A DNA stretch of 64,000 bases from Candidatus Planktophila lacus (GTDB taxonomy: Bacteria > Actinomycetota > Actinomycetes > Nanopelagicales > Nanopelagicaceae): positions 496,001 through 560,000 of the forward strand of contig NZ_CP016780.1 of assembly GCF_002288325.1 (NCBI RefSeq), in the 5' to 3' direction. The position numbers and the translations under genes were made by a program. Below the pieces are notes generated by a model, which worked only from the letters and a program-made list of their open reading frames with translations, was not told where the DNA came from and ran no database searches. Of the stretch, positions 1-64,000 are shown piece after piece; positions within the stretch are counted from its first letter, which is position 1; each line of letters begins with the position of its first letter.

Positions 1-588
1 TTCTTCATTTAGGAATAAAACATCCATCATTGAAAACCAGTTATGTAACTCTTTATCTGCAACATCTTTCATCGCACCAACAGATGCGGGATCAAAATAA
101 ATCGGTAGCCCATCTGCCTTGATCTTCTCAATCATCGCTAAAACACCATCACGGGCTAAGGGATTGAGAAGCGCGTAACCAGAGATGTAAACAGCTTGAA
201 ATGAACCCAGATCAGGTAGGTCTGTCACGGTTAGTCGTGAATTTGCACCTTTATCCGGAAACATAGTGCGCTCACCTGATGAGTCAACAAGAACTACAAC
301 AACGCCGGACGTTTCACCTGGAATTATTAGATCTCCATGGTTTACGCCTAAGGCATCGAATTCTGCAACGATCGCAGCACCTGCTGGATCATCTCCAACG
401 TGGCTAACGATTGTGCTCCGTGCATCGGTACGAGTTAGCCAAGCGGCGACATTTCCTGCGGCTCCACCACTGCTGGTGCTGATGCGGCTTGCGGTATCGC
501 TACCGAAATTAATTTTTTGGGGAGAAACGTTTATGCGGGCGATGACATCGAGCATTACATCGCCGATACACAGAACGTTAATTGTCAT
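1..588 (-). CDS. psuK: PfkB-family sugar/nucleoside kinase, probable pseudouridine kinase (3' end outside window)
   Basis: The 196 visible codons start with MTINVLCIGDVMLD and read as a ribokinase/PfkB fold. They include the N-terminal glycine-rich substrate motif SSGGAAGNVAAWL near residues 39-51, followed by an SHVGDDPAG stretch and a substrate-lid region. The catalytic DTxGAGD motif would lie beyond base 1, so the gene is cut by the window edge. It begins 15 bp after the psuG stop on the same strand, with an AGG-type ribosome site in between. PsuK phosphorylates pseudouridine to the 5'-phosphate, which PsuG then cleaves, so the pairing supports this role. A different PfkB specificity cannot be excluded. 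Confidence 0.75.
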   Translation of the reverse strand, partial: MTINVLCIGDVMLDVIARINVSPQKINFGSDTASRISTSSGGAAGNVAAWLTRTDARSTIVSHVGDDPAGAAIVAEFDALGVNHGDLIIPGETSGVVVVLVDSSGERTMFPDKGANSRLTVTDLPDLGSFQAVYISGYALLNPLARDGVLAMIEKIKADGLPIYFDPASVGAMKDVADKELHNWFSMMDVLFLNEE

Positions 589-603
589 TTAAATACCTAA
601 GAG

Positions 604-1518
604 TTAGTGCTGCTGCTTAGCAACGGCGATATCAGCGGCAAGTGCTGAGTTCGATTTAATAATTTCGATATTTACTGAAAGCGATTCGCCTTCGCTGGCG
701 GTGTGGAAATGCTCGAGAAGGAAAGGAGTTACCGCCTTGCCGACAATCCCCGCTTTACGTGCACCGGCTAGTCCGCTCTTCAAAATCGCATCATGGCGCT
801 TGCGATCCATCTCGTGCTTTACCGGATTTGCGACAACCAACGCGCTCTTATTGGTCTTTAGCGCCTCACGTGAGTGAATGATTTGTGCGATCTCGGTAGC
901 GCTTTCCACGCGATGTTCGATTGTAAAACCAGAATCAGTTAGGTAGAAACCTGGAAAGGCCGTTGTCTTATATCCAACTACGCCAATGGCTAGTGTTTCT
1001 AAACGCTCTAACGTTGCTGCCACATCGAGAATCGATTTAACACCAGCACATACAACAGTGATATCTAATTGTGAAAGCGCCGTAAGGTCGGCAGACTCAT
1101 CAAAAGTTTCATTGGCATCGCGGTGAACTCCGCCCAAACCACCAGTTGCAAAGACTCGGATTCCAGCAAGTGCGGCTAAATGTGCTGTTGCAGCAACTGT
1201 TGTCGCTGCGCTCTTCTTGCTCGCCGAGATAATGGCCAAGTCGCGACTAGATGCCTTAGCGATGTCATCGCGATTAGCAATTGCCTTTAATTGGTCATCG
1301 GTTAAGCCAATATGAACAACTCCATCGATTACCGCAATAGTTGCTGGAACTGCGCCATGATCACGGACGATATCTTCGACTTCACGCGCTACCTCTAAAT
1401 TTTGTGGGCGCGGCAGACCATGACTGATGATCGTTGATTCGAGTGCAACTATTGGTTTTCCTTCAGCCAGCGCTGCAGCAACTTCGGGCGATGGAGTAAA
1501 AGGCATACGGTGGCTCAT
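604..1518 (-). CDS. psuG: Pseudouridine-5'-phosphate glycosidase
   Basis: This 304-residue protein is full length for PsuG, which reversibly cleaves pseudouridine 5'-phosphate to uracil and ribose 5-phosphate. The family signature ALESTIISHGLPRPQN (residues 25-40) carries the expected Glu27. Lys101/102 before AATTV, Asp144 in SADL and Lys161 in CAGVKSILD match the catalytic and substrate residues known from the E. coli enzyme. It is the upstream member of a two-gene salvage unit with the PfkB kinase. Divergent from the hydrolase starting at 1551, with only 32 bp between the starts. An internal ATG at codon 5 is an alternative start. Confidence 0.95.
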   Translation of the reverse strand: MSHRMPFTPSPEVAAALAEGKPIVALESTIISHGLPRPQNLEVAREVEDIVRDHGAVPATIAVIDGVVHIGLTDDQLKAIANRDDIAKASSRDLAIISASKKSAATTVAATAHLAALAGIRVFATGGLGGVHRDANETFDESADLTALSQLDITVVCAGVKSILDVAATLERLETLAIGVVGYKTTAFPGFYLTDSGFTIEHRVESATEIAQIIHSREALKTNKSALVVANPVKHEMDRKRHDAILKSGLAGARKAGIVGKAVTPFLLEHFHTASEGESLSVNIEIIKSNSALAADIAVAKQQH

Positions 1519-1550
1519 AAGCCCAACCTTACCCGTGAGAAGATACCTCC

Positions 1551-2654
1551 GTGCATCTCTCGCAAATCACTCCTTCGCTCTTTGCCAGCCTAGGTTTAGC
1601 CGATGCCAGTGATCAAATAAATTGTGGTGCTAGCCCCAACGGCCGCGAACTTCTCTTTCTTGTAGATGGCTTAGGCGCAGATGCAGTTGAAAAGTTTTCT
1701 AGCTATATCCCAACACTTTCCGCGCTGATTCGCCACGGCGCTGTGCGCACTTCGTTTCCTTCAACGACGGCGACAAGCCTGGCAACGCTAACTACAGGTG
1801 TTAATCCCGGAACCCACGGAATGTTGGGTTACACCGTGCAAGTTCCACGCAGTGGTGGTCGCATTCTTAACTCACTTAAATGGGATGAACGCGTTGATCC
1901 AACAATTTGGCAACCTGTCCCGACTTTATTCGAGCGCGCAACGGCTGCAGATATCAACGTTACCCATGTTGCGGCAAAGCGTTATGAAGATACTGGTTTC
2001 ACGCGCGCAGTCTTTCGCGGTGCAAATTACCGCGGCGCCAATATCCACGAAGATTTAGTTACCGAAACTGTTGAGGCGTTAAAGAAGACGCCATCATTTG
2101 TTTATCTCTATGTAAATGAACTAGATGTTGCTGGCCATAGCGATGGAGTAGGTTCAGAGAAATGGTTGGCTGCTCTTGTTGCAATCGATCAGCTAGTTGC
2201 GAACTTACTGAAAAAACTTCCACGTAAAACCAGGCTTTGGTTAACTGCCGATCACGGCATGATCAATGTCGGAGAAAAGATAGTTATTGGCCAAGACAAT
2301 GACTTAGCCACTGATATCGCAACGATTGCCGGCGAGCCTCGTGCGCGCCACCTTTATTTGGCAGATGGCGCTCCGCTTAGCGCACATAAAGAAGTGGCAT
2401 CGCGCTGGGAAGAATATTTGGGGGAGAAGGCCACTATTTATTTACGCGATCAAGCGATCGCAGCAGGGCTCTTTGGTAGCGATGTCTCACTTGATGCATC
2501 AGATCGCATGGGTGATGTAATCGCAATCGCACATGGCGAAATGATCTTGATCGAAGCCGAACGCGAAAAACAAGAAGGCGCAATGGTTGGCCACCATGGC
2601 GGAGCAACAGATATTGAAAGCTTTGTACCGCTGCTAACTCATGTAACGAGTTAG
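1551..2654 (+). CDS. Alkaline-phosphatase-superfamily phosphodiesterase/nucleotide pyrophosphatase
   Basis: The 367-residue protein has the metal-binding layout of type I phosphodiesterase/nucleotide pyrophosphatases. LFLVDGLG carries Asp39, SFPSTTATS (residues 68-76) carries the candidate Thr nucleophile at 72/73, and ELDVAGHSDG, TADHGM and GHHGG provide the remaining Asp/His ligands. I see no signal peptide, so it is probably cytoplasmic. The start is a GTG. Its tail overlaps the convergent sepH by 4 bp. The substrate is not determinable; proximity to psuG hints at nucleotide or phosphodiester breakdown, but that is only inference. Confidence 0.8.
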   Translation: MHLSQITPSLFASLGLADASDQINCGASPNGRELLFLVDGLGADAVEKFSSYIPTLSALIRHGAVRTSFPSTTATSLATLTTGVNPGTHGMLGYTVQVPRSGGRILNSLKWDERVDPTIWQPVPTLFERATAADINVTHVAAKRYEDTGFTRAVFRGANYRGANIHEDLVTETVEALKKTPSFVYLYVNELDVAGHSDGVGSEKWLAALVAIDQLVANLLKKLPRKTRLWLTADHGMINVGEKIVIGQDNDLATDIATIAGEPRARHLYLADGAPLSAHKEVASRWEEYLGEKATIYLRDQAIAAGLFGSDVSLDASDRMGDVIAIAHGEMILIEAEREKQEGAMVGHHGGATDIESFVPLLTHVTS

Positions 2655-3559
2655 TTTTCGGGGGTTGGTTCCTCGGTAGTTTTACGGCCAAACATAATTT
2701 CATCCCATGAAGGAACTTTGGCGCGTGCAGTAATTCCATCTTGGCTATCGCCAGGTGCAGGGGTCTCGCGAATTGAAACCAATCGTGGTGTTTCACGGCT
2801 TACTTCTGCTTCAAATTCTTCATCTGTCGGATCGTTATCTGGAAGATCATCAAGGATGGAAGAGATGCTGCGCACTGGTGCGCTATCGATACGAATTGGT
2901 TCGCGTGGTTCTGTGCGTTCTTCAATACGTGAAGGATGTGATGGCTCAGCATAAACCAAACCAGGTTCGATACGGCGTACAGGTGCTGCTTCACCGGTCA
3001 TCCACGCCGCGTTGTCATCGAGCGGAGTAATTGAACGGCGATGGGTATCAAATGAGAACTGTGCAGATCCAACGCCATCGCGGTTTGGATAGTGGAGTTC
3101 GATTGTCCAACTGCCATCTTCTAAACGCCAGGTGTTCCAATCGATCGCATCGATATCTACGCCGCGTGGTGCAAGTTTTGAAATAACGATGTCGAGAAAT
3201 GTTGGCGCATCTTTAGCGGTCTCTTTACCATCGCGACGTGGAGTCAGACCATGTACTTGATCGATAATAAATAAACGCTCTTGCAGAATTGGACCAGAAA
3301 AACGTTCGACTTTATCTACTGAAATATTTCCATCGCGTGCAATTACTTCCATAGTTTCGCCTGCGCGCAGACGACGTTGAATCTCTTTAACGCTCATCAC
3401 TTCGTTCTCGTCGCCAACTGGGACTGAAGTCAAACGTGGTTGGTTTACCGTGGCGCGCAAAGTGTCGCTGATTCGCAAAGTGTGTTCATTTCCATCGTTG
3501 TCGGTGAGCGCTAGATGCACCCCATCTGGGGTCTTGCCGGTTAGGCGTAGCTCACTCAT
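2651..3559 (-). CDS. sepH: Septation protein SepH (DUF3071)
   Basis: SepH is an actinobacterial FtsZ-binding protein that promotes FtsZ assembly at division sites. The N-terminal 170 residues match the DUF3071 domain, including the helix-turn-helix-like segment MSVKEIQRRLRAGETMEVIA and the IDWNTWRLEDGSWTIELHY block. The C-terminal half is charged, Pro/Arg/Glu-rich and low in complexity, ending near PSWDEIMFGRK, as in known SepH proteins. At 302 residues it is somewhat short for the family. It is convergent with the preceding hydrolase and divergent from rplS. The partner FtsZ is encoded in this window at 57236-58366. Confidence 0.9.
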   Translation of the reverse strand: MSELRLTGKTPDGVHLALTDNDGNEHTLRISDTLRATVNQPRLTSVPVGDENEVMSVKEIQRRLRAGETMEVIARDGNISVDKVERFSGPILQERLFIIDQVHGLTPRRDGKETAKDAPTFLDIVISKLAPRGVDIDAIDWNTWRLEDGSWTIELHYPNRDGVGSAQFSFDTHRRSITPLDDNAAWMTGEAAPVRRIEPGLVYAEPSHPSRIEERTEPREPIRIDSAPVRSISSILDDLPDNDPTDEEFEAEVSRETPRLVSIRETPAPGDSQDGITARAKVPSWDEIMFGRKTTEEPTPEN

Positions 3560-3729
3560 GTGGGCGAGAATACCCGCAGCGGGTGAGAAAGTCGGGCAGG
3601 GTGAGCCCCTGGCTGAGCGGGGGGAAGTAGCCGATTTACGCTCGGCGCCCCTTCTATGGCAAGATACGCAGTCTGCGCGACACTTTTAGTTGCGCTTGTA
3701 AACGCTTAAAAATAGATGAGGACCTTACG
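3560..3729. promoter_or_regulatory. Divergent intergenic region between sepH and rplS
   Basis: These 170 bp separate the divergent sepH and rplS starts and must hold promoters for both. A short inverted repeat (ACCCGC-A-GCGGGT) lies at 3572-3584, close to the sepH start, and a G/C-rich stretch follows at 3600-3650. A GAGG ribosome site lies about 8 bp before the rplS ATG. I cannot assign -35/-10 boxes or a named ribosomal-protein leader with confidence. Confidence 0.4.
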
Positions 3730-4275
3730 ATGAATATTCTTGATGCCGTTGATGCGAAGTCACTTCGCCATGACGTCCCACAATTTCGCGCTGGAGACGA
3801 GTTAAAGATCCACGTCCGCGTTATCGAAGGTAGCAAGAGCCGTATCCAGGTCTTCCAAGGAATCGTTATCCGTCGCCAAGGTGATGGCGTTCGCGAAACT
3901 TTCACAATTCGTAAGGTCTCTTACGGCGTTGGAGTAGAACGTACCTTCCCAGTACACACACCAGTTATTGAAAAGATCGAACTCGTAAAGAAGGGCGATG
4001 TACGTCGCGCCAAGCTTTACTACCTCCGCGATCTTCGCGGTAAGGCTGCCAAGATTCGCGAAAAGCGCGATGGCATCGAAGGTTACGGCGATGGAATCCT
4101 TTCAACTCCTGAGAAGGAAGTAATCGTTGAGGCGCCTGCTGCCGTGGTTGAAGAAGTAGTTGTTGAGGCTCCAGTGGCGGAAGCAGTGGTTGAAGCTCCA
4201 GTTGCTGAAGCAGCAGTTGAAGAAGTTGTGGTTGCGGAAGATGCACCAGCAGCTGAAGACAAGCCTGCTAACTAA
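3730..4275 (+). CDS. rplS: 50S ribosomal protein L19 with acidic C-terminal extension
   Basis: Residues 1-115 are a standard L19, which sits at the 30S/50S interface. [48 protein letters not shown] and [18 protein letters not shown] are all present. Beyond this, where most L19 proteins end, the protein continues for about 65 residues. Residues 131-181 are built from imperfect repeats of VVEAPVAEA with many Glu and almost no basic residues. The total is 181 residues against about 115 usually. It opens the rplS-lepB-rnhB run typical of actinobacteria. The tail's function is unknown. Confidence 0.95.
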
Positions 4276-4289
4276 GTAACTCTTCTCTA

Positions 4290-4943
4290 ATGCCACGCAA
4301 GGGCTCGCTATTACGCGAGTTACCTATTCTGGTTGTTGTCGCGCTCGCAGTTTCGCTCGTCATCAAATCATTTCTAGTTCAGTTCTTCTATATCCCTTCT
4401 GGGTCGATGGAGAACACCCTTCAGATCAATGATCGCGTTGCGGTAAATAAAGTCCCTTTCATTAGCAAGTCAATCAATCGCGGAGATGTAGTTGTCTTTC
4501 GCGATCCAGATAACTGGCTACCTGAGCCATACAGCGCAGATGGAAATAAATACATAGCCAAGATTAAAGAAGGCTTTGTTGCCGTTGGCGTTCTACCAAA
4601 TCCAGCAAAGCAATATCTGGTTAAGCGAGTAATTGGCGTTGCCGGCGATAAAGTCGAATGCTGTGCCAAGAATAAGAAATTAATGATCAACGGCGTTGAA
4701 ATTGATGAGCCATATATCTTCGCGGGAAATACACCTAGCGATACTAAATTTAATGTCACCGTACCTGAAGGCAAGATCTGGGTAATGGGAGATCACCGTG
4801 GCGCCAGCGCTGATTCACGTTTCCATCAAGACGATATAAATCAAGGAATGGTGCCAACTTCTAAGGTAACCGGGCGCGTTATCGGAATTATCTGGCCAAT
4901 TAAGAATTTTGGATTAGTTGGCTCTTACTCTTCGCTTAAGTAG
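4290..4943 (+). CDS. lepB: Signal peptidase I
   Basis: This membrane-bound serine protease removes signal peptides from Sec and Tat exports. One N-terminal membrane segment spans about residues 11-33. The catalytic serine is Ser39 in IPSGSMENTL and the general-base lysine is Lys112 in YLVKRVIGVAGD. The MGDHRGASADSRF box near residues 166-178 is the conserved family block. At 217 residues it is of normal actinobacterial size. It begins 14 bp after rplS and precedes rnhB in the usual order, so cotranscription is likely. Confidence 0.95.
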   Translation: MPRKGSLLRELPILVVVALAVSLVIKSFLVQFFYIPSGSMENTLQINDRVAVNKVPFISKSINRGDVVVFRDPDNWLPEPYSADGNKYIAKIKEGFVAVGVLPNPAKQYLVKRVIGVAGDKVECCAKNKKLMINGVEIDEPYIFAGNTPSDTKFNVTVPEGKIWVMGDHRGASADSRFHQDDINQGMVPTSKVTGRVIGIIWPIKNFGLVGSYSSLK

Positions 4944-4956
4944 CTAGTTGCTTTAA

Positions 4957-5562
4957 ATGGTGAAGGTAATTGAATCGCTGCTAATTGAAGCAGGTATCAC
5001 GCCACTTGCCGGAGTAGATGAAGCAGGACGCGGTGCATGCGCCGGACCCCTAGTAATTGCATCAGTAGTGCTCGCCGATCCCTTTGCACCAGAGTTAGCA
5101 AAAGTTCGTGATTCAAAAGATGTATCTGAATCAGAGCGAGAAAAGTTATTTGATCTCGTAACATCTACAGCGCTTTCTATTAGCGTGATAACTGTGCCAG
5201 CGGCCGAAGTTGATTCTCGCGGTGTGCACGCGGCAAACCTCGATGGCATGCGCCGTGCGGTGCAGGGCTTATCGGTCACACCTAACTACGTGCTTACAGA
5301 TGGTTATGCCATTGAAGGTTTAGCGATTCCCAATGTGGCAGTTTGGAAAGGCGACCAAGTCGTTACATGCATTAGCGCTGCTTCAATTATCGCTAAAGTT
5401 ACTCGTGACCGCATAATGCGCGAATTAGATACTGAATTCCCAAATTATGGCTTTGCCAAACATAAGGGCTATATCACCAAAGTCCACACCGAAGCGTTGC
5501 AAGAACACGGCCCGTGTATAGAACACCGCCGCTCTTTCGCAAATATTGCAGTGCTCCTTTAA
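4957..5562 (+). CDS. rnhB: Ribonuclease HII
   Basis: RNase HII nicks the RNA strand at ribonucleotides embedded in DNA and in RNA-DNA hybrids. The signature GVDEAGRGACAGPLV (residues 19-33) supplies the catalytic pair Asp21-Glu22. The conserved VRDSKDVSE block, the VLTDGYAI aspartate and the AASIIAKVTRDR motif follow in order, and the protein ends with the HRRSF segment. The length of 201 residues is typical. It follows lepB after 13 bp. Confidence 0.95.
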   Translation: MVKVIESLLIEAGITPLAGVDEAGRGACAGPLVIASVVLADPFAPELAKVRDSKDVSESEREKLFDLVTSTALSISVITVPAAEVDSRGVHAANLDGMRRAVQGLSVTPNYVLTDGYAIEGLAIPNVAVWKGDQVVTCISAASIIAKVTRDRIMRELDTEFPNYGFAKHKGYITKVHTEALQEHGPCIEHRRSFANIAVLL

Positions 5563-5626
5563 TTATTACCCACAAGCGCTTTCAGCTTTGGATTAACTGT
5601 CTGGACCTTTCTCTAACCTGCGCGCC

Positions 5627-6004
5627 ATGGGCAAAGTAGGCGAGAAGAAGAACAATCAAAAGACTGGTGCATTTGGCGAACAAGTAACCGCTGATTACTT
5701 GATTGCACGTGGAGACGAGATTCTGGACCGCAATTGGCGAGTGCGCGAAGGCGAGATAGATCTGGTTTCGCTAAGTAGCGATGGCGTTTTTCACTTTATC
5801 GAAGTAAAGACTCGTTCATCACTTGCCTTTGGCCACCCCTTTGAGGCAATCAATCGCGATAAAGCCCATCGCATGCAACGTTTAGCACTTGCTTGGCTGG
5901 CTACCCATGGATGCTTAGGTTGCGAATACGCGATCGATGTTGTGGCTGTTCTTATTGCAGTCGATGGAACACATACCTTGGAATATCGAGGGGCGATCCT
6001 ATGA
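5627..6004 (+). CDS. yraN: YraN/UPF0102 family endonuclease-like protein
   Basis: This 125-residue protein has the restriction-endonuclease-like core of the UPF0102 family. GAFGEQVTADYLIARG at the N-terminus is followed by REGEIDLVS and FIEVKTRSS, which carry the Glu/Asp...ExK metal-binding pattern. The family sits next to comM and dprA in many bacteria, as here, and is suspected of a role in DNA processing, but no reaction is established. The stop codon overlaps the ATG of comM in an ATGA arrangement, which indicates translational coupling. Confidence 0.9.
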   Translation: MGKVGEKKNNQKTGAFGEQVTADYLIARGDEILDRNWRVREGEIDLVSLSSDGVFHFIEVKTRSSLAFGHPFEAINRDKAHRMQRLALAWLATHGCLGCEYAIDVVAVLIAVDGTHTLEYRGAIL

Positions 6005-7521
6005 GCCTTGGTCAAACGACTTGTGTTGCTCTGCATGGCCTCGACGGTGCGATTGTCACTGTTGAAGTAGATATCGCTGATGGCCTGCCGATGTATTCGC
6101 TACTTGGATTACCGGATGCGGCGCTTAACGAATCTCGCGATCGAGTACGTGCAGCGCTAATTAATTCAAATGAAGTCTGGCCCAACAAGAAAGTAACTGT
6201 CTCGCTATCGCCTGCTTGGTTACCAAAGAGCGGTTCGGGTTTTGATCTATCTATTGCGCTAGCGATTTTGATCGCTCATGGTGCGCTGCCGCAAGAACCA
6301 CTCGAAGACGTTGTTATCTTGGGCGAGCTGGCACTTGATGGTCGTATCCGTTCGGTGCGCGGAGTACTGCCAGCGCTAATTGCGGCATATAAATCAGGGA
6401 TCAAAAGGGCTCTTGTTTCGCCAGAAAATTATGGGGAAGCATCGCTCATGACACAGATGGAGATCTTAACTTTCCCAAACCTGGCACAAGTTCTACGTTT
6501 CTTGCGAACCGGAGAAATTACATCTGCGCCGCAACTTGATCTAGAACTTTCAGTAGAAGAAGTTCAACCTGATTTCTCCGATGTTGCAGGTCAAACACGT
6601 GCTCGATTTGCAGCAGAGGTAGCAGCAAGTGGGGGACACCATTTGCTCTTGATCGGTCCACCAGGTGCGGGTAAGACAATGATCGCAGCGCGGCTGCCAA
6701 CTATCTTGCCCGCACTTGGTATTGATCAAGCACTTGAAGTAACAGCAGTTCATTCAATTGCGGGTTCTCTTGGAACTCGTTCGCCAATGTCTTTAGTTGC
6801 GCCAATAGTTTCGCCTCATCACAGCGCATCACGCGTTGCCATGGTTGGCGGTGGATCGCATGCGATAAAGCCAGGTGCTTGTTCGCTGGCACACCACGGA
6901 GTTCTCTTTATCGATGAAGCCCCCGAATGCGCAGTTGGAGTTTTAGATTCACTCCGCCAGCCGTTGGAATCCGGCACGATCACGATTGCACGTAGCGTTG
7001 GCAGCATTACCTTTCCCGCACAATTTCTCTTGGTGCTGGCTGCCAATCCTTGTCCATGCGGAAAGTTCTCCGGTAAAGGTCGGGCATGTATCTGTTCCTC
7101 ACTTGCGGTGCGGCGCTATCTCGGAAAGCTATCTGGACCTTTGATGGACCGAATTGATATGCGCGTGCAAGTTGAACCAGTTAGCCGAACTGAAATGGCG
7201 CAGACCGAACTCGGTGAAAGTAGCGCAGTAATTCGCGATCGGGTAGTTGCCGCAAGAGCTACTGCAGAAGAGCGATTTGCGAACGAGAGTTGGAAGTTGA
7301 ATTCGCAGATCCCATCTCGGGCACTGCGCACGACATATAAACCTGAACGCGCTGCCATGAATTTTCTCCACGACCAATTAGAGAAAGAGTTGCTCACTGC
7401 GCGCGGATTACACAAGATCATCCGCCTTTCGTGGACTCTGGCAGATCTTGCCGGCCACACAATTCCGAACCTTGCTGATGTGCAACGCGCTCACCAACTA
7501 CGAGAGGGATCAGAGTTATGA
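6001..7521 (+). CDS. comM: ComM/YifB family Mg-chelatase-like AAA+ ATPase
   Basis: ComM is a hexameric branch-migration helicase that helps integrate DNA during natural transformation. The 506-residue protein, taken from the ATG that overlaps the yraN stop, begins MSLGQTTCVAL. It has the N-terminal YifB domain (LPMYSLLGLPDAALNESRDRVRAAL). The Walker A motif GPPGAGKT is at about residues 219-226 and Walker B VLFIDEAPE at about 301-309. A cysteine cluster NPCPCGKFSGKGRACIC and the C-terminal lid domain complete the family architecture. An in-frame upstream ATG at 5893 lies inside yraN and is less likely. It ends by overlapping dprA. Confidence 0.93.
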   Translation: MSLGQTTCVALHGLDGAIVTVEVDIADGLPMYSLLGLPDAALNESRDRVRAALINSNEVWPNKKVTVSLSPAWLPKSGSGFDLSIALAILIAHGALPQEPLEDVVILGELALDGRIRSVRGVLPALIAAYKSGIKRALVSPENYGEASLMTQMEILTFPNLAQVLRFLRTGEITSAPQLDLELSVEEVQPDFSDVAGQTRARFAAEVAASGGHHLLLIGPPGAGKTMIAARLPTILPALGIDQALEVTAVHSIAGSLGTRSPMSLVAPIVSPHHSASRVAMVGGGSHAIKPGACSLAHHGVLFIDEAPECAVGVLDSLRQPLESGTITIARSVGSITFPAQFLLVLAANPCPCGKFSGKGRACICSSLAVRRYLGKLSGPLMDRIDMRVQVEPVSRTEMAQTELGESSAVIRDRVVAARATAEERFANESWKLNSQIPSRALRTTYKPERAAMNFLHDQLEKELLTARGLHKIIRLSWTLADLAGHTIPNLADVQRAHQLREGSEL

Positions 7522-8375
7522 GAGATACCCAGGCCCGGCTGGCACTCTTTGCCGCCATTGAAGGTGGACATGTTTTCTGGAGCCAAGAGATCGCAACTTA
7601 TGGTTCTGATCATGTCTATAAGAAGTTAATAGAAGGAGGTTATGACGGAGTTAAATTCGGAAAGACGATAGACCGATTGCGCGCTCTTAAGGTAGACGAA
7701 ATTGCCAAAAGCATTGAAAGCGCAGGTGCGATCTTCTTAACGCCAGAAATGGCGCAATGGCCCGAGCAATTAAATGAACTCGCTGCGCCACCAATCGGTT
7801 TAATTGTGAAAGGTGATATTGATGTATTGCAAGAACGAGGTCTCGCAATTGTCGGAACGCGCAATCCCACGCCTTATGGAATCCGTAATGCTGGAGATTT
7901 CGCTGCTGGCTTTGTAGATCGCGAATGGACGATTATCAGCGGTGGTGCATATGGGATTGATTCAGCAGCACATAAAGGTGCGCTTATTGCCGAAGGATCA
8001 ACAGTTGCGGTGCTTGCTGCTGGAATAGATGTTGCATACCCGGCAGGAAATGCTCGGCTATTTGCTGAAATCTGCGAGAACGGTGCACTGGTCTCAGAAG
8101 TTATTCCTGGCGCCCATGCAATTCCGTCACGTTTTCTAACGCGCAATCGAATAATTGCCGCGCTTTCACAAGCAACCTTGGTAGTTGAAGCCGCCTTTCG
8201 TTCTGGCTCACTTCGAACCGCACGCGATGCCGCAGAGCTAATGCGTCCGGTAATGGCTATACCTGGGCCGATAAGTGCTCCAACATCTGAAGGCTGTCAT
8301 CGCTTAATCGGCGAACGCGCCGCTGAGTTGGTTACATCTGTTGGAGATGCGATCGAGTTGATTTCTACCCTTTAA
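7518..8375 (+). CDS. dprA: DNA-processing protein DprA
   Basis: DprA binds incoming single-stranded DNA and loads RecA during transformation. The Rossmann-like core is clear: LAIVGTRNPTPYG, then SGGAYGIDSAAHKGAL from about residue 141, then VLAAGIDVAYPAGN and FLTRNRIIAALSQATLVVEA, ending with a VMAIPGPISAPTSEGCHRLI block. At 285 residues it is shorter than many homologues and shows no evident C-terminal winged-helix domain. The comM-dprA ATGA overlap couples two transformation genes, although the pilus and ComEC uptake genes are not in this window. Confidence 0.93.
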   Translation: MRDTQARLALFAAIEGGHVFWSQEIATYGSDHVYKKLIEGGYDGVKFGKTIDRLRALKVDEIAKSIESAGAIFLTPEMAQWPEQLNELAAPPIGLIVKGDIDVLQERGLAIVGTRNPTPYGIRNAGDFAAGFVDREWTIISGGAYGIDSAAHKGALIAEGSTVAVLAAGIDVAYPAGNARLFAEICENGALVSEVIPGAHAIPSRFLTRNRIIAALSQATLVVEAAFRSGSLRTARDAAELMRPVMAIPGPISAPTSEGCHRLIGERAAELVTSVGDAIELISTL

Positions 8376-8420
8376 AAATTTGGTTTAGGCAATGCACGCG
8401 CTTAATGAGAGAATAAGCGC

Positions 8421-9338
8421 ATGAGTGAATTCCGTTCGGGCTTTGTCGCAATTGTCGGCCGCCCTAACACCGGAAAATCAACTCTCATCAACGCACTTGT
8501 CGGTAGCAAGATCGCGATAACTTCACCGCATCCCAACACCACGCGCCATGCGATCCGTGGCATCGTAAACCAACCAACTTTTCAAGCAGTGCTGGTTGAT
8601 ACCCCAGGTATCCATAAGCCAAAGACTCTGCTCGGCCATCGCCTAAATGCAGTTGTCGGCGAGAGCATGGATTCAGTAGATATCGTTTTGATGTGCCTGC
8701 CAGCAGATGAAACTTCTGGGGGAGGAGATGTATTTCTTGCCCAAGAGATTGCTAAACACCCGCGCGCTAAGAAATTCGCACTAGTTACTAAGACAGATTT
8801 AATCTCTAAGGAGAAATTGGCCCTGCGTCTAGCCGGAATCAACGATCTCGCTAAGGGATTTACATGGGATGAGATCGTTCCGATCTCTGCAGCGATACAT
8901 TCACAGATCGATTTATTAGCTGAGTTAATTGGTAAAAGCCTGCCGGTTGGCCCAGCCTTCTATCCCGAAGGAATGAAGAGCGATCAAGATCAGCAGCAGT
9001 TGATCTGCGAGTTAATTCGCGAAGCTGCCATGCGCGATGCCCGTGAAGAACTTCCACACTCGATTATGGTGACAATCGATGAGATGTCAGAGCGCGATGA
9101 AAAAGGCTCACGACCATTCTTTGATATTCACGCAACTATCCACGTGGAACGCGATTCACAGACCGGAATCATCTTGGGCCATAAAGGCGAGAGATTGAAA
9201 GATATTGGAATGCGTGCACGTGCAGATATCGAACGCGAACTTAACGCGCGAATCTTCTTAGGGCTACATGTAAAGGTATCTAAAGAATGGCAGCGCGATC
9301 CTAAGTTGCTGCAGCGTTTGGGATTTGGCGAAAACTAA
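8421..9338 (+). CDS. era: GTPase Era
   Basis: Era is an essential GTPase that binds the 3' end of 16S rRNA during 30S maturation. G-motifs are intact: G1 GRPNTGKS (13-20), the switch region around HPNTTRHAIRG, G3 DTPG (60-63) and G4 TKTD (123-126). The C-terminal KH domain contains the ILGHKGERLKDIGMRARADIE segment. The length of 305 residues is normal. Its 3' end overlaps a convergent transporter gene by 4 bp. Confidence 0.96.
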   Translation: MSEFRSGFVAIVGRPNTGKSTLINALVGSKIAITSPHPNTTRHAIRGIVNQPTFQAVLVDTPGIHKPKTLLGHRLNAVVGESMDSVDIVLMCLPADETSGGGDVFLAQEIAKHPRAKKFALVTKTDLISKEKLALRLAGINDLAKGFTWDEIVPISAAIHSQIDLLAELIGKSLPVGPAFYPEGMKSDQDQQQLICELIREAAMRDAREELPHSIMVTIDEMSERDEKGSRPFFDIHATIHVERDSQTGIILGHKGERLKDIGMRARADIERELNARIFLGLHVKVSKEWQRDPKLLQRLGFGEN

Positions 9339-10204
9339 GCGCTTGTTCTGCGGCTTGCTAAATATGAGCCGATCAAAACCAGAGGTAGTCCAACAATAAT
9401 TCCAACGGTTAGCGGTTCATTTAAAATAATTACGCCAAGAACCACTGCAAAAGCGGTATTCATATAAGTAACCAGCGATGCGCGGGTAGGCCCGATCTCA
9501 GCCATCACTGTGAAGAAGACAGCAAATGCGATTCCGGTAGATAAGACTCCGAGTGCGATCAGCGAATAAATCGCCTCATTGCTTATTGCGTGATCTGGCC
9601 AGAAGAAGAGCGCTGGTGCATAAAAGACTGCAGTAATCACCATGGCGATACCGTTGATCGCAATGCCCGATCCATCAGGCATCTTGCGCGTAATGTAGAT
9701 AACGGCAAAGGCGTAACCGATAGATGCGGCGATGACCATCAAGATTGATAGCGGATCAGATGAACCGGTGATGCTCTCAATACCGACAAGTAAGAAGACG
9801 CCGAGAAAACCGATAGCGATTCCGAACAAGCGCTTTGGTTGCCAGACAGATTTATCACCGTAGCGAGATGCAATTAGCGTCGAAAAGATAGGTACTGAGG
9901 AAACGAGCAAACCAGCTAGCCCAGATGAGATCTTCTGCTCTGCTGTTCCGATCAGAATCCACGGACCAACCATTTCAAAGAGGGCATAGACGGCTATGAA
10001 GCGCCAATGCTTAATCGCGGAAAAGAAAGTTTTGTCGTAGATCGCAATTGGAATCAGAACTAGCGCTCCGATAAATACACGACCGAAGACGACGATGGCG
10101 GGAGTGAATCCGTCTTGCGGATCAACTGCGACCTTAATAAATAAATACGGGATACCCCAAAGAAAGCCAGCCAAGATAAAGAGGATCAAATTACGGCGCG
10201 ACAT
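9335..10204 (-). CDS. EamA/DMT-superfamily transporter
   Basis: This 289-residue protein has about ten hydrophobic segments arranged as two EamA repeats, the layout of drug/metabolite exporters. Typical elements are the N-terminal FLWGIPYLFIKVAV and the repeat boundary near residue 150 (VMVIAASIGYAFAVIYITRK). The substrate cannot be read from sequence; family members export amino acids, nucleosides or other metabolites. It stands between the convergent era and the same-strand glgM. A second, distinct EamA protein is encoded at 19111-19971. Confidence 0.85.
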   Translation of the reverse strand: MSRRNLILFILAGFLWGIPYLFIKVAVDPQDGFTPAIVVFGRVFIGALVLIPIAIYDKTFFSAIKHWRFIAVYALFEMVGPWILIGTAEQKISSGLAGLLVSSVPIFSTLIASRYGDKSVWQPKRLFGIAIGFLGVFLLVGIESITGSSDPLSILMVIAASIGYAFAVIYITRKMPDGSGIAINGIAMVITAVFYAPALFFWPDHAISNEAIYSLIALGVLSTGIAFAVFFTVMAEIGPTRASLVTYMNTAFAVVLGVIILNEPLTVGIIVGLPLVLIGSYLASRRTSA

Positions 10205-10240
10205 GAGTCGGGGTGCTCCAGTGCTAGAAAGTGTTTTTAA

Positions 10241-11407
10241 TTAACGCAGCACGCTGCGATAGAGCGCAATAGTAGCCTGTGCAACGGCATCCCAGCCAAA
10301 GTGTGTTGTGGCGCGTTCGCGACCTGCGTTTCCATAACGCTTAAGTAGTTCTGGATCTGCCAATAAACGAGTAATCGCTTGCGATAAATCACGCTCAAAT
10401 TTGGCGTGATCTTCGGTGTAATCAACTAATTCACCAGTTTTTTGATGATCGACAACTTCTGGAATGCCACCAACCCGCGATGCCAGAACCGCGGTTTGGC
10501 ATCCCATCGCCTCTAAGTTAACGATTCCGAGTGGTTCATAAATTGAGGGACATAAGAAGAGTTCGGCTTGAGTTAATACAGCCGTTAACTCATCGTGCGG
10601 CAACATATCTTTGATCCACCAGATGTTGTTGCGAGTTTTCTGTAGTTCAGCAATTAGATCAGCAACTTCTGCGCCAATACCTGGTTCATCAGGGCTTCCG
10701 GCACAGAGCACCAAACCATATTCGGCAGGTACTGATTTCCAGGCGCGCAATAAATGGGCCAAACCTTTTTGTCTTGTTATGCGGCCAACAAATGTGGCGT
10801 AAGGACCAGTGATTCCATACTTTGCCAAAATAGATGGATCAGGATTTGGCGCAAACTTTGCAACGTCTACGCCATTGCGAATGGTGTGAACTTTACTTGG
10901 ATCAACGCTTGGATAGGCGCTTAATACATCAGCGCGCATTCCATCGCTGACTGAGATAATTGCTGCCGCGCTTTCGTAAGCTGTCTTTTCCGCCCAAGAA
11001 GAAATCTGGTAACCACCACCGAGTTGTTCGGCTTTCCATGGGCGCAGGGGTTCAAGTGAATGCGCGCTAACAATGTGGGGGATTCCGTAAAGCAGTGATG
11101 CGGTATGTCCTGCCATATTTGCATACCAAGTGTGTGAATGTACGAGCTGCACGTTCTCAAGATTTGTTGCGATTGCCAGGTCTGTTGCGATCGCTTGAAG
11201 CGCAGGATTTGCAGTTGTGAAACCGCTGGGAACGTCATATCCAAAAGCGCCATCGCTGCGTTCTCCACCAAAGCAATGGACATCAACCTCAACACCGCTT
11301 ATGGATCTAAGAGCCTGCGTCAATTGGAAGACATGGACACCGGCTCCGCCATAGACCTGAGGTGGCCATTCTTTGGTGACTATGCCGACTTTGAGATCGC
11401 TGTTCAT
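10241..11407 (-). CDS. glgM: Glycogen synthase, Corynebacterium type (GT4; GlgM/GlgA)
   Basis: This is a GT-B fold glycosyltransferase of 388 residues. The N-terminal KEWPPQVYGGAGVHVFQL motif binds the sugar nucleotide and acceptor. FVGRITRQKGLAHLL starts the C-terminal domain, and the ExxxxxE segment SIYEPLGIVNLEAM is the nucleotide-sugar site. In actinobacteria this subfamily uses ADP-glucose to extend alpha-1,4-glucan or to make maltose 1-phosphate; sequence alone does not decide between them. It is divergent from glgC, which supplies the ADP-glucose, with 71 bp between the starts. Confidence 0.9.
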   Translation of the reverse strand: MNSDLKVGIVTKEWPPQVYGGAGVHVFQLTQALRSISGVEVDVHCFGGERSDGAFGYDVPSGFTTANPALQAIATDLAIATNLENVQLVHSHTWYANMAGHTASLLYGIPHIVSAHSLEPLRPWKAEQLGGGYQISSWAEKTAYESAAAIISVSDGMRADVLSAYPSVDPSKVHTIRNGVDVAKFAPNPDPSILAKYGITGPYATFVGRITRQKGLAHLLRAWKSVPAEYGLVLCAGSPDEPGIGAEVADLIAELQKTRNNIWWIKDMLPHDELTAVLTQAELFLCPSIYEPLGIVNLEAMGCQTAVLASRVGGIPEVVDHQKTGELVDYTEDHAKFERDLSQAITRLLADPELLKRYGNAGRERATTHFGWDAVAQATIALYRSVLR

Positions 11408-11478
11408 ACATCAGAGCCTAAACCAACTTGTCGCAATTTCTACTGTCGCGTTGGAAGTAACGCGAGTAGATTTAATCC
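11408..11478. promoter_or_regulatory. Divergent glgM/glgC promoter region
   Basis: These 71 bp hold the start regions of both glycogen genes, so joint regulation of ADP-glucose synthesis and use is likely. I cannot assign promoter boxes with confidence. Confidence 0.4.
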
Positions 11479-12702
11479 ATGAAGCGGAGAGAGCGACCAC
11501 TAGGAATTGTCCTGGCAGGTGGCGAAGGCAAGCGTTTAATGCCGCTGACCGCAGATCGCGCTAAACCTGCAGTGCCATTCGGTGGCTCCTACCGATTAGT
11601 GGATTTTGTACTATCCAATTTAGTAAATGCCGAGATGCGCAAGATCGCTGTTCTGACTCAATACAAATCTCACTCTCTCGACCGCCACATAACAACTACT
11701 TGGCGCATGAGCACTTTGACTGGCAATTACATAACGCCAGTTCCTGCACAACAACGCCTTGGACCTCGTTGGTACACCGGCAGCGCAGATGCAATCTTGC
11801 AGAACTTCAATTTAATTCACGATGAAAATCCAAACCATGTTCTTGTCTTTGGTGCGGACCACGTCTATCGCATGGATCCAGACCAGATGTTTGAGGCGCA
11901 TATCGAATCTGGTGCGGGTGTAACTATCGCCGCTATCCGTATGCCGCGCGCTGAAGCGCACGACTTTGGTGTAATTGAATTAGCTGACGATGGAATCTCA
12001 ATTAAAGCATTCCACGAAAAGCCATCGGACCCACCTGCCATGCCAGGTCACCCTGATCTATGTTTAGTTTCAATGGGAAATTACATCTTCCGCCGCGATG
12101 TTATGGAAGAAGCGTTAATTCTGGATTCTGAAGATCTAGAAAGTCGCCATGATCTGGGCGGAAACATAATTCCGATGCTCACCGCCAATGGCAGTGCAAA
12201 GGTTTATGACTTTGCAAATAACGTAGTGCCGGGTGAAACTGAACGCGATAAAGGTTACTGGCGTGATGTGGGTTCAATCGATGCTTATTACGATGCTCAT
12301 ATGGATCTAGTCTCGATCCATCCAATTTTTAATCTCTACAACCGCGAATGGCCTCTGCTCACCAATCCACCATCACTTCCACCTGCAAAATTTAGCGAAG
12401 GTGGTATCGCTCAGGATTCAATCGTTGGTGCAGGTTCCATCATCGCTGGCGGCCATGTAAACCGCACTGTTATCTCTCATGATGTACATGTCGGAGCCGG
12501 CGCATTTGTAGATGGATCCGTGCTTATGCCATCGGTAAAGATCGGTGACAAGGCGGTTATCCGCAGTGCAATCTTGGATAAGAATGTAGTTGTTGAACCA
12601 GGTGCGCAGATCGGCGTTGATTTAGAGCGTGATCGTGCTCGATTTACCGTATCGGATGCCGGAATCGTAATTGTCGGTAAGGGCGTACGAGTTACCCCTT
12701 AG
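11479..12702 (+). CDS. glgC: Glucose-1-phosphate adenylyltransferase
   Basis: GlgC makes ADP-glucose from glucose 1-phosphate and ATP, the committed step of bacterial glycogen synthesis. The N-terminal nucleotidyltransferase motif [24 protein letters not shown] (start and end shown by AGGEGKRL and KPAVPFGG) is intact. HYRMDPDQM-type [11 protein letters not shown] and the substrate loop FHEKPSDP follow. The C-terminal left-handed beta helix is visible as hexapeptide repeats ([20 protein letters not shown]). At 407 residues it is full length. Only glgM accompanies it; branching enzyme and debranching genes are not in this window. Confidence 0.96.
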
Positions 12703-13632
12703 TTATTTTTTGGTTCGCTCTGCAATTTCTTGAGCTGCAAAATCAAGTGCCAGATGTGAAGAAGGCGTTGCTGCAACGTTTGCAAAGAAGCCGTGGATCA
12801 TTCCCGGAAATTCCTTGTAGATAAATTCTGCGCCGTCGTTTTCTAACTTGGCACAGTAATTCTCAGAGTCACTTACCAATGGATCGTATTGCGCGGTGAT
12901 CACTATTGATGGGGCAACTCCTGCAAGAGACTTTGCGCGTATCGGTGCCGCGTATGGATTGTTATCGTGTTGGTTTCCTTGTAGATACTGATCCCAGAAC
13001 CATTGCATCGCTTGCGTTGTTAAGCCGTAATCCGTTGCCGCCTCGATATAGGACTTTGTTGTGAAATCGCGATCCAGGCAAGGATAAACAAGTAATTGAT
13101 AAGTTAGCGCCACGTTTTCATCACGCGCCTTTAAGGCAACAGCGGCAGCGAGATTTCCGCCAGCGCTATCTCCGCCAACGCCAACGCGATTCGGATCAAT
13201 ACCAATCTCCTGGGCGTGCGCTTTAACCCAGAGAAGTCCTGCATAACAATCATCAAAGGGCGCCGGAAATGGATGCTCTGGCGCTTTCTGGTAATTAACG
13301 CTGATAATTACCGAACCACTTTGATTTGCTAAGCGGTGCAGCGCTGCATCATAGATATCTAGAAAATTTAATACCCAACCGCCGCCATGGAAGAAGACCA
13401 TGGCAGGGGCGTTCTGATCTTGGTTTGGGCGATAGATCCGTATTGGCAGATCTGCAGTTGGGCCAGGAATAAAGCGATTTGTCACGGAGAGAATTGGTTC
13501 TGGAACGCCTGCAAATGCAACGCGGCCTTGCGTCATTTCGCGAATAACTGCAACAGGTGCTTCCCAAACCTGCGGTAGCCCTGCAGCTTTTTGCTCCGCT
13601 AATTGCTTAACAATCTCTGGGGCTAATGTCAT
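12703..13632 (-). CDS. Alpha/beta hydrolase of the hormone-sensitive-lipase family (Aes-like esterase)
   Basis: The HSL-family oxyanion-hole motif HGGGW (residues 82-86) and the nucleophile elbow GDSAGG (Ser156) are both present. A late Asp in TAQYDPLVSD and His in GMIHGFF complete the triad. It probably hydrolyses short-chain carboxylic esters. I use the ATG at 13632 (MTLAPEIVKQL) because a longer reading frame would run into xylB, and a GGAG lies about 11 bp upstream of this ATG. It abuts xylB on the same strand with 7 bp between, so the two may be cotranscribed. No functional link is evident. Confidence 0.85.
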   Translation of the reverse strand: MTLAPEIVKQLAEQKAAGLPQVWEAPVAVIREMTQGRVAFAGVPEPILSVTNRFIPGPTADLPIRIYRPNQDQNAPAMVFFHGGGWVLNFLDIYDAALHRLANQSGSVIISVNYQKAPEHPFPAPFDDCYAGLLWVKAHAQEIGIDPNRVGVGGDSAGGNLAAAVALKARDENVALTYQLLVYPCLDRDFTTKSYIEAATDYGLTTQAMQWFWDQYLQGNQHDNNPYAAPIRAKSLAGVAPSIVITAQYDPLVSDSENYCAKLENDGAEFIYKEFPGMIHGFFANVAATPSSHLALDFAAQEIAERTKK

Positions 13633-13639
13633 GACTTTA

Positions 13640-15064
13640 TTAACTCCAATTCTCAGTGCAATCGCGCAACGTGCGATATCGCTCAACTACATCTGGTGTT
13701 GCAGTCGCAGATACTTTTTCAATCTTTCCAAGATCCCAAATAGGTGCGCTATCTCCACCAAGTAAGGCCCAAGCTGCTTGGCGGGCTGCGCCATTTGCTA
13801 CATATTCTCCCGCTGGCGGAACAAGGACTTCTCGACCGAATAACGCCGCCGCAATTTGCGAAACCGCAGGGTTTTTCGCAGCGCCGCCAATCAAGATAAT
13901 CCGTTTTACATTTACGCCTAACTTCTCCAGCGCATCAACGGCATCAACTAAACCGCAGAGCATTCCTTCAACCATCGCGCGGGCGATATCTGCCGCATTT
14001 GAGTTATTTAGATTCATTCCGCCGAATACACCTGTTGCATGTGGTCGGTTAGGAGTTCGCTCACCTTCGAAGTAAGGAAGCAGTGAAAGTCCATTGGCAC
14101 CTGGCTTGGCGGTCAAGGCAAGTGCTCCAACTTCATCATGTGTTTTTCCAAGGATGCGAGTTGCTGCATCCAAGATGCGTGCTGCATTTAAGGTGCAGAC
14201 AAGTGGCAAGAAACGACCAGTTGCATCAGCAAAGCCGGCAACTTGGCCAGATGCATCATGGGTTGGTGTCTCAGAGACTGCAAAGGCGGTGCCACTCGTT
14301 CCGAGTGATACGACAACATCTCCGGCTTGGGCCTGAATACCAAGTGCAGCGGCTGCGTTATCGCCTGCGCCTGGTGCAATTGGAATTCCAGATGGAGTTG
14401 TTCCGCCAAATTGCGCTGGTGAAATTATCTTAGGTAGATGTATTTCGCGATCAGTGCGTAGCACCTTTGCCAAAATATCGCGGCGATATTGCGAAGTTGT
14501 TGGATCGAAGTAACCAGTGCCCGATGCTTCGCTGCGATCTGAGAAAAGTTTTCCGAAATCTAGAGCCTCACCTTTAGCGTGCTGTATTTGCCAAGATAAC
14601 CAGTCGTGGGGGAGAGCAACGCCTGCAACCTTTGCCGCGTTATCTTTCTCAGAATCTGCCAGCCAACGTAATTTTGTGGCGGTAAATGATGCAACCAATA
14701 CCGAACCAATTTGTTTGGCGGTTTCTGCATTGCCGCCGAGTTCTTTATTCAGCGCAGTTGCGGCATCTGCAGAGCGAGTGTCATTCCAAAGAAGTGCATC
14801 ACGAATTACTTTGCCTTGCGCATCTAGTGCAACCATTCCATGTTGCTGTCCACCGATTGAGATTGCTTCCACGCCATCTAGGCCACCAGCTGCAGCAATA
14901 GCGGTATCTAAGGCGCTGACCCAGTGTTCAGGATTTACTTCAGTGCCATCAGGGTGAGTAGCGCGGCCTTCTCGGACTAACTCGCCGGTAACGCCATCGC
15001 GGATGACGACCTTGCAAGATTGAGTAGATGAATCCACGCCCGCGATGAGTTTTTGGTTAGCCAT
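13640..15064 (-). CDS. xylB: Xylulokinase (FGGY family)
   Basis: XylB phosphorylates D-xylulose to xylulose 5-phosphate for the pentose phosphate pathway. The 474-residue protein has the FGGY phosphate motif AGVDSSTQSCKVVI, the GGQQHGMV sugar-binding motif, LLWNDTRS, the SLGTSGTAF nucleotide motif and the adenosine motif ILIGGAAKNPAVSQ. Xylose isomerase and a xylose transporter are not adjacent, so the sugar source is unclear. It is divergent from the phosphofructokinase gene. Confidence 0.92.
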   Translation of the reverse strand: MANQKLIAGVDSSTQSCKVVIRDGVTGELVREGRATHPDGTEVNPEHWVSALDTAIAAAGGLDGVEAISIGGQQHGMVALDAQGKVIRDALLWNDTRSADAATALNKELGGNAETAKQIGSVLVASFTATKLRWLADSEKDNAAKVAGVALPHDWLSWQIQHAKGEALDFGKLFSDRSEASGTGYFDPTTSQYRRDILAKVLRTDREIHLPKIISPAQFGGTTPSGIPIAPGAGDNAAAALGIQAQAGDVVVSLGTSGTAFAVSETPTHDASGQVAGFADATGRFLPLVCTLNAARILDAATRILGKTHDEVGALALTAKPGANGLSLLPYFEGERTPNRPHATGVFGGMNLNNSNAADIARAMVEGMLCGLVDAVDALEKLGVNVKRIILIGGAAKNPAVSQIAAALFGREVLVPPAGEYVANGAARQAAWALLGGDSAPIWDLGKIEKVSATATPDVVERYRTLRDCTENWS

Positions 15065-15162
15065 GGGTAGAGGTTAGACTGTGCCTGTCAACGTTGACCA
15101 CTTATTCTCAAGTCTAAAATTCATTTTGGCTTAGATTTATAATTTTTTGAACTGGAGTTTTC
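15065..15162. promoter_or_regulatory. Divergent xylB/pfk promoter region
   Basis: This 98-bp AT-rich spacer lies between divergent starts. A perfect TATAAT at 15138-15143 on the plus strand lies 19 bp before the pfk ATG, but no matching -35 box is obvious. A GGAG at 15154-15157 is the likely ribosome site for pfk. Confidence 0.45.
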
Positions 15163-16188
15163 ATGCGTATTGGCGTCCTTACAGGTGGCGGAGATTGCCC
15201 TGGTCTTAATGCGGTTATCCGCGCAGTAGTTCGTAAAGGTGTAAAGGAATACGGCCACGAGTTTGTTGGCTTCCGTGATGGCTGGAAAGGCCCACTCGAG
15301 AACTACACAATGGAGCTCAACCTTGAGACAACCCGCGGCATCTTGCCTCGCGGCGGAACTATTCTCGGTTCATCTCGTACCAACCCATTTAAAATTGAAA
15401 ATGGCGTAGAACGCATCAAGCAGAACCTCGCTGATCAAGGCATCGATGCACTTATCGCAATTGGTGGCGAAGATACTCTCGGCGTTGCCACAAAGTTAGA
15501 TGCACTTGGCGTAAAGGTAATCGGCGTTCCAAAGACGATCGATAACGACCTTAACAACACCGATTACACATTTGGTTTCGACACATCTGTAAACATTGCA
15601 GTTGAAGCGATCGATCGCCTTCACACGACTGCTGAATCACATCACCGCGCACTTATCGTTGAAGTTATGGGCCGCCATGCTGGTTGGATCGCACTTCACT
15701 CAGGTATCGCAGGTGGAGCCGCTTGTATCTTGATCCCAGAAGTTAAATTCTCTGTAGATAAGGTCTGTGAATGGGTCGAGTCACGCTTTAAGAGCAGCTA
15801 TGCACCAATCATCGTTATCGCTGAAGGTGCGATTCCTCAAGATGGCGACATGATCACTAAGGATTCAGAGCTCGATGCTTTCGGTCACGTAAAGCTTTCT
15901 GGAATTGGCGAATGGCTTGCTAAGCAGATCGAAACCAAGACCGGCAAAGAGGCACGTACATCTGTACTCGGCCACATCCAACGTGGTGGAACGCCAACTG
16001 CCTTTGACCGCGTTCTTGCTACACGTTTTGGTTTGCAGGCGATCACCGCTGCATCTGAAGGCGACTGGGGCAAGATGGTTGCACTTCACGGAACAGATAT
16101 CGTCCGCGTTCCGCTTGCAACAGCGACTGAGAAGCTCAAAACTGTTCCAATCGAGCGTTACAAGGAGTCAGAGATCTTCTTCGGATAA
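15163..16188 (+). CDS. pfkA: 6-phosphofructokinase, predicted pyrophosphate-dependent
   Basis: This 341-residue enzyme phosphorylates fructose 6-phosphate in glycolysis. The fold is the group III PfkA type (GGGDCPGLNAVIRAVV at the start, EVMGRHAGWIA, the catalytic PKTIDND). The two positions that set the phosphoryl donor happen to number exactly as in E. coli PfkA. Here they are Asp104 (in GGEDTLG) and Lys124 (in GVPKTIDND), where ATP enzymes such as E. coli have Gly104 and Gly124. Asp104 with Lys124 is the known pyrophosphate-dependent pattern, as in Amycolatopsis methanolica. The donor assignment is therefore well supported but not proven. Confidence 0.92.
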   Translation: MRIGVLTGGGDCPGLNAVIRAVVRKGVKEYGHEFVGFRDGWKGPLENYTMELNLETTRGILPRGGTILGSSRTNPFKIENGVERIKQNLADQGIDALIAIGGEDTLGVATKLDALGVKVIGVPKTIDNDLNNTDYTFGFDTSVNIAVEAIDRLHTTAESHHRALIVEVMGRHAGWIALHSGIAGGAACILIPEVKFSVDKVCEWVESRFKSSYAPIIVIAEGAIPQDGDMITKDSELDAFGHVKLSGIGEWLAKQIETKTGKEARTSVLGHIQRGGTPTAFDRVLATRFGLQAITAASEGDWGKMVALHGTDIVRVPLATATEKLKTVPIERYKESEIFFG

Positions 16189-16229
16189 TTCTCACCCGAG
16201 AAACAATCTGAGCAAACTACTCTTTAACC

Positions 16230-17576
16230 ATGATGAATTCACTAGATACCCTCTTCACCCCTGGACTCGTTGCGGCGCAACAACCGCAGTGGCCAGGTGG
16301 TGTTGATGGCGCTCCAGTGAAATCCGCAGTTGCCCAACTGAAATCTTTTCCACCGCTGGTTTTTGCCGGTGAGTGCGATGACCTAAAGGCGAAGATTGCT
16401 GAAGCAGCTGCAGGGCGCGCATTCTGGTTACAAGGCGGAGATTGCGCTGAGACATTTGCAGCCGCAACTGCAGATTCAATTCGCAATCGCATCAAGACTA
16501 TTTTGCAGATGGCCGCTGTTTTGCAGTACTACTCAAGCCTGCCAGTTGTAAAAGTTGGTCGTATGGCGGGGCAGTTTGCAAAGCCGCGTTCAAATGATTT
16601 TGAAACCCGCGGAGATGTAACCCTTCCTGCCTACCGCGGAGATGCTGTCAACGATCTCGAGTTTAATGAAGCATCTCGTACGCCAGATCCAGATCGCATG
16701 GTTCGCGTTTACAACACATCTGCCGCAACTCTTAACTTAGTTCGCGCCTTTACCCAAGGCGGATTTGCAGATCTGCGCCAAGTTCACGAATGGAACAAGG
16801 GCTTTATCCGCGATTCATCTGTTGGCGATCGCTACGAACAAATGGCGCGCGAGATCGGTCGCGCACTTGACTTTATGAAATCAGCAGGCGTCGACCCTGA
16901 TTCATTTAAATCTGTTGATTTCTACTCCAGCCACGAAGCGTTGATCATGGAGTACGAGAAGGCGTTGACGCGCATCGATTCACGCACTCAACTTCCTTAC
17001 GATGTTTCAGCACACTTCTTATGGATCGGCGAACGCACGCGTCAACTAGATGGCGCACATATTGATTTTGCAGCCAAGGTACGCAACCCAATCGGTGTAA
17101 AGCTCGGACCTAAGTCAACGGTTGATGATGCACTTGCCTTGATCGATCGCCTTGATCCAAATCGCGAGCCAGGTCGACTCACATTCATTACTCGCATGGG
17201 CGCAGGAAAGATCCGCGAAGCACTCCCTGCGTTAGTTGATGGCGTTACGAAATCTGGCGCACAAGTACTTTGGGTCTGCGATCCAATGCACGGTAATACC
17301 TTTGAGGCAGCAACTGGTTACAAGACCCGTCGCTTTGATGATGTTATGGATGAAGTTAAGGGATTCTTTGAAGTTCATAAGAGCCTTGGCACACATCCAG
17401 GCGGAATCCATATCGAGCTAACTGGTGATGATGTCACTGAGTGCCTCGGTGGCGGTGAGCAGATCTCTGAAACTGATTTAGCTACCCGCTACGAAAGCGC
17501 CTGCGATCCACGCCTTAACCACTCGCAGTCCCTGGAACTTGCCTTTTTAGTTGCTGAAATGTTGCGCGATCGCTAA
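16230..17576 (+). CDS. aroG: Class II 3-deoxy-7-phosphoheptulonate (DAHP) synthase
   Basis: The enzyme condenses phosphoenolpyruvate and erythrose 4-phosphate, the first step of the shikimate pathway. At 448 residues it is the plant/actinobacterial class II type. Signatures include FWLQGGDCAETF, KVGRMAGQFAKPRS, FYSSHEALIMEYE, IGERTRQLDGAHIDF, NPIGVKLGP and CDPMHGN. MtAroG-like enzymes form a complex with AroQ chorismate mutase; no aroQ is nearby. Two consecutive ATG codons open the frame. It follows pfk at 41 bp, so the two may share a transcript. Confidence 0.95.
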   Translation: MMNSLDTLFTPGLVAAQQPQWPGGVDGAPVKSAVAQLKSFPPLVFAGECDDLKAKIAEAAAGRAFWLQGGDCAETFAAATADSIRNRIKTILQMAAVLQYYSSLPVVKVGRMAGQFAKPRSNDFETRGDVTLPAYRGDAVNDLEFNEASRTPDPDRMVRVYNTSAATLNLVRAFTQGGFADLRQVHEWNKGFIRDSSVGDRYEQMAREIGRALDFMKSAGVDPDSFKSVDFYSSHEALIMEYEKALTRIDSRTQLPYDVSAHFLWIGERTRQLDGAHIDFAAKVRNPIGVKLGPKSTVDDALALIDRLDPNREPGRLTFITRMGAGKIREALPALVDGVTKSGAQVLWVCDPMHGNTFEAATGYKTRRFDDVMDEVKGFFEVHKSLGTHPGGIHIELTGDDVTECLGGGEQISETDLATRYESACDPRLNHSQSLELAFLVAEMLRDR

Positions 17577-17586
17577 TTTAGCGGAC

Positions 17587-18081
17587 GTGGCACTTCAGAT
17601 TTCGCAATACAAATCTCCTATCGGGGTTCTAAATCTAATTGCTGACGATCAAATTCTTCTTGGGCTAAACCTTTCTAATGTGAAGGCCCTTAAAGATGGC
17701 CTTTCGCAGGAAGATTACGAAAAGGGCTTCAAGGAAGTTTCAAAAATTCCTGTCATCACAGACTTATTAGGCGATTACTTTGCCGGCGACATAGATGCGA
17801 TCAATGGAATATCAGTCCGCCAACCTGGTGCGCCATTTTCACAGGCAGCGTGGAAAGCGATGCGCAAAGTTAAGGGTGGCAAAGTTCTTTCTTACGCTGA
17901 TTTAGCAGATAACGCTGGATCGCCAGCTGCGGTGCGTGCAGCGGGCTCTGCATGTGCCAAGAATGCAATTGCACTCGTTGTGCCATGTCATCGAATAGTA
18001 AAAACTGGGGGAGCCCTCGGAAATTACGCGTATGGGCTAAGTAAGAAAGAGTGGCTATTACGCCACGAGAACGCGCTTTAA
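17587..18081 (+). CDS. ogt: Methylated-DNA-protein cysteine S-methyltransferase
   Basis: This suicide repair protein moves alkyl groups from O6-alkylguanine to its own cysteine. The active-site motif VPCHRIV contains Cys134, counted from the GTG at 17587. The upstream helix-turn-helix region VLSYADLADNAGSPAAVRAAGSA and the C-terminal YGLSKKEWLLRHE are family hallmarks. The GTG is preferred because an upstream ATG lies inside the DAHP synthase gene; no strong ribosome site precedes it. Its last 24 bases overlap the convergent threonine aldolase gene. Confidence 0.9.
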   Translation: MALQISQYKSPIGVLNLIADDQILLGLNLSNVKALKDGLSQEDYEKGFKEVSKIPVITDLLGDYFAGDIDAINGISVRQPGAPFSQAAWKAMRKVKGGKVLSYADLADNAGSPAAVRAAGSACAKNAIALVVPCHRIVKTGGALGNYAYGLSKKEWLLRHENAL

Positions 18082-19098
18082 TATTTCAATTGCAGCAGCG
18101 CATTGCTCGTCGTCAAAATCTAAATGAGTAACCAAGCGCGCATAATTTGGACCTAGCGCGCTAATCCAAAGTCCTGCTTCACGGCAACGCGTTGCGAGTT
18201 CTGCCGCTGTATATGGAGCGTTTGCTAAATCAAGTCCAACGATATTTGTCTCAACTAAAGCCGGATCAACAAAGGATTTATCTATGGCAGCGATGGCAAC
18301 TGCCAACTCTTTAGCGCGGCGATGATCTTCTGATAAGCGAGCAATATTGTTATCGAGTGCGTAATGCGCAGCACCTGCGAGCAAGCCAACCTGGCGCATC
18401 CCGGCCCCGTAACGCTTGCGCCAGATACGCGCCTTGGTCACACGCTCTTTGGTGCTGAGCATTACTGAACCAATTGGCGCACCTAAACCTTTAGATAGGC
18501 AGACGCTGATCGTGTCGAAGTATTTTCCATATTCGTTGAAAGCAACGCCACTTGCAACGTGGGCGTTCCAGATACGTGCGCCATCTAAGTGCAGGGCAAC
18601 GCCAATTTCATCTGCGCCTTTACGAAGCGCTTTGATTTGATCAAGTGGTTGGACAGTTCCGCCGCCAAAGTTATGGGTATTTTCCACTGCAATCGCGGTT
18701 GTTGAAACTAAGTAAGGACCCGAATTTGGGCGGGCGATTTCTAGCGCATCTTCGGCAACTAAGAGACCGTTCTTGGCGGGCCAAGTGCGCGTTGTTATTC
18801 CGCTAAATACTGCAGCAGCACCCAGTTCGGCGCGAACGATATGAGAATTAGTTTCTGCGATTAACTCTTCGCCAGGGGCAACAAGCATGCGAATAGCCAG
18901 TTGGTTGGCTAGCGATCCAGTTGGTGTAAACACACCTGCTTCTTTCCCAAAGAGCGCCGCAACTCGTTCTTCGAGCGAGTTAACAGTTGGATCATCGCTA
19001 TAAACATCATCGCCAACTTCAGCACTTGCCATCGCTTGGCGCATCGCCTGTGATGGGCGAGTTACGGTATCTGAGCGAAGATCAATTGGGTTGGCCAT
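18058..19098 (-). CDS. ltaE: Low-specificity L-threonine aldolase
   Basis: This pyridoxal-phosphate enzyme cleaves L-threonine and L-allo-threonine to glycine and acetaldehyde. IDLRSDTVTRPSQAMRQAM at the N-terminus, VGDDVYSDDPTVN, FTPTGSLANQLA, LHLDGARIWNA and the cofactor lysine Lys203 in CLSKGLGAPIG are all in place. The 346-residue length is normal. It is the last gene of a six-gene minus-strand run that begins at pnuT, 12 bp after the DMT transporter. Confidence 0.93.
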   Translation of the reverse strand: MANPIDLRSDTVTRPSQAMRQAMASAEVGDDVYSDDPTVNSLEERVAALFGKEAGVFTPTGSLANQLAIRMLVAPGEELIAETNSHIVRAELGAAAVFSGITTRTWPAKNGLLVAEDALEIARPNSGPYLVSTTAIAVENTHNFGGGTVQPLDQIKALRKGADEIGVALHLDGARIWNAHVASGVAFNEYGKYFDTISVCLSKGLGAPIGSVMLSTKERVTKARIWRKRYGAGMRQVGLLAGAAHYALDNNIARLSEDHRRAKELAVAIAAIDKSFVDPALVETNIVGLDLANAPYTAAELATRCREAGLWISALGPNYARLVTHLDFDDEQCAAAIEILKRVLVA

Positions 19099-19110
19099 GG
19101 CCTAAGCCTC

Positions 19111-19971
19111 TCACGCCTCTTTCATAACGATCAAATACATCGCGATCACAACCAAGATTCCGCCAATTGATACTTGAAGTGAGAGAGATTCTCCACCAAA
19201 TACAACAGCGAAGAGCGCAGCAAAGACAACTTCCATCGTCAAGATAACTGCCACCTTGGTAGAACTCATATGGGCTTGCGACCAAGTTTGTACGATGAAG
19301 GCAACTGCGGTGCAAACAACCGCGGTGAAAATTACTACGCCCCAAACTCCGGCATCTGGCGGGGTTTCATAACCTTGTCCAAGAGAAATTACGCCAGTTA
19401 GGATCGCGCAAATCGTGAGTTGAACAACGGTAAGTGCATAGGCATCTAAACCTAAACTCCATTTACTCAAAGTAACGATATGCGCGGCAAAAGCGATAGC
19501 GCTAATGAAGACGAGCGCCTCACCAACCCCGACTGACCAGCCTTGTAGTGAAAGCAACGCAAGGCCAATTGTCGCCAGCACAACACAGAACCAAGTAAAA
19601 GATCTAATTCTCTCCTTTAAAAACACCGCTGCAATTAGCGGTGTTAGAACAACGTAGAGTCCAGTAACAAAACCTGTAATCGCAGCCCCGGTGCGAGCAA
19701 GTCCAAGAGTTTGGAATATATAACCAGAGCCTAAGAAGAGACCGGCTAGTGAGCCTTTCAAAATCAATTCGCGATTTAACTTCTGCAAGACACTTGGGCG
19801 CAGAATTACCATCGCAAGAACTGCCACCACAAAGCGTGTTGCTAGAAAACTATTTACTGCTTGGCGCTCGATCGCTGGTTTCATCAGAACGAAGGCTGCG
19901 CCCCAAGATGCTGAGACCGCTAGTAGCGCCCAAGGCGCGAGCTTTAACTGGAGTTGATGGCGCGCGCTCAT
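19111..19971 (-). CDS. EamA/DMT-superfamily transporter
   Basis: A 286-residue protein with about ten membrane segments in two EamA halves. Landmarks are SASWGAAFVLMKPAIER at the N-terminus, an early SGYIFQTLGLARTGAAITGFVTGLYVVL block and a second repeat near the C-terminus (MEVVFAALFAVVFGGESLS). The start codon overlaps the nfo stop by 4 bp, and ltaE follows after 12 bp. A role in exporting amino acids would fit the threonine aldolase neighbour, but the family is too broad to assign a substrate. Confidence 0.85.
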   Translation of the reverse strand: MSARHQLQLKLAPWALLAVSASWGAAFVLMKPAIERQAVNSFLATRFVVAVLAMVILRPSVLQKLNRELILKGSLAGLFLGSGYIFQTLGLARTGAAITGFVTGLYVVLTPLIAAVFLKERIRSFTWFCVVLATIGLALLSLQGWSVGVGEALVFISAIAFAAHIVTLSKWSLGLDAYALTVVQLTICAILTGVISLGQGYETPPDAGVWGVVIFTAVVCTAVAFIVQTWSQAHMSSTKVAVILTMEVVFAALFAVVFGGESLSLQVSIGGILVVIAMYLIVMKEA

Positions 19972-20825
19972 CCACGTAAACCTTTTAGAAGTTCAACCTC
20001 TTTACCGTGCTCTGGTTCCATGCCAGGCGTCTCCAAAATTAGGGGAGCGTTCTTAACCGCCGGGTGCTTTAGTAACTCTTTAAAGGGATCTACACCGATA
20101 AAACCATCGCCAATGTTTTGGTGGCGATCTTTAAGCGCACCGCAGACATCCATCGAATCATTGGCGTGGATTAATTGGATACGTTCTGCGCCAGCGACTT
20201 CAACAAGTAAATCCAAAGTCTCTTTCATGCCACCTTTTTTAGCGATGTCATGGCCTGCGGCAAAGACATGGCAGGTATCAAGACAGATGCCAACTTTTGG
20301 ATGGTACTCGAGAGCCTTTAAGTAATATTCCAGATCCTCTAACCGCTTAACAAGTGATTGTCCTTGGCCGGCAGTTGGTTCTAGTAGCAACATTGGAGCA
20401 TCAGCAGTTAGCGCGTTAAGGATCGGCATCATCCCTTTATGGATTTGCTTCCATGCTTTATCAACAAAATCTTCATTAACGGCTGAGCCGGTATGAACTA
20501 CAACGCCATGTGCACCAATCTCTTTACCGCGCTTAAGCGAGAACTCGGTAGATGCAAGTGAATTTTTATAAGTGCCTTCAGTTGGGGAACCGAGGTTGAT
20601 TAGAAATGGTGCGTGTACATAAACCTCAAGATCTAACGCTGCTGCCTTTTCACGAAAGAGTGCATCTGCTTCATGGTTGGTCTCTGGCATTGCCCAGCCG
20701 CGTGGATTAGAGGTAAATACCTGGATCGCTTCGGCGCCGATAGTTTCGGCATATGCGATAGAGCGCTTAGCCATTCCACCGGTAGTCGGAGTATGTGCAC
20801 CGATACGCGGTGAGGTTTTTGGCAT
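19968..20825 (-). CDS. nfo: Endonuclease IV (AP endonuclease)
   Basis: Nfo cleaves DNA at abasic sites in base excision repair. The TIM-barrel metal-site segments are recognisable: IGAHTPTTGGMAKRS, VYVHAPFLINLGSP, GVVVHTGSA, LLLEPTAGQG, ICLDTCHVFAAGHD, LIHANDS and LILETPG. Nine or so His/Asp/Glu zinc ligands fall in these blocks. The length of 285 residues is normal. The start lies 4 bp after the pknB stop, and the end overlaps the transporter start. Confidence 0.95.
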   Translation of the reverse strand: MPKTSPRIGAHTPTTGGMAKRSIAYAETIGAEAIQVFTSNPRGWAMPETNHEADALFREKAAALDLEVYVHAPFLINLGSPTEGTYKNSLASTEFSLKRGKEIGAHGVVVHTGSAVNEDFVDKAWKQIHKGMMPILNALTADAPMLLLEPTAGQGQSLVKRLEDLEYYLKALEYHPKVGICLDTCHVFAAGHDIAKKGGMKETLDLLVEVAGAERIQLIHANDSMDVCGALKDRHQNIGDGFIGVDPFKELLKHPAVKNAPLILETPGMEPEHGKEVELLKGLRG

Positions 20826-20829
20826 TTGC

Positions 20830-22776
20830 CTACCCTACTGTGATCGTAACCGTGCTGCCACGTTTAACCTTCGTGCCGACCTTCGGAGCGATATTTGTGA
20901 CCGACTTGACCTTCTTGGCACCGATCTTCTTTACAACAACTTTAAGTTCGAGATCTGTAAGCGCTGCGCGCGCCTTTGCTTCAGTAAGTGAGAAGACATT
21001 AGGGATAAATACAAATTGTGATCCCTTAGAAATCGTCAAGGCGATTTTCTCGCCCTTAGGTAGCGGTGCTCCGCCTGATGGAACCTGGCTAATAACGGCA
21101 CCTGCTAAAACGCTTTCGCTAAATTGATCAATTGTTTCGACATCAAATCCAGCTTCAGTTAATTCATTTAGCGCTTGGTCGGCGGACTTTCCAACATAGG
21201 AAACGACATCTAGAGTTTCTACGCCCTTACTTACCAAGATATCTACCGTTGCATCGCGCTTTACTTTCTCACCTTGCGCAGGGCTTGATGAGATAACAAA
21301 TCCCTTAGGCGTTCTATCGTTAAAGACTTCCTTTAACTCGCCAACTTTTATTGGAGATTTAGCTAGAAGATTGACCGCTGCCTCTGGCGTAAGCCCAACT
21401 AGCATCGGAATTACATAACGCTCTGGGCCTTTGGAGATGATCGCCTTTACTTGTCCGCCAGCATCAACTTTGCCTCCACCTGCAGGATCAGATTCGATAA
21501 TCTGGCCATCGCCGACTTCTTCATCAAAGCGTTTTTCAGAGATCACCAGCGTTAATCCGAGAGGAGATAGCGCGCTTAACGCTTGGTTCTCTGTCGCACC
21601 GACAATTGATGGCACAACAACACGTGAACCTGGACCGACGAGCGCATACCAACCGAAGATTCCTAGTGAAATTGCCAGACCGGCTGCGATAAAGCGATTA
21701 CGACGAACTCGCTTACTTATCTTCTTACGCTTTTTAATCTGCGCCGTTGTTTCGCGCTTTGTCGGCTCTCCCTTTTCAGGTAATTCATTTGAGTCTTCAC
21801 GATTTTTCTTTAGCGACACAGTCTTTTCCTTTTCGGCGCGCGCACGTTCACGGCGACTTGGTTTCTTCGATGCCGGGCGCATCGGAGCAATAGGGATATC
21901 TAGCTCCAAACTCATCTGTTTTTGATTTGGGTCAAGCGATTGTGCGATAGCGCTGAGCGCGGCATGGAATTCGCCGGCATCTTTGGGGCGGCCATCAGGA
22001 TCTGAATTTGTAGCGCGCTGAATCAGTTGATCGAGTTCGGCAGGAATACCGGTTTTCTTTGTACTCATTAGCGGCACGCGTTCGTTAACGTGCATATATG
22101 CGATCTGTATTGGCTCATCACCTGCGAATGGTTTTTCGCCAGTAAAGATCTCAAATGCGGTAATTCCAGCGGAGTAAACATCGCTACGTGCATCTGCAAT
22201 TCCGCGTTGAACTTGCTCGGGGGATAGGTATGAAACGCTGCCGAGTATGACGCTGGATTCGGCGGTCATCGTTGTGCCAAGCAGCGGCCCCTTCGCTAAA
22301 CCAAAGTCAGCGATCTTGATACGTCCTTCTTTAGAGATCAAAATATTTTCAGGCTTTATATCGCGATGGACAATGCCAACTTTATGCGCTGCAGCAAGTG
22401 CGCTCAAGACAGGTAACAGAAATTGAATTCCGTTAGCTACCGAGAGTGAACCTTGCTCATTTAAATATTCGCGAAGGGTGTGGCCCTCGACCATCTCCAT
22501 TACTAGAAAGACTGCAGGCGTACCGTTCTGATTCCACCCTTGATCTTGTACCGAAACAATGTTGGGATGAGATAACGCAGCTGATGCTTTGGCTTCGCGA
22601 ATAAAGCGTTCTACAAATTGTTCATCCTGAGCAAGATGGGGGTGCATTATCTTTACCGCCACTTTGCGATCTAAGCGGGTATCAACTGCCTCATAAATTG
22701 TTGCCATTCCACCTGCCGCCATCTGGCGAAGGAGCTGATAGCGCCCATCAATTAGCTCGCCAGTTAGATCGGACAT
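20830..22776 (-). CDS. pknB: Membrane serine/threonine kinase with four PASTA domains
   Basis: Counting from the ATG at 22776 gives 648 residues. The kinase domain is at about 10-275, with ATP lysine Lys42 in VAVKIM, catalytic HRDIKPEN (Asp139), IADFGLA (Asp157) and the SYLSPEQ loop. A Lys/Arg-rich linker follows, then one membrane helix at about 361-380. Four extracellular PASTA repeats run from about 386 to 648 and are expected to sense peptidoglycan or lipid II. A longer frame extends upstream but overlaps the previous gene, so it is rejected. Unlike the common arrangement, no rodA, pbpA or pstP gene adjoins it; it sits between a small kinase and nfo. Confidence 0.93.
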   Translation of the reverse strand: MSDLTGELIDGRYQLLRQMAAGGMATIYEAVDTRLDRKVAVKIMHPHLAQDEQFVERFIREAKASAALSHPNIVSVQDQGWNQNGTPAVFLVMEMVEGHTLREYLNEQGSLSVANGIQFLLPVLSALAAAHKVGIVHRDIKPENILISKEGRIKIADFGLAKGPLLGTTMTAESSVILGSVSYLSPEQVQRGIADARSDVYSAGITAFEIFTGEKPFAGDEPIQIAYMHVNERVPLMSTKKTGIPAELDQLIQRATNSDPDGRPKDAGEFHAALSAIAQSLDPNQKQMSLELDIPIAPMRPASKKPSRRERARAEKEKTVSLKKNREDSNELPEKGEPTKRETTAQIKKRKKISKRVRRNRFIAAGLAISLGIFGWYALVGPGSRVVVPSIVGATENQALSALSPLGLTLVISEKRFDEEVGDGQIIESDPAGGGKVDAGGQVKAIISKGPERYVIPMLVGLTPEAAVNLLAKSPIKVGELKEVFNDRTPKGFVISSSPAQGEKVKRDATVDILVSKGVETLDVVSYVGKSADQALNELTEAGFDVETIDQFSESVLAGAVISQVPSGGAPLPKGEKIALTISKGSQFVFIPNVFSLTEAKARAALTDLELKVVVKKIGAKKVKSVTNIAPKVGTKVKRGSTVTITVG

Positions 22777-22786
22777 ATCTGCAATT

Positions 22787-23323
22787 TTAGGTAGTGAGAA
22801 TGAAATCTGCCTTTTCACGCGTTGAGTGTTGTAAGAAATATTCGGCTTGTGTTCCAAGCCACTTTTGCATCCGCTCATGCATCTGCGCGCCATCGCGATC
22901 TATTACACGTTTTAAGCCATCTGTGGGGTCAATCTCCATCCAAATTAGAGCTGCAAATCGATCTTGCAACTCTTTATCTCCGCAACCAACTCCCTCGAGA
23001 ATTAGGAGATCGCTAACCGGCAGTTCTTCACTTTCACCGAAGGAAGAACTCTCCCAGTTATACCTTTGAATTTTGGCGGGAGATTTTGCTTCATGTTGGC
23101 TAACTAGGTATTGCAGAATCGTGGAAAGGTCTTTCGATAGAGCGTTATCCCAGCCGTCGTACAAGTCATCCATATGAATAACTTGTAAAGACATCTTGTT
23201 ACTTAGGGCTAAGAAAATTTCATGAGCCAAGGTTGTTTTCCCCGCCCCAGCTGGCCCATCAATTGCAATGACGGGCCGCGACTTCTCCTTACAGAGATCG
23301 GCTAGCGCTGCGATGAGCTCCAT
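22787..23323 (-). CDS. P-loop kinase of the uridine-kinase-like family, candidate thiamine-salvage kinase
   Basis: This 178-residue protein has a Walker A motif AIDGPAGAGKTT (GPAGAGKT at 23-30) and a VIHMDDLYDGW segment like the substrate-binding loop of uridine kinases. LLILEGVGCG follows, with an IDRDGAQMHERMQ lid region. Family members phosphorylate small hydroxyl-bearing molecules. It overlaps the 3' end of pnuT by 35 bp and has its own GGAG ribosome site 8 bp before the ATG, so it is almost certainly cotranscribed behind the TPP riboswitch. A role in phosphorylating imported thiamine or a thiamine precursor is inference; nucleoside kinase activity is the main alternative. Confidence 0.8.
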   Translation of the reverse strand: MELIAALADLCKEKSRPVIAIDGPAGAGKTTLAHEIFLALSNKMSLQVIHMDDLYDGWDNALSKDLSTILQYLVSQHEAKSPAKIQRYNWESSSFGESEELPVSDLLILEGVGCGDKELQDRFAALIWMEIDPTDGLKRVIDRDGAQMHERMQKWLGTQAEYFLQHSTREKADFILTT

Positions 23324-23879
23324 ACCATTTGCTCCATCCCATAGCCGCTAGCACTGTGAAAGTAATATAAAGCACTGAAGTAAAGAGTAAATCCTGTGAT
23401 GCATAAAGTGCTACATATCCAGCATCTACGACCAACCAGATAATCCAACTTTCAAACTTTTCATAAACCATCAAAATCTGTGCTGAAAGTGAACCGAAGA
23501 ATAGAATCGCATCAGCAAAGGTTGATGCCGCACCCCAGTATTTAAGTAGCGGTGCTAGAGCCAGGGTTGCCAAAATTATTGCAATTACAACATATGCGCG
23601 ATGGCTGCTCTTCAATCTTCCAGGCTTTGCGCCACTTGGTTCCCATCCAAACCAACCTGCAATTGCAGCGATGATAAATACGATTTGAAGGGCGGCGCTG
23701 GCGTAGAGCTCCCATTGGAAGAAGAGAATTCCGTAGAGAACTGAACTTAGCGCCCACCAGGGCCAAGTAATTCGTTTACCGGTTATGCCAAGTGCAACTC
23801 CGATGAAAGAGGCCATTACCGCGATTAGTTCGAGATAAGACAGTTCGTATCCCCAAATAGTTAAAAATGTAGATGACAT
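23289..23879 (-). CDS. pnuT: PnuC-family vitamin transporter, predicted thiamine importer PnuT
   Basis: The 196-residue protein has about seven hydrophobic segments with the Trp-rich PnuC-family motifs: TWPWWALSSVLYGILFFQWELYA-type blocks, GWFGW, and a late WIIWLVVDAGYVALYASQDLLFT region. Classical PnuC imports nicotinamide riboside, while PnuT imports thiamine by facilitated diffusion and needs a kinase to trap it. The TPP riboswitch directly upstream makes thiamine the expected substrate. The ATG at 23879 lies 7 bp after an AAAGGG sequence that forms the 3' edge of the riboswitch. Confidence 0.88.
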   Translation of the reverse strand: MSSTFLTIWGYELSYLELIAVMASFIGVALGITGKRITWPWWALSSVLYGILFFQWELYASAALQIVFIIAAIAGWFGWEPSGAKPGRLKSSHRAYVVIAIILATLALAPLLKYWGAASTFADAILFFGSLSAQILMVYEKFESWIIWLVVDAGYVALYASQDLLFTSVLYITFTVLAAMGWSKWYGAHRSASRSL

Positions 23880-23885
23880 AGTTTT

Positions 23886-23970
23886 ACCCTTTCCGCATCC
23901 GCATTACCGGACGGGTCAAGCGGTCGATCTGAATTTCAGATCCTCTCAGCCGTTTCAGCGGCTCCCGCGA
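23886..23970 (-). promoter_or_regulatory. TPP (THI-element) riboswitch
   Basis: Read on the minus strand, this stretch holds the conserved thiamine pyrophosphate aptamer elements in order. These are GGGAGCCGC...GCGGCTGAGAGGAT-like P2/P3 sequence with CTGAGAGGAT, a GATCTGAAATTCAGATC stem-loop, GACCGCTTGACCCG, CCGGTAATGCGG and GATGCGGAAAGGG. The 3' AAAGGG doubles as the pnuT ribosome site, so ligand binding probably blocks translation. The aptamer begins only about 9 bp after the crtB stop, so transcription may read in from the crt operon. Confidence 0.9.
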
Positions 23971-23978
23971 GATTTACT

Positions 23979-24884
23979 TTAGCGCAAACGCGCTGCAACG
24001 GCGCTTATATAAGCCGCGAAAGCCACTCGCGCTCTGCGAGCTGTCGAAGTCTTGGCGCGCTTATTAAAGATGTCGTAACCAATTTTTTCTACTTCATCAA
24101 CGATTCCACAGTACAACTCACTGGCTGCGCGGATACATGGCTGGCTGGTCTTATCTAGTAGCGCAATACCTGGTTCGGCAGCCTTCTGTAGTTGGCGAAC
24201 GCGAGCGATCTGAAACTTAAGAGCGCTAATTATCTCCGGAGTTAACTTACGCGCTTCCAACATTTGACGAGTTACGCCGTGTTCGGCAAGTTCTTGTAGC
24301 GGCAAGTAAACGCGGCCGCGATCTAAATCCTCACCCACATCGCGAATAAAGTTAGCGAGCTGGAAGGCAACGCCCAGATTCTTTGCAGCCTCTAACGAGT
24401 TAACAGTATCCCCGCCCAAAATTGGAACCATCTGCAAACCGATTACCGCCGCTGATCCATAGACATATTCATATAGATCTTCAAAAGTTTGATATTCGGT
24501 AACGGTTAGATCCATCTCCATGGAATGCAAGAAATCTACGAAATGTTGGTGGGGGATATCAAAGCGTTGCACCGTATCGATTAACGCCCGGCCAACCAGA
24601 TCCGAACTCTCACCGGTTTTTAAACCGCGCAATACATCAGAACTCCATGCGCGGAGTACTTCTGCTTTCTCTTGAGGAGTTAACGTTGAGGCTAAATCAT
24701 CGACGATCTCATCGGCATAACGTGCAAAACCATAAAGCGCGTGAACAAATGGTCGCTTGCTCGCTGGTAACAAAAGAGTTGCTAGGTAATAAGTCTTGCC
24801 GTGCAGAGAGTTGAGACGTTTGCACTCGGAATAAGACTCCCGTAGTTGCGGGTCGGTAATCCCTGCAGCGCTTAACTCACTCAC
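23979..24884 (-). CDS. crtB: Phytoene synthase
   Basis: CrtB joins two geranylgeranyl diphosphates head to head to give phytoene. The two Asp-rich motifs are DEIVDD at residues 58-63 and RDVGEDLDRGRVYLP, with Asp182 and Asp186. The squalene/phytoene synthase core FGFARYADE-like YGFARYADE and the AFQLANFIRD segment are clear. The start is a GTG placed immediately after the crtI stop (TAA-GTG), so translation is probably coupled. It is 301 residues and the last gene of crtE-crtI-crtB. Confidence 0.95.
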   Translation of the reverse strand: MSELSAAGITDPQLRESYSECKRLNSLHGKTYYLATLLLPASKRPFVHALYGFARYADEIVDDLASTLTPQEKAEVLRAWSSDVLRGLKTGESSDLVGRALIDTVQRFDIPHQHFVDFLHSMEMDLTVTEYQTFEDLYEYVYGSAAVIGLQMVPILGGDTVNSLEAAKNLGVAFQLANFIRDVGEDLDRGRVYLPLQELAEHGVTRQMLEARKLTPEIISALKFQIARVRQLQKAAEPGIALLDKTSQPCIRAASELYCGIVDEVEKIGYDIFNKRAKTSTARRARVAFAAYISAVAARLR

Positions 24885-26369
24885 TTACTTAACCGGACCT
24901 ACGATTCGCTCTGCCGCTAAGCGACCAGAAATCAAAACCATCGGAACGCCAACGCCTGGTTGTGTGCCAGAGCCAGCAAAGACAACATTTTCAAAACCAG
25001 CTGCGATATTGCGTGGTCGGAAAGGTCCGGTTTGGAAGAAGGTATGTGCGCTGGCAAATGGTGCGCCACGTTCCATGCCTTGTGCTTGCCAATCAAGTGG
25101 CGTGGTCATTACTTCGGTTTCAATTGAATCGCCAAAGCCGGTGTAACCGCGATCTTCAAGAGTCTTGATCATGTGATCACGATATGGACGCGCTTGAGTC
25201 TTCCAATCAATATCGGCATCCAAGTTTGGAGTCGGATAGAGAATGTAATAACTCTCTTTTCCAGCAGGTGCCAACGCGGCATCATCCTTAGTCGGAATAG
25301 TCACGAGTACCGAAGGATCTGACATCAAGGTCTTCTTCTTGATTAGCTCATCAAAGACGCCATCCCAAGATTTTCCGAAGTGAATATTGTGGTGAGCCAC
25401 GTGGTCATACTTCTTAGAAGAACCAACTAGCAAAGTTGCACAAGATGGTGAGTACTTAAGGCGCTTAATATTTAGCGGAGTTTTGCCAAGTAGATCGCGC
25501 CAAACAACGGGTAGATCTGGGTTCATGACAACCACATCGCATTCGATGCGTTCGCCCTTATCGGTGATAACCGCTTTGGCGCGCCCGTTCTCTACTTCTA
25601 GGCGAGTGACCGTGGTGCTGTATTTGAAAGTTACACCGTGCTTCTCTGCAGCAGCAGCAAGTGCGCGAGGTACAGCATGCATTCCACCCTTAGGGAAGAA
25701 GACGCCATTTACTGAATCCATATAAGCAATAACTGCATAGATTGCTAGCGCCTGTTGTGGGCTAACGCCTGCATACATCGCCTGGAATGAGTAAACCTTT
25801 TGCAGGCGAGGATCTTTAAGAAATTGATTTACTTTTGGAGAAAGTTTTCTAAATCCACCGAGTGCGATCAAGCGCGCCAAGTTGGGGGTCAACAAATTAA
25901 ATGGAGAATCGATATTGCGATCGATGAAATCGTTCATCTCGTACTTGTACAACTTGGTTACAAAATCTACGTAACGGCGATAGCCAAGGGCTTCTTCGGC
26001 GCTAACTGTGCGACGGATCTCTTCTTCCATCTCAGCGGTATTGGCATGGACATCGATCTGCGAACCATCGTGATAAAACGCGCGATAAAGCGGCTTAAGC
26101 GGTGAAAGCTCTAGCCAATCCTTCATATCTTCACCGACGCAGCTAAAGGCATCTTGAATTAGCGAAGGCATAGTTAAAACAGATGGACCGGTATCAAATG
26201 AGTAACCATCTTTTTCTAGTAAACCGTTGCGACCACCCGGAACAGATTCGCGTTCAACGACTGTTACTTTGCGGCCTGCGCCCGCTAAGCGAAGTGCAGC
26301 GCTTAACCCAGCAAGTCCTGCACCAACAACGACTACGTGATCGGTTGGTCCCTTTACCTTTGCTGGCAT
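24885..26369 (-). CDS. crtI: Phytoene desaturase CrtI
   Basis: CrtI is a membrane-associated FAD enzyme that carries out stepwise desaturation of phytoene, usually to lycopene. The N-terminal dinucleotide fold VVVVGAGLAGLSAALRLA (Gly16, 18, 21) and ERESVPGGRN are followed by FDTGPSVLTMP. The C-terminal family motif reads VVFAGSGTQPGVGVPMVLISG. It has 494 residues, the normal length. Its ATG directly follows the crtE stop (TAG-ATG). The number of desaturation steps, and thus lycopene versus neurosporene, cannot be read from sequence. Confidence 0.93.
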   Translation of the reverse strand: MPAKVKGPTDHVVVVGAGLAGLSAALRLAGAGRKVTVVERESVPGGRNGLLEKDGYSFDTGPSVLTMPSLIQDAFSCVGEDMKDWLELSPLKPLYRAFYHDGSQIDVHANTAEMEEEIRRTVSAEEALGYRRYVDFVTKLYKYEMNDFIDRNIDSPFNLLTPNLARLIALGGFRKLSPKVNQFLKDPRLQKVYSFQAMYAGVSPQQALAIYAVIAYMDSVNGVFFPKGGMHAVPRALAAAAEKHGVTFKYSTTVTRLEVENGRAKAVITDKGERIECDVVVMNPDLPVVWRDLLGKTPLNIKRLKYSPSCATLLVGSSKKYDHVAHHNIHFGKSWDGVFDELIKKKTLMSDPSVLVTIPTKDDAALAPAGKESYYILYPTPNLDADIDWKTQARPYRDHMIKTLEDRGYTGFGDSIETEVMTTPLDWQAQGMERGAPFASAHTFFQTGPFRPRNIAAGFENVVFAGSGTQPGVGVPMVLISGRLAAERIVGPVK

Positions 26370-27455
26370 CTAATGGCTCCTACGAGTTGCGCTAGTTGCG
26401 AGTTCAACGAGTAACTCGCGGGCTGAAGGGACAATTTCATCAGAGTTTGCCGCAGTTAGCGCGTTGGAAAGTAGCCCCTCGATGAGATCTTCGACAACTT
26501 TAACTGCGCCGGTTGCGGTAATAAGGGCACGAATTTCTTCGATTTGATCGGCGGTTAGATCTTCGCGGCCTAAGGCGGCAGTGATCTTGGCGGCGCTTGC
26601 TTGGTCTGCGCGCTCTAGCGTCATCGCCATCAAAACGGTGCGTTTGCCCTCGCGAATGTCATCGCCGGCTGGTTTCCCGGTAACAGATGGATCGCCAAAG
26701 ATTCCGAGCATGTCATCGCGCAATTGGAATGCCTCACCAAGTGGCAGACCGTATGCGCTCAGAATATTGGTTAAATCTTTTCGTTTCGCCTCATCGGTTA
26801 TCGCAAGCGATGCGCCCAGATGCAATGGTCGTTCAATTGTGTATTTGCCTGATTTGTATCGGGCGATACGAAGTGAGCGATCAACGCTAGGGGAGCGTTC
26901 ACCTGCTTCACGAACATCTAAATACTGACCGGCCATAAGTTCGATGCGCATCTCATCATGCACCTTTAGCGCCGATAAGAGCGCGCTGTTTTCAACGCCA
27001 GAGGTATGAAGTAAATGATCTGACCAAACTAAAGCTAAGTCACCAAGAAGTACTGCTGCTGCTTCACCAAATTGATCTGCCAAACCGCTCATCGCTTCTT
27101 GTTGATGCAAGTTCTCAAAGTGGCGATGTATCGCAGGTTTTCCGCGGCGAGTATCTGAACGATCCATTAAGTCATCATGGATAAGCGCACAGGCTTGCAA
27201 TAGTTCGAGGCTGGTGAATGCGCGAATATCTGCAGCGGTTGCAACCTTGCCAGTTGCCGCAAAGCCGGCATATGCAAATAGCGGGCGCAGGCGCTTTCCA
27301 CCTTCAAGCAAGAAAGATTCGAGGGCATCGCATACTGGGATTAACTCAGAGCCGATGCCACTTAAATATTCGCGCTGCAAGGTCAGATAAGAAGTTAGTT
27401 CGCTTTGAACCGTCTCGCGTACCGCTAAAAGCGTGCCACGTGCATCGTTAACCAC
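26370..27455 (-). CDS. crtE: Polyprenyl diphosphate synthase, probable GGPP synthase
   Basis: This trans-isoprenyl diphosphate synthase supplies geranylgeranyl diphosphate for carotenoids. The first Asp-rich motif LIHDDLMDRSDTRRG, the upstream GGKRLRPLFAY and the second motif FQLRDDMLGIFGD are intact. I prefer the GTG at 27455 (about 361 residues). A longer frame from 27491 would overlap the divergent metF start, although the ribosome site is weak either way. It heads the crtE-crtI-crtB operon, and the context supports GGPP over shorter or longer products. Confidence 0.9.
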   Translation of the reverse strand: MVNDARGTLLAVRETVQSELTSYLTLQREYLSGIGSELIPVCDALESFLLEGGKRLRPLFAYAGFAATGKVATAADIRAFTSLELLQACALIHDDLMDRSDTRRGKPAIHRHFENLHQQEAMSGLADQFGEAAAVLLGDLALVWSDHLLHTSGVENSALLSALKVHDEMRIELMAGQYLDVREAGERSPSVDRSLRIARYKSGKYTIERPLHLGASLAITDEAKRKDLTNILSAYGLPLGEAFQLRDDMLGIFGDPSVTGKPAGDDIREGKRTVLMAMTLERADQASAAKITAALGREDLTADQIEEIRALITATGAVKVVEDLIEGLLSNALTAANSDEIVPSARELLVELATSATRRSH

Positions 27456-27489
27456 GGCGCAACGGTACCCTGACCGCGTGGAGATGCGC

Positions 27490-28359
27490 ATGAAGGAGAT
27501 CGGCGAAGGCGTTACTTACTCCTTCGAGTTCTTTCCTCCGAAAGACCCAGAAGGAGAAGAACGCCTCTGGAGCGCTATGGGCGCGCTCGAACCGATTGCA
27601 CCTGATTTCATCTCAGTTACTTATGGCGCAGGTGGCACAACCCGCGATCGCACAATTCGGATAACTTCCGAGATAACGCAGCGCACTCATATTCCAACGG
27701 TTGCGCACTTAACTTGCGTTGGTTCAACGCGAGATGAGCTAATCGAAATTTTGGCGCGCTATAAGCAAGCTGGAATCCATAACATTCTCGCGCTACGTGG
27801 AGATCCAACTGGGGGACCGCGTGCGCCTTGGACGCCAACACCTGGCGGTTTAAATCACGCCGACGAATTGGTAACCCTCGCTGCTGAAGTTGGTGGATTC
27901 ACAATTGGCGTTGCCGCATTTCCCGATGGACATCCCGCATCAGGGCTAAATTTCGATGAAGATATTGAAGTGCTACTGCGTAAAGAAAAAGCCGGTGCAT
28001 CTTTTGCAACAACACAGTTCTTCTTCGAAGTAGATAAATGGAGAGCGCTCGTCGATCGCTTATCAGCACGTGGCTCAAAACTGCCGATCATCGCAGGCAT
28101 ATTGCCGGTCACAAATGTTGCTCAGTTAAATCGTATGGCCGAGTTAAGCGGCACACCGATTCCACCGGCTATCGCTGCGCGTTTTGAAGCGCTGAAAGAT
28201 TCACCCGATGATGTCCGTAAGTTAGGTGTAGAAATTGCTACCGGTCTCTGTGAAGATTTACTGGATGCAGGCGTGCCAGGTCTTCACTTCTACACAATGA
28301 ATACTTCTTCGGCAACACGCGAAATATTTGAACAGATTAAAGATAAGAAACGCGGATGA
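27490..28359 (+). CDS. metF: Methylenetetrahydrofolate reductase
   Basis: MetF reduces 5,10-methylene-THF to 5-methyl-THF for methionine synthesis. The opening YSFEFFPPKDPEGEERLW, the ALRGDPTGG flavin-binding motif, the FATTQFFFEVDKW block and the GILPVTN segment are conserved family features. The start at 27490 (MKEIGEG) is chosen because a GGAG lies 6 bp before it; an ATG at 27484 is the alternative. It has 289 residues. It is divergent from crtE with about 34 bp between starts, and its stop overlaps the next gene by 4 bp. Confidence 0.93.
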   Translation: MKEIGEGVTYSFEFFPPKDPEGEERLWSAMGALEPIAPDFISVTYGAGGTTRDRTIRITSEITQRTHIPTVAHLTCVGSTRDELIEILARYKQAGIHNILALRGDPTGGPRAPWTPTPGGLNHADELVTLAAEVGGFTIGVAAFPDGHPASGLNFDEDIEVLLRKEKAGASFATTQFFFEVDKWRALVDRLSARGSKLPIIAGILPVTNVAQLNRMAELSGTPIPPAIAARFEALKDSPDDVRKLGVEIATGLCEDLLDAGVPGLHFYTMNTSSATREIFEQIKDKKRG

Positions 28360-28988
28360 ACCAGACCGATTTTTTTGCTAGGTGGAGTGCGCTCCACGGT
28401 AGCGCTGAGATAAAGGGAATTGTTAAGGCTTGGCTCAAGATCTCATTCGCATCCGCTAAATTCGTTTCAGCACTGCGCTTAACTCCGAACTTACTCACGC
28501 TGCTAGGAATCGTTTTTGCGGTTGCGATGGCGGTTAATCCACTTTCGCTCTGGGCGATTCCGCTGCTTGTACTTTCGCTCTATGCCGATGGAATCGATGG
28601 CAGCGTTGCCATTTATCAGAACCGCGAGAGTCATTTCGGTGCGGTTCTGGATTCAGTTGCCGATCGCATCAGCGAAGCGCTCTGGTTCTACGTCGCTTAC
28701 CGCATAGGTGCGCCAGTATGGATTGTTCTTCTAACTTATGTAACTGCATCAACGCAAGAATATGCGCGCGCACGATTAGGCGGTTTAGGTATCAGCGAAG
28801 TTGGTGTTGTAACGCCAGCAGAACGACCAGTACGCGCCAGTTTTATCTTTATCGCTCTAGTTGCCTATGCGCTCGGCCTTAATTTAGTAACTTTAGTTAT
28901 GGCAGTTCTCGCCGCACTTCAACTATTTAGCTTCTACCTAGTGGGTCGTTGGGCCTACAACTGCTTGCGCAACAATTTCAGCGCTTAG
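28356..28988 (+). CDS. CDP-alcohol phosphatidyltransferase family protein with altered AR motif
   Basis: Integral membrane enzymes of this family swap CMP of a CDP-alcohol for another alcohol, as in phospholipid headgroup synthesis. Five or six membrane segments are visible in 210 residues. The family motif DxxDGxxARx8GxxxDxxxD is present as Asp78, Asp81, Gly82, Ala85, then Ile86 where Arg is expected, followed by Gly95, Asp99 and Asp103. All four metal-binding aspartates are therefore kept, while the motif arginine is replaced. Start overlaps metF (ATGA); the end overlaps the convergent crtD-like gene by 51 bp. The alcohol substrate is unknown. Confidence 0.85.
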   Translation: MNQTDFFARWSALHGSAEIKGIVKAWLKISFASAKFVSALRLTPNLLTLLGIVFAVAMAVNPLSLWAIPLLVLSLYADGIDGSVAIYQNRESHFGAVLDSVADRISEALWFYVAYRIGAPVWIVLLTYVTASTQEYARARLGGLGISEVGVVTPAERPVRASFIFIALVAYALGLNLVTLVMAVLAALQLFSFYLVGRWAYNCLRNNFSA

Positions 28989-30455
28989 CCCAACTAACGG
29001 TAAGCCTCCACCTGGATGAGCCGATCCACCAACGCAGTACAAACCCTTTAGTGGAGAACGATTCTTGGCGCGCAAAAATGCCGAACGCGCTCCGTTGCTG
29101 GAAGTGCCATAGATCGATCCACCTGGCGCCATCACTGTGCGCTCGAGATCTGCAGGTGTGCGAATTTCCAAAACTTCTAAGCGGTCTCTAACTGATATTC
29201 CGCGCGCTTCAATGGCATCAATAATCTTCATCGCATAGCGGTGGTTGGCATCTTTATCGTTCCAGTTAAAGCCATCGCTATCGCCATGGCGCGGTGCATT
29301 AACCAGCACAAACCAAGCTTCGTGCCCGGGGTATTTAACCATCGCATCGTCATTTGGCGCGCAGATATAAATCGTTGGATCTTCAACTGGCACTTTACGG
29401 CTGAAGATATCTTCAAACTCTTCATCATAATCTTTCGGAAACAAGACATTGTGATGCGATAAACCTGTTGGCTGATCAGTCGGACGAAGCCCAAGTAGAA
29501 GTGAGAATCCAGCAAGTGAAGGCTCAGCTTTGGCCAAGTTCTTACGGGTGCGCTTTAACTTAGAGACTTTGCCTGAAATCAATTTGCCATATACCAACGA
29601 TGCATCAGCGTTAGCCACGATTACTTCGTAGTCAATTGATCGCCCATTGCCAAGTGAAAGGCCAGTTACAGATTTACCATTGTGGTTAATCGCAGTAATG
29701 GGAGAGTTGAATTCAAATTTAACTCCGCGATCTAGGCAACGCTGATAAACGGCATCGGCTAGCTTTCCAACCCCGCCTTTGATGTGCCAAGCCCCGAAGG
29801 CTTCTTCAACGAAGGCAATCGATGCCAGCACCGCAGGTGCAACGCGTGGATCAGATCCGCTATATGTTGCATAGCGATCCAAGATATTTCTTAGGTGAAT
29901 ATCTTTAATCTTTAGCCCGCGCAGAGTTTTCCAGGGCGCAATAATTCTTAAATCACGAAGCAGCGTTGGACGCTTTAAAAGAGATGCAATAGAACGTAGT
30001 TCAGATTCGATAAACGGTTCACGCGAGACATCCCACATCGCCTCAGCGGTGCGCATTACCCGATCCCACTCTTGGCCAGCTTCTGCGCCGAGCGATTCAG
30101 TGATTGCAGCCAGAGTCTCTTTGCGAGATAAGTTGGCAAACTTAACCGACTTACCATCGGCAAAACGGTAATCAAATGATGGATTAACAGGAACTAACTC
30201 CAGAACTCGACCCATGACATCGCCGGTGCGCTGAAAGAAATCGCGATAGACCGCAGGAAGAGTTAAAAGTGAAGGGCCGGTATCAAATGCATAATTTCCG
30301 ATCCATTCAGTGCGGCACTTGCCACCGTGGCGATCAGATGCTTCATAGACAGTTACTTGGTGGCCAGCCTTTGCTAAACGCGCTGCAGTTGTCATTCCGC
30401 CCATGCCGGCACCGATTACAGCAACGGCAGGTTTTGTTGCACTTGCTTTGCTCAC
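28938..30455 (-). CDS. crtD: CrtI-family carotenoid oxidoreductase, CrtD-like end-group desaturase
   Basis: A 505-residue FAD protein with the dinucleotide fold VAVIGAGMGGMTTAARLA (Gly15, 17, 20), EASDRHGGKCRTEW and FDTGPSLLTLP. The C-terminal family motif is YCVGGSAHPGGGLPLVGLSAEI. It is distinct from the CrtI at 24885. Its position in an operon with CruF-like and CruG-like genes suggests the 3,4-desaturase (CrtD) role on hydroxylated lycopene. A ketolase/oxygenase (CrtO/CrtP type) or a second phytoene desaturase is possible. The GTG at 30455 is chosen because it forms a GTGA overlap with the cruG stop and has AAAGG 9 bp upstream. Confidence 0.8.
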   Translation of the reverse strand: MSKASATKPAVAVIGAGMGGMTTAARLAKAGHQVTVYEASDRHGGKCRTEWIGNYAFDTGPSLLTLPAVYRDFFQRTGDVMGRVLELVPVNPSFDYRFADGKSVKFANLSRKETLAAITESLGAEAGQEWDRVMRTAEAMWDVSREPFIESELRSIASLLKRPTLLRDLRIIAPWKTLRGLKIKDIHLRNILDRYATYSGSDPRVAPAVLASIAFVEEAFGAWHIKGGVGKLADAVYQRCLDRGVKFEFNSPITAINHNGKSVTGLSLGNGRSIDYEVIVANADASLVYGKLISGKVSKLKRTRKNLAKAEPSLAGFSLLLGLRPTDQPTGLSHHNVLFPKDYDEEFEDIFSRKVPVEDPTIYICAPNDDAMVKYPGHEAWFVLVNAPRHGDSDGFNWNDKDANHRYAMKIIDAIEARGISVRDRLEVLEIRTPADLERTVMAPGGSIYGTSSNGARSAFLRAKNRSPLKGLYCVGGSAHPGGGLPLVGLSAEIVAQAVVGPTTH

Positions 30456-31522
30456 AGGGTGCGACCTTTCCACGTTACTGCGCCACGGGCGCGCCAACTG
30501 TAGACAATTAAATAGATCAAGATTGCACAAGAGAGCGGATGCAGAATCGAATCCAGTATCCGGCCGCGCGAACGCGCTGCGCTAAGTGCGCGAGTTATAA
30601 CTACAAATTGATAGGCGAAGAAGCCCAGGGGATGGCCACCAAACCAAGCAATTACTGGAGCAATGCCAGTGATAAACAGAAATGCGATCGCAGCTGCGCT
30701 ACCGCTCTGACTGCCGAATGCTTTCCAGAGAGATTTTCCATACCCAGCTTTGATTTCAGAGAAGTTTTTATACATGCGGGTCTGCGCCAGCGATGAACCA
30801 TCTGCGACTCCACCAAATGCGCCTGATTTAATCAGCGCGCGAGCAAGTTCCATGTCGTCGAGAACTTCTGCAGCGATCGCAGTAAATCCATCGATTTGAT
30901 CTAAGGCGCTTTTGCGCACCAGAAAGAATTGACCGTTGGCAACTGCTAAAGAAGTGCGCGTAGATTTCTCGGCAACGCGCAAAGGCACTGTGCTCATCCA
31001 TGACCATTGCAGTAAAGGCTGAATCAATCGTTCTGAAAAAGTCTTAGCGATCTGACGTGGATACGGCGAGATAAATGAGCGATCGCCCAGCATTGCAATG
31101 GCTTGTGCAATAGCGGTTGACGTTAAACGAACATCTGCATCAAGAGTTACAACGATTTCACCCTTAGCCTGCAAATATCCCTGCTGCAACGCCCATGGTT
31201 TACCTAGCCAGCCATCTAGAAGTTCAGGGGCGTTGATAACTTTAATTTGAGCGCCACCATCTTTGGCTTCCTGCAACTTGTCTGCTGTGTCATCGGTGGA
31301 TGAGTCGTTGATGAAGATGATCTCTGACTTATTCAAGAACTGTTGTGCCTGCAGGCTAAGTACTAGATCTGCGATGTTTTCCGCTTCATTCCGCACCGGA
31401 ATCAAAATAGTTACAGATTCACTGCGTTCTGCAGCGGGTGCGGGGCGGCGGATCGTAAAGAAGTTTGCGACGGCTAGCCAAAGCAGGGCAACGGATGCAA
31501 AGAAAATTAAGTTAGTTAGCAC
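30452..31522 (-). CDS. cruG: Family 2 membrane glycosyltransferase, CruG/CrtQ-like
   Basis: The 356-residue protein has one N-terminal membrane helix, then a GT-A domain starting VTILIPVRNEAENI. The metal-binding DxD is at residues 128-130 (VTLDADVRL), with a LDDMELARAL acceptor region and two or three C-terminal membrane segments. This is the architecture of carotenoid glycosyltransferases such as cyanobacterial CruG, which glycosylates the 2'-hydroxyl of myxol. Adjacency to the CruF-like gene, as in cyanobacteria, supports the carotenoid role. The sugar donor is unknown. Hopanoid-type GT2 enzymes look similar and are the main alternative. Confidence 0.78.
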   Translation of the reverse strand: MLTNLIFFASVALLWLAVANFFTIRRPAPAAERSESVTILIPVRNEAENIADLVLSLQAQQFLNKSEIIFINDSSTDDTADKLQEAKDGGAQIKVINAPELLDGWLGKPWALQQGYLQAKGEIVVTLDADVRLTSTAIAQAIAMLGDRSFISPYPRQIAKTFSERLIQPLLQWSWMSTVPLRVAEKSTRTSLAVANGQFFLVRKSALDQIDGFTAIAAEVLDDMELARALIKSGAFGGVADGSSLAQTRMYKNFSEIKAGYGKSLWKAFGSQSGSAAAIAFLFITGIAPVIAWFGGHPLGFFAYQFVVITRALSAARSRGRILDSILHPLSCAILIYLIVYSWRARGAVTWKGRTL

Positions 31523-31547
31523 GATTTATTCGATACAAGTTAAACTG

Positions 31548-32351
31548 TTAAGGGCGCCCGAGCCAGCGTGAGAAGAGATACGGCGCAAGGAAGGCGCCAT
31601 AAACCGTTCCGAATAAGAATGCGATACCTGGGCGATCAAAGAAGAATAGATTTGAAACGATTCCACCAAACCATGTCCAGATTAAGAAGAAATCAACTGC
31701 CGTGTAACTCGCGCTCTGCTTGCGGCGATCGCGCGGTAGAACTAAGTGCAAAACTGCAATCAAAGCCATGCCAGATAACAACCATCCAAATGCATTAGAG
31801 AGTGGAATTTCAGGAGTGAAAGGAACATGTGAGCCAGTTACCTCCCAAGTCCAGCGACCACCGCTAACCATCTGCGGATCAAGGAATAAGTCATAGGCCA
31901 TCATTCCGAAGCCACCGTAGAGAAACACCCAGTTCTTAGTCACTCGGCGCGCAACACATAAGACTGGATGCGCAATCATCGCCCAAGCAAATGGCACAAC
32001 AAGTGGAACGCTAATTAATTGCGGACCAAGTGATGGATCATATGAATAGACGCCAAATGGCCAACCAGTAGAGACGCCAACTAATTCAATAAAGAAACCG
32101 AAAGTTAGCGCGATAGCTAAATATGTAAATGCATATCGTGCACCGTATGACAACAGCGCATGTAGCGCCATGGCGCCGGCGCCCCAATAAACAGTTGCAA
32201 TAGTTACAACGCGAAGTGCTTCTCCATCAAGAAGTGGATAGGAAACTTGTAAAAGTAGGGCGATGCCGAGCACCAGATAGAGAAAGAGGCGGGAGCGATC
32301 TGAGATACCGCGGCGGTGACGCCTGCGGGGGTTGTAATGACGGATCGACAT
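31548..32351 (-). CDS. cruF: CruF-like carotenoid 1,2-hydratase (DUF422 membrane protein)
   Basis: The 267-residue protein has an Arg-rich N-terminus (RRRHRRG) and about seven membrane helices. DUF422 hallmarks include FGFFIELVGVSTGWPFGVYSYD, VPLVVPFAWAMIAHPVL, YDLFLDPQMV, WTWE and NAFGWLLSG. CruF adds water to the terminal double bond of an acyclic psi end, giving a 1-hydroxy group; related archaeal CruF acts in bacterioruberin synthesis. It lies 25 bp upstream of cruG on the same strand, a pairing known from cyanobacteria. Which carotenoid it hydrates is inferred from the cluster. Confidence 0.85.
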   Translation of the reverse strand: MSIRHYNPRRRHRRGISDRSRLFLYLVLGIALLLQVSYPLLDGEALRVVTIATVYWGAGAMALHALLSYGARYAFTYLAIALTFGFFIELVGVSTGWPFGVYSYDPSLGPQLISVPLVVPFAWAMIAHPVLCVARRVTKNWVFLYGGFGMMAYDLFLDPQMVSGGRWTWEVTGSHVPFTPEIPLSNAFGWLLSGMALIAVLHLVLPRDRRKQSASYTAVDFFLIWTWFGGIVSNLFFFDRPGIAFLFGTVYGAFLAPYLFSRWLGRP

Positions 32352-32390
32352 GGGCTAAGTCTGCCCTAGTAATCGCTCCCAGAAATACCT

Positions 32391-33068
32391 CTATTTATTA
32401 AGCGAACCGCGGATATCGCGCACAGAAAAGCGTGCAAAGAGTTCTTCGGCATACCAAGCATGGCGTTCAGTGGCTGCAATCGCTTCTTGGTGGGCGGCGC
32501 CCTTGTAAGCAAAGTTTCTTAAATCTGCGCCAGAGCGCCAATGTGAAAAAGTTCCTTGCAGACCTATCGGAGCTTCACCAATTCCGATGGTCTGCAATAA
32601 ACCAGGAGATGAATGCAGACTCGAAGTTACTGGTGGAACGGCTTTCCAGAAACGCACATTTTGGGCCCATTTGATTCGAGCGCGTGTAATCGCAACAACT
32701 TCACCATCACCAGCGCTCTTTACGTAGTCAAAGGGATTTACCTTGGCCCATAAACCATGAGATGAAATTGGATCAACGAGATATCGAACCTCATCACTGC
32801 TATTTGCGCGCCAGCGCTTGACTAACTTTGAATTATCTAGCGCCACCAATTGAGATTCTTCAATAACAACTAGCGCGCCCCAGCGAGTTATATCGGCATC
32901 GCGGGGTGTAAATGATTCACCTTTTCCCGCACCAAGCATCTTGGCAAAACGCACGCCCTTCATTCTGCGAAGGCCGCCACGATCTAGCGCCATCCGCAGA
33001 AGTGCGAAACCTAATTTGCTCTGCTTTACCTTCCAGAAGTAAATAACTGTGACAAGTTCATTGTTCAT
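32391..33068 (-). CDS. crtA: CrtA-like acyclic carotenoid monooxygenase (spheroidene monooxygenase family)
   Basis: This 225-residue soluble-looking protein follows the pattern of spheroidene monooxygenase along its whole length. Matching blocks are an N-terminal VIYFWKVKQSKLGFALLRMAL, KMLGAGKGESFTP (44-56), AITRARIKW (126-134), RFWKAVPPV, IGIGEAPIGLQGTFSHW (161-177) and AWYAEELFARF (204-214). In purple bacteria CrtA oxidises C-2 of 1-methoxy carotenoids to a ketone through a hydroxyl intermediate. Here it could supply the 2-hydroxyl or 2-keto group next to a CruF-made 1-hydroxyl. It overlaps the upstream hydrolase by 4 bp and precedes cruF by 39 bp. Confidence 0.82.
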   Translation of the reverse strand: MNNELVTVIYFWKVKQSKLGFALLRMALDRGGLRRMKGVRFAKMLGAGKGESFTPRDADITRWGALVVIEESQLVALDNSKLVKRWRANSSDEVRYLVDPISSHGLWAKVNPFDYVKSAGDGEVVAITRARIKWAQNVRFWKAVPPVTSSLHSSPGLLQTIGIGEAPIGLQGTFSHWRSGADLRNFAYKGAAHQEAIAATERHAWYAEELFARFSVRDIRGSLNK

Positions 33069-33868
33069 CTATTAATACCTGCTACAGCAAATATCTCTGC
33101 GGCAACCTCCTGCGGGTGGTCCCACATCGGAGCATGGCCACATTCGGCAAATGTTTTCCATTGCGCGTGCGCTGGAGCCATCAATCGTTCTTGGCAGGTT
33201 GTCGCCGGCAGAGTTTTATCTGAATCTCCAAAGATAATCGTCACTGGAATCGAGGAATCTACCTTCGAATCAAAACGCTTGTTTAGCATTCCATCCCAAG
33301 CCGGAAAATAACCCGGGGAATTAGCCATCGCCAGAGTCGCATCTAAACAAAGCTCTGTAGAAAATTCGCGCCAACGCGGACTAACGGATTCAAAACCTAA
33401 TTTCCGTGACCACTCGTACTTCAAAAATGTTGGCGCAAGCGGCGCAGAATTCTTCGCCAAATAACGAAGCGTTGAAGTGCCAGGATATCTCTGCACAAAT
33501 GTTGCTAACCAGAATCCAGCAGGGGCGAGGGCAACAACGCTCTTAACCGTTTGCGGATGTGCGGCGGCCATTTCAAGTGCAATCCAGCCACCCCAAGAAT
33601 TTCCAACAAGATCAAACTCGTTAACTTGAAATTCTCGCCCGACTTCCTTGACAACTAAATTTGCCAATGCATGCGGATCCATGGACAGAGTTTTATCCAT
33701 CGGCGTCTTACCGTGACCAGGAAGATCGACGGTGATCACGTTATAGCGAGGTTGCAGCAATGGGATCAAAGGCTTCCAGGCTGTTGCTGCCGAGCCCATC
33801 CCATGAACAAGCACAATATGAGGCGCTGATTCGGCCTCAGATGGGAGGAGTTGCATAGAAAGGTTCAT
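33065..33868 (-). CDS. Alpha/beta hydrolase, first gene of the second carotenoid operon
   Basis: The 267-residue protein has the alpha/beta-hydrolase oxyanion segment LVHGMGSAATAWKPL, DLPGHGKT, and the nucleophile elbow GNSWGG with Ser91. The late FGDSD aspartate and CGHAPMW histidine complete the triad. No signal peptide is evident. Its stop overlaps the crtA-like start (ATGA), so the two are translationally coupled, which suggests a carotenoid-related role such as acting on an acyl or ester group. That is inference; no family member with a defined carotenoid reaction is recognised here. Confidence 0.8.
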   Translation of the reverse strand: MNLSMQLLPSEAESAPHIVLVHGMGSAATAWKPLIPLLQPRYNVITVDLPGHGKTPMDKTLSMDPHALANLVVKEVGREFQVNEFDLVGNSWGGWIALEMAAAHPQTVKSVVALAPAGFWLATFVQRYPGTSTLRYLAKNSAPLAPTFLKYEWSRKLGFESVSPRWREFSTELCLDATLAMANSPGYFPAWDGMLNKRFDSKVDSSIPVTIIFGDSDKTLPATTCQERLMAPAHAQWKTFAECGHAPMWDHPQEVAAEIFAVAGINR

Positions 33869-33916
33869 CTTAAATTCAGATATTACTCCGTGGCGCTGGT
33901 TATTACCTGTTCATCT

Positions 33917-34606
33917 ATGGCCGATGATAGACATGTGAATTTGAGAAAAACCATCGCCGAGGCAGTTGGTACTGCGACTCTTTTGTTAGTCGTTATCGGC
34001 TCCGGCGTAATGGCGACCAATCTTTCAAAAGATGTTGGTGTGCAGCTAACAATTAACTCAGCGGCAACCGGATTGATTCTCTACATCTTAATAACCTTGC
34101 TTGGCCCAATTAGTGGCGCCCATTTCAACCCAGTTGTGACTGCAATCCAGTTGTTCAAGAAGAACATCACGGCATCTCTTGCCACCGCCTACCTGGCGGC
34201 TCAGTTGGTCGGTGCGGTAATTGGCGTTGCACTTGCTAACTTCATCTTCAACTTACCAATTATCGAAATTTCGCAGAAGGATCGAACCGGCGCTGAACTC
34301 TTCGTGAGCGAGATTCTGGCAACGGCTGGCCTAGTCTTCATTATCTTTACTGCGATCGTGCAAAAGAGCGAAGCGAAGATTCCAGTACTTGTAGGCGCTT
34401 ACATATCAGCAGCTTATTTCTTCACTTCATCAACTAGTTTTGCAAACCCTGCAGTAACGGTAGCCAGAACACTGTCAGATACCTTCGCTGGTATCGCCCC
34501 AGGATCTGTACTTCCTTTTATTGCCGCACAAATTATCGGAGCTGCGCTTGGTCTGGTACTCAGTACATTTATAAATTCCCCAAATAAAACAGGAAACGAG
34601 AAGTAG
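33917..34606 (+). CDS. aqpS: MIP/aquaporin-family channel, AqpS-like arsenite channel
   Basis: The 229-residue protein has six membrane segments with two half-helix boxes, HFNPVVT (NPV at 71-73) and FANPAVTVAR (NPA at 177-179). The selectivity-filter arginine that normally follows the second NPA is replaced by Val180. This replacement, together with a directly adjoining arsC, fits the AqpS type. In Sinorhizobium, AqpS lets arsenite made by ArsC flow out. I use the ATG at 33917; no strong ribosome site precedes it, and a GTG at 33935 is possible. The stop is immediately followed by the arsC ATG. Confidence 0.85.
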   Translation: MADDRHVNLRKTIAEAVGTATLLLVVIGSGVMATNLSKDVGVQLTINSAATGLILYILITLLGPISGAHFNPVVTAIQLFKKNITASLATAYLAAQLVGAVIGVALANFIFNLPIIEISQKDRTGAELFVSEILATAGLVFIIFTAIVQKSEAKIPVLVGAYISAAYFFTSSTSFANPAVTVARTLSDTFAGIAPGSVLPFIAAQIIGAALGLVLSTFINSPNKTGNEK

Positions 34607-35005
34607 ATGAGCAAACCAACAGTTTTATTCGTATGCGTACACAACGCAGGTAGATCACAAATGGCTGCGGGCTTCATGCGTGAACTCGGGCAGGGACGCG
34701 TAGAAGTGCTCTCTGCCGGTTCTGCCCCTAAAGATTCGATTAACCCAGTTGCCGTTGCAGCGATGGCCGAAGTCGGAATTGATATCGCAAATAACACACC
34801 AAAGGTTTTAACCCCAGAGGCTGTACAAGAATCAGATGCGGTTATCACCATGGGGTGCGGCGATGTATGTCCGTTCTATCCTGGAAAGCGCTATGAGGAT
34901 TGGGTACTTGAAGATCCTGCGGGACAGGGAATTGAGCCAGTTCGCGTGATTCGCGATGAGATCAAAGTTCGTGTAGAAAAATTGCTTGCGGAGTTACTTA
35001 ACTAA
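34607..35005 (+). CDS. arsC: Arsenate reductase, low-molecular-weight phosphatase type
   Basis: ArsC reduces arsenate to arsenite using thiols. The phosphate-loop motif CVHNAGRS gives Cys10 and Arg16. Cys84 and Cys88 in MGCGDVCPFYPG are the further conserved cysteines, and WVLEDPAG carries the general-acid Asp103. The 132-residue length and the GKRYEDWVLEDP block fit actinobacterial (mycothiol or thioredoxin linked) ArsC better than protein tyrosine phosphatases. It abuts aqpS with no spacer, forming a two-gene arsenic resistance unit without an arsR in the window. Confidence 0.92.
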   Translation: MSKPTVLFVCVHNAGRSQMAAGFMRELGQGRVEVLSAGSAPKDSINPVAVAAMAEVGIDIANNTPKVLTPEAVQESDAVITMGCGDVCPFYPGKRYEDWVLEDPAGQGIEPVRVIRDEIKVRVEKLLAELLN

Positions 35006-35490
35006 TCTCCAACAATCATTGGGGTGGCGCCTGTGCAAGTAATTAACTCGGCATAACTAGTTGGGTAGACAGCATGCGGATGTCCAGATGCTGCCCAAAC
35101 GACCTCGTAGTCATTTAGCGCTTGATCAATCAGGATCTTCTCAGGTTGGCTAATCCAACCAAGTGGTGCAACTCCACCTACTGAATAACCAGAAACTTCT
35201 TTTACATAATTGGCATCGGCGCGGCCAAGTTCGGTGATACCTAAATTCTTCGCAACTAAATCAGTATCAACGCGGTGGCGACCACTGGTGATGATCAATA
35301 GGGGATTGCCTGAAGGAAGTTTGAAGATAAGAGAAGAGGCGATTTGCCCAACTTCAATTCCTAAACCATTGGCGGCATCGACTGCAGTTCGGGCGGTCTC
35401 AGCAAGAACAGTTACTTGTCCTTTAACGCCAAGGTCGGTGGCTGCTTGAATAAAGCGTTTTACCGCTGCCTTTTCGAGGATGCCTTCCAT
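35002..35490 (-). CDS. YbaK/EbsC-family aminoacyl-tRNA deacylase
   Basis: The 162-residue protein has the YbaK/ProX fold, whose members hydrolyse mischarged aminoacyl-tRNAs such as Cys-tRNA(Pro). Family features are an early TVLAETARTAVDAANGLG, IASSLIFKLPSGNPLLIITSG, the lysine-bearing LVAKNLG, and SVGGVAPLGW near the end, followed by VVWAASGHPHAVYPTSYAEL. It converges on arsC with a 4-bp overlap and diverges from the MFS gene. Its precise tRNA substrate is not determinable. Confidence 0.88.
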   Translation of the reverse strand: MEGILEKAAVKRFIQAATDLGVKGQVTVLAETARTAVDAANGLGIEVGQIASSLIFKLPSGNPLLIITSGRHRVDTDLVAKNLGITELGRADANYVKEVSGYSVGGVAPLGWISQPEKILIDQALNDYEVVWAASGHPHAVYPTSYAELITCTGATPMIVGD

Positions 35491-35512
35491 AGTTGCAGGA
35501 TACCCTTGGCAA

Positions 35513-36724
35513 ATGTCTATCGGAGCACTTGATCAAAACCACCGTGCGAAATTAGCGAGAAATTCTCTGCGGGTCTGCTTCCTCTTGCTCGGAATAGTTT
35601 CTATGGGTTGGGTTCCGCGCATTCCCGAGATTAAAGATCTAATCGGGCTTTCAAATGGAGCTTTTGGCTTTGTTCTTTTGGGAAGCACCTTTGGTTCGAT
35701 TACTGGTGCGCAGCTTGCCGGAAGGTTGATGCATACCTTCGGATCGCAGAAAGTGATTTTCGTTGGAGTATTCATCATGCCTGCTGGGTTAGCGGGTATG
35801 GGCCTAGCAACTAATGCAGTGGCGCTTTTTTTAAGTTTGTACACCATGGGGTTTGGGTATGCCTTGATTGATATGTGTTACAACTTTCAGGCAACAGTTG
35901 TTGAAAATATTTTGGAACGACGATACATGTCCTCATTTCACGCAATGTGGAGCATGGGCGCGTTTGTGACAACTGTTCTTGGTGGCGCAATTACTCGCCA
36001 TGTTTCACCGCGCACAAATTTGGTTGCCATTGCGATCGTCTCTCTGATCGCCTATCTCATCGCTGCTTACTATTTGCTTCCTTCATCGATTGATGGGCAT
36101 AAGGGCGATGAAGAACATCAAGCAAAGATTCCGCTTTTCGGTAAATCTGTTATGCCGCTCTGGTTCTTGGGCGTCGGACTTCTCGCCAGCTTGGTCGGTG
36201 AAGGCGCGGCAAGTGACTGGGGCGCAATTTTATTGCGCGATGAAATGGGCTATGGCAAAGGTGTTTATGCATCAGCATTCGCATCCTTTGCTCTCGCCAT
36301 GATTGTCAGCCGCTTCTTAGGCGATCGCGCACTCGATTATTTCGGTCCAGCGCGTTTAGTAAAACTTGGTGGATATTTCGGCGGAAGTATTTGGGGGATT
36401 GCGATGCTAATTGCGATTCCAATGTCGGATTCTTATCCAATTCCTGCGCTGATAATTGTGAATATCGGCTTCATCGCAGCAGGCCTTGGCATTGGTCCAA
36501 TGTTTCCTGCATTTATCTTGGCGGCAAGTAAGACTCCAGGGATTGCGCCAGCTGTTGCAATATCGCGCGTTGGTGTAATTGGTATCGCAGGCTTCTTCTT
36601 CGGTCCAACGGTTACAGGTTTGATCGCCGAATATACAAATCTTTCAATTGGTATGGCTTATCCGGTTTTGATGTTGATTCTGGCGGGCTTCTTATCGAAG
36701 TCGATTAAGACAGGTAAGGCTTAA
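35513..36724 (+). CDS. Major facilitator superfamily transporter
   Basis: The protein has 403 residues from the ATG at 35513 (MSIGALDQN) and about twelve membrane segments. An early SMGWVPRIPEIKDLIGLSNGAFG block resembles the fucose/YbjJ-like branch of the MFS. A charged central loop near residue 200 (GHKGDEEHQAK) separates the two six-helix halves. The substrate is unknown. A longer frame from 35480 would overlap the divergent deacylase gene, so the shorter start is preferred. The 3' end overlaps the convergent TauE/SafE gene by 4 bp. Confidence 0.85.
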   Translation: MSIGALDQNHRAKLARNSLRVCFLLLGIVSMGWVPRIPEIKDLIGLSNGAFGFVLLGSTFGSITGAQLAGRLMHTFGSQKVIFVGVFIMPAGLAGMGLATNAVALFLSLYTMGFGYALIDMCYNFQATVVENILERRYMSSFHAMWSMGAFVTTVLGGAITRHVSPRTNLVAIAIVSLIAYLIAAYYLLPSSIDGHKGDEEHQAKIPLFGKSVMPLWFLGVGLLASLVGEGAASDWGAILLRDEMGYGKGVYASAFASFALAMIVSRFLGDRALDYFGPARLVKLGGYFGGSIWGIAMLIAIPMSDSYPIPALIIVNIGFIAAGLGIGPMFPAFILAASKTPGIAPAVAISRVGVIGIAGFFFGPTVTGLIAEYTNLSIGMAYPVLMLILAGFLSKSIKTGKA

Positions 36725-37458
36725 ATCCAAGTTTGCAATAAAGTAAAGATTGCCAATACAACGAGTACGCCGGCAAAGAACTTCTTTGCTAATACATTGC
36801 TATGAGTTTGGTGATGAGAAGACCATAAGGCGATAACCATCGCACTAGCTGCCATCACGAGTGGAATCTTCCAATCAACTTCATCCCAGTGTGATTGATG
36901 GCCAATAAATGCAGTTATCGAGTTAAGAGCAATAACAGCTAGTGAAGTTCCAGTTGCAACCCGTGCCGGCGTTCCAAAGGCATGCATCAACACGGGAATG
37001 ACTATGAAGCCACCACCGATTCCGAAAAGTCCGGTTATCGCGCCAATGCCCAAAGAGAGCAACACCAGGAAGCCAATCGACATCCTGCGTTCTTCTTGTT
37101 CTTCAGATTTTTTAAGCATTGAAAGCGCTGCAATAAACAATGTAATGCTAAATCCAGTTGTGATTACTTGATCGCTTAACTTGTGAGCCAAGATCGAAGC
37201 CGCGAGGTTGGTAACTAACCCAAGTGCCCAAATGACTACTGCTTCACGGTAGAGAATCTGCTTGGCGCGAATTTTTGGAATAGAGCCTGCTACAGCGGCA
37301 GCAAGAACTATTGCTAGCGCACCTGTGGTTGCAGGAATTGCGGTAAACCCAAATACATATAAAAGAATCGGAACCGAGAGCATTGCTCCACCGGCGCCTA
37401 CAACGCCTAAAACTGCGCCTATAGCTCCACCAGAAATCAGCGCCAGCAAGATATCCAT
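36721..37458 (-). CDS. TauE/SafE-family (sulfite/anion) permease
   Basis: The 245-residue protein has about eight membrane helices in two halves. The family's paired glycine-rich motifs are IGAVLGVVGAGGAMLSVPIL at the N-terminus and IGAITGLFGIGGGFIVIPVLM in the middle. Members export sulfite, sulfoacetate or other organic anions. No sulfur gene adjoins it, so the substrate is open. A strong terminator hairpin separates it from doxX upstream, so it must have its own promoter in 37459-37482 or nearby. Confidence 0.87.
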   Translation of the reverse strand: MDILLALISGGAIGAVLGVVGAGGAMLSVPILLYVFGFTAIPATTGALAIVLAAAVAGSIPKIRAKQILYREAVVIWALGLVTNLAASILAHKLSDQVITTGFSITLFIAALSMLKKSEEQEERRMSIGFLVLLSLGIGAITGLFGIGGGFIVIPVLMHAFGTPARVATGTSLAVIALNSITAFIGHQSHWDEVDWKIPLVMAASAMVIALWSSHHQTHSNVLAKKFFAGVLVVLAIFTLLQTWI

Positions 37459-37482
37459 TTCTTAATAATCTCACCCAAAAGC

Positions 37483-37512
37483 AAAACGGCCCCCATCTCT
37501 GGGAGCCGTTTT
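37483..37512 (-). terminator. Intrinsic terminator of doxX
   Basis: An inverted repeat with arms AAAACGGC and GCCGTTTT, extended by CCC/GGG and A/T pairs with one mismatch, closes on a four-base loop. On the minus strand it is followed by TTTTGCTTTT, so it should end doxX transcription. The near-symmetric arms may also work in the other direction. Confidence 0.88.
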
Positions 37513-37538
37513 GGATAAAGCTTTGTAACTTATTGAAT

Positions 37539-37967
37539 TTACTTGTTGAAGAAAGAGATGTTTCCGATGTGTGGACCGAAAGCATCTGCTGAAATTGCAC
37601 CGCTGTAGATAAGTGCGAAGATGATTAGTGATGCGCCAGCTAAAGCGAGATCCTTGTTGAAAGCGATCATTTCGTTCTGCTTTGCAGTTGCATCAGTCTC
37701 TTTCCAGTAGTTGTGGAAGATGACTGCGGCAAGCACCAAAGTGATTGCAAGCATTAGAGCGCCAAGGTCTACCCAGAAGCCGAGAGCGATGTAGATTCCA
37801 CCGAGAAGGAAGAAAAGGCCACTTGCGATTACGCCGAGCTTTGCAGCAGGCAACTTCTTGTACTTGGCATAGCCAGTCATCATTTCAAGCTTGGCAAAGT
37901 GAGCGATTCCTGAGGTGATAAAGATGAAGGCGAAAAGAATTCGACCAATTACGAGTACTGCGTCCAT
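37539..37967 (-). CDS. DoxX-family membrane protein
   Basis: A 142-residue protein with four membrane helices, the DoxX/MauE-like layout. It opens VLVIGRILFAFIFITSGIAHFAK, with LFFLLGGIYIALGFWVDLGAL in the middle and a second pair of helices ahead of a short tail. DoxX proteins are often linked to redox or electrophile stress, for example with SodA and an SseA-type sulfurtransferase in mycobacteria, but no reaction is established. It is a monocistronic unit, bounded by a terminator downstream and a perfect-arm palindrome about 60 bp upstream of its start, which suggests control by a dedicated repressor. Confidence 0.85.
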   Translation of the reverse strand: MDAVLVIGRILFAFIFITSGIAHFAKLEMMTGYAKYKKLPAAKLGVIASGLFFLLGGIYIALGFWVDLGALMLAITLVLAAVIFHNYWKETDATAKQNEMIAFNKDLALAGASLIIFALIYSGAISADAFGPHIGNISFFNK

Positions 37968-38026
37968 GGTTCTCCTTATTTAGAAACTGATTAATAGCGG
38001 TTCTGACTCTGGTAATTGTAGGGGAG

Positions 38027-38046
38027 ATAGTTGAACTTTCAACTAT
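38027..38046. promoter_or_regulatory. Palindromic operator upstream of doxX
   Basis: Two perfect 9-base arms, ATAGTTGAA and TTCAACTAT, are separated by CT. The site lies 60-79 bp upstream of the doxX start and about 100 bp upstream of the DUF6504 start. The symmetry and size fit a winged-helix dimer of the MarR or related redox-sensing type. The regulator is not encoded in this window. Confidence 0.7.
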
Positions 38047-38099
38047 TTTAAGCGTGGCGACACACCTTTCTTGCCAATGTCAGGGCCTTGGGCTAGTTT

Positions 38100-38115
38100 T
38101 CGAACACATGTTCGA
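38100..38115. promoter_or_regulatory. LexA box (SOS operator)
   Basis: TCGAACACATGTTCGA matches the actinobacterial/Gram-positive LexA consensus TCGAACRNNYGTTCGA at every defined position, and the arms extend one more base on each side. It lies 32 bp upstream of the DUF6504 ATG and so should repress the DUF6504-dnaE2-dinB operon until DNA damage. Confidence 0.93.
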
Positions 38116-38147
38116 ATTGTCCACAGGAGAGGTTTAGGCGTCCCAAA

Positions 38148-38429
38148 ATGTCAGTCCCAGAGATATCACCAGCCCACGAAGTAGTTTCCGATGGAGCAGC
38201 TACCCCCATCGAATTCACCTTTCGCGGCAAACGTTTTCGCATCCATGCAGTTCTATCGCGTTGGTGTGAAGCAGGTGGTTGGTGGAACCGGGTTAGCGAT
38301 GGCATCTATCGCCCCGATGATGGCGCTCGCGCTTTATGGACAGTTGAAGCCGCTCCTATCGGTGCACTTAACACCTTTCAATTAGAACGCGACGAGATAA
38401 CAGGTTCGTGGATCGTTAAACAAGTATGA
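38148..38429 (+). CDS. DUF6504 small protein of the SOS mutagenesis operon
   Basis: A 93-residue protein with one compact domain rich in Trp and Arg (EFTFRGKRFRIHAVLSRWCEAGGWWNRVSDGIYRPDD), then LWTVEAAP and a C-terminal beta-strand-like tail. It resembles the DUF6504 proteins commonly found beside actinobacterial dnaE2 or imuB genes; no biochemical function is known. It directly follows the LexA box and ends 7 bp before dnaE2, so it is damage-inducible together with the polymerases. Its position suggests an accessory role in translesion synthesis. Confidence 0.85.
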   Translation: MSVPEISPAHEVVSDGAATPIEFTFRGKRFRIHAVLSRWCEAGGWWNRVSDGIYRPDDGARALWTVEAAPIGALNTFQLERDEITGSWIVKQV

Positions 38430-38436
38430 GTTCAGC

Positions 38437-41400
38437 ATGAGTTTTATCCATCTACGTACATCAAGTGCCTTCTCGCTTAAATACGGGACAACGCAGCCGC
38501 AAGATCTAGTGCAACGCGCTGCCGAATTTGAATCACCGGCGCTCGCTCTCACCGATCGCGATGGTTTATCTGGCTCTATTCGTTTTGCCCGCGCCTGCCT
38601 GCAGTACGGAATCGCACCGATTATCGGAGTAAACCTAGCTATCGATTTATTAAACGACCCTAATAGTAAAAATCCAAGCGCAAAAGATCTGCCACGCGTA
38701 ACAGTTCTGGCACATGGCGATGGGGGATGGCGGGCACTTGTTCGTTTTATGACTGGGTTATCCATGAACGCCGTTGATCGCAAGCCGGTTATTACTCTCG
38801 AACTACTGCAAAGTTTTAGCGAATACTCAACACAGTTACATTTGCTGCACGGCCCTGAATCACCTTTAAGCCAAGCGCTAGTCTTGCACCGCAGCGATAT
38901 CGCCTACGAGTTATTTAATAAGACTCGCCCCTTCTTTGGCGATCAAGCAATTGACTGTGTTTCACATCTTGTTGCTGGCAAAGGCCCGTTTTCAACAACA
39001 CATGCCGCGCGCTCTTTAATCTTTGCCCGCGATCACGATATCGATGCAGTTATCACCAATGCAGTGCGGATGCGCGATGCCGCAGATGGACCAGTTGCTG
39101 ACATCCTCGATTGTGCGCGCCAATTAGTTCCGCTGCATCAACGCCACCTCGAAAGACGTAACGCCGAAGGTTATTTAAAATCTAACGAACAAATGGTTTC
39201 ACTCGCCGCCGAAATTGCGCGCGCTGCAGGAGAACGAACACCGCGCGCGCTTTTAAATACAACGCGACAATGGGCCGAACGCGCGTTGTTATCGCCACAA
39301 CGCGATCTTGGTTTAGGGGCGATCCATCTACCTGAACCCCATGTAGTCGGGGCAGATTCAGCAAATCAAATGCGCACTTTGCTGCGCAGCCGTTGCGAAT
39401 CCGGAATCAATTGGCGCTACAACGATTCAACGCTTATTGCTAAAGCGCGCACTCGTTTAGATGATGAACTAGCAACAGTTGCAACTCTTGGTTACGAGTC
39501 ATATTTCTTAACCGTTGCCGACATCACTGATATGGCTCGCCAAAATAATATCCGCGTTGCCGCTCGCGGCAGCGGCGCGGGTTCTCTGATCTGTCACTTA
39601 CTTGGCATCTCTGGCGTAGACCCGATGCGCCATGGCCTTTTGATGGAACGCTTCTGCTCACCGCTGCGTCGCGCTCTTCCCGATATAGATATCGATGTTG
39701 AATCCGCACGACGTTTAGAAATTTACGACATGGTCTTTAAACGCTATGGCGACACTGATTGGCGCGCACCAGGTGCGCTATCGCGCTGTGCAACCGTTGC
39801 GATGGTCGACACCTACCGCGCCCGAAATGCGATCCGCGATACCGGCGCCGCACTTGGTATCTCACCGATGGAGATCGATCTCATTGCAAAATCTATGCCG
39901 CATATCCGCGCTCGAAATATCGAGGCAACTCTTAAATCACTTCCCGAGCTTCGCTCACTTAATTTATCGGCGCCCCTTACCGCGATGGCGATCTCACTTG
40001 CCCAGCGCCTTGATGGCTTGCCGCGCCATTTAGCGATGCACCCATGCGCCGTTGTTCTATCTGATGCGGGTCTGCTCGATCGCGCGCCAGTTCAATTTAA
40101 CGCGGGTGGTTACCCGATGGTCGAATTTGATAAAGATGACGTTGAAGAAATCGGTTTGCTAAAACTCGACATCCTGGGTGTTCGGATGCAATCAACTATT
40201 GCCCATGCTGTTGCAGAAATAAAACGAGTTGATGAAGCCGAAATTGATATTGATGTCGTGCCGCTAGATGACACAGAAACTTACGAGTTAATCCAATCAA
40301 CGCGCACCTTAGGTATCTTCCAAGTTGAAAGCCCAGGGCAGCGCGAACTAGTAGGAAAGTTAACTCCGAAAACTTTTAACGATCTCGTTATCGATATCTC
40401 ACTCTTTCGCCCTGGCCCAGTAAAGAGCGACATGATCCGCCCCTTCTTAAGTGCGCGCCATGGCTTTACTTCGGCGCAGATAATCCACCCTGATCTATAT
40501 GAGATCTTGGCTGAAACTGAAGGAGTGGTTGTATTTCACGAACAAGTGATCTCAATTATCGCCACTATGACCGGCATATCTATGGCTGCCGCGGATGAAA
40601 AACGGCGCGCTTTAGGTAGTAAAGAAGGCCAACAAGAAGTCTGCGATTGGTTCTTTCCTGCCGCAACCGCGCGCGGTTACGAGTTAACAACTATTACCGA
40701 GATCTGGGATGTCTTGCGCGCCTTTGCATCCTTTGGTTTCTGTAAAGCACACGCTGCAGCTTTCGCACTTCCCACTTATCAATCTGCATATTTAAAGACC
40801 CACTACCCAGCAGCATTTATCGCCGGTGTTCTCACTCACGATCCGGGCATGTACCCAAAGCGTTTGATGGTTGATGAAGCGCGTCAGTTAGGCGTTGGGC
40901 TGGCACCGCTTGATATCAATTTTTCCAATGAGAGTTATACGGTTGAGAAAAGTAACGATGGCGCTTACAGCGTACGCATCGCACTTTCTACAGTTGGTGG
41001 CATTAGCGCGGGGGAGATCACTTCGATAATCGCAGGGCGCCCCTATATCGATTTAGCAGATTTCTATCGCAGATCAGGTGCCTCACATCCAATTATCGAA
41101 ACCTTAATCATGACTGGCGCTTTCGATCGAGTGCACTCGCTTAGCGATGGCGCCCTAAATCATCGCGATCTACTTCTGCATTTATCTGATCTAACTCGTT
41201 CACCTGCCTCAAATATCTCTGGTTCGCAGATGGTCTTTGGCTTTGCCCCACCTGCACTTGCCACCAGTGGATTACCTGCGATGGGCGCTTCCGAAAAAGT
41301 GCGTAACGAAGTCGAGCGCTTAGGGATGGATATCACCCACCATATGCTCGAGTTCTATGCGCCATTTCTAAATGCGATCGGCGCAGTTAAATCATCGGAT

Positions 41401-41715
41401 CTACTAACACTTCGATCACAGAGCGATATCTTGGTTGCAGGAGTAAAGGTGGCGATGCAGACCCCACCAGTGCGCTCTGGGCGGCGCGTTATCTTCTTAA
41501 CTCTCGATGATGGTTATGGTTGCACCGATTCAACATTCTTCTCTGATGCGCAAGAGGGTTTTGCTTCCACTCTCTACTCAACATCCTTATTGTTAGTCCG
41601 TGGCAAAACTAGACGCACCGGTGAACGTGGTATCTCGATCAACGCTAGTGGCGCTTGGGACCTACGCCAGGCTTATGAAAAGTGGTCGCGCAAATTAATC
41701 GAGAGAGCGATATGA
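38437..41715 (+). CDS. dnaE2: Error-prone DNA polymerase III alpha subunit DnaE2
   Basis: A 1092-residue C-family polymerase. The polymerase aspartates lie in LPDIDIDV (Asp416, 418, 420), and the third is expected in LLKLDILGV. HhH and OB-fold regions follow. Length, the SOS box and the dinB neighbour identify the mutagenic DnaE2 rather than replicative DnaE1. The N-terminal PHP domain is degenerate: the first motif reads HLRTSS (Ser9 where DnaE proteins have His), and the next reads TDRDG (Arg41 where TDHDG is usual). PHP metal-dependent proofreading is therefore probably absent. The stop overlaps the dinB ATG. Confidence 0.93.
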   Translation: MSFIHLRTSSAFSLKYGTTQPQDLVQRAAEFESPALALTDRDGLSGSIRFARACLQYGIAPIIGVNLAIDLLNDPNSKNPSAKDLPRVTVLAHGDGGWRALVRFMTGLSMNAVDRKPVITLELLQSFSEYSTQLHLLHGPESPLSQALVLHRSDIAYELFNKTRPFFGDQAIDCVSHLVAGKGPFSTTHAARSLIFARDHDIDAVITNAVRMRDAADGPVADILDCARQLVPLHQRHLERRNAEGYLKSNEQMVSLAAEIARAAGERTPRALLNTTRQWAERALLSPQRDLGLGAIHLPEPHVVGADSANQMRTLLRSRCESGINWRYNDSTLIAKARTRLDDELATVATLGYESYFLTVADITDMARQNNIRVAARGSGAGSLICHLLGISGVDPMRHGLLMERFCSPLRRALPDIDIDVESARRLEIYDMVFKRYGDTDWRAPGALSRCATVAMVDTYRARNAIRDTGAALGISPMEIDLIAKSMPHIRARNIEATLKSLPELRSLNLSAPLTAMAISLAQRLDGLPRHLAMHPCAVVLSDAGLLDRAPVQFNAGGYPMVEFDKDDVEEIGLLKLDILGVRMQSTIAHAVAEIKRVDEAEIDIDVVPLDDTETYELIQSTRTLGIFQVESPGQRELVGKLTPKTFNDLVIDISLFRPGPVKSDMIRPFLSARHGFTSAQIIHPDLYEILAETEGVVVFHEQVISIIATMTGISMAAADEKRRALGSKEGQQEVCDWFFPAATARGYELTTITEIWDVLRAFASFGFCKAHAAAFALPTYQSAYLKTHYPAAFIAGVLTHDPGMYPKRLMVDEARQLGVGLAPLDINFSNESYTVEKSNDGAYSVRIALSTVGGISAGEITSIIAGRPYIDLADFYRRSGASHPIIETLIMTGAFDRVHSLSDGALNHRDLLLHLSDLTRSPASNISGSQMVFGFAPPALATSGLPAMGASEKVRNEVERLGMDITHHMLEFYAPFLNAIGAVKSSDLLTLRSQSDILVAGVKVAMQTPPVRSGRRVIFLTLDDGYGCTDSTFFSDAQEGFASTLYSTSLLLVRGKTRRTGERGISINASGAWDLRQAYEKWSRKLIERAI

Positions 41716-42908
41716 GCCAAGAAAAGCCACAAGAGGCCACGATCTTGCATGTGGATATGGATGCCTTCTACGCATCTGTAGCCGAACTCGATCACCCAGA
41801 ACTTCGCGGCAAGGCAGTTGTTGTTGGTGCGGGTGCACGTGGCGTTGTCCTATCTGCAAACTATGCAGCACGTAAATTCGGAATTCGCGCGGCAATGCCA
41901 GTGGGCCGGGCGCAACGTATGGCGCCTAATGCAATCTTTATCGCACCAGATCACCATCGATACTCTGAAATTTCTGAACGCGTAATGAAGATCTTCGAAT
42001 CATTTACCCCGCTAGTTGAACCTATCTCACTCGATGAAGCTTTCTTAGATGTCACAGGTGCGCGCAAATTACTGGGCACAGGTCGCGAAATCGCAACAGA
42101 GATTCGCGCCAGAGTCGAGCGAGAAGAAGGCATCACCTGTTCAGTCGGTATTGCGCCTTCAAAATTTATTGCAAAGTTAGCCTCACAACATTGCAAACCA
42201 AATGGCATGCTCGAAATTACAACTGATCGCATCTTAACTTTTCTACATCCACTGCCAGTTGGCGCAATCTGGGGAGTCGGGCCAAAGACTGCTGAACAGC
42301 TGGAAAGACTTGGACTTCATACAGTTGCAGATATCGCAAACACGCCTCGCAGCACTTTGATTCGCGCACTTGGTGATGCAGCAGGTGCTTCACTTTATGA
42401 ACTTGCGTGGGGCCGCGACTATCGAGATGTCACGCCTGAAGAACCAGATAAATCCATTTCGGCGGCCGAAACTTTTTCGACAGACCTAGATAATCCAATT
42501 GAGATCTTGCAAGAGTTTCTCCGAATGACCGAGAAGGCAACTGCGCGACTTCGCGAAAAAGGTTTATTTGCAAAGACAATTTCCATCAAGGTGCGCTTTG
42601 CAGATTTCTCAACGATCAATCGCTCAAAGACTCTGCCACTTGCAATCGATAGCACTCACGAGGTTTACGAAGTTGTTAAAGCCCTTTACTTGGCGTTAAA
42701 GATCGATCGGGCCCGACTTCGTTTAGTTGGAGTTTCACTTGAGAATTTGCAGGAAGATTCACCAGAACAATTGGTCTTAGGTGCGCGCGAGAAGGGTTGG
42801 CGCGATGCTGAAGGGGCCATTGATCGTGCAAAGGCGCGCTTTGGGAGGGGCAGTGTGCGGCCGGGGCGCCTAATTAAGGCTGAATCCGATGATGATGAGA
42901 CCGACTAG
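41712..42908 (+). CDS. dinB: Y-family DNA polymerase IV
   Basis: A 398-residue translesion polymerase. The catalytic carboxylates are intact: Asp15 in HVDMDAFYAS and Asp108-Glu109 in SLDEAFLD. SVGIAPSKFIAKLAS, the WGVGPKTAEQLERLG helix-hairpin-helix and a little-finger domain (TISIKVRFADFST) follow. This separates it from ImuB, which lacks the catalytic residues. No clear QxxLF-type clamp motif stands out in the acidic tail ending SDDDETD. The ATG overlaps the dnaE2 stop (ATGA), indicating translational coupling. Confidence 0.93.
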   Translation: MSQEKPQEATILHVDMDAFYASVAELDHPELRGKAVVVGAGARGVVLSANYAARKFGIRAAMPVGRAQRMAPNAIFIAPDHHRYSEISERVMKIFESFTPLVEPISLDEAFLDVTGARKLLGTGREIATEIRARVEREEGITCSVGIAPSKFIAKLASQHCKPNGMLEITTDRILTFLHPLPVGAIWGVGPKTAEQLERLGLHTVADIANTPRSTLIRALGDAAGASLYELAWGRDYRDVTPEEPDKSISAAETFSTDLDNPIEILQEFLRMTEKATARLREKGLFAKTISIKVRFADFSTINRSKTLPLAIDSTHEVYEVVKALYLALKIDRARLRLVGVSLENLQEDSPEQLVLGAREKGWRDAEGAIDRAKARFGRGSVRPGRLIKAESDDDETD

Positions 42909-42940
42909 CAAGACCTTTGAACTTGTTCTATTGTGGGCAT

Positions 42941-43309
42941 ATGGCACTTTCCGATCGCGAATTACGCTTGCTAGCCGAGATGGAGCAGGCTCTATCAGCT
43001 GATGACCCAGCACTCGTCTCTACGCTCTCAGGTACTCGCCGTCGCGGCCCAGGCGCTGCAATTGGTGTGGTCGCTCTCATCGTAGGAATCGCCACTCTCT
43101 TTGCCGGTCTAATCGCACAAGTCACCGCCGTCGGCGTCGTCGGCTTTATCTTCGCCCTCGTAGGCGTAATCGTCTTGGCTAATGCGATCTCGGCTGCAGC
43201 TAACGGCGCTCGCCAGAGTTCCTTTGCCAAGCGCCCACGCGGTAAAGGCTTTGGAAAGGGCTTCACCCAAGGCTTTGAAGATCGTTGGGATCAGCGCAAT
43301 AACGGCTAA
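42941..43309 (+). CDS. DUF3040 membrane protein
   Basis: The 122-residue protein starts MALSDRELRLLAEMEQALSADDP, the characteristic DUF3040 opening. Two membrane helices follow (about residues 40-60 and 64-86) and then a basic, Gly/Phe/Lys-rich tail (RPRGKGFGKGFTQGFEDRW). DUF3040 proteins are found in actinobacteria, typically near the mraZ/dcw cluster, and their function is unknown. I use the ATG at 42941 because it starts at the conserved motif. A strong terminator follows. Confidence 0.88.
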   Translation: MALSDRELRLLAEMEQALSADDPALVSTLSGTRRRGPGAAIGVVALIVGIATLFAGLIAQVTAVGVVGFIFALVGVIVLANAISAAANGARQSSFAKRPRGKGFGKGFTQGFEDRWDQRNNG

Positions 43310-43331
43310 CCGCCGCTAAATCAGACCTACC

Positions 43332-43359
43332 AAGCCCTCGCTCACGCGGGGGCTTTTTT
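43332..43359 (+). terminator. Intrinsic terminator after the DUF3040 gene
   Basis: A ten-base-pair stem (AAGCCCTCGC pairing with GCGGGGGCTT, one G-T pair) with a TCAC loop is followed by a run of six T. It separates the SOS/DUF3040 region from the mraZ promoter. Confidence 0.92.
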
Positions 43360-43375
43360 GCTGTCCAAAATCGGG

Positions 43376-43452
43376 TGGGGAGGCGTGGGGAGGCGGTGGG
43401 GGATAGGTGGCGGAGGGTGGTTGAAAAAGGAGGAAAGTGGAGTAAAGTGGGG
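43376..43452 (+). promoter_or_regulatory. MraZ-binding repeats upstream of mraZ
   Basis: TGGGG-type repeats recur with about one helical turn between them: TGGGG at 43376 and 43386, TGGGGG at 43397 and TGGCGG at 43408. A second pair (TGGAG at 43438, TGGGGG at 43448) forms an AAAGTGG direct repeat 10 bp apart. MraZ is known to bind TGGGN repeats spaced by five bases in front of its own operon, so this is a likely autoregulatory operator. The region is strongly purine/G-rich on the plus strand. Confidence 0.75.
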
Positions 43453-43506
43453 GATTAAGCGGGAATTGCCGCTTACAAGAGTCCTCGGGGAAGGGGGTTC
43501 GCGAAG

Positions 43507-43938
43507 ATGTTTCTCGGTACCCACGAGCCACGCCTTGATGAAAAGGGCCGCTTAATCCTTCCCGCAAAATTCCGCGAAGAACTCTCTGCAGGTTTAGTAA
43601 TCACAAAAGGACAAGAACGCTGTCTCTACGTTTTTCCATCTGCTGAATTTGCAACGATCACCGAAACACTGCGCCAGGCACCAGTTACATCAAAGAATGC
43701 GCGCGATTACATGCGCGTGATGTTTGCCGGCGCACACGATGAAATTCCTGATCGCCAAGGTCGCGTAACTATTCCTGCAGGACTTCGTACATATGCAGGA
43801 CTTGAAAAAGAGTGCGTTGTTATCGGCGCAAATACGCGCGTTGAAATTTGGGATAACGCAGCTTGGAACTCTTATTTATCAGATCGTGAAAAGGGCTTTG
43901 CCGAGGTTTCAGAGGAGATTTTTCCGGGTCTCTTCTGA
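43507..43938 (+). CDS. mraZ: Transcriptional regulator MraZ
   Basis: MraZ is a ring-forming DNA-binding protein that controls the division and cell-wall cluster, usually repressing it. The 143-residue protein has two SpoVT/AbrB-like halves, each with the DxxGR motif: [17 protein letters not shown] (near residues 9-25) and [19 protein letters not shown] (near 81-99). It begins [14 protein letters not shown] as in other actinobacteria. It is separated from rsmH by 210 bp that contain an RNA structure. Confidence 0.96.
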
Positions 43939-43995
43939 GAAAAATTAAAACAACTTAATAAAACAACTAAATAGCAAGTAAAAAACTAAATAGCG

Positions 43996-44096
43996 CTCTC
44001 ATCTGTGGCCACCGCCGACCTAAAGCCGGCAGCGACACCCCTTCCCCGGTGTCGCTTTCGTTAGATCCGTCGGCCGGCGGTGACCAGAGATGAGAG
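43996..44096 (+). ncRNA. Candidate mraW RNA motif (cis-regulatory 5' leader)
   Basis: The region folds into a clear multi-branched element. The outer stem pairs CTCTCATCT (43996-44004) with AGATGAGAG (44088-44096). Inside it GGCCACCGCCGAC pairs with the GTCGGCCGGCGGTGACC strand. An inner hairpin pairs GCGACACC with GGTGTCGC. Position, phylum and architecture match the mraW RNA motif described upstream of mraW/rsmH in actinobacteria. Its ligand or binding protein is not known. The structure ends about 52 bp before the rsmH ATG. Confidence 0.75.
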
Positions 44097-44148
44097 ATGA
44101 AGTTAAAGAAGTAATTGCGAGATAACTAGTTAAGAAAAGGGGGAGTGT

Positions 44149-45105
44149 ATGAACGATGCAAGTACGCAACATATTTCAGTAATGCTTGATCGTTGCATTG
44201 AACTACTCTCTCCAACAACTCTGCTAAGCCAATCACCAGTTATCGTTGATTGCACACTTGGTTTGGGCGGTCACACCGAAGCCCTCCTTGAAAAGTTTCC
44301 AACCCTTACCGTTATCGGCATCGATCGCGATCCAATTGCTCTAGAGCGCGCATCTGCACGCCTTGCTCGCTTCGGAGATCGCTTCAAACCAAACCACGCA
44401 ATCTTCGATCGCATCGGTGAAGTTGTTGCTAGCCATGGGTATAAAAGCGTTAATGGAATCCTCTTTGATCTTGGCGTTTCATCCATTCAATTAGATGAGG
44501 TAGATCGCGGATTTTCATATTCACAAGATGCACCACTTGATATGCGCATGGATCGTACTCGTGGCATTACTGCATCAGAGATCGTAAATACCTATGCTCC
44601 AGGTGCACTGGTAAAGATTCTGCGCACTTACGGTGAAGAAAAGTTTGCAACACGTATCGTTGAAAATATTGTTAAGGCCCGTGCGAAAGCACCTCTTAAC
44701 TCAACCCAAGAACTTGCCACATTAGTTAAAGAGAGCATTCCTGCTGCAACCCGTCGTACCGGTGGTAATCCAGCGAAACGCACCTTCCAGGCCCTGCGAA
44801 TTGAAGCCAATGACGAGCTCGGTGCAATCACGCGCGCGATACCCGTTGCCCTTGATCTCTTAATGGTTGGGGGACGCGTAGTCGTTCTCTCCTTCCAATC
44901 TTTAGAAGACCGCATCGTTAAAGAGATATTTGTTGAGCGTTCGACTTCAAAGACGCCACGCGATCTTCCAGTTGATCTCCCTGAATTTGCTGCGAAGTTT
45001 GCACTTGTTTCCAAATCAGGTGAAACACCTTCTGATCAAGAGTTAGCTAACAATCCGCGTTCGGCATCGGTTCGTTTACGTGCGATCGAAAGGTTGGCTG
45101 CTTAA
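44149..45105 (+). CDS. rsmH: 16S rRNA (cytosine1402-N4)-methyltransferase
   Basis: RsmH (MraW) methylates C1402 in the ribosomal P site using S-adenosylmethionine. The N-terminal HISVMLDRCIELL, SAM-binding DCTLGLGGHTEALLE and GIDRDPIAL, the FDLGVSSIQLDEVDRGFSY block and the C-terminal NPRSASVRLRAIERL are all present in 318 residues. A strong GGGGGA ribosome site precedes the ATG. It opens the contiguous block that runs to ftsQ. Confidence 0.96.
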   Translation: MNDASTQHISVMLDRCIELLSPTTLLSQSPVIVDCTLGLGGHTEALLEKFPTLTVIGIDRDPIALERASARLARFGDRFKPNHAIFDRIGEVVASHGYKSVNGILFDLGVSSIQLDEVDRGFSYSQDAPLDMRMDRTRGITASEIVNTYAPGALVKILRTYGEEKFATRIVENIVKARAKAPLNSTQELATLVKESIPAATRRTGGNPAKRTFQALRIEANDELGAITRAIPVALDLLMVGGRVVVLSFQSLEDRIVKEIFVERSTSKTPRDLPVDLPEFAAKFALVSKSGETPSDQELANNPRSASVRLRAIERLAA

Positions 45106-45549
45106 ATGGCACTTACCCAGACGATTGCAACTCGCACCCCACGCGCTCCACGCCAGAAGCTCTCTGAGAAGTCAGCGGAAGTCTTCTTAAAGTTAGTACC
45201 AAATGTTTCTGATGGCGCTCAAGCTACTCATCGCTTCTTTGCAACCTTCTTATCAGCAGTTGCCGGTATCGGTTTGCTGCTCTTGCTCGTTGTAAATATT
45301 TTGCTGGCACAAGATGCCTTCACGCTCTCAGAGTTAAAGGCTGAAGCCAAGATCGTTGCAGATCAACGTGAGGCGATTAACCGCCAGATTGATCTCGCAT
45401 CATCGCCAGAAGCGCTAGCTAAGAAAGCAGCCGAGCTCGGAATGCGCCCATCTGAATCTCCCGTATTTCTAAACCTGGCACCTGTTGCAGACGCCGCGAA
45501 TTCTAAATTAACTAATGAAACTACTAATGGAGATGTAGCCCGTGGGTAA
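45106..45549 (+). CDS. ftsL: FtsL-like septum formation protein
   Basis: A 147-residue bitopic membrane protein with a basic N-terminal cytoplasmic region, one membrane helix at about residues 45-68 and a short coiled coil (LSELKAEAKIVADQREAINRQ). The tail motif LAKKAAELGMRPSE is typical of FtsL/FtsB family proteins. Its position between rsmH and ftsI is the ftsL position in the dcw cluster. FtsL joins FtsQ and FtsB to activate FtsW-FtsI. It starts immediately after the rsmH stop and overlaps ftsI by 8 bp. Confidence 0.85.
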   Translation: MALTQTIATRTPRAPRQKLSEKSAEVFLKLVPNVSDGAQATHRFFATFLSAVAGIGLLLLLVVNILLAQDAFTLSELKAEAKIVADQREAINRQIDLASSPEALAKKAAELGMRPSESPVFLNLAPVADAANSKLTNETTNGDVARG

Positions 45550-47365
45550 TTTAAATCTGGCCGCATCTCGCATCCGCATACTCATCGTCTTTATCTTGAT
45601 CTTCTTCCTACTATTTGCGGCGCGCTTGATTCAAATCCAGGCGATCCAAGCCAGCGACTATCGCGCTAAAGCTGCCAATGAGATGGAGTCAACGCGTGCC
45701 ATCCCAGCTGCGCGCGGTGAGATAACCGATATAAATGGCGTTGCCTTTGCACGCAGCGTCTCAGCGATAAATATCGTCGTTGACCAAACTTTGATTACCG
45801 ATGCACCTGCCAGTGCGAATTTTGCTGCGCCAATCCTTGGAATGACAGTTGCGCAAGTACAGAGCGCGATATCTGGAACAAAGCGTTATTCGATGGTTGC
45901 TCGAAATGCGAAGCCTGCGATTTGGCGCACCTTAAGCGATTCCATCGATGCTCATAATGCAGCGCTATCGAAAGAGAATTTCGATAAGCGAATTCTAGGT
46001 TTCTTCGCCGAGCGCAACTACATCCGCGAGTATCCATCTGGCTCTCTTGTCTCCTCTCTTGTCGGTTTTGTTCGCCAAGATGGAATCGGTGCTACTGGAC
46101 TTGAATCAAGTATGAACTCACTGATTTCCGGAACCGATGGACGTTATTCATATGCGCGTGGCTTAGGTGCCGAAATTCCTGGTTCACAGAATGAAATAGT
46201 TGCGGCAAAGAAGGGCACAACGGTTCGTTTAACTATCGACCGTGATGTGCAGTGGGTTGCAGCGCAAGCTATTCAAGAAGCGGTTTCCAAATCTCGTGCA
46301 ACTAGCGGAACAGTAATTGTCATGGATCCAAAGACTGGCCATATTTTGGCGCATGCGACTGCTCCAACATTTGATCCAAATAACACTAAGACGGTTTCTC
46401 AATCACTGATGCGAAATCCATCGGTACAAGATGTTTATGAGCCTGGTTCAACTGGAAAGATTATGACTCTGGCTGCTGCGCTTGAAGAAGGGAAGATAAC
46501 TCCAGAGACGGTTCTATCTGTTCCGTACTCAATCAAGCGCGGGGGAGATACCTTCCACGACCATGAGCGCCATCCAGTTCAGCATCTAACAACCTCTGGA
46601 ATCTTGGCAGTTTCCTCAAATACTGGAACTATAAAAATTGGCGAAATGCTTTCAAACGAAAAGTTGCACAACTATTTAACTAAATTTGGAATCGGCGTAT
46701 CAACGGGATCTGGTCTACCTGGTGAATCTAAAGGGTTATTCCGCCCTGTCAGCGATTGGTCTGGAACTACAGCGCCAACTGTTGCTTTTGGTCAGGGATA
46801 CTCGGTTACAGCAATGCAGGCAACTAGCATCTTTGCAACTATCGCAAATGATGGTGTTCGCGTTTCTCCAACTGTTATTGCAGGCACTAGCGACACAACT
46901 GGGAAATTTACCGTTGCTGCAGATCGCACCAGTGAGAGAGTAGTTAGCGCAAAGACAGCACAACAGGTTCGCTTGATGATGGAATCAGTTGTTTCAGGAC
47001 ACGGAACCGCGCCAAGTGCGGCGATTCCCGGATATCGAGTGGCAGGTAAAACTGGAACTGCCGAACGTTACAACGTTGATTGTGGTTGCTACAGCGGATA
47101 CACCGCATCATTTATTGGCTTTGCCCCTGCTGATGCTCCAAAGTATGTTGTTAGCGTGACTATTCAAGATCCAAAGGGCTCGTACTACGGAGGCTCACTC
47201 GGTGGTCCAGTATTTAAAAAGGTTATGACATTTGTATTGCAAGCAGAGCATGTTGCACCAACTGGAACAAAAGTTCTTCCAGTAGCGCTAACCCAAGCAG
47301 AGCTTCGCCAGAAAGAGCGTCGCGAAACTGCGGCGACCGCACAGGCGAGTTTAAAGAGCAGATAA
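45542..47365 (+). CDS. ftsI: Septal penicillin-binding protein 2/3 (FtsI, transpeptidase)
   Basis: A class B penicillin-binding protein of 607 residues with one N-terminal membrane helix. The dimerisation domain contains RAIPAARGEITDINGVAFA. The transpeptidase motifs are SxxK in EPGSTGKIM (Ser303, Lys306), SxN in VSSNTGTIK and KTG in AGKTGTAERY. It cross-links septal peptidoglycan in concert with FtsW. The start is a GTG overlapping ftsL; its TAA overlaps the murE ATG by one base. No PASTA domain is seen, although some actinobacterial homologues carry one. Confidence 0.95.
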   Translation: MGNLNLAASRIRILIVFILIFFLLFAARLIQIQAIQASDYRAKAANEMESTRAIPAARGEITDINGVAFARSVSAINIVVDQTLITDAPASANFAAPILGMTVAQVQSAISGTKRYSMVARNAKPAIWRTLSDSIDAHNAALSKENFDKRILGFFAERNYIREYPSGSLVSSLVGFVRQDGIGATGLESSMNSLISGTDGRYSYARGLGAEIPGSQNEIVAAKKGTTVRLTIDRDVQWVAAQAIQEAVSKSRATSGTVIVMDPKTGHILAHATAPTFDPNNTKTVSQSLMRNPSVQDVYEPGSTGKIMTLAAALEEGKITPETVLSVPYSIKRGGDTFHDHERHPVQHLTTSGILAVSSNTGTIKIGEMLSNEKLHNYLTKFGIGVSTGSGLPGESKGLFRPVSDWSGTTAPTVAFGQGYSVTAMQATSIFATIANDGVRVSPTVIAGTSDTTGKFTVAADRTSERVVSAKTAQQVRLMMESVVSGHGTAPSAAIPGYRVAGKTGTAERYNVDCGCYSGYTASFIGFAPADAPKYVVSVTIQDPKGSYYGGSLGGPVFKKVMTFVLQAEHVAPTGTKVLPVALTQAELRQKERRETAATAQASLKSR

Positions 47366-48858
47366 TGCGCCCATTTAGCCAGAGCACTTTAAAGTTATCG
47401 AAAGTCGCTGGTGCTGTCACTGCAACTTGTGAATTAAGCGAAGCGGAACTTTCTAAGATAGAAATTTCCGGCCTCACTCATAACGATTATCAAGTAGAAC
47501 CCGGAGATCTCTTTATTGCGATTCCGGGTGCCAATCGCCATGGTGCAGAGTTTGCGATGAGCGCAGTAAGTAAAGGCGCGGTAGCGATTTTGACCGATAG
47601 CGCAGGAGCCGCTTACGTTAAGGGAACCCCTGTTCTAGTTGTGGAAGATCCGCGCCGCGTTGCGGGCAATATCGCTGCTCTGCTCTACAACGAGCCAATG
47701 CGCGATCTATCGAGTATCGGAATTACCGGTACAAATGGCAAGACGACTGTTTCTACTTTGATTTATCAAATATTCGAAGCAGCTGGTCGCGATTGTGGGC
47801 TAATCGGAACTATCGAAACCCGTATCGGAAAAGATGCCATCGAAAGTTCGCGGACAACACCTGAAGCCACGGATTTGCAAGCGCTCTCGGCGGTAATGCG
47901 CGAGCGACATATGCGACATCTAGTCATGGAAGTATCTAGCCATGCCATGGTCTTACATCGCATGCAAGGCGCACATTTTGCCTTTGTCGGTTTCACAAAC
48001 TTGACTCAGGATCACTTAGATTTTCATGGAGATATCGAGAGTTACTTTGCAGCCAAAGCCAAGTTGTTTACCTACGAATTTGCAGATCAAGCCGTTATCA
48101 ATATAGATAGCAAGTATGGCGCGCAGTTGGCGTCAACAACTGAACTTCCGGTTATCTCTCTATCTCGACTAAATCCACAAGCTACTTGGCACTTTACAGA
48201 TATTGATACATCTGGAAAGCATGTTCACTTTAAAATCCGTGGCTCTGGCGGAATGCTTATTGAATCCTCAACAAAACTTCGCGGTGGCTATAACTTGGAT
48301 AACCTTTTAATGGCTATCGCTATCGCAGTTGAATCTGGTGTGGATCCAATCGATATTGCAGCCGCTGTTCCGGCGCTATCAGGTGCAGCAGGTCGGCTAG
48401 AAGAGGTAAGCGTTGGTCAGAGTTATTCGGCCTTTGTTGACTATGCGCACACTCCTGATGCGGTCGCTAACGTGCTCGAATCAATTCGCGAATTTACATC
48501 TGGAAAAGTTATCGCCGTGCTCGGTTGCGGTGGGGATCGCGATTCCTCAAAGCGTCCCTTGATGGGGCAGGCACTTCTCAAGGGTTGCGATATTGCAGTG
48601 TTTACCAGTGATAACCCGCGATCTGAAGATCCAAGCCAGATTCTCAAAGAGATGGTTGGTAAGTTAAAAGTTTCTGAGCCAGCGAGAGTAATTGAAGATC
48701 GCAAGAGCGCGATTGAGTACGCCGTATCTTTGGCATCACAAGGAGACACAATTGCCATCTTGGGTAAGGGCCACGAACTCGGGCAAGAGATTGCTGGAAT
48801 GAAATTAGATTTTGATGATCGAAAAGTTTTGGCACAGGCGATTGCAGGTTTGAAATGA
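47365..48858 (+). CDS. murE: UDP-MurNAc-tripeptide synthetase MurE (meso-diaminopimelate type)
   Basis: MurE adds the third amino acid to the peptidoglycan precursor. The ATP motif is GTNGKTTVSTL, with VMEVSSHAM and FTNLTQDHLDFHG blocks also present. The specificity motif reads DNPRSEDP with Asp416-Asn417-Pro418-Arg419. DNPR is the known signature for meso-diaminopimelate rather than lysine, so the wall peptide should be of the DAP type. It has 497 residues and overlaps both neighbours. Confidence 0.96.
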   Translation: MRPFSQSTLKLSKVAGAVTATCELSEAELSKIEISGLTHNDYQVEPGDLFIAIPGANRHGAEFAMSAVSKGAVAILTDSAGAAYVKGTPVLVVEDPRRVAGNIAALLYNEPMRDLSSIGITGTNGKTTVSTLIYQIFEAAGRDCGLIGTIETRIGKDAIESSRTTPEATDLQALSAVMRERHMRHLVMEVSSHAMVLHRMQGAHFAFVGFTNLTQDHLDFHGDIESYFAAKAKLFTYEFADQAVINIDSKYGAQLASTTELPVISLSRLNPQATWHFTDIDTSGKHVHFKIRGSGGMLIESSTKLRGGYNLDNLLMAIAIAVESGVDPIDIAAAVPALSGAAGRLEEVSVGQSYSAFVDYAHTPDAVANVLESIREFTSGKVIAVLGCGGDRDSSKRPLMGQALLKGCDIAVFTSDNPRSEDPSQILKEMVGKLKVSEPARVIEDRKSAIEYAVSLASQGDTIAILGKGHELGQEIAGMKLDFDDRKVLAQAIAGLK

Positions 48859-50240
48859 TTGAATTAAAGGCATCAGAGATCGCCAAGATCGTCGGCGGAG
48901 ATTTAATCGGCGGTGATATCACCGTCACTGCAGCACCGGTCTTTAACTCCAATCAAGCTACTCAAGGATCAATCTTTCTCGCTCTCGTAGGTGAAAGAAC
49001 TGATGGCCACAATTACATTTCAGATGCCTTTGCACACGGCAGTGTTCTCGCCTTTGTAACGAAAGAAGTTCCCGAACGCTGCATAGTCGTCAAAGATGTT
49101 CTTGCAGCGCTTAACTCACTTGCATCTTATGTTCGCCAGGCGCTACCTGAATTAAAGGTAATTGCGCTAACTGGTTCTCAAGGAAAGACAACAAGTAAAG
49201 ATCTGCTCCGCCACATCTTGGAAACCGTCGCACCTACCGTGGCCCCGGCTGGAAACTTCAATAATGAACTAGGTGCACCGATCACTTTGTTGCAATGCGA
49301 CGAGAAAACCAGATTCTGCATCCTAGAAATGGGAGCTCGTCATGTTGGCGATATCGCAAAGTTATGCCAGATGGCCACTCCAGATATTGGAGTTGTTCTC
49401 AGAGTCGGAACTGCACACGTTGGTGAATTTGGATCCGAAGAGTTAGTCGCCAAAGCTAAGTCAGAGATGATTTCATCACTAAGCGGCTCTGCGATAGCGG
49501 TTCTCGGTCAATACGATCAATACACGCCAGCAATGGCTTCCTTGCACAGCGGCGCAACGGTGACATTTGGTGAGACAACAAGTGCAGATGTTCGAGCCAC
49601 AGATATTGAAATTCGCGAGGGCCGTCCGCATTTTGATCTAGTAACTCCGGCAGGTCGTGCATCAGTTGGCTTAAGAATTGTCGGAATTCATCAAGTATCG
49701 AACGCACTTGCTGCGGCAGCGATCGCAACCAACTTAAATATCTCGATTGATCTCATTGCCGGTGCGCTTTCCACCGCCGAGCTTCACAGCAAGTGGCGGA
49801 TGGAGATCGCAGAGCTAAATGGACTAGTGCTGATTAATGATTCTTATAACGCAAGCCCTGAGTCGACCGAGGCAGCGCTACGCACTTTGGTGCTCTTTGC
49901 TCAAGAACGGGGCGGTCAATCCTGGGCTTTCTTGGGAAAGATGCATGAACTCGGCGCGTCATCACTTCATCACCATTCACGACTTGGCACCCTTGCTTCA
50001 GAGTTAGGAATTGACCATCTCGTCTGCGTGGGTTCTCCAGAGTATGCCGCGCAGATTACTGGTTCCAGCGCAATGACAGTTCACCTCCTTGACTCTAAAG
50101 AGTTGGCAGATGAGTTAGTTAGTCAGATGAGCCAGGGAGATGTTGTTCTGGTTAAAGCATCGCGCGCAGAGAAGTTTGAGGAAGTTGCAGAGTCAATCAC
50201 TGAAAAGTGGAATAGCCGTGAAGTTGGGGGAGAGAATTAA
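48855..50240 (+). CDS. murF: UDP-MurNAc-pentapeptide synthetase MurF
   Basis: MurF adds D-Ala-D-Ala to the UDP-MurNAc-tripeptide. The ATP motif reads GSQGKTTSKDLL, followed by GNFNNELGAPITLL, FCILEMGARHVGDI and INDSYNASPEST, all standard for the family. It has 461 residues. It starts within the murE stop (ATGA overlap) and is followed immediately by mraY with no spacer. Confidence 0.96.
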   Translation: MIELKASEIAKIVGGDLIGGDITVTAAPVFNSNQATQGSIFLALVGERTDGHNYISDAFAHGSVLAFVTKEVPERCIVVKDVLAALNSLASYVRQALPELKVIALTGSQGKTTSKDLLRHILETVAPTVAPAGNFNNELGAPITLLQCDEKTRFCILEMGARHVGDIAKLCQMATPDIGVVLRVGTAHVGEFGSEELVAKAKSEMISSLSGSAIAVLGQYDQYTPAMASLHSGATVTFGETTSADVRATDIEIREGRPHFDLVTPAGRASVGLRIVGIHQVSNALAAAAIATNLNISIDLIAGALSTAELHSKWRMEIAELNGLVLINDSYNASPESTEAALRTLVLFAQERGGQSWAFLGKMHELGASSLHHHSRLGTLASELGIDHLVCVGSPEYAAQITGSSAMTVHLLDSKELADELVSQMSQGDVVLVKASRAEKFEEVAESITEKWNSREVGGEN

Positions 50241-51299
50241 ATGAGAGAAATTCTGATCGCTGGTGCGATCGCCTTGTTCTTATCTCTCTTTGGAACGCCG
50301 GGTTTAATTCGCATACTTGCCCGCCGCGGTTATGGACAGATTATTCGAGATGATGGACCTTCTTCGCATCACACCAAGCGCGGAACGCCAACCATGGGCG
50401 GCATCATTATCATTTTCGCAACTGCAGTTGGTTATTTCATCGCCCACGCAATTTCGCGAAACACAGTTAGCACCTCAGCGCTCTTAGTTCTTGGTTTAAT
50501 GGCAGGTCTGGGATTTGTTGGATTCTTAGATGATTGGCTAAAAGTTTCTCGCCAGAAATCACTTGGCTTAAATGCCAAGCAGAAAATATTCGGGCAGATA
50601 GTAGTTGCTGCAACTTTTGCTTACTTAGGTATCAACTTTCCAGATCGTGATGGGCTAACGCCAATCTCACAGAATTTATCAACCGTTCGCGATACCTCAA
50701 TTACTTTAGGAACTACCTTGGTGATCATCTGGGTCGTCATAATGGTGACCGCTACCAGCAATGGTGTAAACCTCACCGACGGTTTAGATGGCTTAGCAAC
50801 CGGTGCTGCTGTGATGACATTTATCGCATTCATTTTGATTGGCGTTTGGGAATTTGGTCAAAGTTGCGCGGTATCACCTGGCGCTAACTGCTATCTAGTT
50901 CGAGACCCGTTAGATATTGCTGTTCTATCTGCAGCGCTAGCCGGGGCATGTGCCGGATTTCTTTGGTGGAACGCCTCGCCAGCAAAGATCTTCATGGGCG
51001 ATACCGGTTCGCTAGCACTGGGCGGCGCCCTTGCGGGAATCGCAACAACGCTGCGTATTGAGTTACTACTAATTCCACTAGGTGGCTTATTTGTAATCAT
51101 TAGCGCTTCAGTGATTCTGCAAGTTGCCTACTTTAAAATCTCAGGTGGAAAGCGAATCTTCAAGATGGCGCCACTGCAACATCACTTCGAATTAATGGGC
51201 TGGGGTGAGGTAACAATTGTGCTTCGCTTCTGGATCATCGCTGGCCTTTGCGTCGCAGCTGGCTTAGGGCTCTTCTACGCGCAATGGGTTACGGCATAA
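50241..51299 (+). CDS. mraY: Phospho-MurNAc-pentapeptide transferase MraY
   Basis: MraY transfers phospho-MurNAc-pentapeptide to undecaprenyl phosphate, forming lipid I at the inner face of the membrane. About ten membrane helices are visible in 352 residues. The catalytic segments [29 protein letters not shown] and [12 protein letters not shown] carry the conserved aspartates, and [13 protein letters not shown] lies near the C-terminus. Confidence 0.97.
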
Positions 51300-51311
51300 G
51301 GCCGATAAGAA

Positions 51312-52697
51312 ATGGCTATTAACTTATCGGGCGAGAGTTTTTTGATCCTTGGCGCTGGAGTAACTGGAATAGCAGTCGCCAGATCACTCAGCGCTAAAGG
51401 CGCATCAATTCTCTTCGCCGATGACCAGGTTGAAACTGTAGAAGGATTTAAAGTTTCTAAATCAGATCAGGTAAAAGTTGACGGCTTTTCTTTTGTTGTT
51501 ATCTCACCAGGCTGGAAAGAGAGCCATCCGCTCATCGTTAAGGCGCAAGCCGCTGGCATACGTTTGGTAAATGAGATTGATCTGGCTTGGTCTTTTCGCG
51601 CAGAACTTGTTCCTGGTCAAAAGTGGATCGCTTTAACTGGAACCAATGGAAAGACAACAACTGTTGAAATGGCGGCGGCAATGCTGCGCGCAGGTGGGGT
51701 TGCAGCCATTGCTTGCGGAAATGTTGGTACGACGGTAATTGAAAGCGTAGAGAGCACTGAAAAGTACGAAGTACTAGTTCTCGAACTCTCATCGTTTCAA
51801 TTGCACTGGTTAAGAGAAGCAAGTTTTGTGGCGGCAGCGATTTTAAATATTGCAGAGGATCATCTTGATTGGCATGGCACTTTCACCGAGTACGCGCGCG
51901 TTAAGGGCTCGATTCTAGATCGCGCATCGACGGGAGTCTTTAACTCTTCAGATTTGGAAGTCGTAAATCAAGCAGCGCACTGGCAAGGACGCAAAGTCTT
52001 TTTCTCACTCGACACACCTGCACCTGGTGAAATCGGCGTAGTTGAAGAGTTATTGGTAGATCGTGCATTTGTTAGCGATCCCCAGGAAGCGGCGATGCTT
52101 GCAGAGATAGTTGATGTAAAACCTACCGTTCCACACAACGTGGCAAATGCCTTGGCCGCCGCAGGGCTGGTTCGAGCCCTTGGCGTATCTCCAGAAGCAG
52201 TTCGCAGCGCTCTACAAAATTTCTCATTGGGAAGACACCGCATCGAAGAAGTCGCAAATACAAATGGGATTTCTTGGGTAAATGATTCAAAGGCTACAAA
52301 TCCCCATGCCACAGTTGCATCTTTAAACTCAGCGCTATCGTCTATCTGGATCGCAGGTGGTTTGGCTAAGGGCGCCGAGATGCAAGAGCTAATCGCTAAG
52401 TGCAAATCAAGAATTAAAGTTGCAATTCTTATCGGTACCGACCGCGAGCTAATCGCCGATGAATTGCGTTCGCAAGCACCAGAAATTGAAATCGTTTACG
52501 TCGATGCGCCCAGCACATATCAGCGAGGCGGTAAAGATAATTCACTGATGGAGGCGGTCGTTAAAGCTGCCGCTGAACGCGCTAAGACCGGGGATCGGGT
52601 CTTACTCGCCCCAGCTTGCGCATCAATGGATCAATTCATCTCCTACTCCGATCGTGGAGATAGGTTTGCAGCAGCGGTAAAGAAAGTAGTCCAATGA
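51312..52697 (+). CDS. murD: UDP-MurNAc-L-alanine:D-glutamate ligase MurD
   Basis: MurD adds D-glutamate to UDP-MurNAc-L-Ala. An N-terminal Rossmann domain (FLILGAGVTGIAVARSL) precedes the ATP motif GTNGKTTTVEM. NIAEDHLDWHGTFTEYARVK and WVNDSKATNPHATVASL complete the family signature, and the C-terminal segment PACASMDQFISYSDRGDRF is typical. It has 461 residues and lies 12 bp after mraY. Confidence 0.96.
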   Translation: MAINLSGESFLILGAGVTGIAVARSLSAKGASILFADDQVETVEGFKVSKSDQVKVDGFSFVVISPGWKESHPLIVKAQAAGIRLVNEIDLAWSFRAELVPGQKWIALTGTNGKTTTVEMAAAMLRAGGVAAIACGNVGTTVIESVESTEKYEVLVLELSSFQLHWLREASFVAAAILNIAEDHLDWHGTFTEYARVKGSILDRASTGVFNSSDLEVVNQAAHWQGRKVFFSLDTPAPGEIGVVEELLVDRAFVSDPQEAAMLAEIVDVKPTVPHNVANALAAAGLVRALGVSPEAVRSALQNFSLGRHRIEEVANTNGISWVNDSKATNPHATVASLNSALSSIWIAGGLAKGAEMQELIAKCKSRIKVAILIGTDRELIADELRSQAPEIEIVYVDAPSTYQRGGKDNSLMEAVVKAAAERAKTGDRVLLAPACASMDQFISYSDRGDRFAAAVKKVVQ

Positions 52698-53869
52698 GCG
52701 CCCCGGCCAAGTTCTTCGCAAAACCAGTTAACAATTTCTATATCTTGGCAGTCAGCTCACTCGCACTCTCGGTTATCGGTTTAGTGATGGTCTTTTCTGC
52801 ATCTTCGATCCACTCACTGGATACAAGAGGTAACGCAGTTGCAATCGTTCTGCGTCAAGGCTTCTTCTTCGCGCTATCTATCCCGTTAGCAATCTACCTA
52901 TCCCAAAGATCGCTAACCCAGTGGCGTTGGTTGGCAAGATTTGGCTTACTAATTTCAGTTGCAATTCTCGCCATCCTGCAGATCCCTGGAGTTGGAAAGA
53001 CTGTTAACGGAAATACCAACTGGATCGCTCTTCCATTTGTCGATGTGCAGCCAAGTGAAATCTCAAAATTCCTCTTGATTCTCTGGGCGAGCTACTTATT
53101 GGCAAATCAAGAGAAGAACGGAAAGACTCGGATTAATGTCTTTGCTCTTATTACTCCGGGATTTATGGTTGTTATCTTCTTAATCTTGTTGGGTCGCGAT
53201 CTTGGTACGGCATGCGTTGTTGCAGCAATACTCGGCGGATTACTTTTTGTTTCAGGCGTTGAACTTCGCTTGCTAGGTACATTGGTTGCAGCCGGAGCAG
53301 TTGTTCTGGCAGCGCTTATTGCAACCGCTGGCTATCGTGCCGCAAGATTTCTTGTTGTACTTGATCCATTCGCAGCAGAGCAGTATAAAAACGCAGGTTG
53401 GCAACCAGCACATAGTTTGCTCGGGCTAGCATCTGGTGGAATTTTTGGAGTTGGTCTAGGGGGTAGTCGCCAAAAGTGGGGCAACCTTGCCGAAGCACAT
53501 ACCGACTTTATCTTTGCAGTAATCGGTGAAGAACTCGGGCTACTCGGCACTCTTGCGGTTCTAGCCTTACTTGCAGCGCTGATCTTTTCAATCTTTAAAA
53601 TCGCGCTTCGTTGCAAAGATCCAATGTCTCGTTATGTTGGCTCTGGAATCGGCTGTTGGATCGCAGTACAGACAGTTCTTAACATTGGTTCAGCAACTAG
53701 TGTGCTACCTGTTGTCGGTGTAACTCTTCCCTTTGTTTCCTATGGAGGCTCAGCGCTAACTTCTCTCTATATCGGACTCGGTTACATATTTGGCAGCGCG
53801 CTGCGCGATCCTGAAGTTTCCAATGAACTCCAGAAAGCGATAGAACGGCGTAGATTACGCACATCATGA
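52694..53869 (+). CDS. ftsW: Septal peptidoglycan polymerase FtsW (SEDS family)
   Basis: FtsW polymerises lipid II into glycan strands at the septum. The 391-residue protein has about ten membrane helices with SEDS motifs: GKTVNGNTNWIALPFVDVQPSEISKF, the lipid II cavity region around LGRDLGTACV, a WQPAHSLLGLASGGIFGVGLGGSRQKWG-type block, and FVSYGGSALTSLYIGLG near the C-terminus. It overlaps both murD and murG by 4 bp. The paired transpeptidase is ftsI in the same operon. Confidence 0.95.
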   Translation: MSAPAKFFAKPVNNFYILAVSSLALSVIGLVMVFSASSIHSLDTRGNAVAIVLRQGFFFALSIPLAIYLSQRSLTQWRWLARFGLLISVAILAILQIPGVGKTVNGNTNWIALPFVDVQPSEISKFLLILWASYLLANQEKNGKTRINVFALITPGFMVVIFLILLGRDLGTACVVAAILGGLLFVSGVELRLLGTLVAAGAVVLAALIATAGYRAARFLVVLDPFAAEQYKNAGWQPAHSLLGLASGGIFGVGLGGSRQKWGNLAEAHTDFIFAVIGEELGLLGTLAVLALLAALIFSIFKIALRCKDPMSRYVGSGIGCWIAVQTVLNIGSATSVLPVVGVTLPFVSYGGSALTSLYIGLGYIFGSALRDPEVSNELQKAIERRRLRTS

Positions 53870-54948
53870 AGATCGTTCTTGCAGGCGGTGGAACTGCTGG
53901 CCATGTCGAACCAGCCCTTGCCGTCGCCCGCACCTGGCGCGCAAATCACTCAGGCGATCAGATTGAATTCCTCGGAACTAAATCAGGGCTCGAAAATCAA
54001 CTAGTCCCTGCAGCAGGATTTAACCTCTCACATATCTCGAAGGTAGTTATTCCCCGCAAAATCTCACTCTCACTCTTTGTCGCACCTACGACATTAACTC
54101 AGGCCTTTCTTGAAGCCCGCGCAGTGCTTAAAGGCGCCGATCTTTTAATCGGTTTCGGGGGATATGTTTCTGCACCGGCGTATTTAGCCGCTCGCTCCTT
54201 AAAGATTCCGATAGTCATACATGAAGCAAACGCGAAGCCAGGTTTAGCAAATCGCTTAGGCGCACTTTTCACAAACCATCTAGCGGTCGCTCAACCAGTT
54301 AAATCAGGAAAGTTGAGCAGGGCGCTAATTACTGGGCTGCCACTGCGTTCTGATGTGTCGAAAGCTCTTCAAGTTAGCGGCAGCGATTGGGCAGCAGCGC
54401 GGAGTAAAGCAAAGGCTGCTCTAGGAATGAGTGAAAAGGCACCAGTCATTGCAATCTTCTTTGGCTCCCAAGGCTCGGTAGCGCTCAATAAGGTAATCGC
54501 CGATTCTCTCCCTATCTTTGAAAAGAATGGTGCACAACTGCTCCACGCAGTTGGCAAATCAAATCAACTTCCCAAAGCTGCACCTAATTACAAACCTGTC
54601 TCATATCTCGAAGATATGGCCAGCACTTATCTAGCTGCAGATTTGATTATCGCGCGTAGCGGCGCCGTAACTTGCTCAGAAGTAAATGCGCTCGGAAAAT
54701 ATGCGCTCTTTATTCCACTGCCGATTGGAAATGGCGAACAGAAAGTAAATGCCCGTTTGGTGACCGAACAATCTCGTGGAGAAATCATCGATCAAAGCGA
54801 ATTCACTTCGCAATGGATTGAAAAGCACCTAGATCGCTTACTTAAGAATTGCGAGATGGCTAGCCCGTCAGGCAACGCTTCTGATTTGCACGCCAGCGAA
54901 AAAATCGTGGCTCTTATGGAAGAAGCCTTGAAAGTGAAGGCGAAGTAA
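53866..54948 (+). CDS. murG: Undecaprenyl-PP-MurNAc-pentapeptide GlcNAc transferase MurG
   Basis: MurG adds GlcNAc to lipid I to form lipid II. The N-terminal GGGTAGHVEPALAVA loop binds the lipid phosphate. GFGGYVSAPAYLAA, IHEANAKPGLANR, FGSQGSVALN and the donor site IARSGAVTCSEVNALGK are intact. It has 360 residues. The stop overlaps the murC ATG by one base (TAATG). Confidence 0.96.
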   Translation: MKIVLAGGGTAGHVEPALAVARTWRANHSGDQIEFLGTKSGLENQLVPAAGFNLSHISKVVIPRKISLSLFVAPTTLTQAFLEARAVLKGADLLIGFGGYVSAPAYLAARSLKIPIVIHEANAKPGLANRLGALFTNHLAVAQPVKSGKLSRALITGLPLRSDVSKALQVSGSDWAAARSKAKAALGMSEKAPVIAIFFGSQGSVALNKVIADSLPIFEKNGAQLLHAVGKSNQLPKAAPNYKPVSYLEDMASTYLAADLIIARSGAVTCSEVNALGKYALFIPLPIGNGEQKVNARLVTEQSRGEIIDQSEFTSQWIEKHLDRLLKNCEMASPSGNASDLHASEKIVALMEEALKVKAK

Positions 54949-56351
54949 TGGCAAACGATATTTCGAAATGGTCGGGCAAGCGCCTGCACTTCATCGGTAT
55001 TGGTGGGGCAGGCATGAGCGGTTTAGCGCGCATTGCTCTCTCGCACGGGATTACAGTTACAGGCTCTGACGCCAAAGATTCAACGGTATTAAGCGCGCTG
55101 CAGGCACTTGGAGCGCAGGTTTCGCCAGAGCATAAAGCGAGCCAGGTAGATGGCGCTGACTACATTATTTTTTCAACAGCTATCGGTACAAGTAATGTTG
55201 AGTTGATTCGCGCCCAAGAGTTACAGATTCCTGTACTGACGCGTGCGCAGGCGCTAGCAACTTTAATGTCGCAAGATCGCAGCATCGCTGTCGCCGGAAC
55301 TCATGGCAAGACGACTACTTCATCGATGTTGACTGTTGCGCTGCAATCATGTGGATTGGATCCTTCATTTGCGATCGGTGGCACGTTGACTTCATCAGGA
55401 TCTAATGCTCATAAAGGAACGGGCGATCTCTTTGTCGCCGAAGCCGATGAATCTGATGGATCATTTATTGAATACCATCCCAATGCAGCGATCGTTACAA
55501 ATATTGAGCACGATCACGTTGACTTTTTCGCAAAGCCTGAGGATGTAACCAACGCATTTAACTCTTTTGCTGCAACCATTAGTCAAGATGGAGTTCTGGT
55601 TTATTGCGCCGATGATGCGGGTTCTGCCGCTTTGGGCAGAGACCCCAAATTGCGCCCTGATCTAAAAGTTGTTTCCTATGGAACTACCGCAGGTAGCGAC
55701 CTATATATCGATTCAATCAATCTATTGGCGATGGGATCAACGGCGAGAGCGCTTTGGAACGGCCGCTTAGTCGGGACTCTCTCGTTGCAAGTTCCTGGTT
55801 TACACAATGTTTTAAATGCAGGCGCAGCTTTAGCGATGGGCCTAGCCCTTGGCGCACCAGCTGCCGAACTACTTGCCGGATTAGCAAGTTTCCATGGCGC
55901 CGGGCGTCGCTTTGAGTTAAAGGGAACGGTTCATGGAATTCGCGTAATCGATGATTACGGACACCACCCCACTGAAATTACCGTGACGTTAGAAGCGGCA
56001 AAGCGCTATGCCGGTGATGGAAGAGTTCTTGCGATATTTCAACCGCACCGTTATTCGCGAACGCAAGCATTTATGAAGGAGTTCTCAACGGCGTTAGATA
56101 TAGCCGATGAAGTAATTCTCCTTGAAATCTATGCTGCATCCGAGAAACCTATTACCGGTGTAAGCGCTGCGCAGATCGCATCCGCAATGGAACGCGGCCA
56201 ATTTATTCCAAACTTTATCGAGGCATCTGACTGGGTTATCGAAAATGCAAAACCAGGAGATGTAATCCTGACCCTTGGTGCAGGAGACGTGAACTCACTG
56301 GCGCCAATTATCTGCGATGGGCTAGCGCGCCGATTTAACTCACCGGTCTAA
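54948..56351 (+). CDS. murC: UDP-MurNAc:L-alanine ligase MurC
   Basis: MurC adds L-alanine to UDP-MurNAc, the first step of the stem peptide. The N-terminal FIGIGGAGMSGLARIAL domain, the ATP motif GTHGKTTTSSML, AEADESDGSFIEYHP and the C-terminal IDDYGHHPTEI followed by FQPHRYSRTQ are all family signatures. It has 467 residues. It completes the set murC, D, E, F, G and mraY in one operon; murA and murB are not in the window. Confidence 0.96.
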   Translation: MANDISKWSGKRLHFIGIGGAGMSGLARIALSHGITVTGSDAKDSTVLSALQALGAQVSPEHKASQVDGADYIIFSTAIGTSNVELIRAQELQIPVLTRAQALATLMSQDRSIAVAGTHGKTTTSSMLTVALQSCGLDPSFAIGGTLTSSGSNAHKGTGDLFVAEADESDGSFIEYHPNAAIVTNIEHDHVDFFAKPEDVTNAFNSFAATISQDGVLVYCADDAGSAALGRDPKLRPDLKVVSYGTTAGSDLYIDSINLLAMGSTARALWNGRLVGTLSLQVPGLHNVLNAGAALAMGLALGAPAAELLAGLASFHGAGRRFELKGTVHGIRVIDDYGHHPTEITVTLEAAKRYAGDGRVLAIFQPHRYSRTQAFMKEFSTALDIADEVILLEIYAASEKPITGVSAAQIASAMERGQFIPNFIEASDWVIENAKPGDVILTLGAGDVNSLAPIICDGLARRFNSPV

Positions 56352-56364
56352 AGATCTGAAAAAA

Positions 56365-57051
56365 ATGAAGATAAGCCCCAAAACCGCGCGCATCGCAATC
56401 GTCGTCATTCTCATCTTTGGCGCAGGCTCTTACCTTCTAGGTTGGTCTCCACTACTTTCAGTCAGAAGTGTTGAAATAATTGGGGCGCCGACTAAAGAGA
56501 GTCAACTTGCAATCTCGCGCTCTTTAAATATCGCAGAAGGCGAAAAGTTAGCCAGAGTTGACCCCAGGTCACTCTCGAATCGTTTACGTTCATTTGATTG
56601 GATTGAAAGTTCGCAGGTCTCAAGAAATTGGATTAATGGAAGAGTTTCGATTTCGATTACAACACGAACTCCAATCGCTCTATATAGCCAACCAGGTAAA
56701 CCTCAAGTAGTACTTGACTCTTCAGGAAATACCTTTGCCACTCCGGCAGATATTGAAGAAGGACTTCCGAAGGTAAGCGCCAAATCAGTTGATGGGGGGC
56801 TGGCGGCGATTAAAGTCTTTACATCGCTACCTGAAAGCTTCAGCAAAAATATCGATCGCATGAGCGCTGCCCGCAGCGATAACTTCTTAATTTACGGCAG
56901 ATTTGAAGGACAGGATCTACGAATTATTTGGGGAGATGGCGAAGATACAGATCTGAAGGTTGAGGTAATCGAGGCGCTGTTAAAGCGAGAAGAGAATAAG
57001 AATTTACGGATGATTGATGTAAGTGCTCCACATGCTCCTATCGTGAAGTGA
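56365..57051 (+). CDS. ftsQ: Cell division protein FtsQ
   Basis: A 228-residue bitopic protein with one membrane helix at about residues 9-27. A POTRA domain follows (LLSVRSVEIIGAPTKESQLAISRSLNI, then LARVDPRSLSNRLRSFDWIESSQVSRNW), and then the beta domain (RTPIALYSQPGKPQVVLDSSGNTF). FtsQ links FtsL/B to the divisome. No good ribosome site precedes the ATG, which lies 13 bp after murC. It is the last gene before the ftsZ promoter region. Confidence 0.92.
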   Translation: MKISPKTARIAIVVILIFGAGSYLLGWSPLLSVRSVEIIGAPTKESQLAISRSLNIAEGEKLARVDPRSLSNRLRSFDWIESSQVSRNWINGRVSISITTRTPIALYSQPGKPQVVLDSSGNTFATPADIEEGLPKVSAKSVDGGLAAIKVFTSLPESFSKNIDRMSAARSDNFLIYGRFEGQDLRIIWGDGEDTDLKVEVIEALLKREENKNLRMIDVSAPHAPIVK

Positions 57052-57235
57052 TGTGAAGATTAAAATTTTTTTAAATATTTACTCGATGTCTTTTCTCTAA
57101 ATTCGTTGAAAAATTCGTTGAAAAATCTTTGAGTCGGTCTTTGCTTTCGCCTGCTTAACGCCTTACGTTGCCCTTATTACAGAGAGTAGAAATGTAATTC
57201 TCAAGTAGAGGTTTACAGTTCTAAAGGGGGATATT
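57052..57235 (+). promoter_or_regulatory. ftsQ-ftsZ intergenic region with a tandem repeat
   Basis: This 184-bp AT-rich gap should hold the ftsZ promoter. A 12-base unit, AAATTCGTTGAA or close to it, occurs twice in tandem around 57097-57125. A strong AAAGGGGG ribosome site lies about 6 bp before the ftsZ GTG. I do not assign promoter boxes. Confidence 0.55.
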
Positions 57236-58366
57236 GTGGCTGCACCACAGAATTATTTAGCTGTCATCAAAGTAGTTGGAATTGGTGGCGGTGGAGTCAA
57301 TGCAATTAATCGCATGATTGATGTTGGATTAAAAGGCGTTGAGTTCATTGCAATTAATACCGATGCACAACATCTATTGATGAGCGATGCTGATGTGAAA
57401 CTAGATATTGGTCGCGCATCAACTAAAGGTCTTGGCGCAGGCGCTGCTCCTGAAAAAGGTCGTCAAGCAGCGATCGATCACACAGAAGATATTGAAGAAA
57501 TTTTACGTGGCGCAGATATGGTCTTCGTTACAGCAGGTGAAGGTGGCGGTACCGGTACAGGTGGAGCGCCAATCGTTGCAAAGATCGCACGCGATCTTGG
57601 TGCGCTAACAATCGGTGTTGTAACTCGTCCGTTCTCATTTGAAGGAAAGATTCGCTCTGCGCAAGCAGATGAAGGAATCGAACTACTCCGTGCAGAAGTA
57701 GATACCTTGATAGTTATTCCAAATGATCGCTTACTTGCAATTTCAGATCGCAACATAACTGCAGTCGATGCATTTAAGAGCGCTGATCAAGTTCTTCTCT
57801 CCGGCGTTCAAGGAATTACCGAAATCATTACACAACCAGGTCTTATCAACCTTGACTTTGCAGATGTTAAAACAGTTATGACCGATGCTGGTTCTGCTCT
57901 TATGGGAATCGGATCTGCGCGCGGTGAAAATCGCGCAACACGTGCCGCAGAACTGGCGATCTCAAGTCCACTACTAGAAGCATCAATTGACGGTGCAATG
58001 GGAGTTCTTCTCTCGGTAGCTGGTGGATCAGACCTTGGGCTTTTTGAGATCAACGAGGCTTGCGAACTAGTTCAAGCAGCTGCGCATCCCAATGCCCGCA
58101 TAATCTTCGGTACAACTATTGATGACGCTCTAGGCGATGAAGTTCGCATTACTGTTATTGCTGCTGGCTTTGATGGCGGAGAGCCAAAGAAGGTTTCAGT
58201 TCCGGTAATTGATAAGGCGAGCCTTTCAGGAATCGCTAATCCAATTCCAAGTAACGATCCAATTTCTGTCGCCCTTGATCTCGATGGCAGCGCACCTCGT
58301 AAGCGCGTTACCTTTGAAGATCTCGTTGCTGAAGATGAGATCGACGTTCCCGACTTTATGAAGTAA
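57236..58366 (+). CDS. ftsZ: Cell division GTPase FtsZ
   Basis: FtsZ is the tubulin-like GTPase that forms the division ring. The GTP-binding signature GGGTGTG is at residues 103-109, with [16 protein letters not shown] upstream, NTDAQ and the T7-loop region DFADVKTVM. The 376-residue protein has a short linker and ends DVPDFMK, the conserved tail that binds SepF and FtsA. The start is a GTG with a strong ribosome site. Its regulators SepH and SepF are both encoded in this window. Confidence 0.97.
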
Positions 58367-58398
58367 TTAGCTCCACTCCAAAGGCGAGTGAGCTAACT

Positions 58399-59064
58399 AT
58401 GGGAACCTTCTTTACCGATCGCTTAGGTGGCAACAGTTCTGGTGAATTTGCATCCCTTAACTTGGGAGACCATGTTGGGGATACTCCGGAGGTAGTTACC
58501 AGCAATCGCGCTTTGATTGCCGCAAGATTTGGACCCACTCAATATATGAACCAAGTCCATGGCAATCGCGTTGCGATCATCGAAGAAGTAACTGACGAAA
58601 TTCCAACTGCGGATGCGCTAGTTACGGGAATTCCGGGAGTAACTCTTGCGGTCATGGTTGCCGATTGCATTCCACTCTTACTTAAATCTAAGGAAGCCGT
58701 TGCGGCAGTTCATGTTGGTCGTAAAGGTTTACTAAATCGAGTGGCCGAAAAAGCGATAGATGTAATGCGCGAGATTTCCGATGCCCAGGTTACAGCGATT
58801 ATCGGCCCCGCTATTTGTGGCAAATGCTATGAAGTCTCAAAAGAAATCTTTAGCGAAGTGGCTGCAAGCCATCCAGAGAGCGCTAGCCAAACCCCATCCG
58901 GAACTCCTTCTCTGGATCTAATCTCTGCCCTCATCTCAGATCTTCAAAAATTGGGGATAAAAGATATTGATAACCAAAGTCGTTGCACCTTAGAACACGG
59001 AGATCTCTACTCTTATAGGCGAGATGGAGCCACTGGGCGCCAAGCAGGGTTGGTCTGGCTATGA
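58399..59064 (+). CDS. pgeF: Peptidoglycan editing factor PgeF (YfiH/laccase-domain family)
   Basis: The 221-residue protein belongs to the YfiH family, which removes wrongly incorporated L-Ser from UDP-MurNAc and also shows purine-nucleoside activity. QVHGNRVAIIE, ADALVTGIPGVTLAVMVADCIPLLL and VAAVHVGRKGLLN carry the His/Cys metal ligands, and AICGKCYEV follows. The final RDGATGRQAGLVWL is typical. It lies 33 bp after ftsZ in the standard actinobacterial order and overlaps the next gene. Confidence 0.92.
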   Translation: MGTFFTDRLGGNSSGEFASLNLGDHVGDTPEVVTSNRALIAARFGPTQYMNQVHGNRVAIIEEVTDEIPTADALVTGIPGVTLAVMVADCIPLLLKSKEAVAAVHVGRKGLLNRVAEKAIDVMREISDAQVTAIIGPAICGKCYEVSKEIFSEVAASHPESASQTPSGTPSLDLISALISDLQKLGIKDIDNQSRCTLEHGDLYSYRRDGATGRQAGLVWL

Positions 59065-59747
59065 CTGAACGCCGTGAATTTATAAGCAACTCACTACAAG
59101 ATGTGAAGTCACGAATTGCTAGCGCCGCCCATTTGGCTGGTCGCGATCTTGCCGAGATAACTTTGATCGCTGTTACAAAAACCTATCCGGTATCTGATGT
59201 TCAAATTCTTCGCGATCTTGGCGAAGGAAATTTTGGTGAGAATCGAACCGAAGAAGGCGCAGTGAAATCCTTAGAGGTACCTGGGATTTGGCATTATCAA
59301 GGACAAGTGCAGAGTCGAAAATTACGTGAGATCGCTTCTTGGGCCAATGTGATTCATTCCTTAGATCAAATCAGTCATATCGAAAAGTTAAACCGCATCT
59401 GCGAAGAGCTAGATAAGAAAATTAGCGTCTTTATCCAACTCTCTCTAGATGGCGCACCCGATAGAGGGGGAGTAGTTGAGCAAGAACTGGCAGGCCTTGC
59501 CGATGTAGTTGCTACAAGTTCGGCGCTAGAACTCAAAGGGTTGATGTGCGTTCCCCCAGTTGAGTATGAACATCAACTCGCCTTCGCCGAGGTCGCGCAA
59601 ATTCACCAACGTTTTATCAGCCGATTCCCAAGCGCAAAATCACTATCTGCTGGCATGAGTTCTGACTTTGAAATTGCCATCGCCCATGGCGCGACACATA
59701 TTCGGATAGGTAGCCAAATCCTCGGTTCGCGGACCTATCACCCCTAA
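59061..59747 (+). CDS. YggS/PLPBP pyridoxal-phosphate homeostasis protein
   Basis: A single-domain TIM-barrel PLP-binding protein of 228 residues with no known catalytic activity, thought to buffer cellular PLP. The cofactor lysine lies in LIAVTKTYPV, followed by FGENRTEEG, WHYQGQVQSRK, GLMCVPP and LSAGMSSDFEIAIAHGATHIRIGSQILG. It overlaps pgeF by 4 bp and precedes sepF by 9 bp, the order usual for actinobacteria and Firmicutes. Confidence 0.93.
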   Translation: MTERREFISNSLQDVKSRIASAAHLAGRDLAEITLIAVTKTYPVSDVQILRDLGEGNFGENRTEEGAVKSLEVPGIWHYQGQVQSRKLREIASWANVIHSLDQISHIEKLNRICEELDKKISVFIQLSLDGAPDRGGVVEQELAGLADVVATSSALELKGLMCVPPVEYEHQLAFAEVAQIHQRFISRFPSAKSLSAGMSSDFEIAIAHGATHIRIGSQILGSRTYHP

Positions 59748-59756
59748 CCTTTACCT

Positions 59757-60224
59757 ATGTCTGCACTCAATAAAATGATGGGCTACCTCGGTTTGGTAGA
59801 TACCGATGAAGAAGCTCAACAACAAGAAGCAACTCCAGTTCGCAACACTGAACGTCCAGCACGCGAGATCGCACGCCCATCTCGTGATCGCGCTGGCGTA
59901 ACCGTCGTTGGTTCAACTGTGGCAGCTGCTCCAGCTCAAGAGTCGAATTACCACATCATCACTTTGCAACCACGTTCATACTCTGAAGCCCGCAAAATGG
60001 GCGAGCACTACCGCGAAGGTAATCCAGTCATCATCAATCTCGATGACATGGAAGAGAGCGAACGTAAACGTCTAGTCGACTTCGCAAGCGGACTTGTATT
60101 TGGTCTACACGGACGTATCGAACGCGTTAGCCATAAAGTCTTCCTTCTCTCACCTGCAAATGTAAATGTAAGCAGCGAAGATAAGACCGCTGCAGCACAG
60201 GCAAGTTTCTTTAACCAGAGTTGA
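59757..60224 (+). CDS. sepF: Cell division protein SepF
   Basis: SepF tethers FtsZ to the membrane in bacteria that lack FtsA. The 155-residue protein has an N-terminal amphipathic start (MSALNKMMGYLGLVD), a Glu/Arg-rich linker and the C-terminal SepF core (HIITLQPRSYSEARKMGEHYREGNPVIINLDDME, then RLVDFASGLVFGLHGRIERVSHKVFLLSP). No ftsA is present in the window, in line with SepF being the FtsZ anchor here. Confidence 0.95.
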   Translation: MSALNKMMGYLGLVDTDEEAQQQEATPVRNTERPAREIARPSRDRAGVTVVGSTVAAAPAQESNYHIITLQPRSYSEARKMGEHYREGNPVIINLDDMEESERKRLVDFASGLVFGLHGRIERVSHKVFLLSPANVNVSSEDKTAAAQASFFNQS

Positions 60225-60248
60225 TTTAAGAACCTTCCCTCTCAGTTA

Positions 60249-60530
60249 ATGATTACTTCACTCCTGCTCACGCTACTTGATCTCTTCAAGTATGCACTTT
60301 TCATTCGCTTAATTGTTGACTACGCCAGAATTTTTGCACCAAATTGGCGCCCTAAATCTTTCTTGATCGCCTTCTTCGAATTGATTTATTCAATAACCGA
60401 TCCGCCAATGAAATTTGTTGGTCGCTTCGTGCCACCGCTGCGTTTAGGTGGAGTAGCAATTGATCTTTCATTTATCGTTCTCTTGATCGGCATTAGCCTG
60501 GCCAAGAGCATCATCATCGTCGTACTTTAG
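60249..60530 (+). CDS. YggT-family membrane protein
   Basis: A 93-residue protein with two membrane segments (SLLLTLLDLFKYALFIRLIVDYARIF and LSFIVLLIGISLAKSIIIVVL). The YggT signature FELIYSITDPPMKFVGRFVPPLRLGGVAIDLS lies between them. The family follows sepF in many bacteria and its function is unresolved; ion homeostasis and a link to division have been suggested. In most actinobacteria divIVA/wag31 comes next, but here the convergent ileS ends 10 bp later. Confidence 0.92.
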   Translation: MITSLLLTLLDLFKYALFIRLIVDYARIFAPNWRPKSFLIAFFELIYSITDPPMKFVGRFVPPLRLGGVAIDLSFIVLLIGISLAKSIIIVVL

Positions 60531-60540
60531 ATCTAACTTT

Positions 60541-63500
60541 CTAAGCTTTTTTAAGTACTACTTCGATCCCAAGTTCGTTATCGCTAGTTGCAATCGTTTC
60601 ATCGCGCTCGAACTCGAGAGCAAGTACTTCATCGCTGATATGCGCCTTTGCACTTGTAATTGCAGATAGAACTGATTGTTCTGCGTTCCAGCGAACTTTG
60701 ATCCGGTCCGAGATCTCAAAGCCATCGCTCTTGCGACGTTCTTGGATAAAGCGGATTACTTCACGAACGTTTCCGGCCTCAATTAATTCAGGTGTTAGCG
60801 CTAGATCAAGGGCTACCGATTCGCCATCGTGGCTAGCAACCATCCAGCCAGATTTCGGCACTTCAGTCACAACGAGATCAGCTAAATCAATATCCCATGT
60901 GCCCACTTTGGCGCTGCCAGATTTACGAAGACCCTTAACAAGTTCTGTTGGATCGGTAGCAGCAATCGCCTTAGCAATATCTTGAACCTCTTTGCCAAAC
61001 TTAGCGCCGAGTGATTTGAAGTTAGCCTTTACAGAGATTTCAACTAAATCTCCATCGGCATCGGCGATATCGGCTAGATCGATCACATTTAACTCATCTG
61101 CGATCTGTTCCTTCATATCTGTTGGCAGAGTTGACCAGCCATTTGCAGAAATCAGAGCGCGTTGCAGTGGCTGGCGAATCTTGATCGCCGATTCAGCGCG
61201 AGCAGAACGGCCCAATTCAACAACGCGTCGAGTCATCGCAACTTGCGCATTTAGTTCTAGGTTAATTCGGGAAGGATCGGCGATAGGGAAATCTGTTAGG
61301 TGCACAGAGGCGGCAACGGATGGATCTGCAACCTTTACCAACTCTTGCCAAACATGCTCGGTAATAAATGGAACCATCGGTGAAAGTAGTTGAGTCAGCG
61401 AGACTAGACATTCATGAAGTGTTGCCAAGGCAGCGGTGTCGCCATCCCAGAAACGACGACGCGAGCGTCGCACATACCAATTAGAAAGGTCATCGATAAA
61501 TCTGGCTAGCGCCTTACCTGCGTTCTGTGAATCAAATTCTGAATATGACTTATCAACTTCTTGAACAAGTGCGTTTAGCTCGCTGATGATCCACTTATCC
61601 ATCATCGAGCGATCCTTGAGCGCTGGTGATTGGCTTAGCTCAAATCCCGATGCTTCGGCATAGAGAGTATGGAATGAGATTGTGTTCCAGTAGGTAAGTA
61701 AGGTCTTGCGTACAACATCGCTAATTGCATCGTGGCCAACGCGGCGCGCAGACCAAGGAGATCCGGCGGCCAACATGTACCAACGCACTGCATCTGCGCC
61801 GTGTTGATCCATTAGCGAAATCGGCTCAAGGACATTGCCCAAGTGCTTACTCATCTTGCGACCATCTTTATCAAGGATGTGGCCGAGGCAGAGCACGCTC
61901 TTATATGAACTTTGATCAAAGACCAAGGTTCCAATTGTCATCAGCGTGTAGAACCAGCCGCGCGTTTGATCGATCGCTTCGCAGATAAAGTCGGCAGGAT
62001 AAGCAGCTTTAAATTTTTCAACTGAACCAGGCTTATGTGGATAGCCCCACTGAGCAAATGGCATTGCGCCTGAGTCATACCAACAGTCGATAACTTCAGG
62101 TACGCGATTCATAACCTTGGAACATTGCGCACATGGAAAGGTAATGTCGTCAACAAATGGGCGATGTGGATCAAGGTTGGAAAGTTCTTGTCCAGCTAGT
62201 GCGCCGAGTTCAGCAAGTGAATCAACGCAGACTTCATGTTTATCTTCGCAACGCCAGATCGGTAGCGGCGTTCCCCAGAAACGATTTCGCGAAAGCGCCC
62301 AGTCAATGTTGTTATTGAGCCAATCACCGTAACGGCCAGTCTTAATTGTCTCGGGATGCCAATTGGTCTTGTTATTCTCGCGGATCAACTCATCTTTAAT
62401 TGAGGTCGTGCGGATATACCAAGATGGTTGCGCGTAATAAATAAGTGCGGTGTGACAGCGCCAGCAGTGTGGATATGGGTGCTCAAATGGCTGGTGCTTA
62501 TATAAAACACCGCATGATTTAAGTTCCTTAACCAAAGTCTTATCGGCTTCCTTAAAGAAGACCCCGCCAACTAGTGGAACATCGGCTAAGAACTTTCCAT
62601 CGGGTGCGATTGGATTTACAACAGGAAGACCATAACCACGGCAAACCGCTAAATCGTCAGCGCCAAAGGCAGGGGATTGGTGAACTAAGCCAGTTCCATC
62701 TTCAGTTGTTACATATGTTGCCAGAACTATGAAATGCGAATCTGGAATCTCGATCAAATCTAGTGGGCGCTTGTAAGTAACGCGCTCGAGATCTCTACCC
62801 TTGATAACCTTTAAAACTTTAACTTCACCGGAGAGTGCGCTGAGAAGAGCCTCTGCAACAACTAGGACTTCGCGGTTTTCTTCAACCACAACTTCAGCGA
62901 CGGCATAATCAACATCTGGGTGAACCGCAACAGCGGTATTTGAAACCAAGGTCCAAGGCGTTGTTGTCCAGACAAGCAGAGCCGCACCAAGATCTGCTAA
63001 TTCACCAGATGTAACTGGAAAGCGAACATATACAGATGGATCGGTAACTGTTTCGTATCCCTGCGCTAACTCATGATCGGAGAGGCCGGTTCCACAACGC
63101 GGGCAATATGGTGCAACGCGGTGATCTTGAACTAGAAGACCTTTCTTCCATATCTCTTTTAAGCTCCACCAAACGCTTTCGACATATTCAGGAGCCATCG
63201 TCCAATAAGCCTGATCAAAATCAACCCAAAAACCCATCCGGTTGGTCATCGTTGTAAATGCATCAACATGGCGAGTTACTGATTCGCGGCACTTATCGTT
63301 AAAGGCGGCAATTCCGTATTTTTCAATATCGCCTTTTCCAGTAAAACCTAACTCTTTTTCGACAGCGATCTCAACTGGCAAGCCGTGGCAATCCCAACCT
63401 GCTTTGCGAGTTACATATTTGCCCTTCATCGTTTGATAACGCGGAAAGACATCTTTAAAGACGCGCGCTTCGATGTGGTGAGTTCCGGGCATTCCATTGG

Positions 63501-63660
63501 CTGTTGGTGGGCCTTCATAGAAGGTCCAAGGTTGCGCGCCTTCTCTAGCTTGCGTGCTCGCCTCGAAAATCGAATTGGTGCGCCAGAAATCTAGGATCGA
63601 ACGCTCCATACCTGGGAGGTCGATCGCTGCGGGAATTGGGCGCATCTTTGGAGAATTCAT
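60541..63660 (-). CDS. ileS: Isoleucyl-tRNA synthetase (type 2)
   Basis: IleRS charges tRNA(Ile) and edits misactivated valine. At 1039 residues it matches the longer type 2 (eukaryote-like) enzymes of actinobacteria. The HIGH-like motif reads GMPGTHHIEARV (about 56-67) and the KMSKS-like motif reads GRKMSKHLGN. The editing domain includes WTTTPWTLVSNTAVAVHP. Type 2 enzymes are commonly less sensitive to mupirocin. The ATG at 63660 lacks a clear ribosome site, and a second ATG at 63645 is possible. It converges on yggT. Confidence 0.96.
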   Translation of the reverse strand: MNSPKMRPIPAAIDLPGMERSILDFWRTNSIFEASTQAREGAQPWTFYEGPPTANGMPGTHHIEARVFKDVFPRYQTMKGKYVTRKAGWDCHGLPVEIAVEKELGFTGKGDIEKYGIAAFNDKCRESVTRHVDAFTTMTNRMGFWVDFDQAYWTMAPEYVESVWWSLKEIWKKGLLVQDHRVAPYCPRCGTGLSDHELAQGYETVTDPSVYVRFPVTSGELADLGAALLVWTTTPWTLVSNTAVAVHPDVDYAVAEVVVEENREVLVVAEALLSALSGEVKVLKVIKGRDLERVTYKRPLDLIEIPDSHFIVLATYVTTEDGTGLVHQSPAFGADDLAVCRGYGLPVVNPIAPDGKFLADVPLVGGVFFKEADKTLVKELKSCGVLYKHQPFEHPYPHCWRCHTALIYYAQPSWYIRTTSIKDELIRENNKTNWHPETIKTGRYGDWLNNNIDWALSRNRFWGTPLPIWRCEDKHEVCVDSLAELGALAGQELSNLDPHRPFVDDITFPCAQCSKVMNRVPEVIDCWYDSGAMPFAQWGYPHKPGSVEKFKAAYPADFICEAIDQTRGWFYTLMTIGTLVFDQSSYKSVLCLGHILDKDGRKMSKHLGNVLEPISLMDQHGADAVRWYMLAAGSPWSARRVGHDAISDVVRKTLLTYWNTISFHTLYAEASGFELSQSPALKDRSMMDKWIISELNALVQEVDKSYSEFDSQNAGKALARFIDDLSNWYVRRSRRRFWDGDTAALATLHECLVSLTQLLSPMVPFITEHVWQELVKVADPSVAASVHLTDFPIADPSRINLELNAQVAMTRRVVELGRSARAESAIKIRQPLQRALISANGWSTLPTDMKEQIADELNVIDLADIADADGDLVEISVKANFKSLGAKFGKEVQDIAKAIAATDPTELVKGLRKSGSAKVGTWDIDLADLVVTEVPKSGWMVASHDGESVALDLALTPELIEAGNVREVIRFIQERRKSDGFEISDRIKVRWNAEQSVLSAITSAKAHISDEVLALEFERDETIATSDNELGIEVVLKKA

Positions 63661-63757
63661 AAGGAGGCGAGTCTAACGCCCGCCTTGCGCAGAACTGTTC
63701 AAGAATTTGCGCGGTCGATGAGTGGCAAAGTTGGTGGCGCGTGGAAAAGGGCATAAG

Positions 63758-64000
63758 GTGCGCGGCGTGCCAGCAAAAAAGAAGACCGTGAAGAAGCCGG
63801 TTAAGAAGGTAGCCAAGGCAAAGAAGGCGCCTGCTAAGAAAGCCGCGGCCAAGAAAACTCCTGCCAAGAAAGTTGCTAAGAAAGCGCCAGCAAAGAAAGT
63901 TGCTAAGAAAGTTGCTAAGAAAGTTGCTAAGAAAGTTGCTAAAAAAGCGCCAGCCAAGAAATCTGCCTTGAAGAAAGCGCCAGTTCGACCTTTCCCATCT
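63758..64000 (+). CDS. Lysine-rich repetitive N-terminus of an unfinished gene, possibly TraR/DksA zinc-finger protein (3' end outside window)
   Basis: The 81 visible codons start at a GTG with an AAAAGGG ribosome site about 6 bp upstream. They consist almost entirely of Lys, Ala, Val and Pro, in repeats such as KKAPAKK and KKVAKKVAKK, then change to APVRPFPS at the window edge. Such tails are typical of H1/HU-like nucleoid proteins. In several actinobacteria, however, the gene after ileS is a TraR/DksA-type zinc-finger protein with a lysine-rich lead, which I favour from position. The defining domain is not in view. It diverges from ileS with about 97 bp between starts. Confidence 0.7.
   Translation, partial: MRGVPAKKKTVKKPVKKVAKAKKAPAKKAAAKKTPAKKVAKKAPAKKVAKKVAKKVAKKVAKKAPAKKSALKKAPVRPFPS

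Follow-up and report, generated by a model that had tools for sequence, protein, structure and literature searches.

The mraW RNA was listed among candidate RNAs by Weinberg et al. in 2010 (PMC2864571), its presence has been recorded in PMC4046766, and a paper of 2017 (PMC5640933) called its function unknown. In corynebacteria, two reports place the mapped mraW start of C. glutamicum (2,266,932) inside the motif, which extends from 2,267,021 to 2,266,916 (PMC3890552), and the motif of C. diphtheriae upstream of the mraW start (PMC5784534). These starts inside or below the motif keep alive the readings of the element as a processing site or as a promoter. According to a 2026 preprint (PMC13317604), ribosomes modified by MraW read structured leaders better in B. 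subtilis. That system likewise ties the level of RsmH/MraW to the translation of mRNAs with structured starts, although it belongs to another phylum and concerns other genes. A literature search, which covered few subscription papers, revealed neither a mechanism for the mraW RNA nor experimental support for the loop masking proposed below.

Anti-Shine-Dalgarno sequences are found in the C-rich loops of some staphylococcal small RNAs, and translational pseudoknots are also among the known examples. The mraW loop would work like these loops and pseudoknotted leaders, in which a C-rich loop is likewise set against a ribosome site with a strength near that of the 16S pairing. Unlike them, it is located in a conserved cis element between genes, and two sites of the operon may share it; no common ancestry is claimed.

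In the window, which is the whole stretch of 64,000 nucleotides that was analysed, an element of about 110 nt is located between the stop of mraZ (43938) and the start of rsmH (44149), as given by the ORF map of the window. The first of these ORFs was named mraZ from sequence motifs, and the second is taken to be rsmH from sequence motifs and from the known neighbour of the RNA family. The genes and the parts of the element are the following:

43507..43938, + strand: mraZ (ORF)
44149..45105, + strand: rsmH (mraW) (ORF; homologues found)
43989..44107, + strand: mraW RNA (RF01746), full length (Rfam model, 39.4 bits, E 1.6e-6)
43993-44099, + strand: mraW RNA, extent given by the family model, which was built from same-genus sequences
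43996..44004, + strand: outer stem, 5' arm, partner of 44088-44096 (predicted fold, covariation)
44088..44096, + strand: outer stem, 3' arm (predicted fold, covariation)
44006..44020, + strand: middle stem, 5' arm, including the C.A mismatch position of GGCC/GACC (predicted fold, alignment, covariation)
44072..44086, + strand: middle stem, 3' arm (predicted fold, alignment, covariation)
44031..44039, + strand: inner stem, 5' arm, 9 perfect pairs (predicted fold)
44048..44056, + strand: inner stem, 3' arm (predicted fold)
44040..44047, + strand: apical loop CCUUCCCC, 8 nt (predicted unpaired, p 1.0 in the copy of the window)
44041-44047, + strand: invariant loop core CUUCCCC (alignments within the genus and across families)

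A preliminary description of this DNA had proposed a mraW RNA candidate in the mraZ-rsmH gap, with an outer stem of 9 bp, a long GC-rich middle stem and a perfect inner hairpin of 8 bp. The hairpin is real and its three-part fold was recovered: the outer stem consists of 9 perfect pairs, the GC-rich middle stem contains one C.A mismatch, and the inner stem is indeed perfect but comprises 9 pairs instead of 8. When folded alone, the segment 43990-44104 reached -61.4 kcal/mol, compared to -34.8 +/- 3.4 kcal/mol for shuffled sequences (z -7.75), and none of 200 shuffles was as stable. In the predicted folds of 58 of 59 family loci the loop CUUCCCC was unpaired with a probability of 0.97-1.0, the odd row (L179) being an artefact in which a second CUUCCCC outside the loop was scored.

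The covariance-model search suggested in that description gave a match of RF01746 to the copy of the window from end to end (model positions 1-107 of 107, with the above score obtained under permissive settings), which was the sole match in the genome at E 0.001. The identity proposed earlier thus holds, although the score is lower than the gathering score of RF01746 (50 bits), a curator's annotation cut-off and not a biological feature. A search of the window with Rfam at the gathering threshold produced no match, so that this copy is missed by annotation at that threshold. The element, which occupies the junction of mraZ and rsmH in the division/cell-wall operon, is a true mraW RNA; by identity it is an ordinary member of a known, unexplained RNA family, and it is new by context. 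It shares with RF01746 the position upstream of rsmH, the hairpin plan, the CUUCCCC loop and the covarying stems, and it differs from the model in its score, in extra bases on the 3' side between the inner and middle stems, and in the complementarity of the loop to the ribosome sites of rsmH and, in some genera, of mraZ. The reverse complement of 43993-44099 (minus strand) also matched the family model, with 49 bits; the element is near-palindromic, and strand calls made from the score alone consequently need care.

Matches to RF01746 were detected in 29 of 41 genomes (that of the window and 40 relatives), 5 of them above and 24 below the gathering score, with a stricter filter that loses even the copy of the window. 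Within the same class, 193 of 296 genomes and 82 of 105 genera contained matches, and a sample of 197 genomes of the phylum yielded 11, ten of them in the same class and one, weak, outside it. A family covariance model built from 15 same-genus sequences found the mraW RNA in 96 of the 101 genomes of the window's family, including all 70 good ones, and in 15 of 16 genera; among these 101 genomes, no match to it was obtained in G364, G372 and G381 (g111), G360 (g116) and G421 (g19). Where the mraZ start could be read (79 family loci), the loop was located between mraZ and rsmH. CTTCCCC occurred within 420 nt upstream in 63 of 80 named loci encoding RsmH relatives. Much of this family, which by inference represents the freshwater acI lineage (Nanopelagicales), is hidden from mraW annotation by the Rfam cut-off.

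The compensatory changes in relatives that had been put forward as a check of the hairpin were found both within the family and across families. The 59 distinct rows of the family had 95.9% of their cells paired and two-sided changes in 21 of 31 pairs, and none of 500 shuffles reached any of the covariation measures, in an alignment fitted to the model and hence leaning towards it; antisense matches, L179, L180 and L203 were left out of this alignment, and L031, an opposite-strand match at the place of L002, was dropped from all counts. A second analysis was carried out with a MAFFT alignment of 16 rows (the window's locus and 15 loci from 15 other families), the structure being the RNAalifold consensus of the same alignment; 88.6% of cells pair, 21 of 26 pairs show two-sided changes and none of 500 shuffles was as good. 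These compensatory changes in the stems indicate that the hairpin is not due to chance. CUUCCCC was invariant in 15 same-genus rows and also in 16 rows from 16 families, the latter having been cut out around a CUUCCC. The expectation that a compact genome could help to define the core of the RNA was thus borne out, the family comparison having led to the invariant core and to the complementarity between loop and ribosome sites. Some stem positions are occupied by non-standard pairs. At 44009 with 44083 and at the equivalent positions of the family, in GGCC/GACC, C.A alternates with U-A, and one inner-stem pair is non-standard, often A.C, in 21 of 59 family rows; these positions could possibly correspond to protonated A.C pairs.

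With a rough probability of 0.4, we infer that in the window's family the mraW RNA is a built-in anti-Shine-Dalgarno loop that masks the ribosome-binding site of rsmH and, in some genera, that of mraZ. The apical loop CUUCCCC would be exposed at the end of a long rod and would form 7 bp with the downstream GGGGRAG of rsmH, producing a pseudoknot that would compete with the 3' end of the 16S rRNA and lower the translation of rsmH. In genera with GGGGAAG in the mraZ leader, the window's included, the loop may instead pair with the mraZ site located about 550 nt upstream, and a single loop could in this way restrain one gene or the other and couple the amounts of MraZ and RsmH. Release of the loop might come from ribosomes that terminate on mraZ, from a protein or from a metabolite. 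A single transcript through mraZ and rsmH is assumed, because a scan of the gap between them, which covers one promoter type, revealed no promoter-like or terminator-like site. Speculatively, RsmH might also feed back on its own leader when this is masked, which would agree with the preprint on MraW-modified ribosomes. If the masking is true, the RNA would tune the start of the division/cell-wall operon in very small genomes, coupling RsmH and perhaps MraZ, and it would exemplify a fixed RNA loop that gains targets as ribosome sites evolve to match it. The lineage provides a cheap and concrete test case, with a 7-nt loop and a matching 7-nt ribosome site. The two candidate targets of the loop in the window are the following:

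44139..44145, + strand: rsmH ribosome-binding site GGGGGAG (complement of the loop CUUCCCC, one pair being G.U)
43487..43497, + strand: mraZ leader 11-mer GGGGAAGGGGG, the only copy in the genome

The distance from the loop to the rsmH site is 91 nt in the window and about 80-150 nt across the family. GGGGRAG was present at rsmH in 76 of 83 fetched family loci, which were the best-scoring ones plus some chosen to cover genera and are not a random draw; 14 of 15 genera had it in most of their loci (the duplicates L140 and L143 were left out of the GGGGRAG, RAG and 16S-duplex counts). The exception is genus g111, represented by one locus (G355), which has the RNA, lacks the site and forms a long RsmH branch. 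In a rapidly built RsmH tree (61 rows), where the two g109 rows fell outside the family's clade, the trait requires six changes and is spread through the family. The rsmH leader of the window would pair with the loop at -11.5 kcal/mol and with the 16S rRNA, whose 3' end was verified, at -11.3 kcal/mol, and the genus-median rsmH leader ranked 7th among 386 sampled genes by pairing energy with the loop. In the predicted folds of 59 loci the rsmH site is partly paired elsewhere (median unpaired 0.27).

True covariation between loop and site cannot be shown, because the loop core never varies. The base located 5' of CUUCCCC showed no covariation with the rsmH site, with matches in 6 of 47 rows for C-G, 5 of 23 for A-U and 3 of 6 for U-A; against mraZ the covariation was weak (C-G 36/36, A-U 3/9). 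An extension of the loop pairing through this base was considered and was found to be unsupported for rsmH and weak for mraZ. Matches of 8-10 nt in genera g109, g110 and g112 are the best-looking cases of extension, and others break the pattern.

Outside the family the complementarity was nothing special. GGGGRAG occurred in only 1 of 75 rsmH leaders (75 loci from 36 families), in a set in which some rsmH starts are uncertain due to a small ORF between the RNA and rsmH. A less strict count, made on named records and covering 65 nt upstream of the matched start, gave 9 of 80, distributed as 3 of 5 records that look like acI (L290-L293 and L299, assigned by judgement) and 6 of 75 others. When 21 permutations of the loop were compared, the family rsmH and mraZ leaders averaged -11.12 kcal/mol with the true loop, which ranked 2nd in each case, whereas outside the family it ranked 14th for rsmH and 16th for mraZ, in sets of 104 and 98 leaders that hold many loci of one family (f4). 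In 73 outside loci, no tested part of the region that begins 300 bases before mraZ and extends 900 bases into rsmH was enriched for the complement of the loop. Pairing between loop and leaders as a general function of the mraW RNA is rejected on the basis of these permutations, site counts and enrichment scan. The loop has, or had, another role, since it is equally conserved in other Actinomycetes, where the leader complementarity is unremarkable, and the pairing with rsmH would be mainly a trait of the family, added to an older conserved loop. Two observations were made in the outside records. A small ORF, membrane-like by eye, seems to be located between the mraW RNA and rsmH in L004, L013, L019, L022 and L096, from several other families, so that a gene other than rsmH may come directly after the RNA. 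L299 (CAMCYA010000010.1), titled Bifidobacterium breve, contains an rsmH 71% identical to that of the window and has a loop of the window-family type; this bin looks mislabelled.

The wide conservation is best accounted for by a different reading, in which the hairpin is the site of an RNA-binding regulator that reads CUUCCCC and the GG(U/C)C/GACC stem, as in an autoregulatory leader bound for instance by RsmH, MraZ or a ribosome-assembly factor, with the ribosome-site complementarity being secondary. Families without special leader complementarity also conserve the loop and part of the middle stem, and in GG/CC two G-C pairs are constant in the 59 family rows, one of them also across the 16 families, although pairing alone would permit change. 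Nevertheless, no candidate protein was identified, and this reading leaves unaccounted for the RAG extension, which pairs with CUU, in the family rsmH leaders. A likeness to helix h44 of the 16S rRNA, the substrate of RsmH, was considered by eye; the bases involved show compensated change (from C-G to U-A in 3 of 15 rows), which disfavours mimicry of h44. As an explanation of the locus, a regulator site is considered somewhat unlikely.

The loop masking has also to be compared with the possibility that GGGGRAG is just a strong ribosome site in two genes, its complementarity to the loop being incidental, which would be compatible with a regulator site. Both the mraZ and the rsmH leaders are among the strongest for 16S pairing, as this explanation predicts, and no special complementarity was found outside the family. 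Because both leaders are near the top in this respect, the search was aimed at bases that 16S pairing can spare. In 63 of 72 leaders the final AG of the rsmH GGGGRAG, which the loop pairing needs, is not part of the modelled 16S duplex, so 16S pairing provides no explanation for it, and yet RAG after the G-run was found in 72 of 79 family rsmH leaders, compared to 7 of 65 background leaders (samples of six genera). Outside the family it appeared in 2 of 31 rsmH leaders, both from one genome fetched twice. The P-values of the RAG counts treat related genomes as independent, and for this reason the genus counts have been given. Background genes with strong sites pair best with loops of the CCCUCCU type and not with CUUCCCC: 70 such genes, which are crude ORFs with the start picked for best 16S pairing, averaged -6.94 kcal/mol with the loop, and 7 of them reached -11.3 kcal/mol or better. 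The same sites are not kept in other genes either, GGGGRAG being retained at mraY in 5 of 29 readable loci and at gcvP in 3 of 30 (the 30 best-matching family loci for each gene). Both genes carry GGGGRAG in the genome of the window, and the copy at mraY (50241-51299), GGGGGAG, is complementary to the loop. Within the window's family, therefore, the complementarity between rsmH and the loop goes beyond the 16S prediction and is kept across relatives, and incidental matching of strong sites is judged unlikely for rsmH and mraZ taken together.

The match of the mraZ leader carries less weight in this respect. RAG after the G-run was found in 51 of 79 mraZ leaders, with the AG inside the 16S duplex in 47 of these 51, so that the mraZ match is inseparable from a strong ribosome site. 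In the window, the first 10 bases of GGGGAAGGGGG are the exact reverse complement of CCCCUUCCCC (44038-44047), whose first two C are part of the inner stem and would have to open in order to pair with the mraZ leader. Accordingly, GGGGAAGGGG (43487-43496) can match 8 bases within the loop, or 10 with the first two inner-stem pairs open, and the predicted energies are -16.1 kcal/mol for the 8-nt loop and -22.7 kcal/mol for ten pairs, as against -13.7 kcal/mol with the 16S rRNA. By pairing energy with the loop, this leader ranked joint first among the 386 sampled genes.

Of 61 same-genus genomes, 37 contained a single copy of the 11-mer GGGGAAGGGGG and 24, many of them incomplete, contained none; it was located in the mraZ leader in all 12 same-genus loci with a readable mraZ start, and a larger set contained a few variants. 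Only the 11-mer is unique, the 8-mer GGGGAAGG not being rare (13 copies in the genome, and present in all 101 family genomes). In the family, GGGAAG was found in 43 of 79 mraZ leaders and GGGGAGG, with one G.U, in 22 more, while 14 had neither. By genus, GGGAAG was present in all examined loci of g1, g18, g21, g114 and g109, in 1 of 3 of g110 and in 1 of 9 of g20. Outside the family, 22 of 75 loci had mraZ leaders with GGGGAGG or GGGGRAG. A hairpin presenting GGGGAAGGGG, as required for kissing loops, was suggested by a flank complementarity that beat all 2000 permutations in 36 rows, and after thinning to 22 rows 215 of 2000 permutations did as well.

A more elaborate form of the masking would make the loop, in several genera of the family, a toggle between two sites. 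It would mask at any one time only mraZ (in the genome of the window with 8 pairs, or with 10 on opening of two pairs of the inner stem) or only rsmH (with 7 pairs), so that the RNA would balance the cell-division regulator MraZ against the ribosome methyltransferase RsmH at translation; ribosome sites would have evolved to fit an older loop. This form is distinctly unlikely as a whole.

The hairpin could alternatively be a rod for processing or stabilisation, cut by RNase III or blocking exonucleases, which would separate the fates of the mraZ and rsmH mRNAs. A long covarying rod between two genes is what would be expected in this case, and RNase III reportedly cuts the mraZ mRNA of C. glutamicum; the cut is said to fall in the mraZ coding region, and not in the mraW element. 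The mraW 5' ends mapped within or below the motif in two corynebacteria also agree with processing, but such a role would require neither an invariant loop of 7 nt nor the GGGGRAG sites, and this explanation is quite improbable. An action on transcription, as an attenuator or as a promoter for rsmH, is most improbable despite the C. glutamicum start inside the motif and the position of the C. diphtheriae motif upstream of the mraW start, given that the gap contains no promoter-like or terminator-like sites of the kinds scanned (one promoter type), that no T-run follows the hairpin and that the compensatory changes favour RNA pairing over a DNA site.

Some minor features were observed upstream of mraZ, where a promoter-like site is located:

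43421..43448, + strand: TTGAAA-16-TAAAGT, promoter-like by consensus match only

GTGG[AG] words are present at 43375, 43385, 43396, 43437 and 43447, the last pair spanning this site, and those of the region 43375-43451 resemble what we take to be MraZ boxes. In addition, the genus has a second small hairpin in its mraZ leaders (for example L001:969-1024 and L189:1046-1101), noticed by eye close to where the mraZ transcript probably begins, and its arms seem to covary (AAGCGG/CCGCTT, GAGCG/CGCTC and GGCCG/CGGCC).
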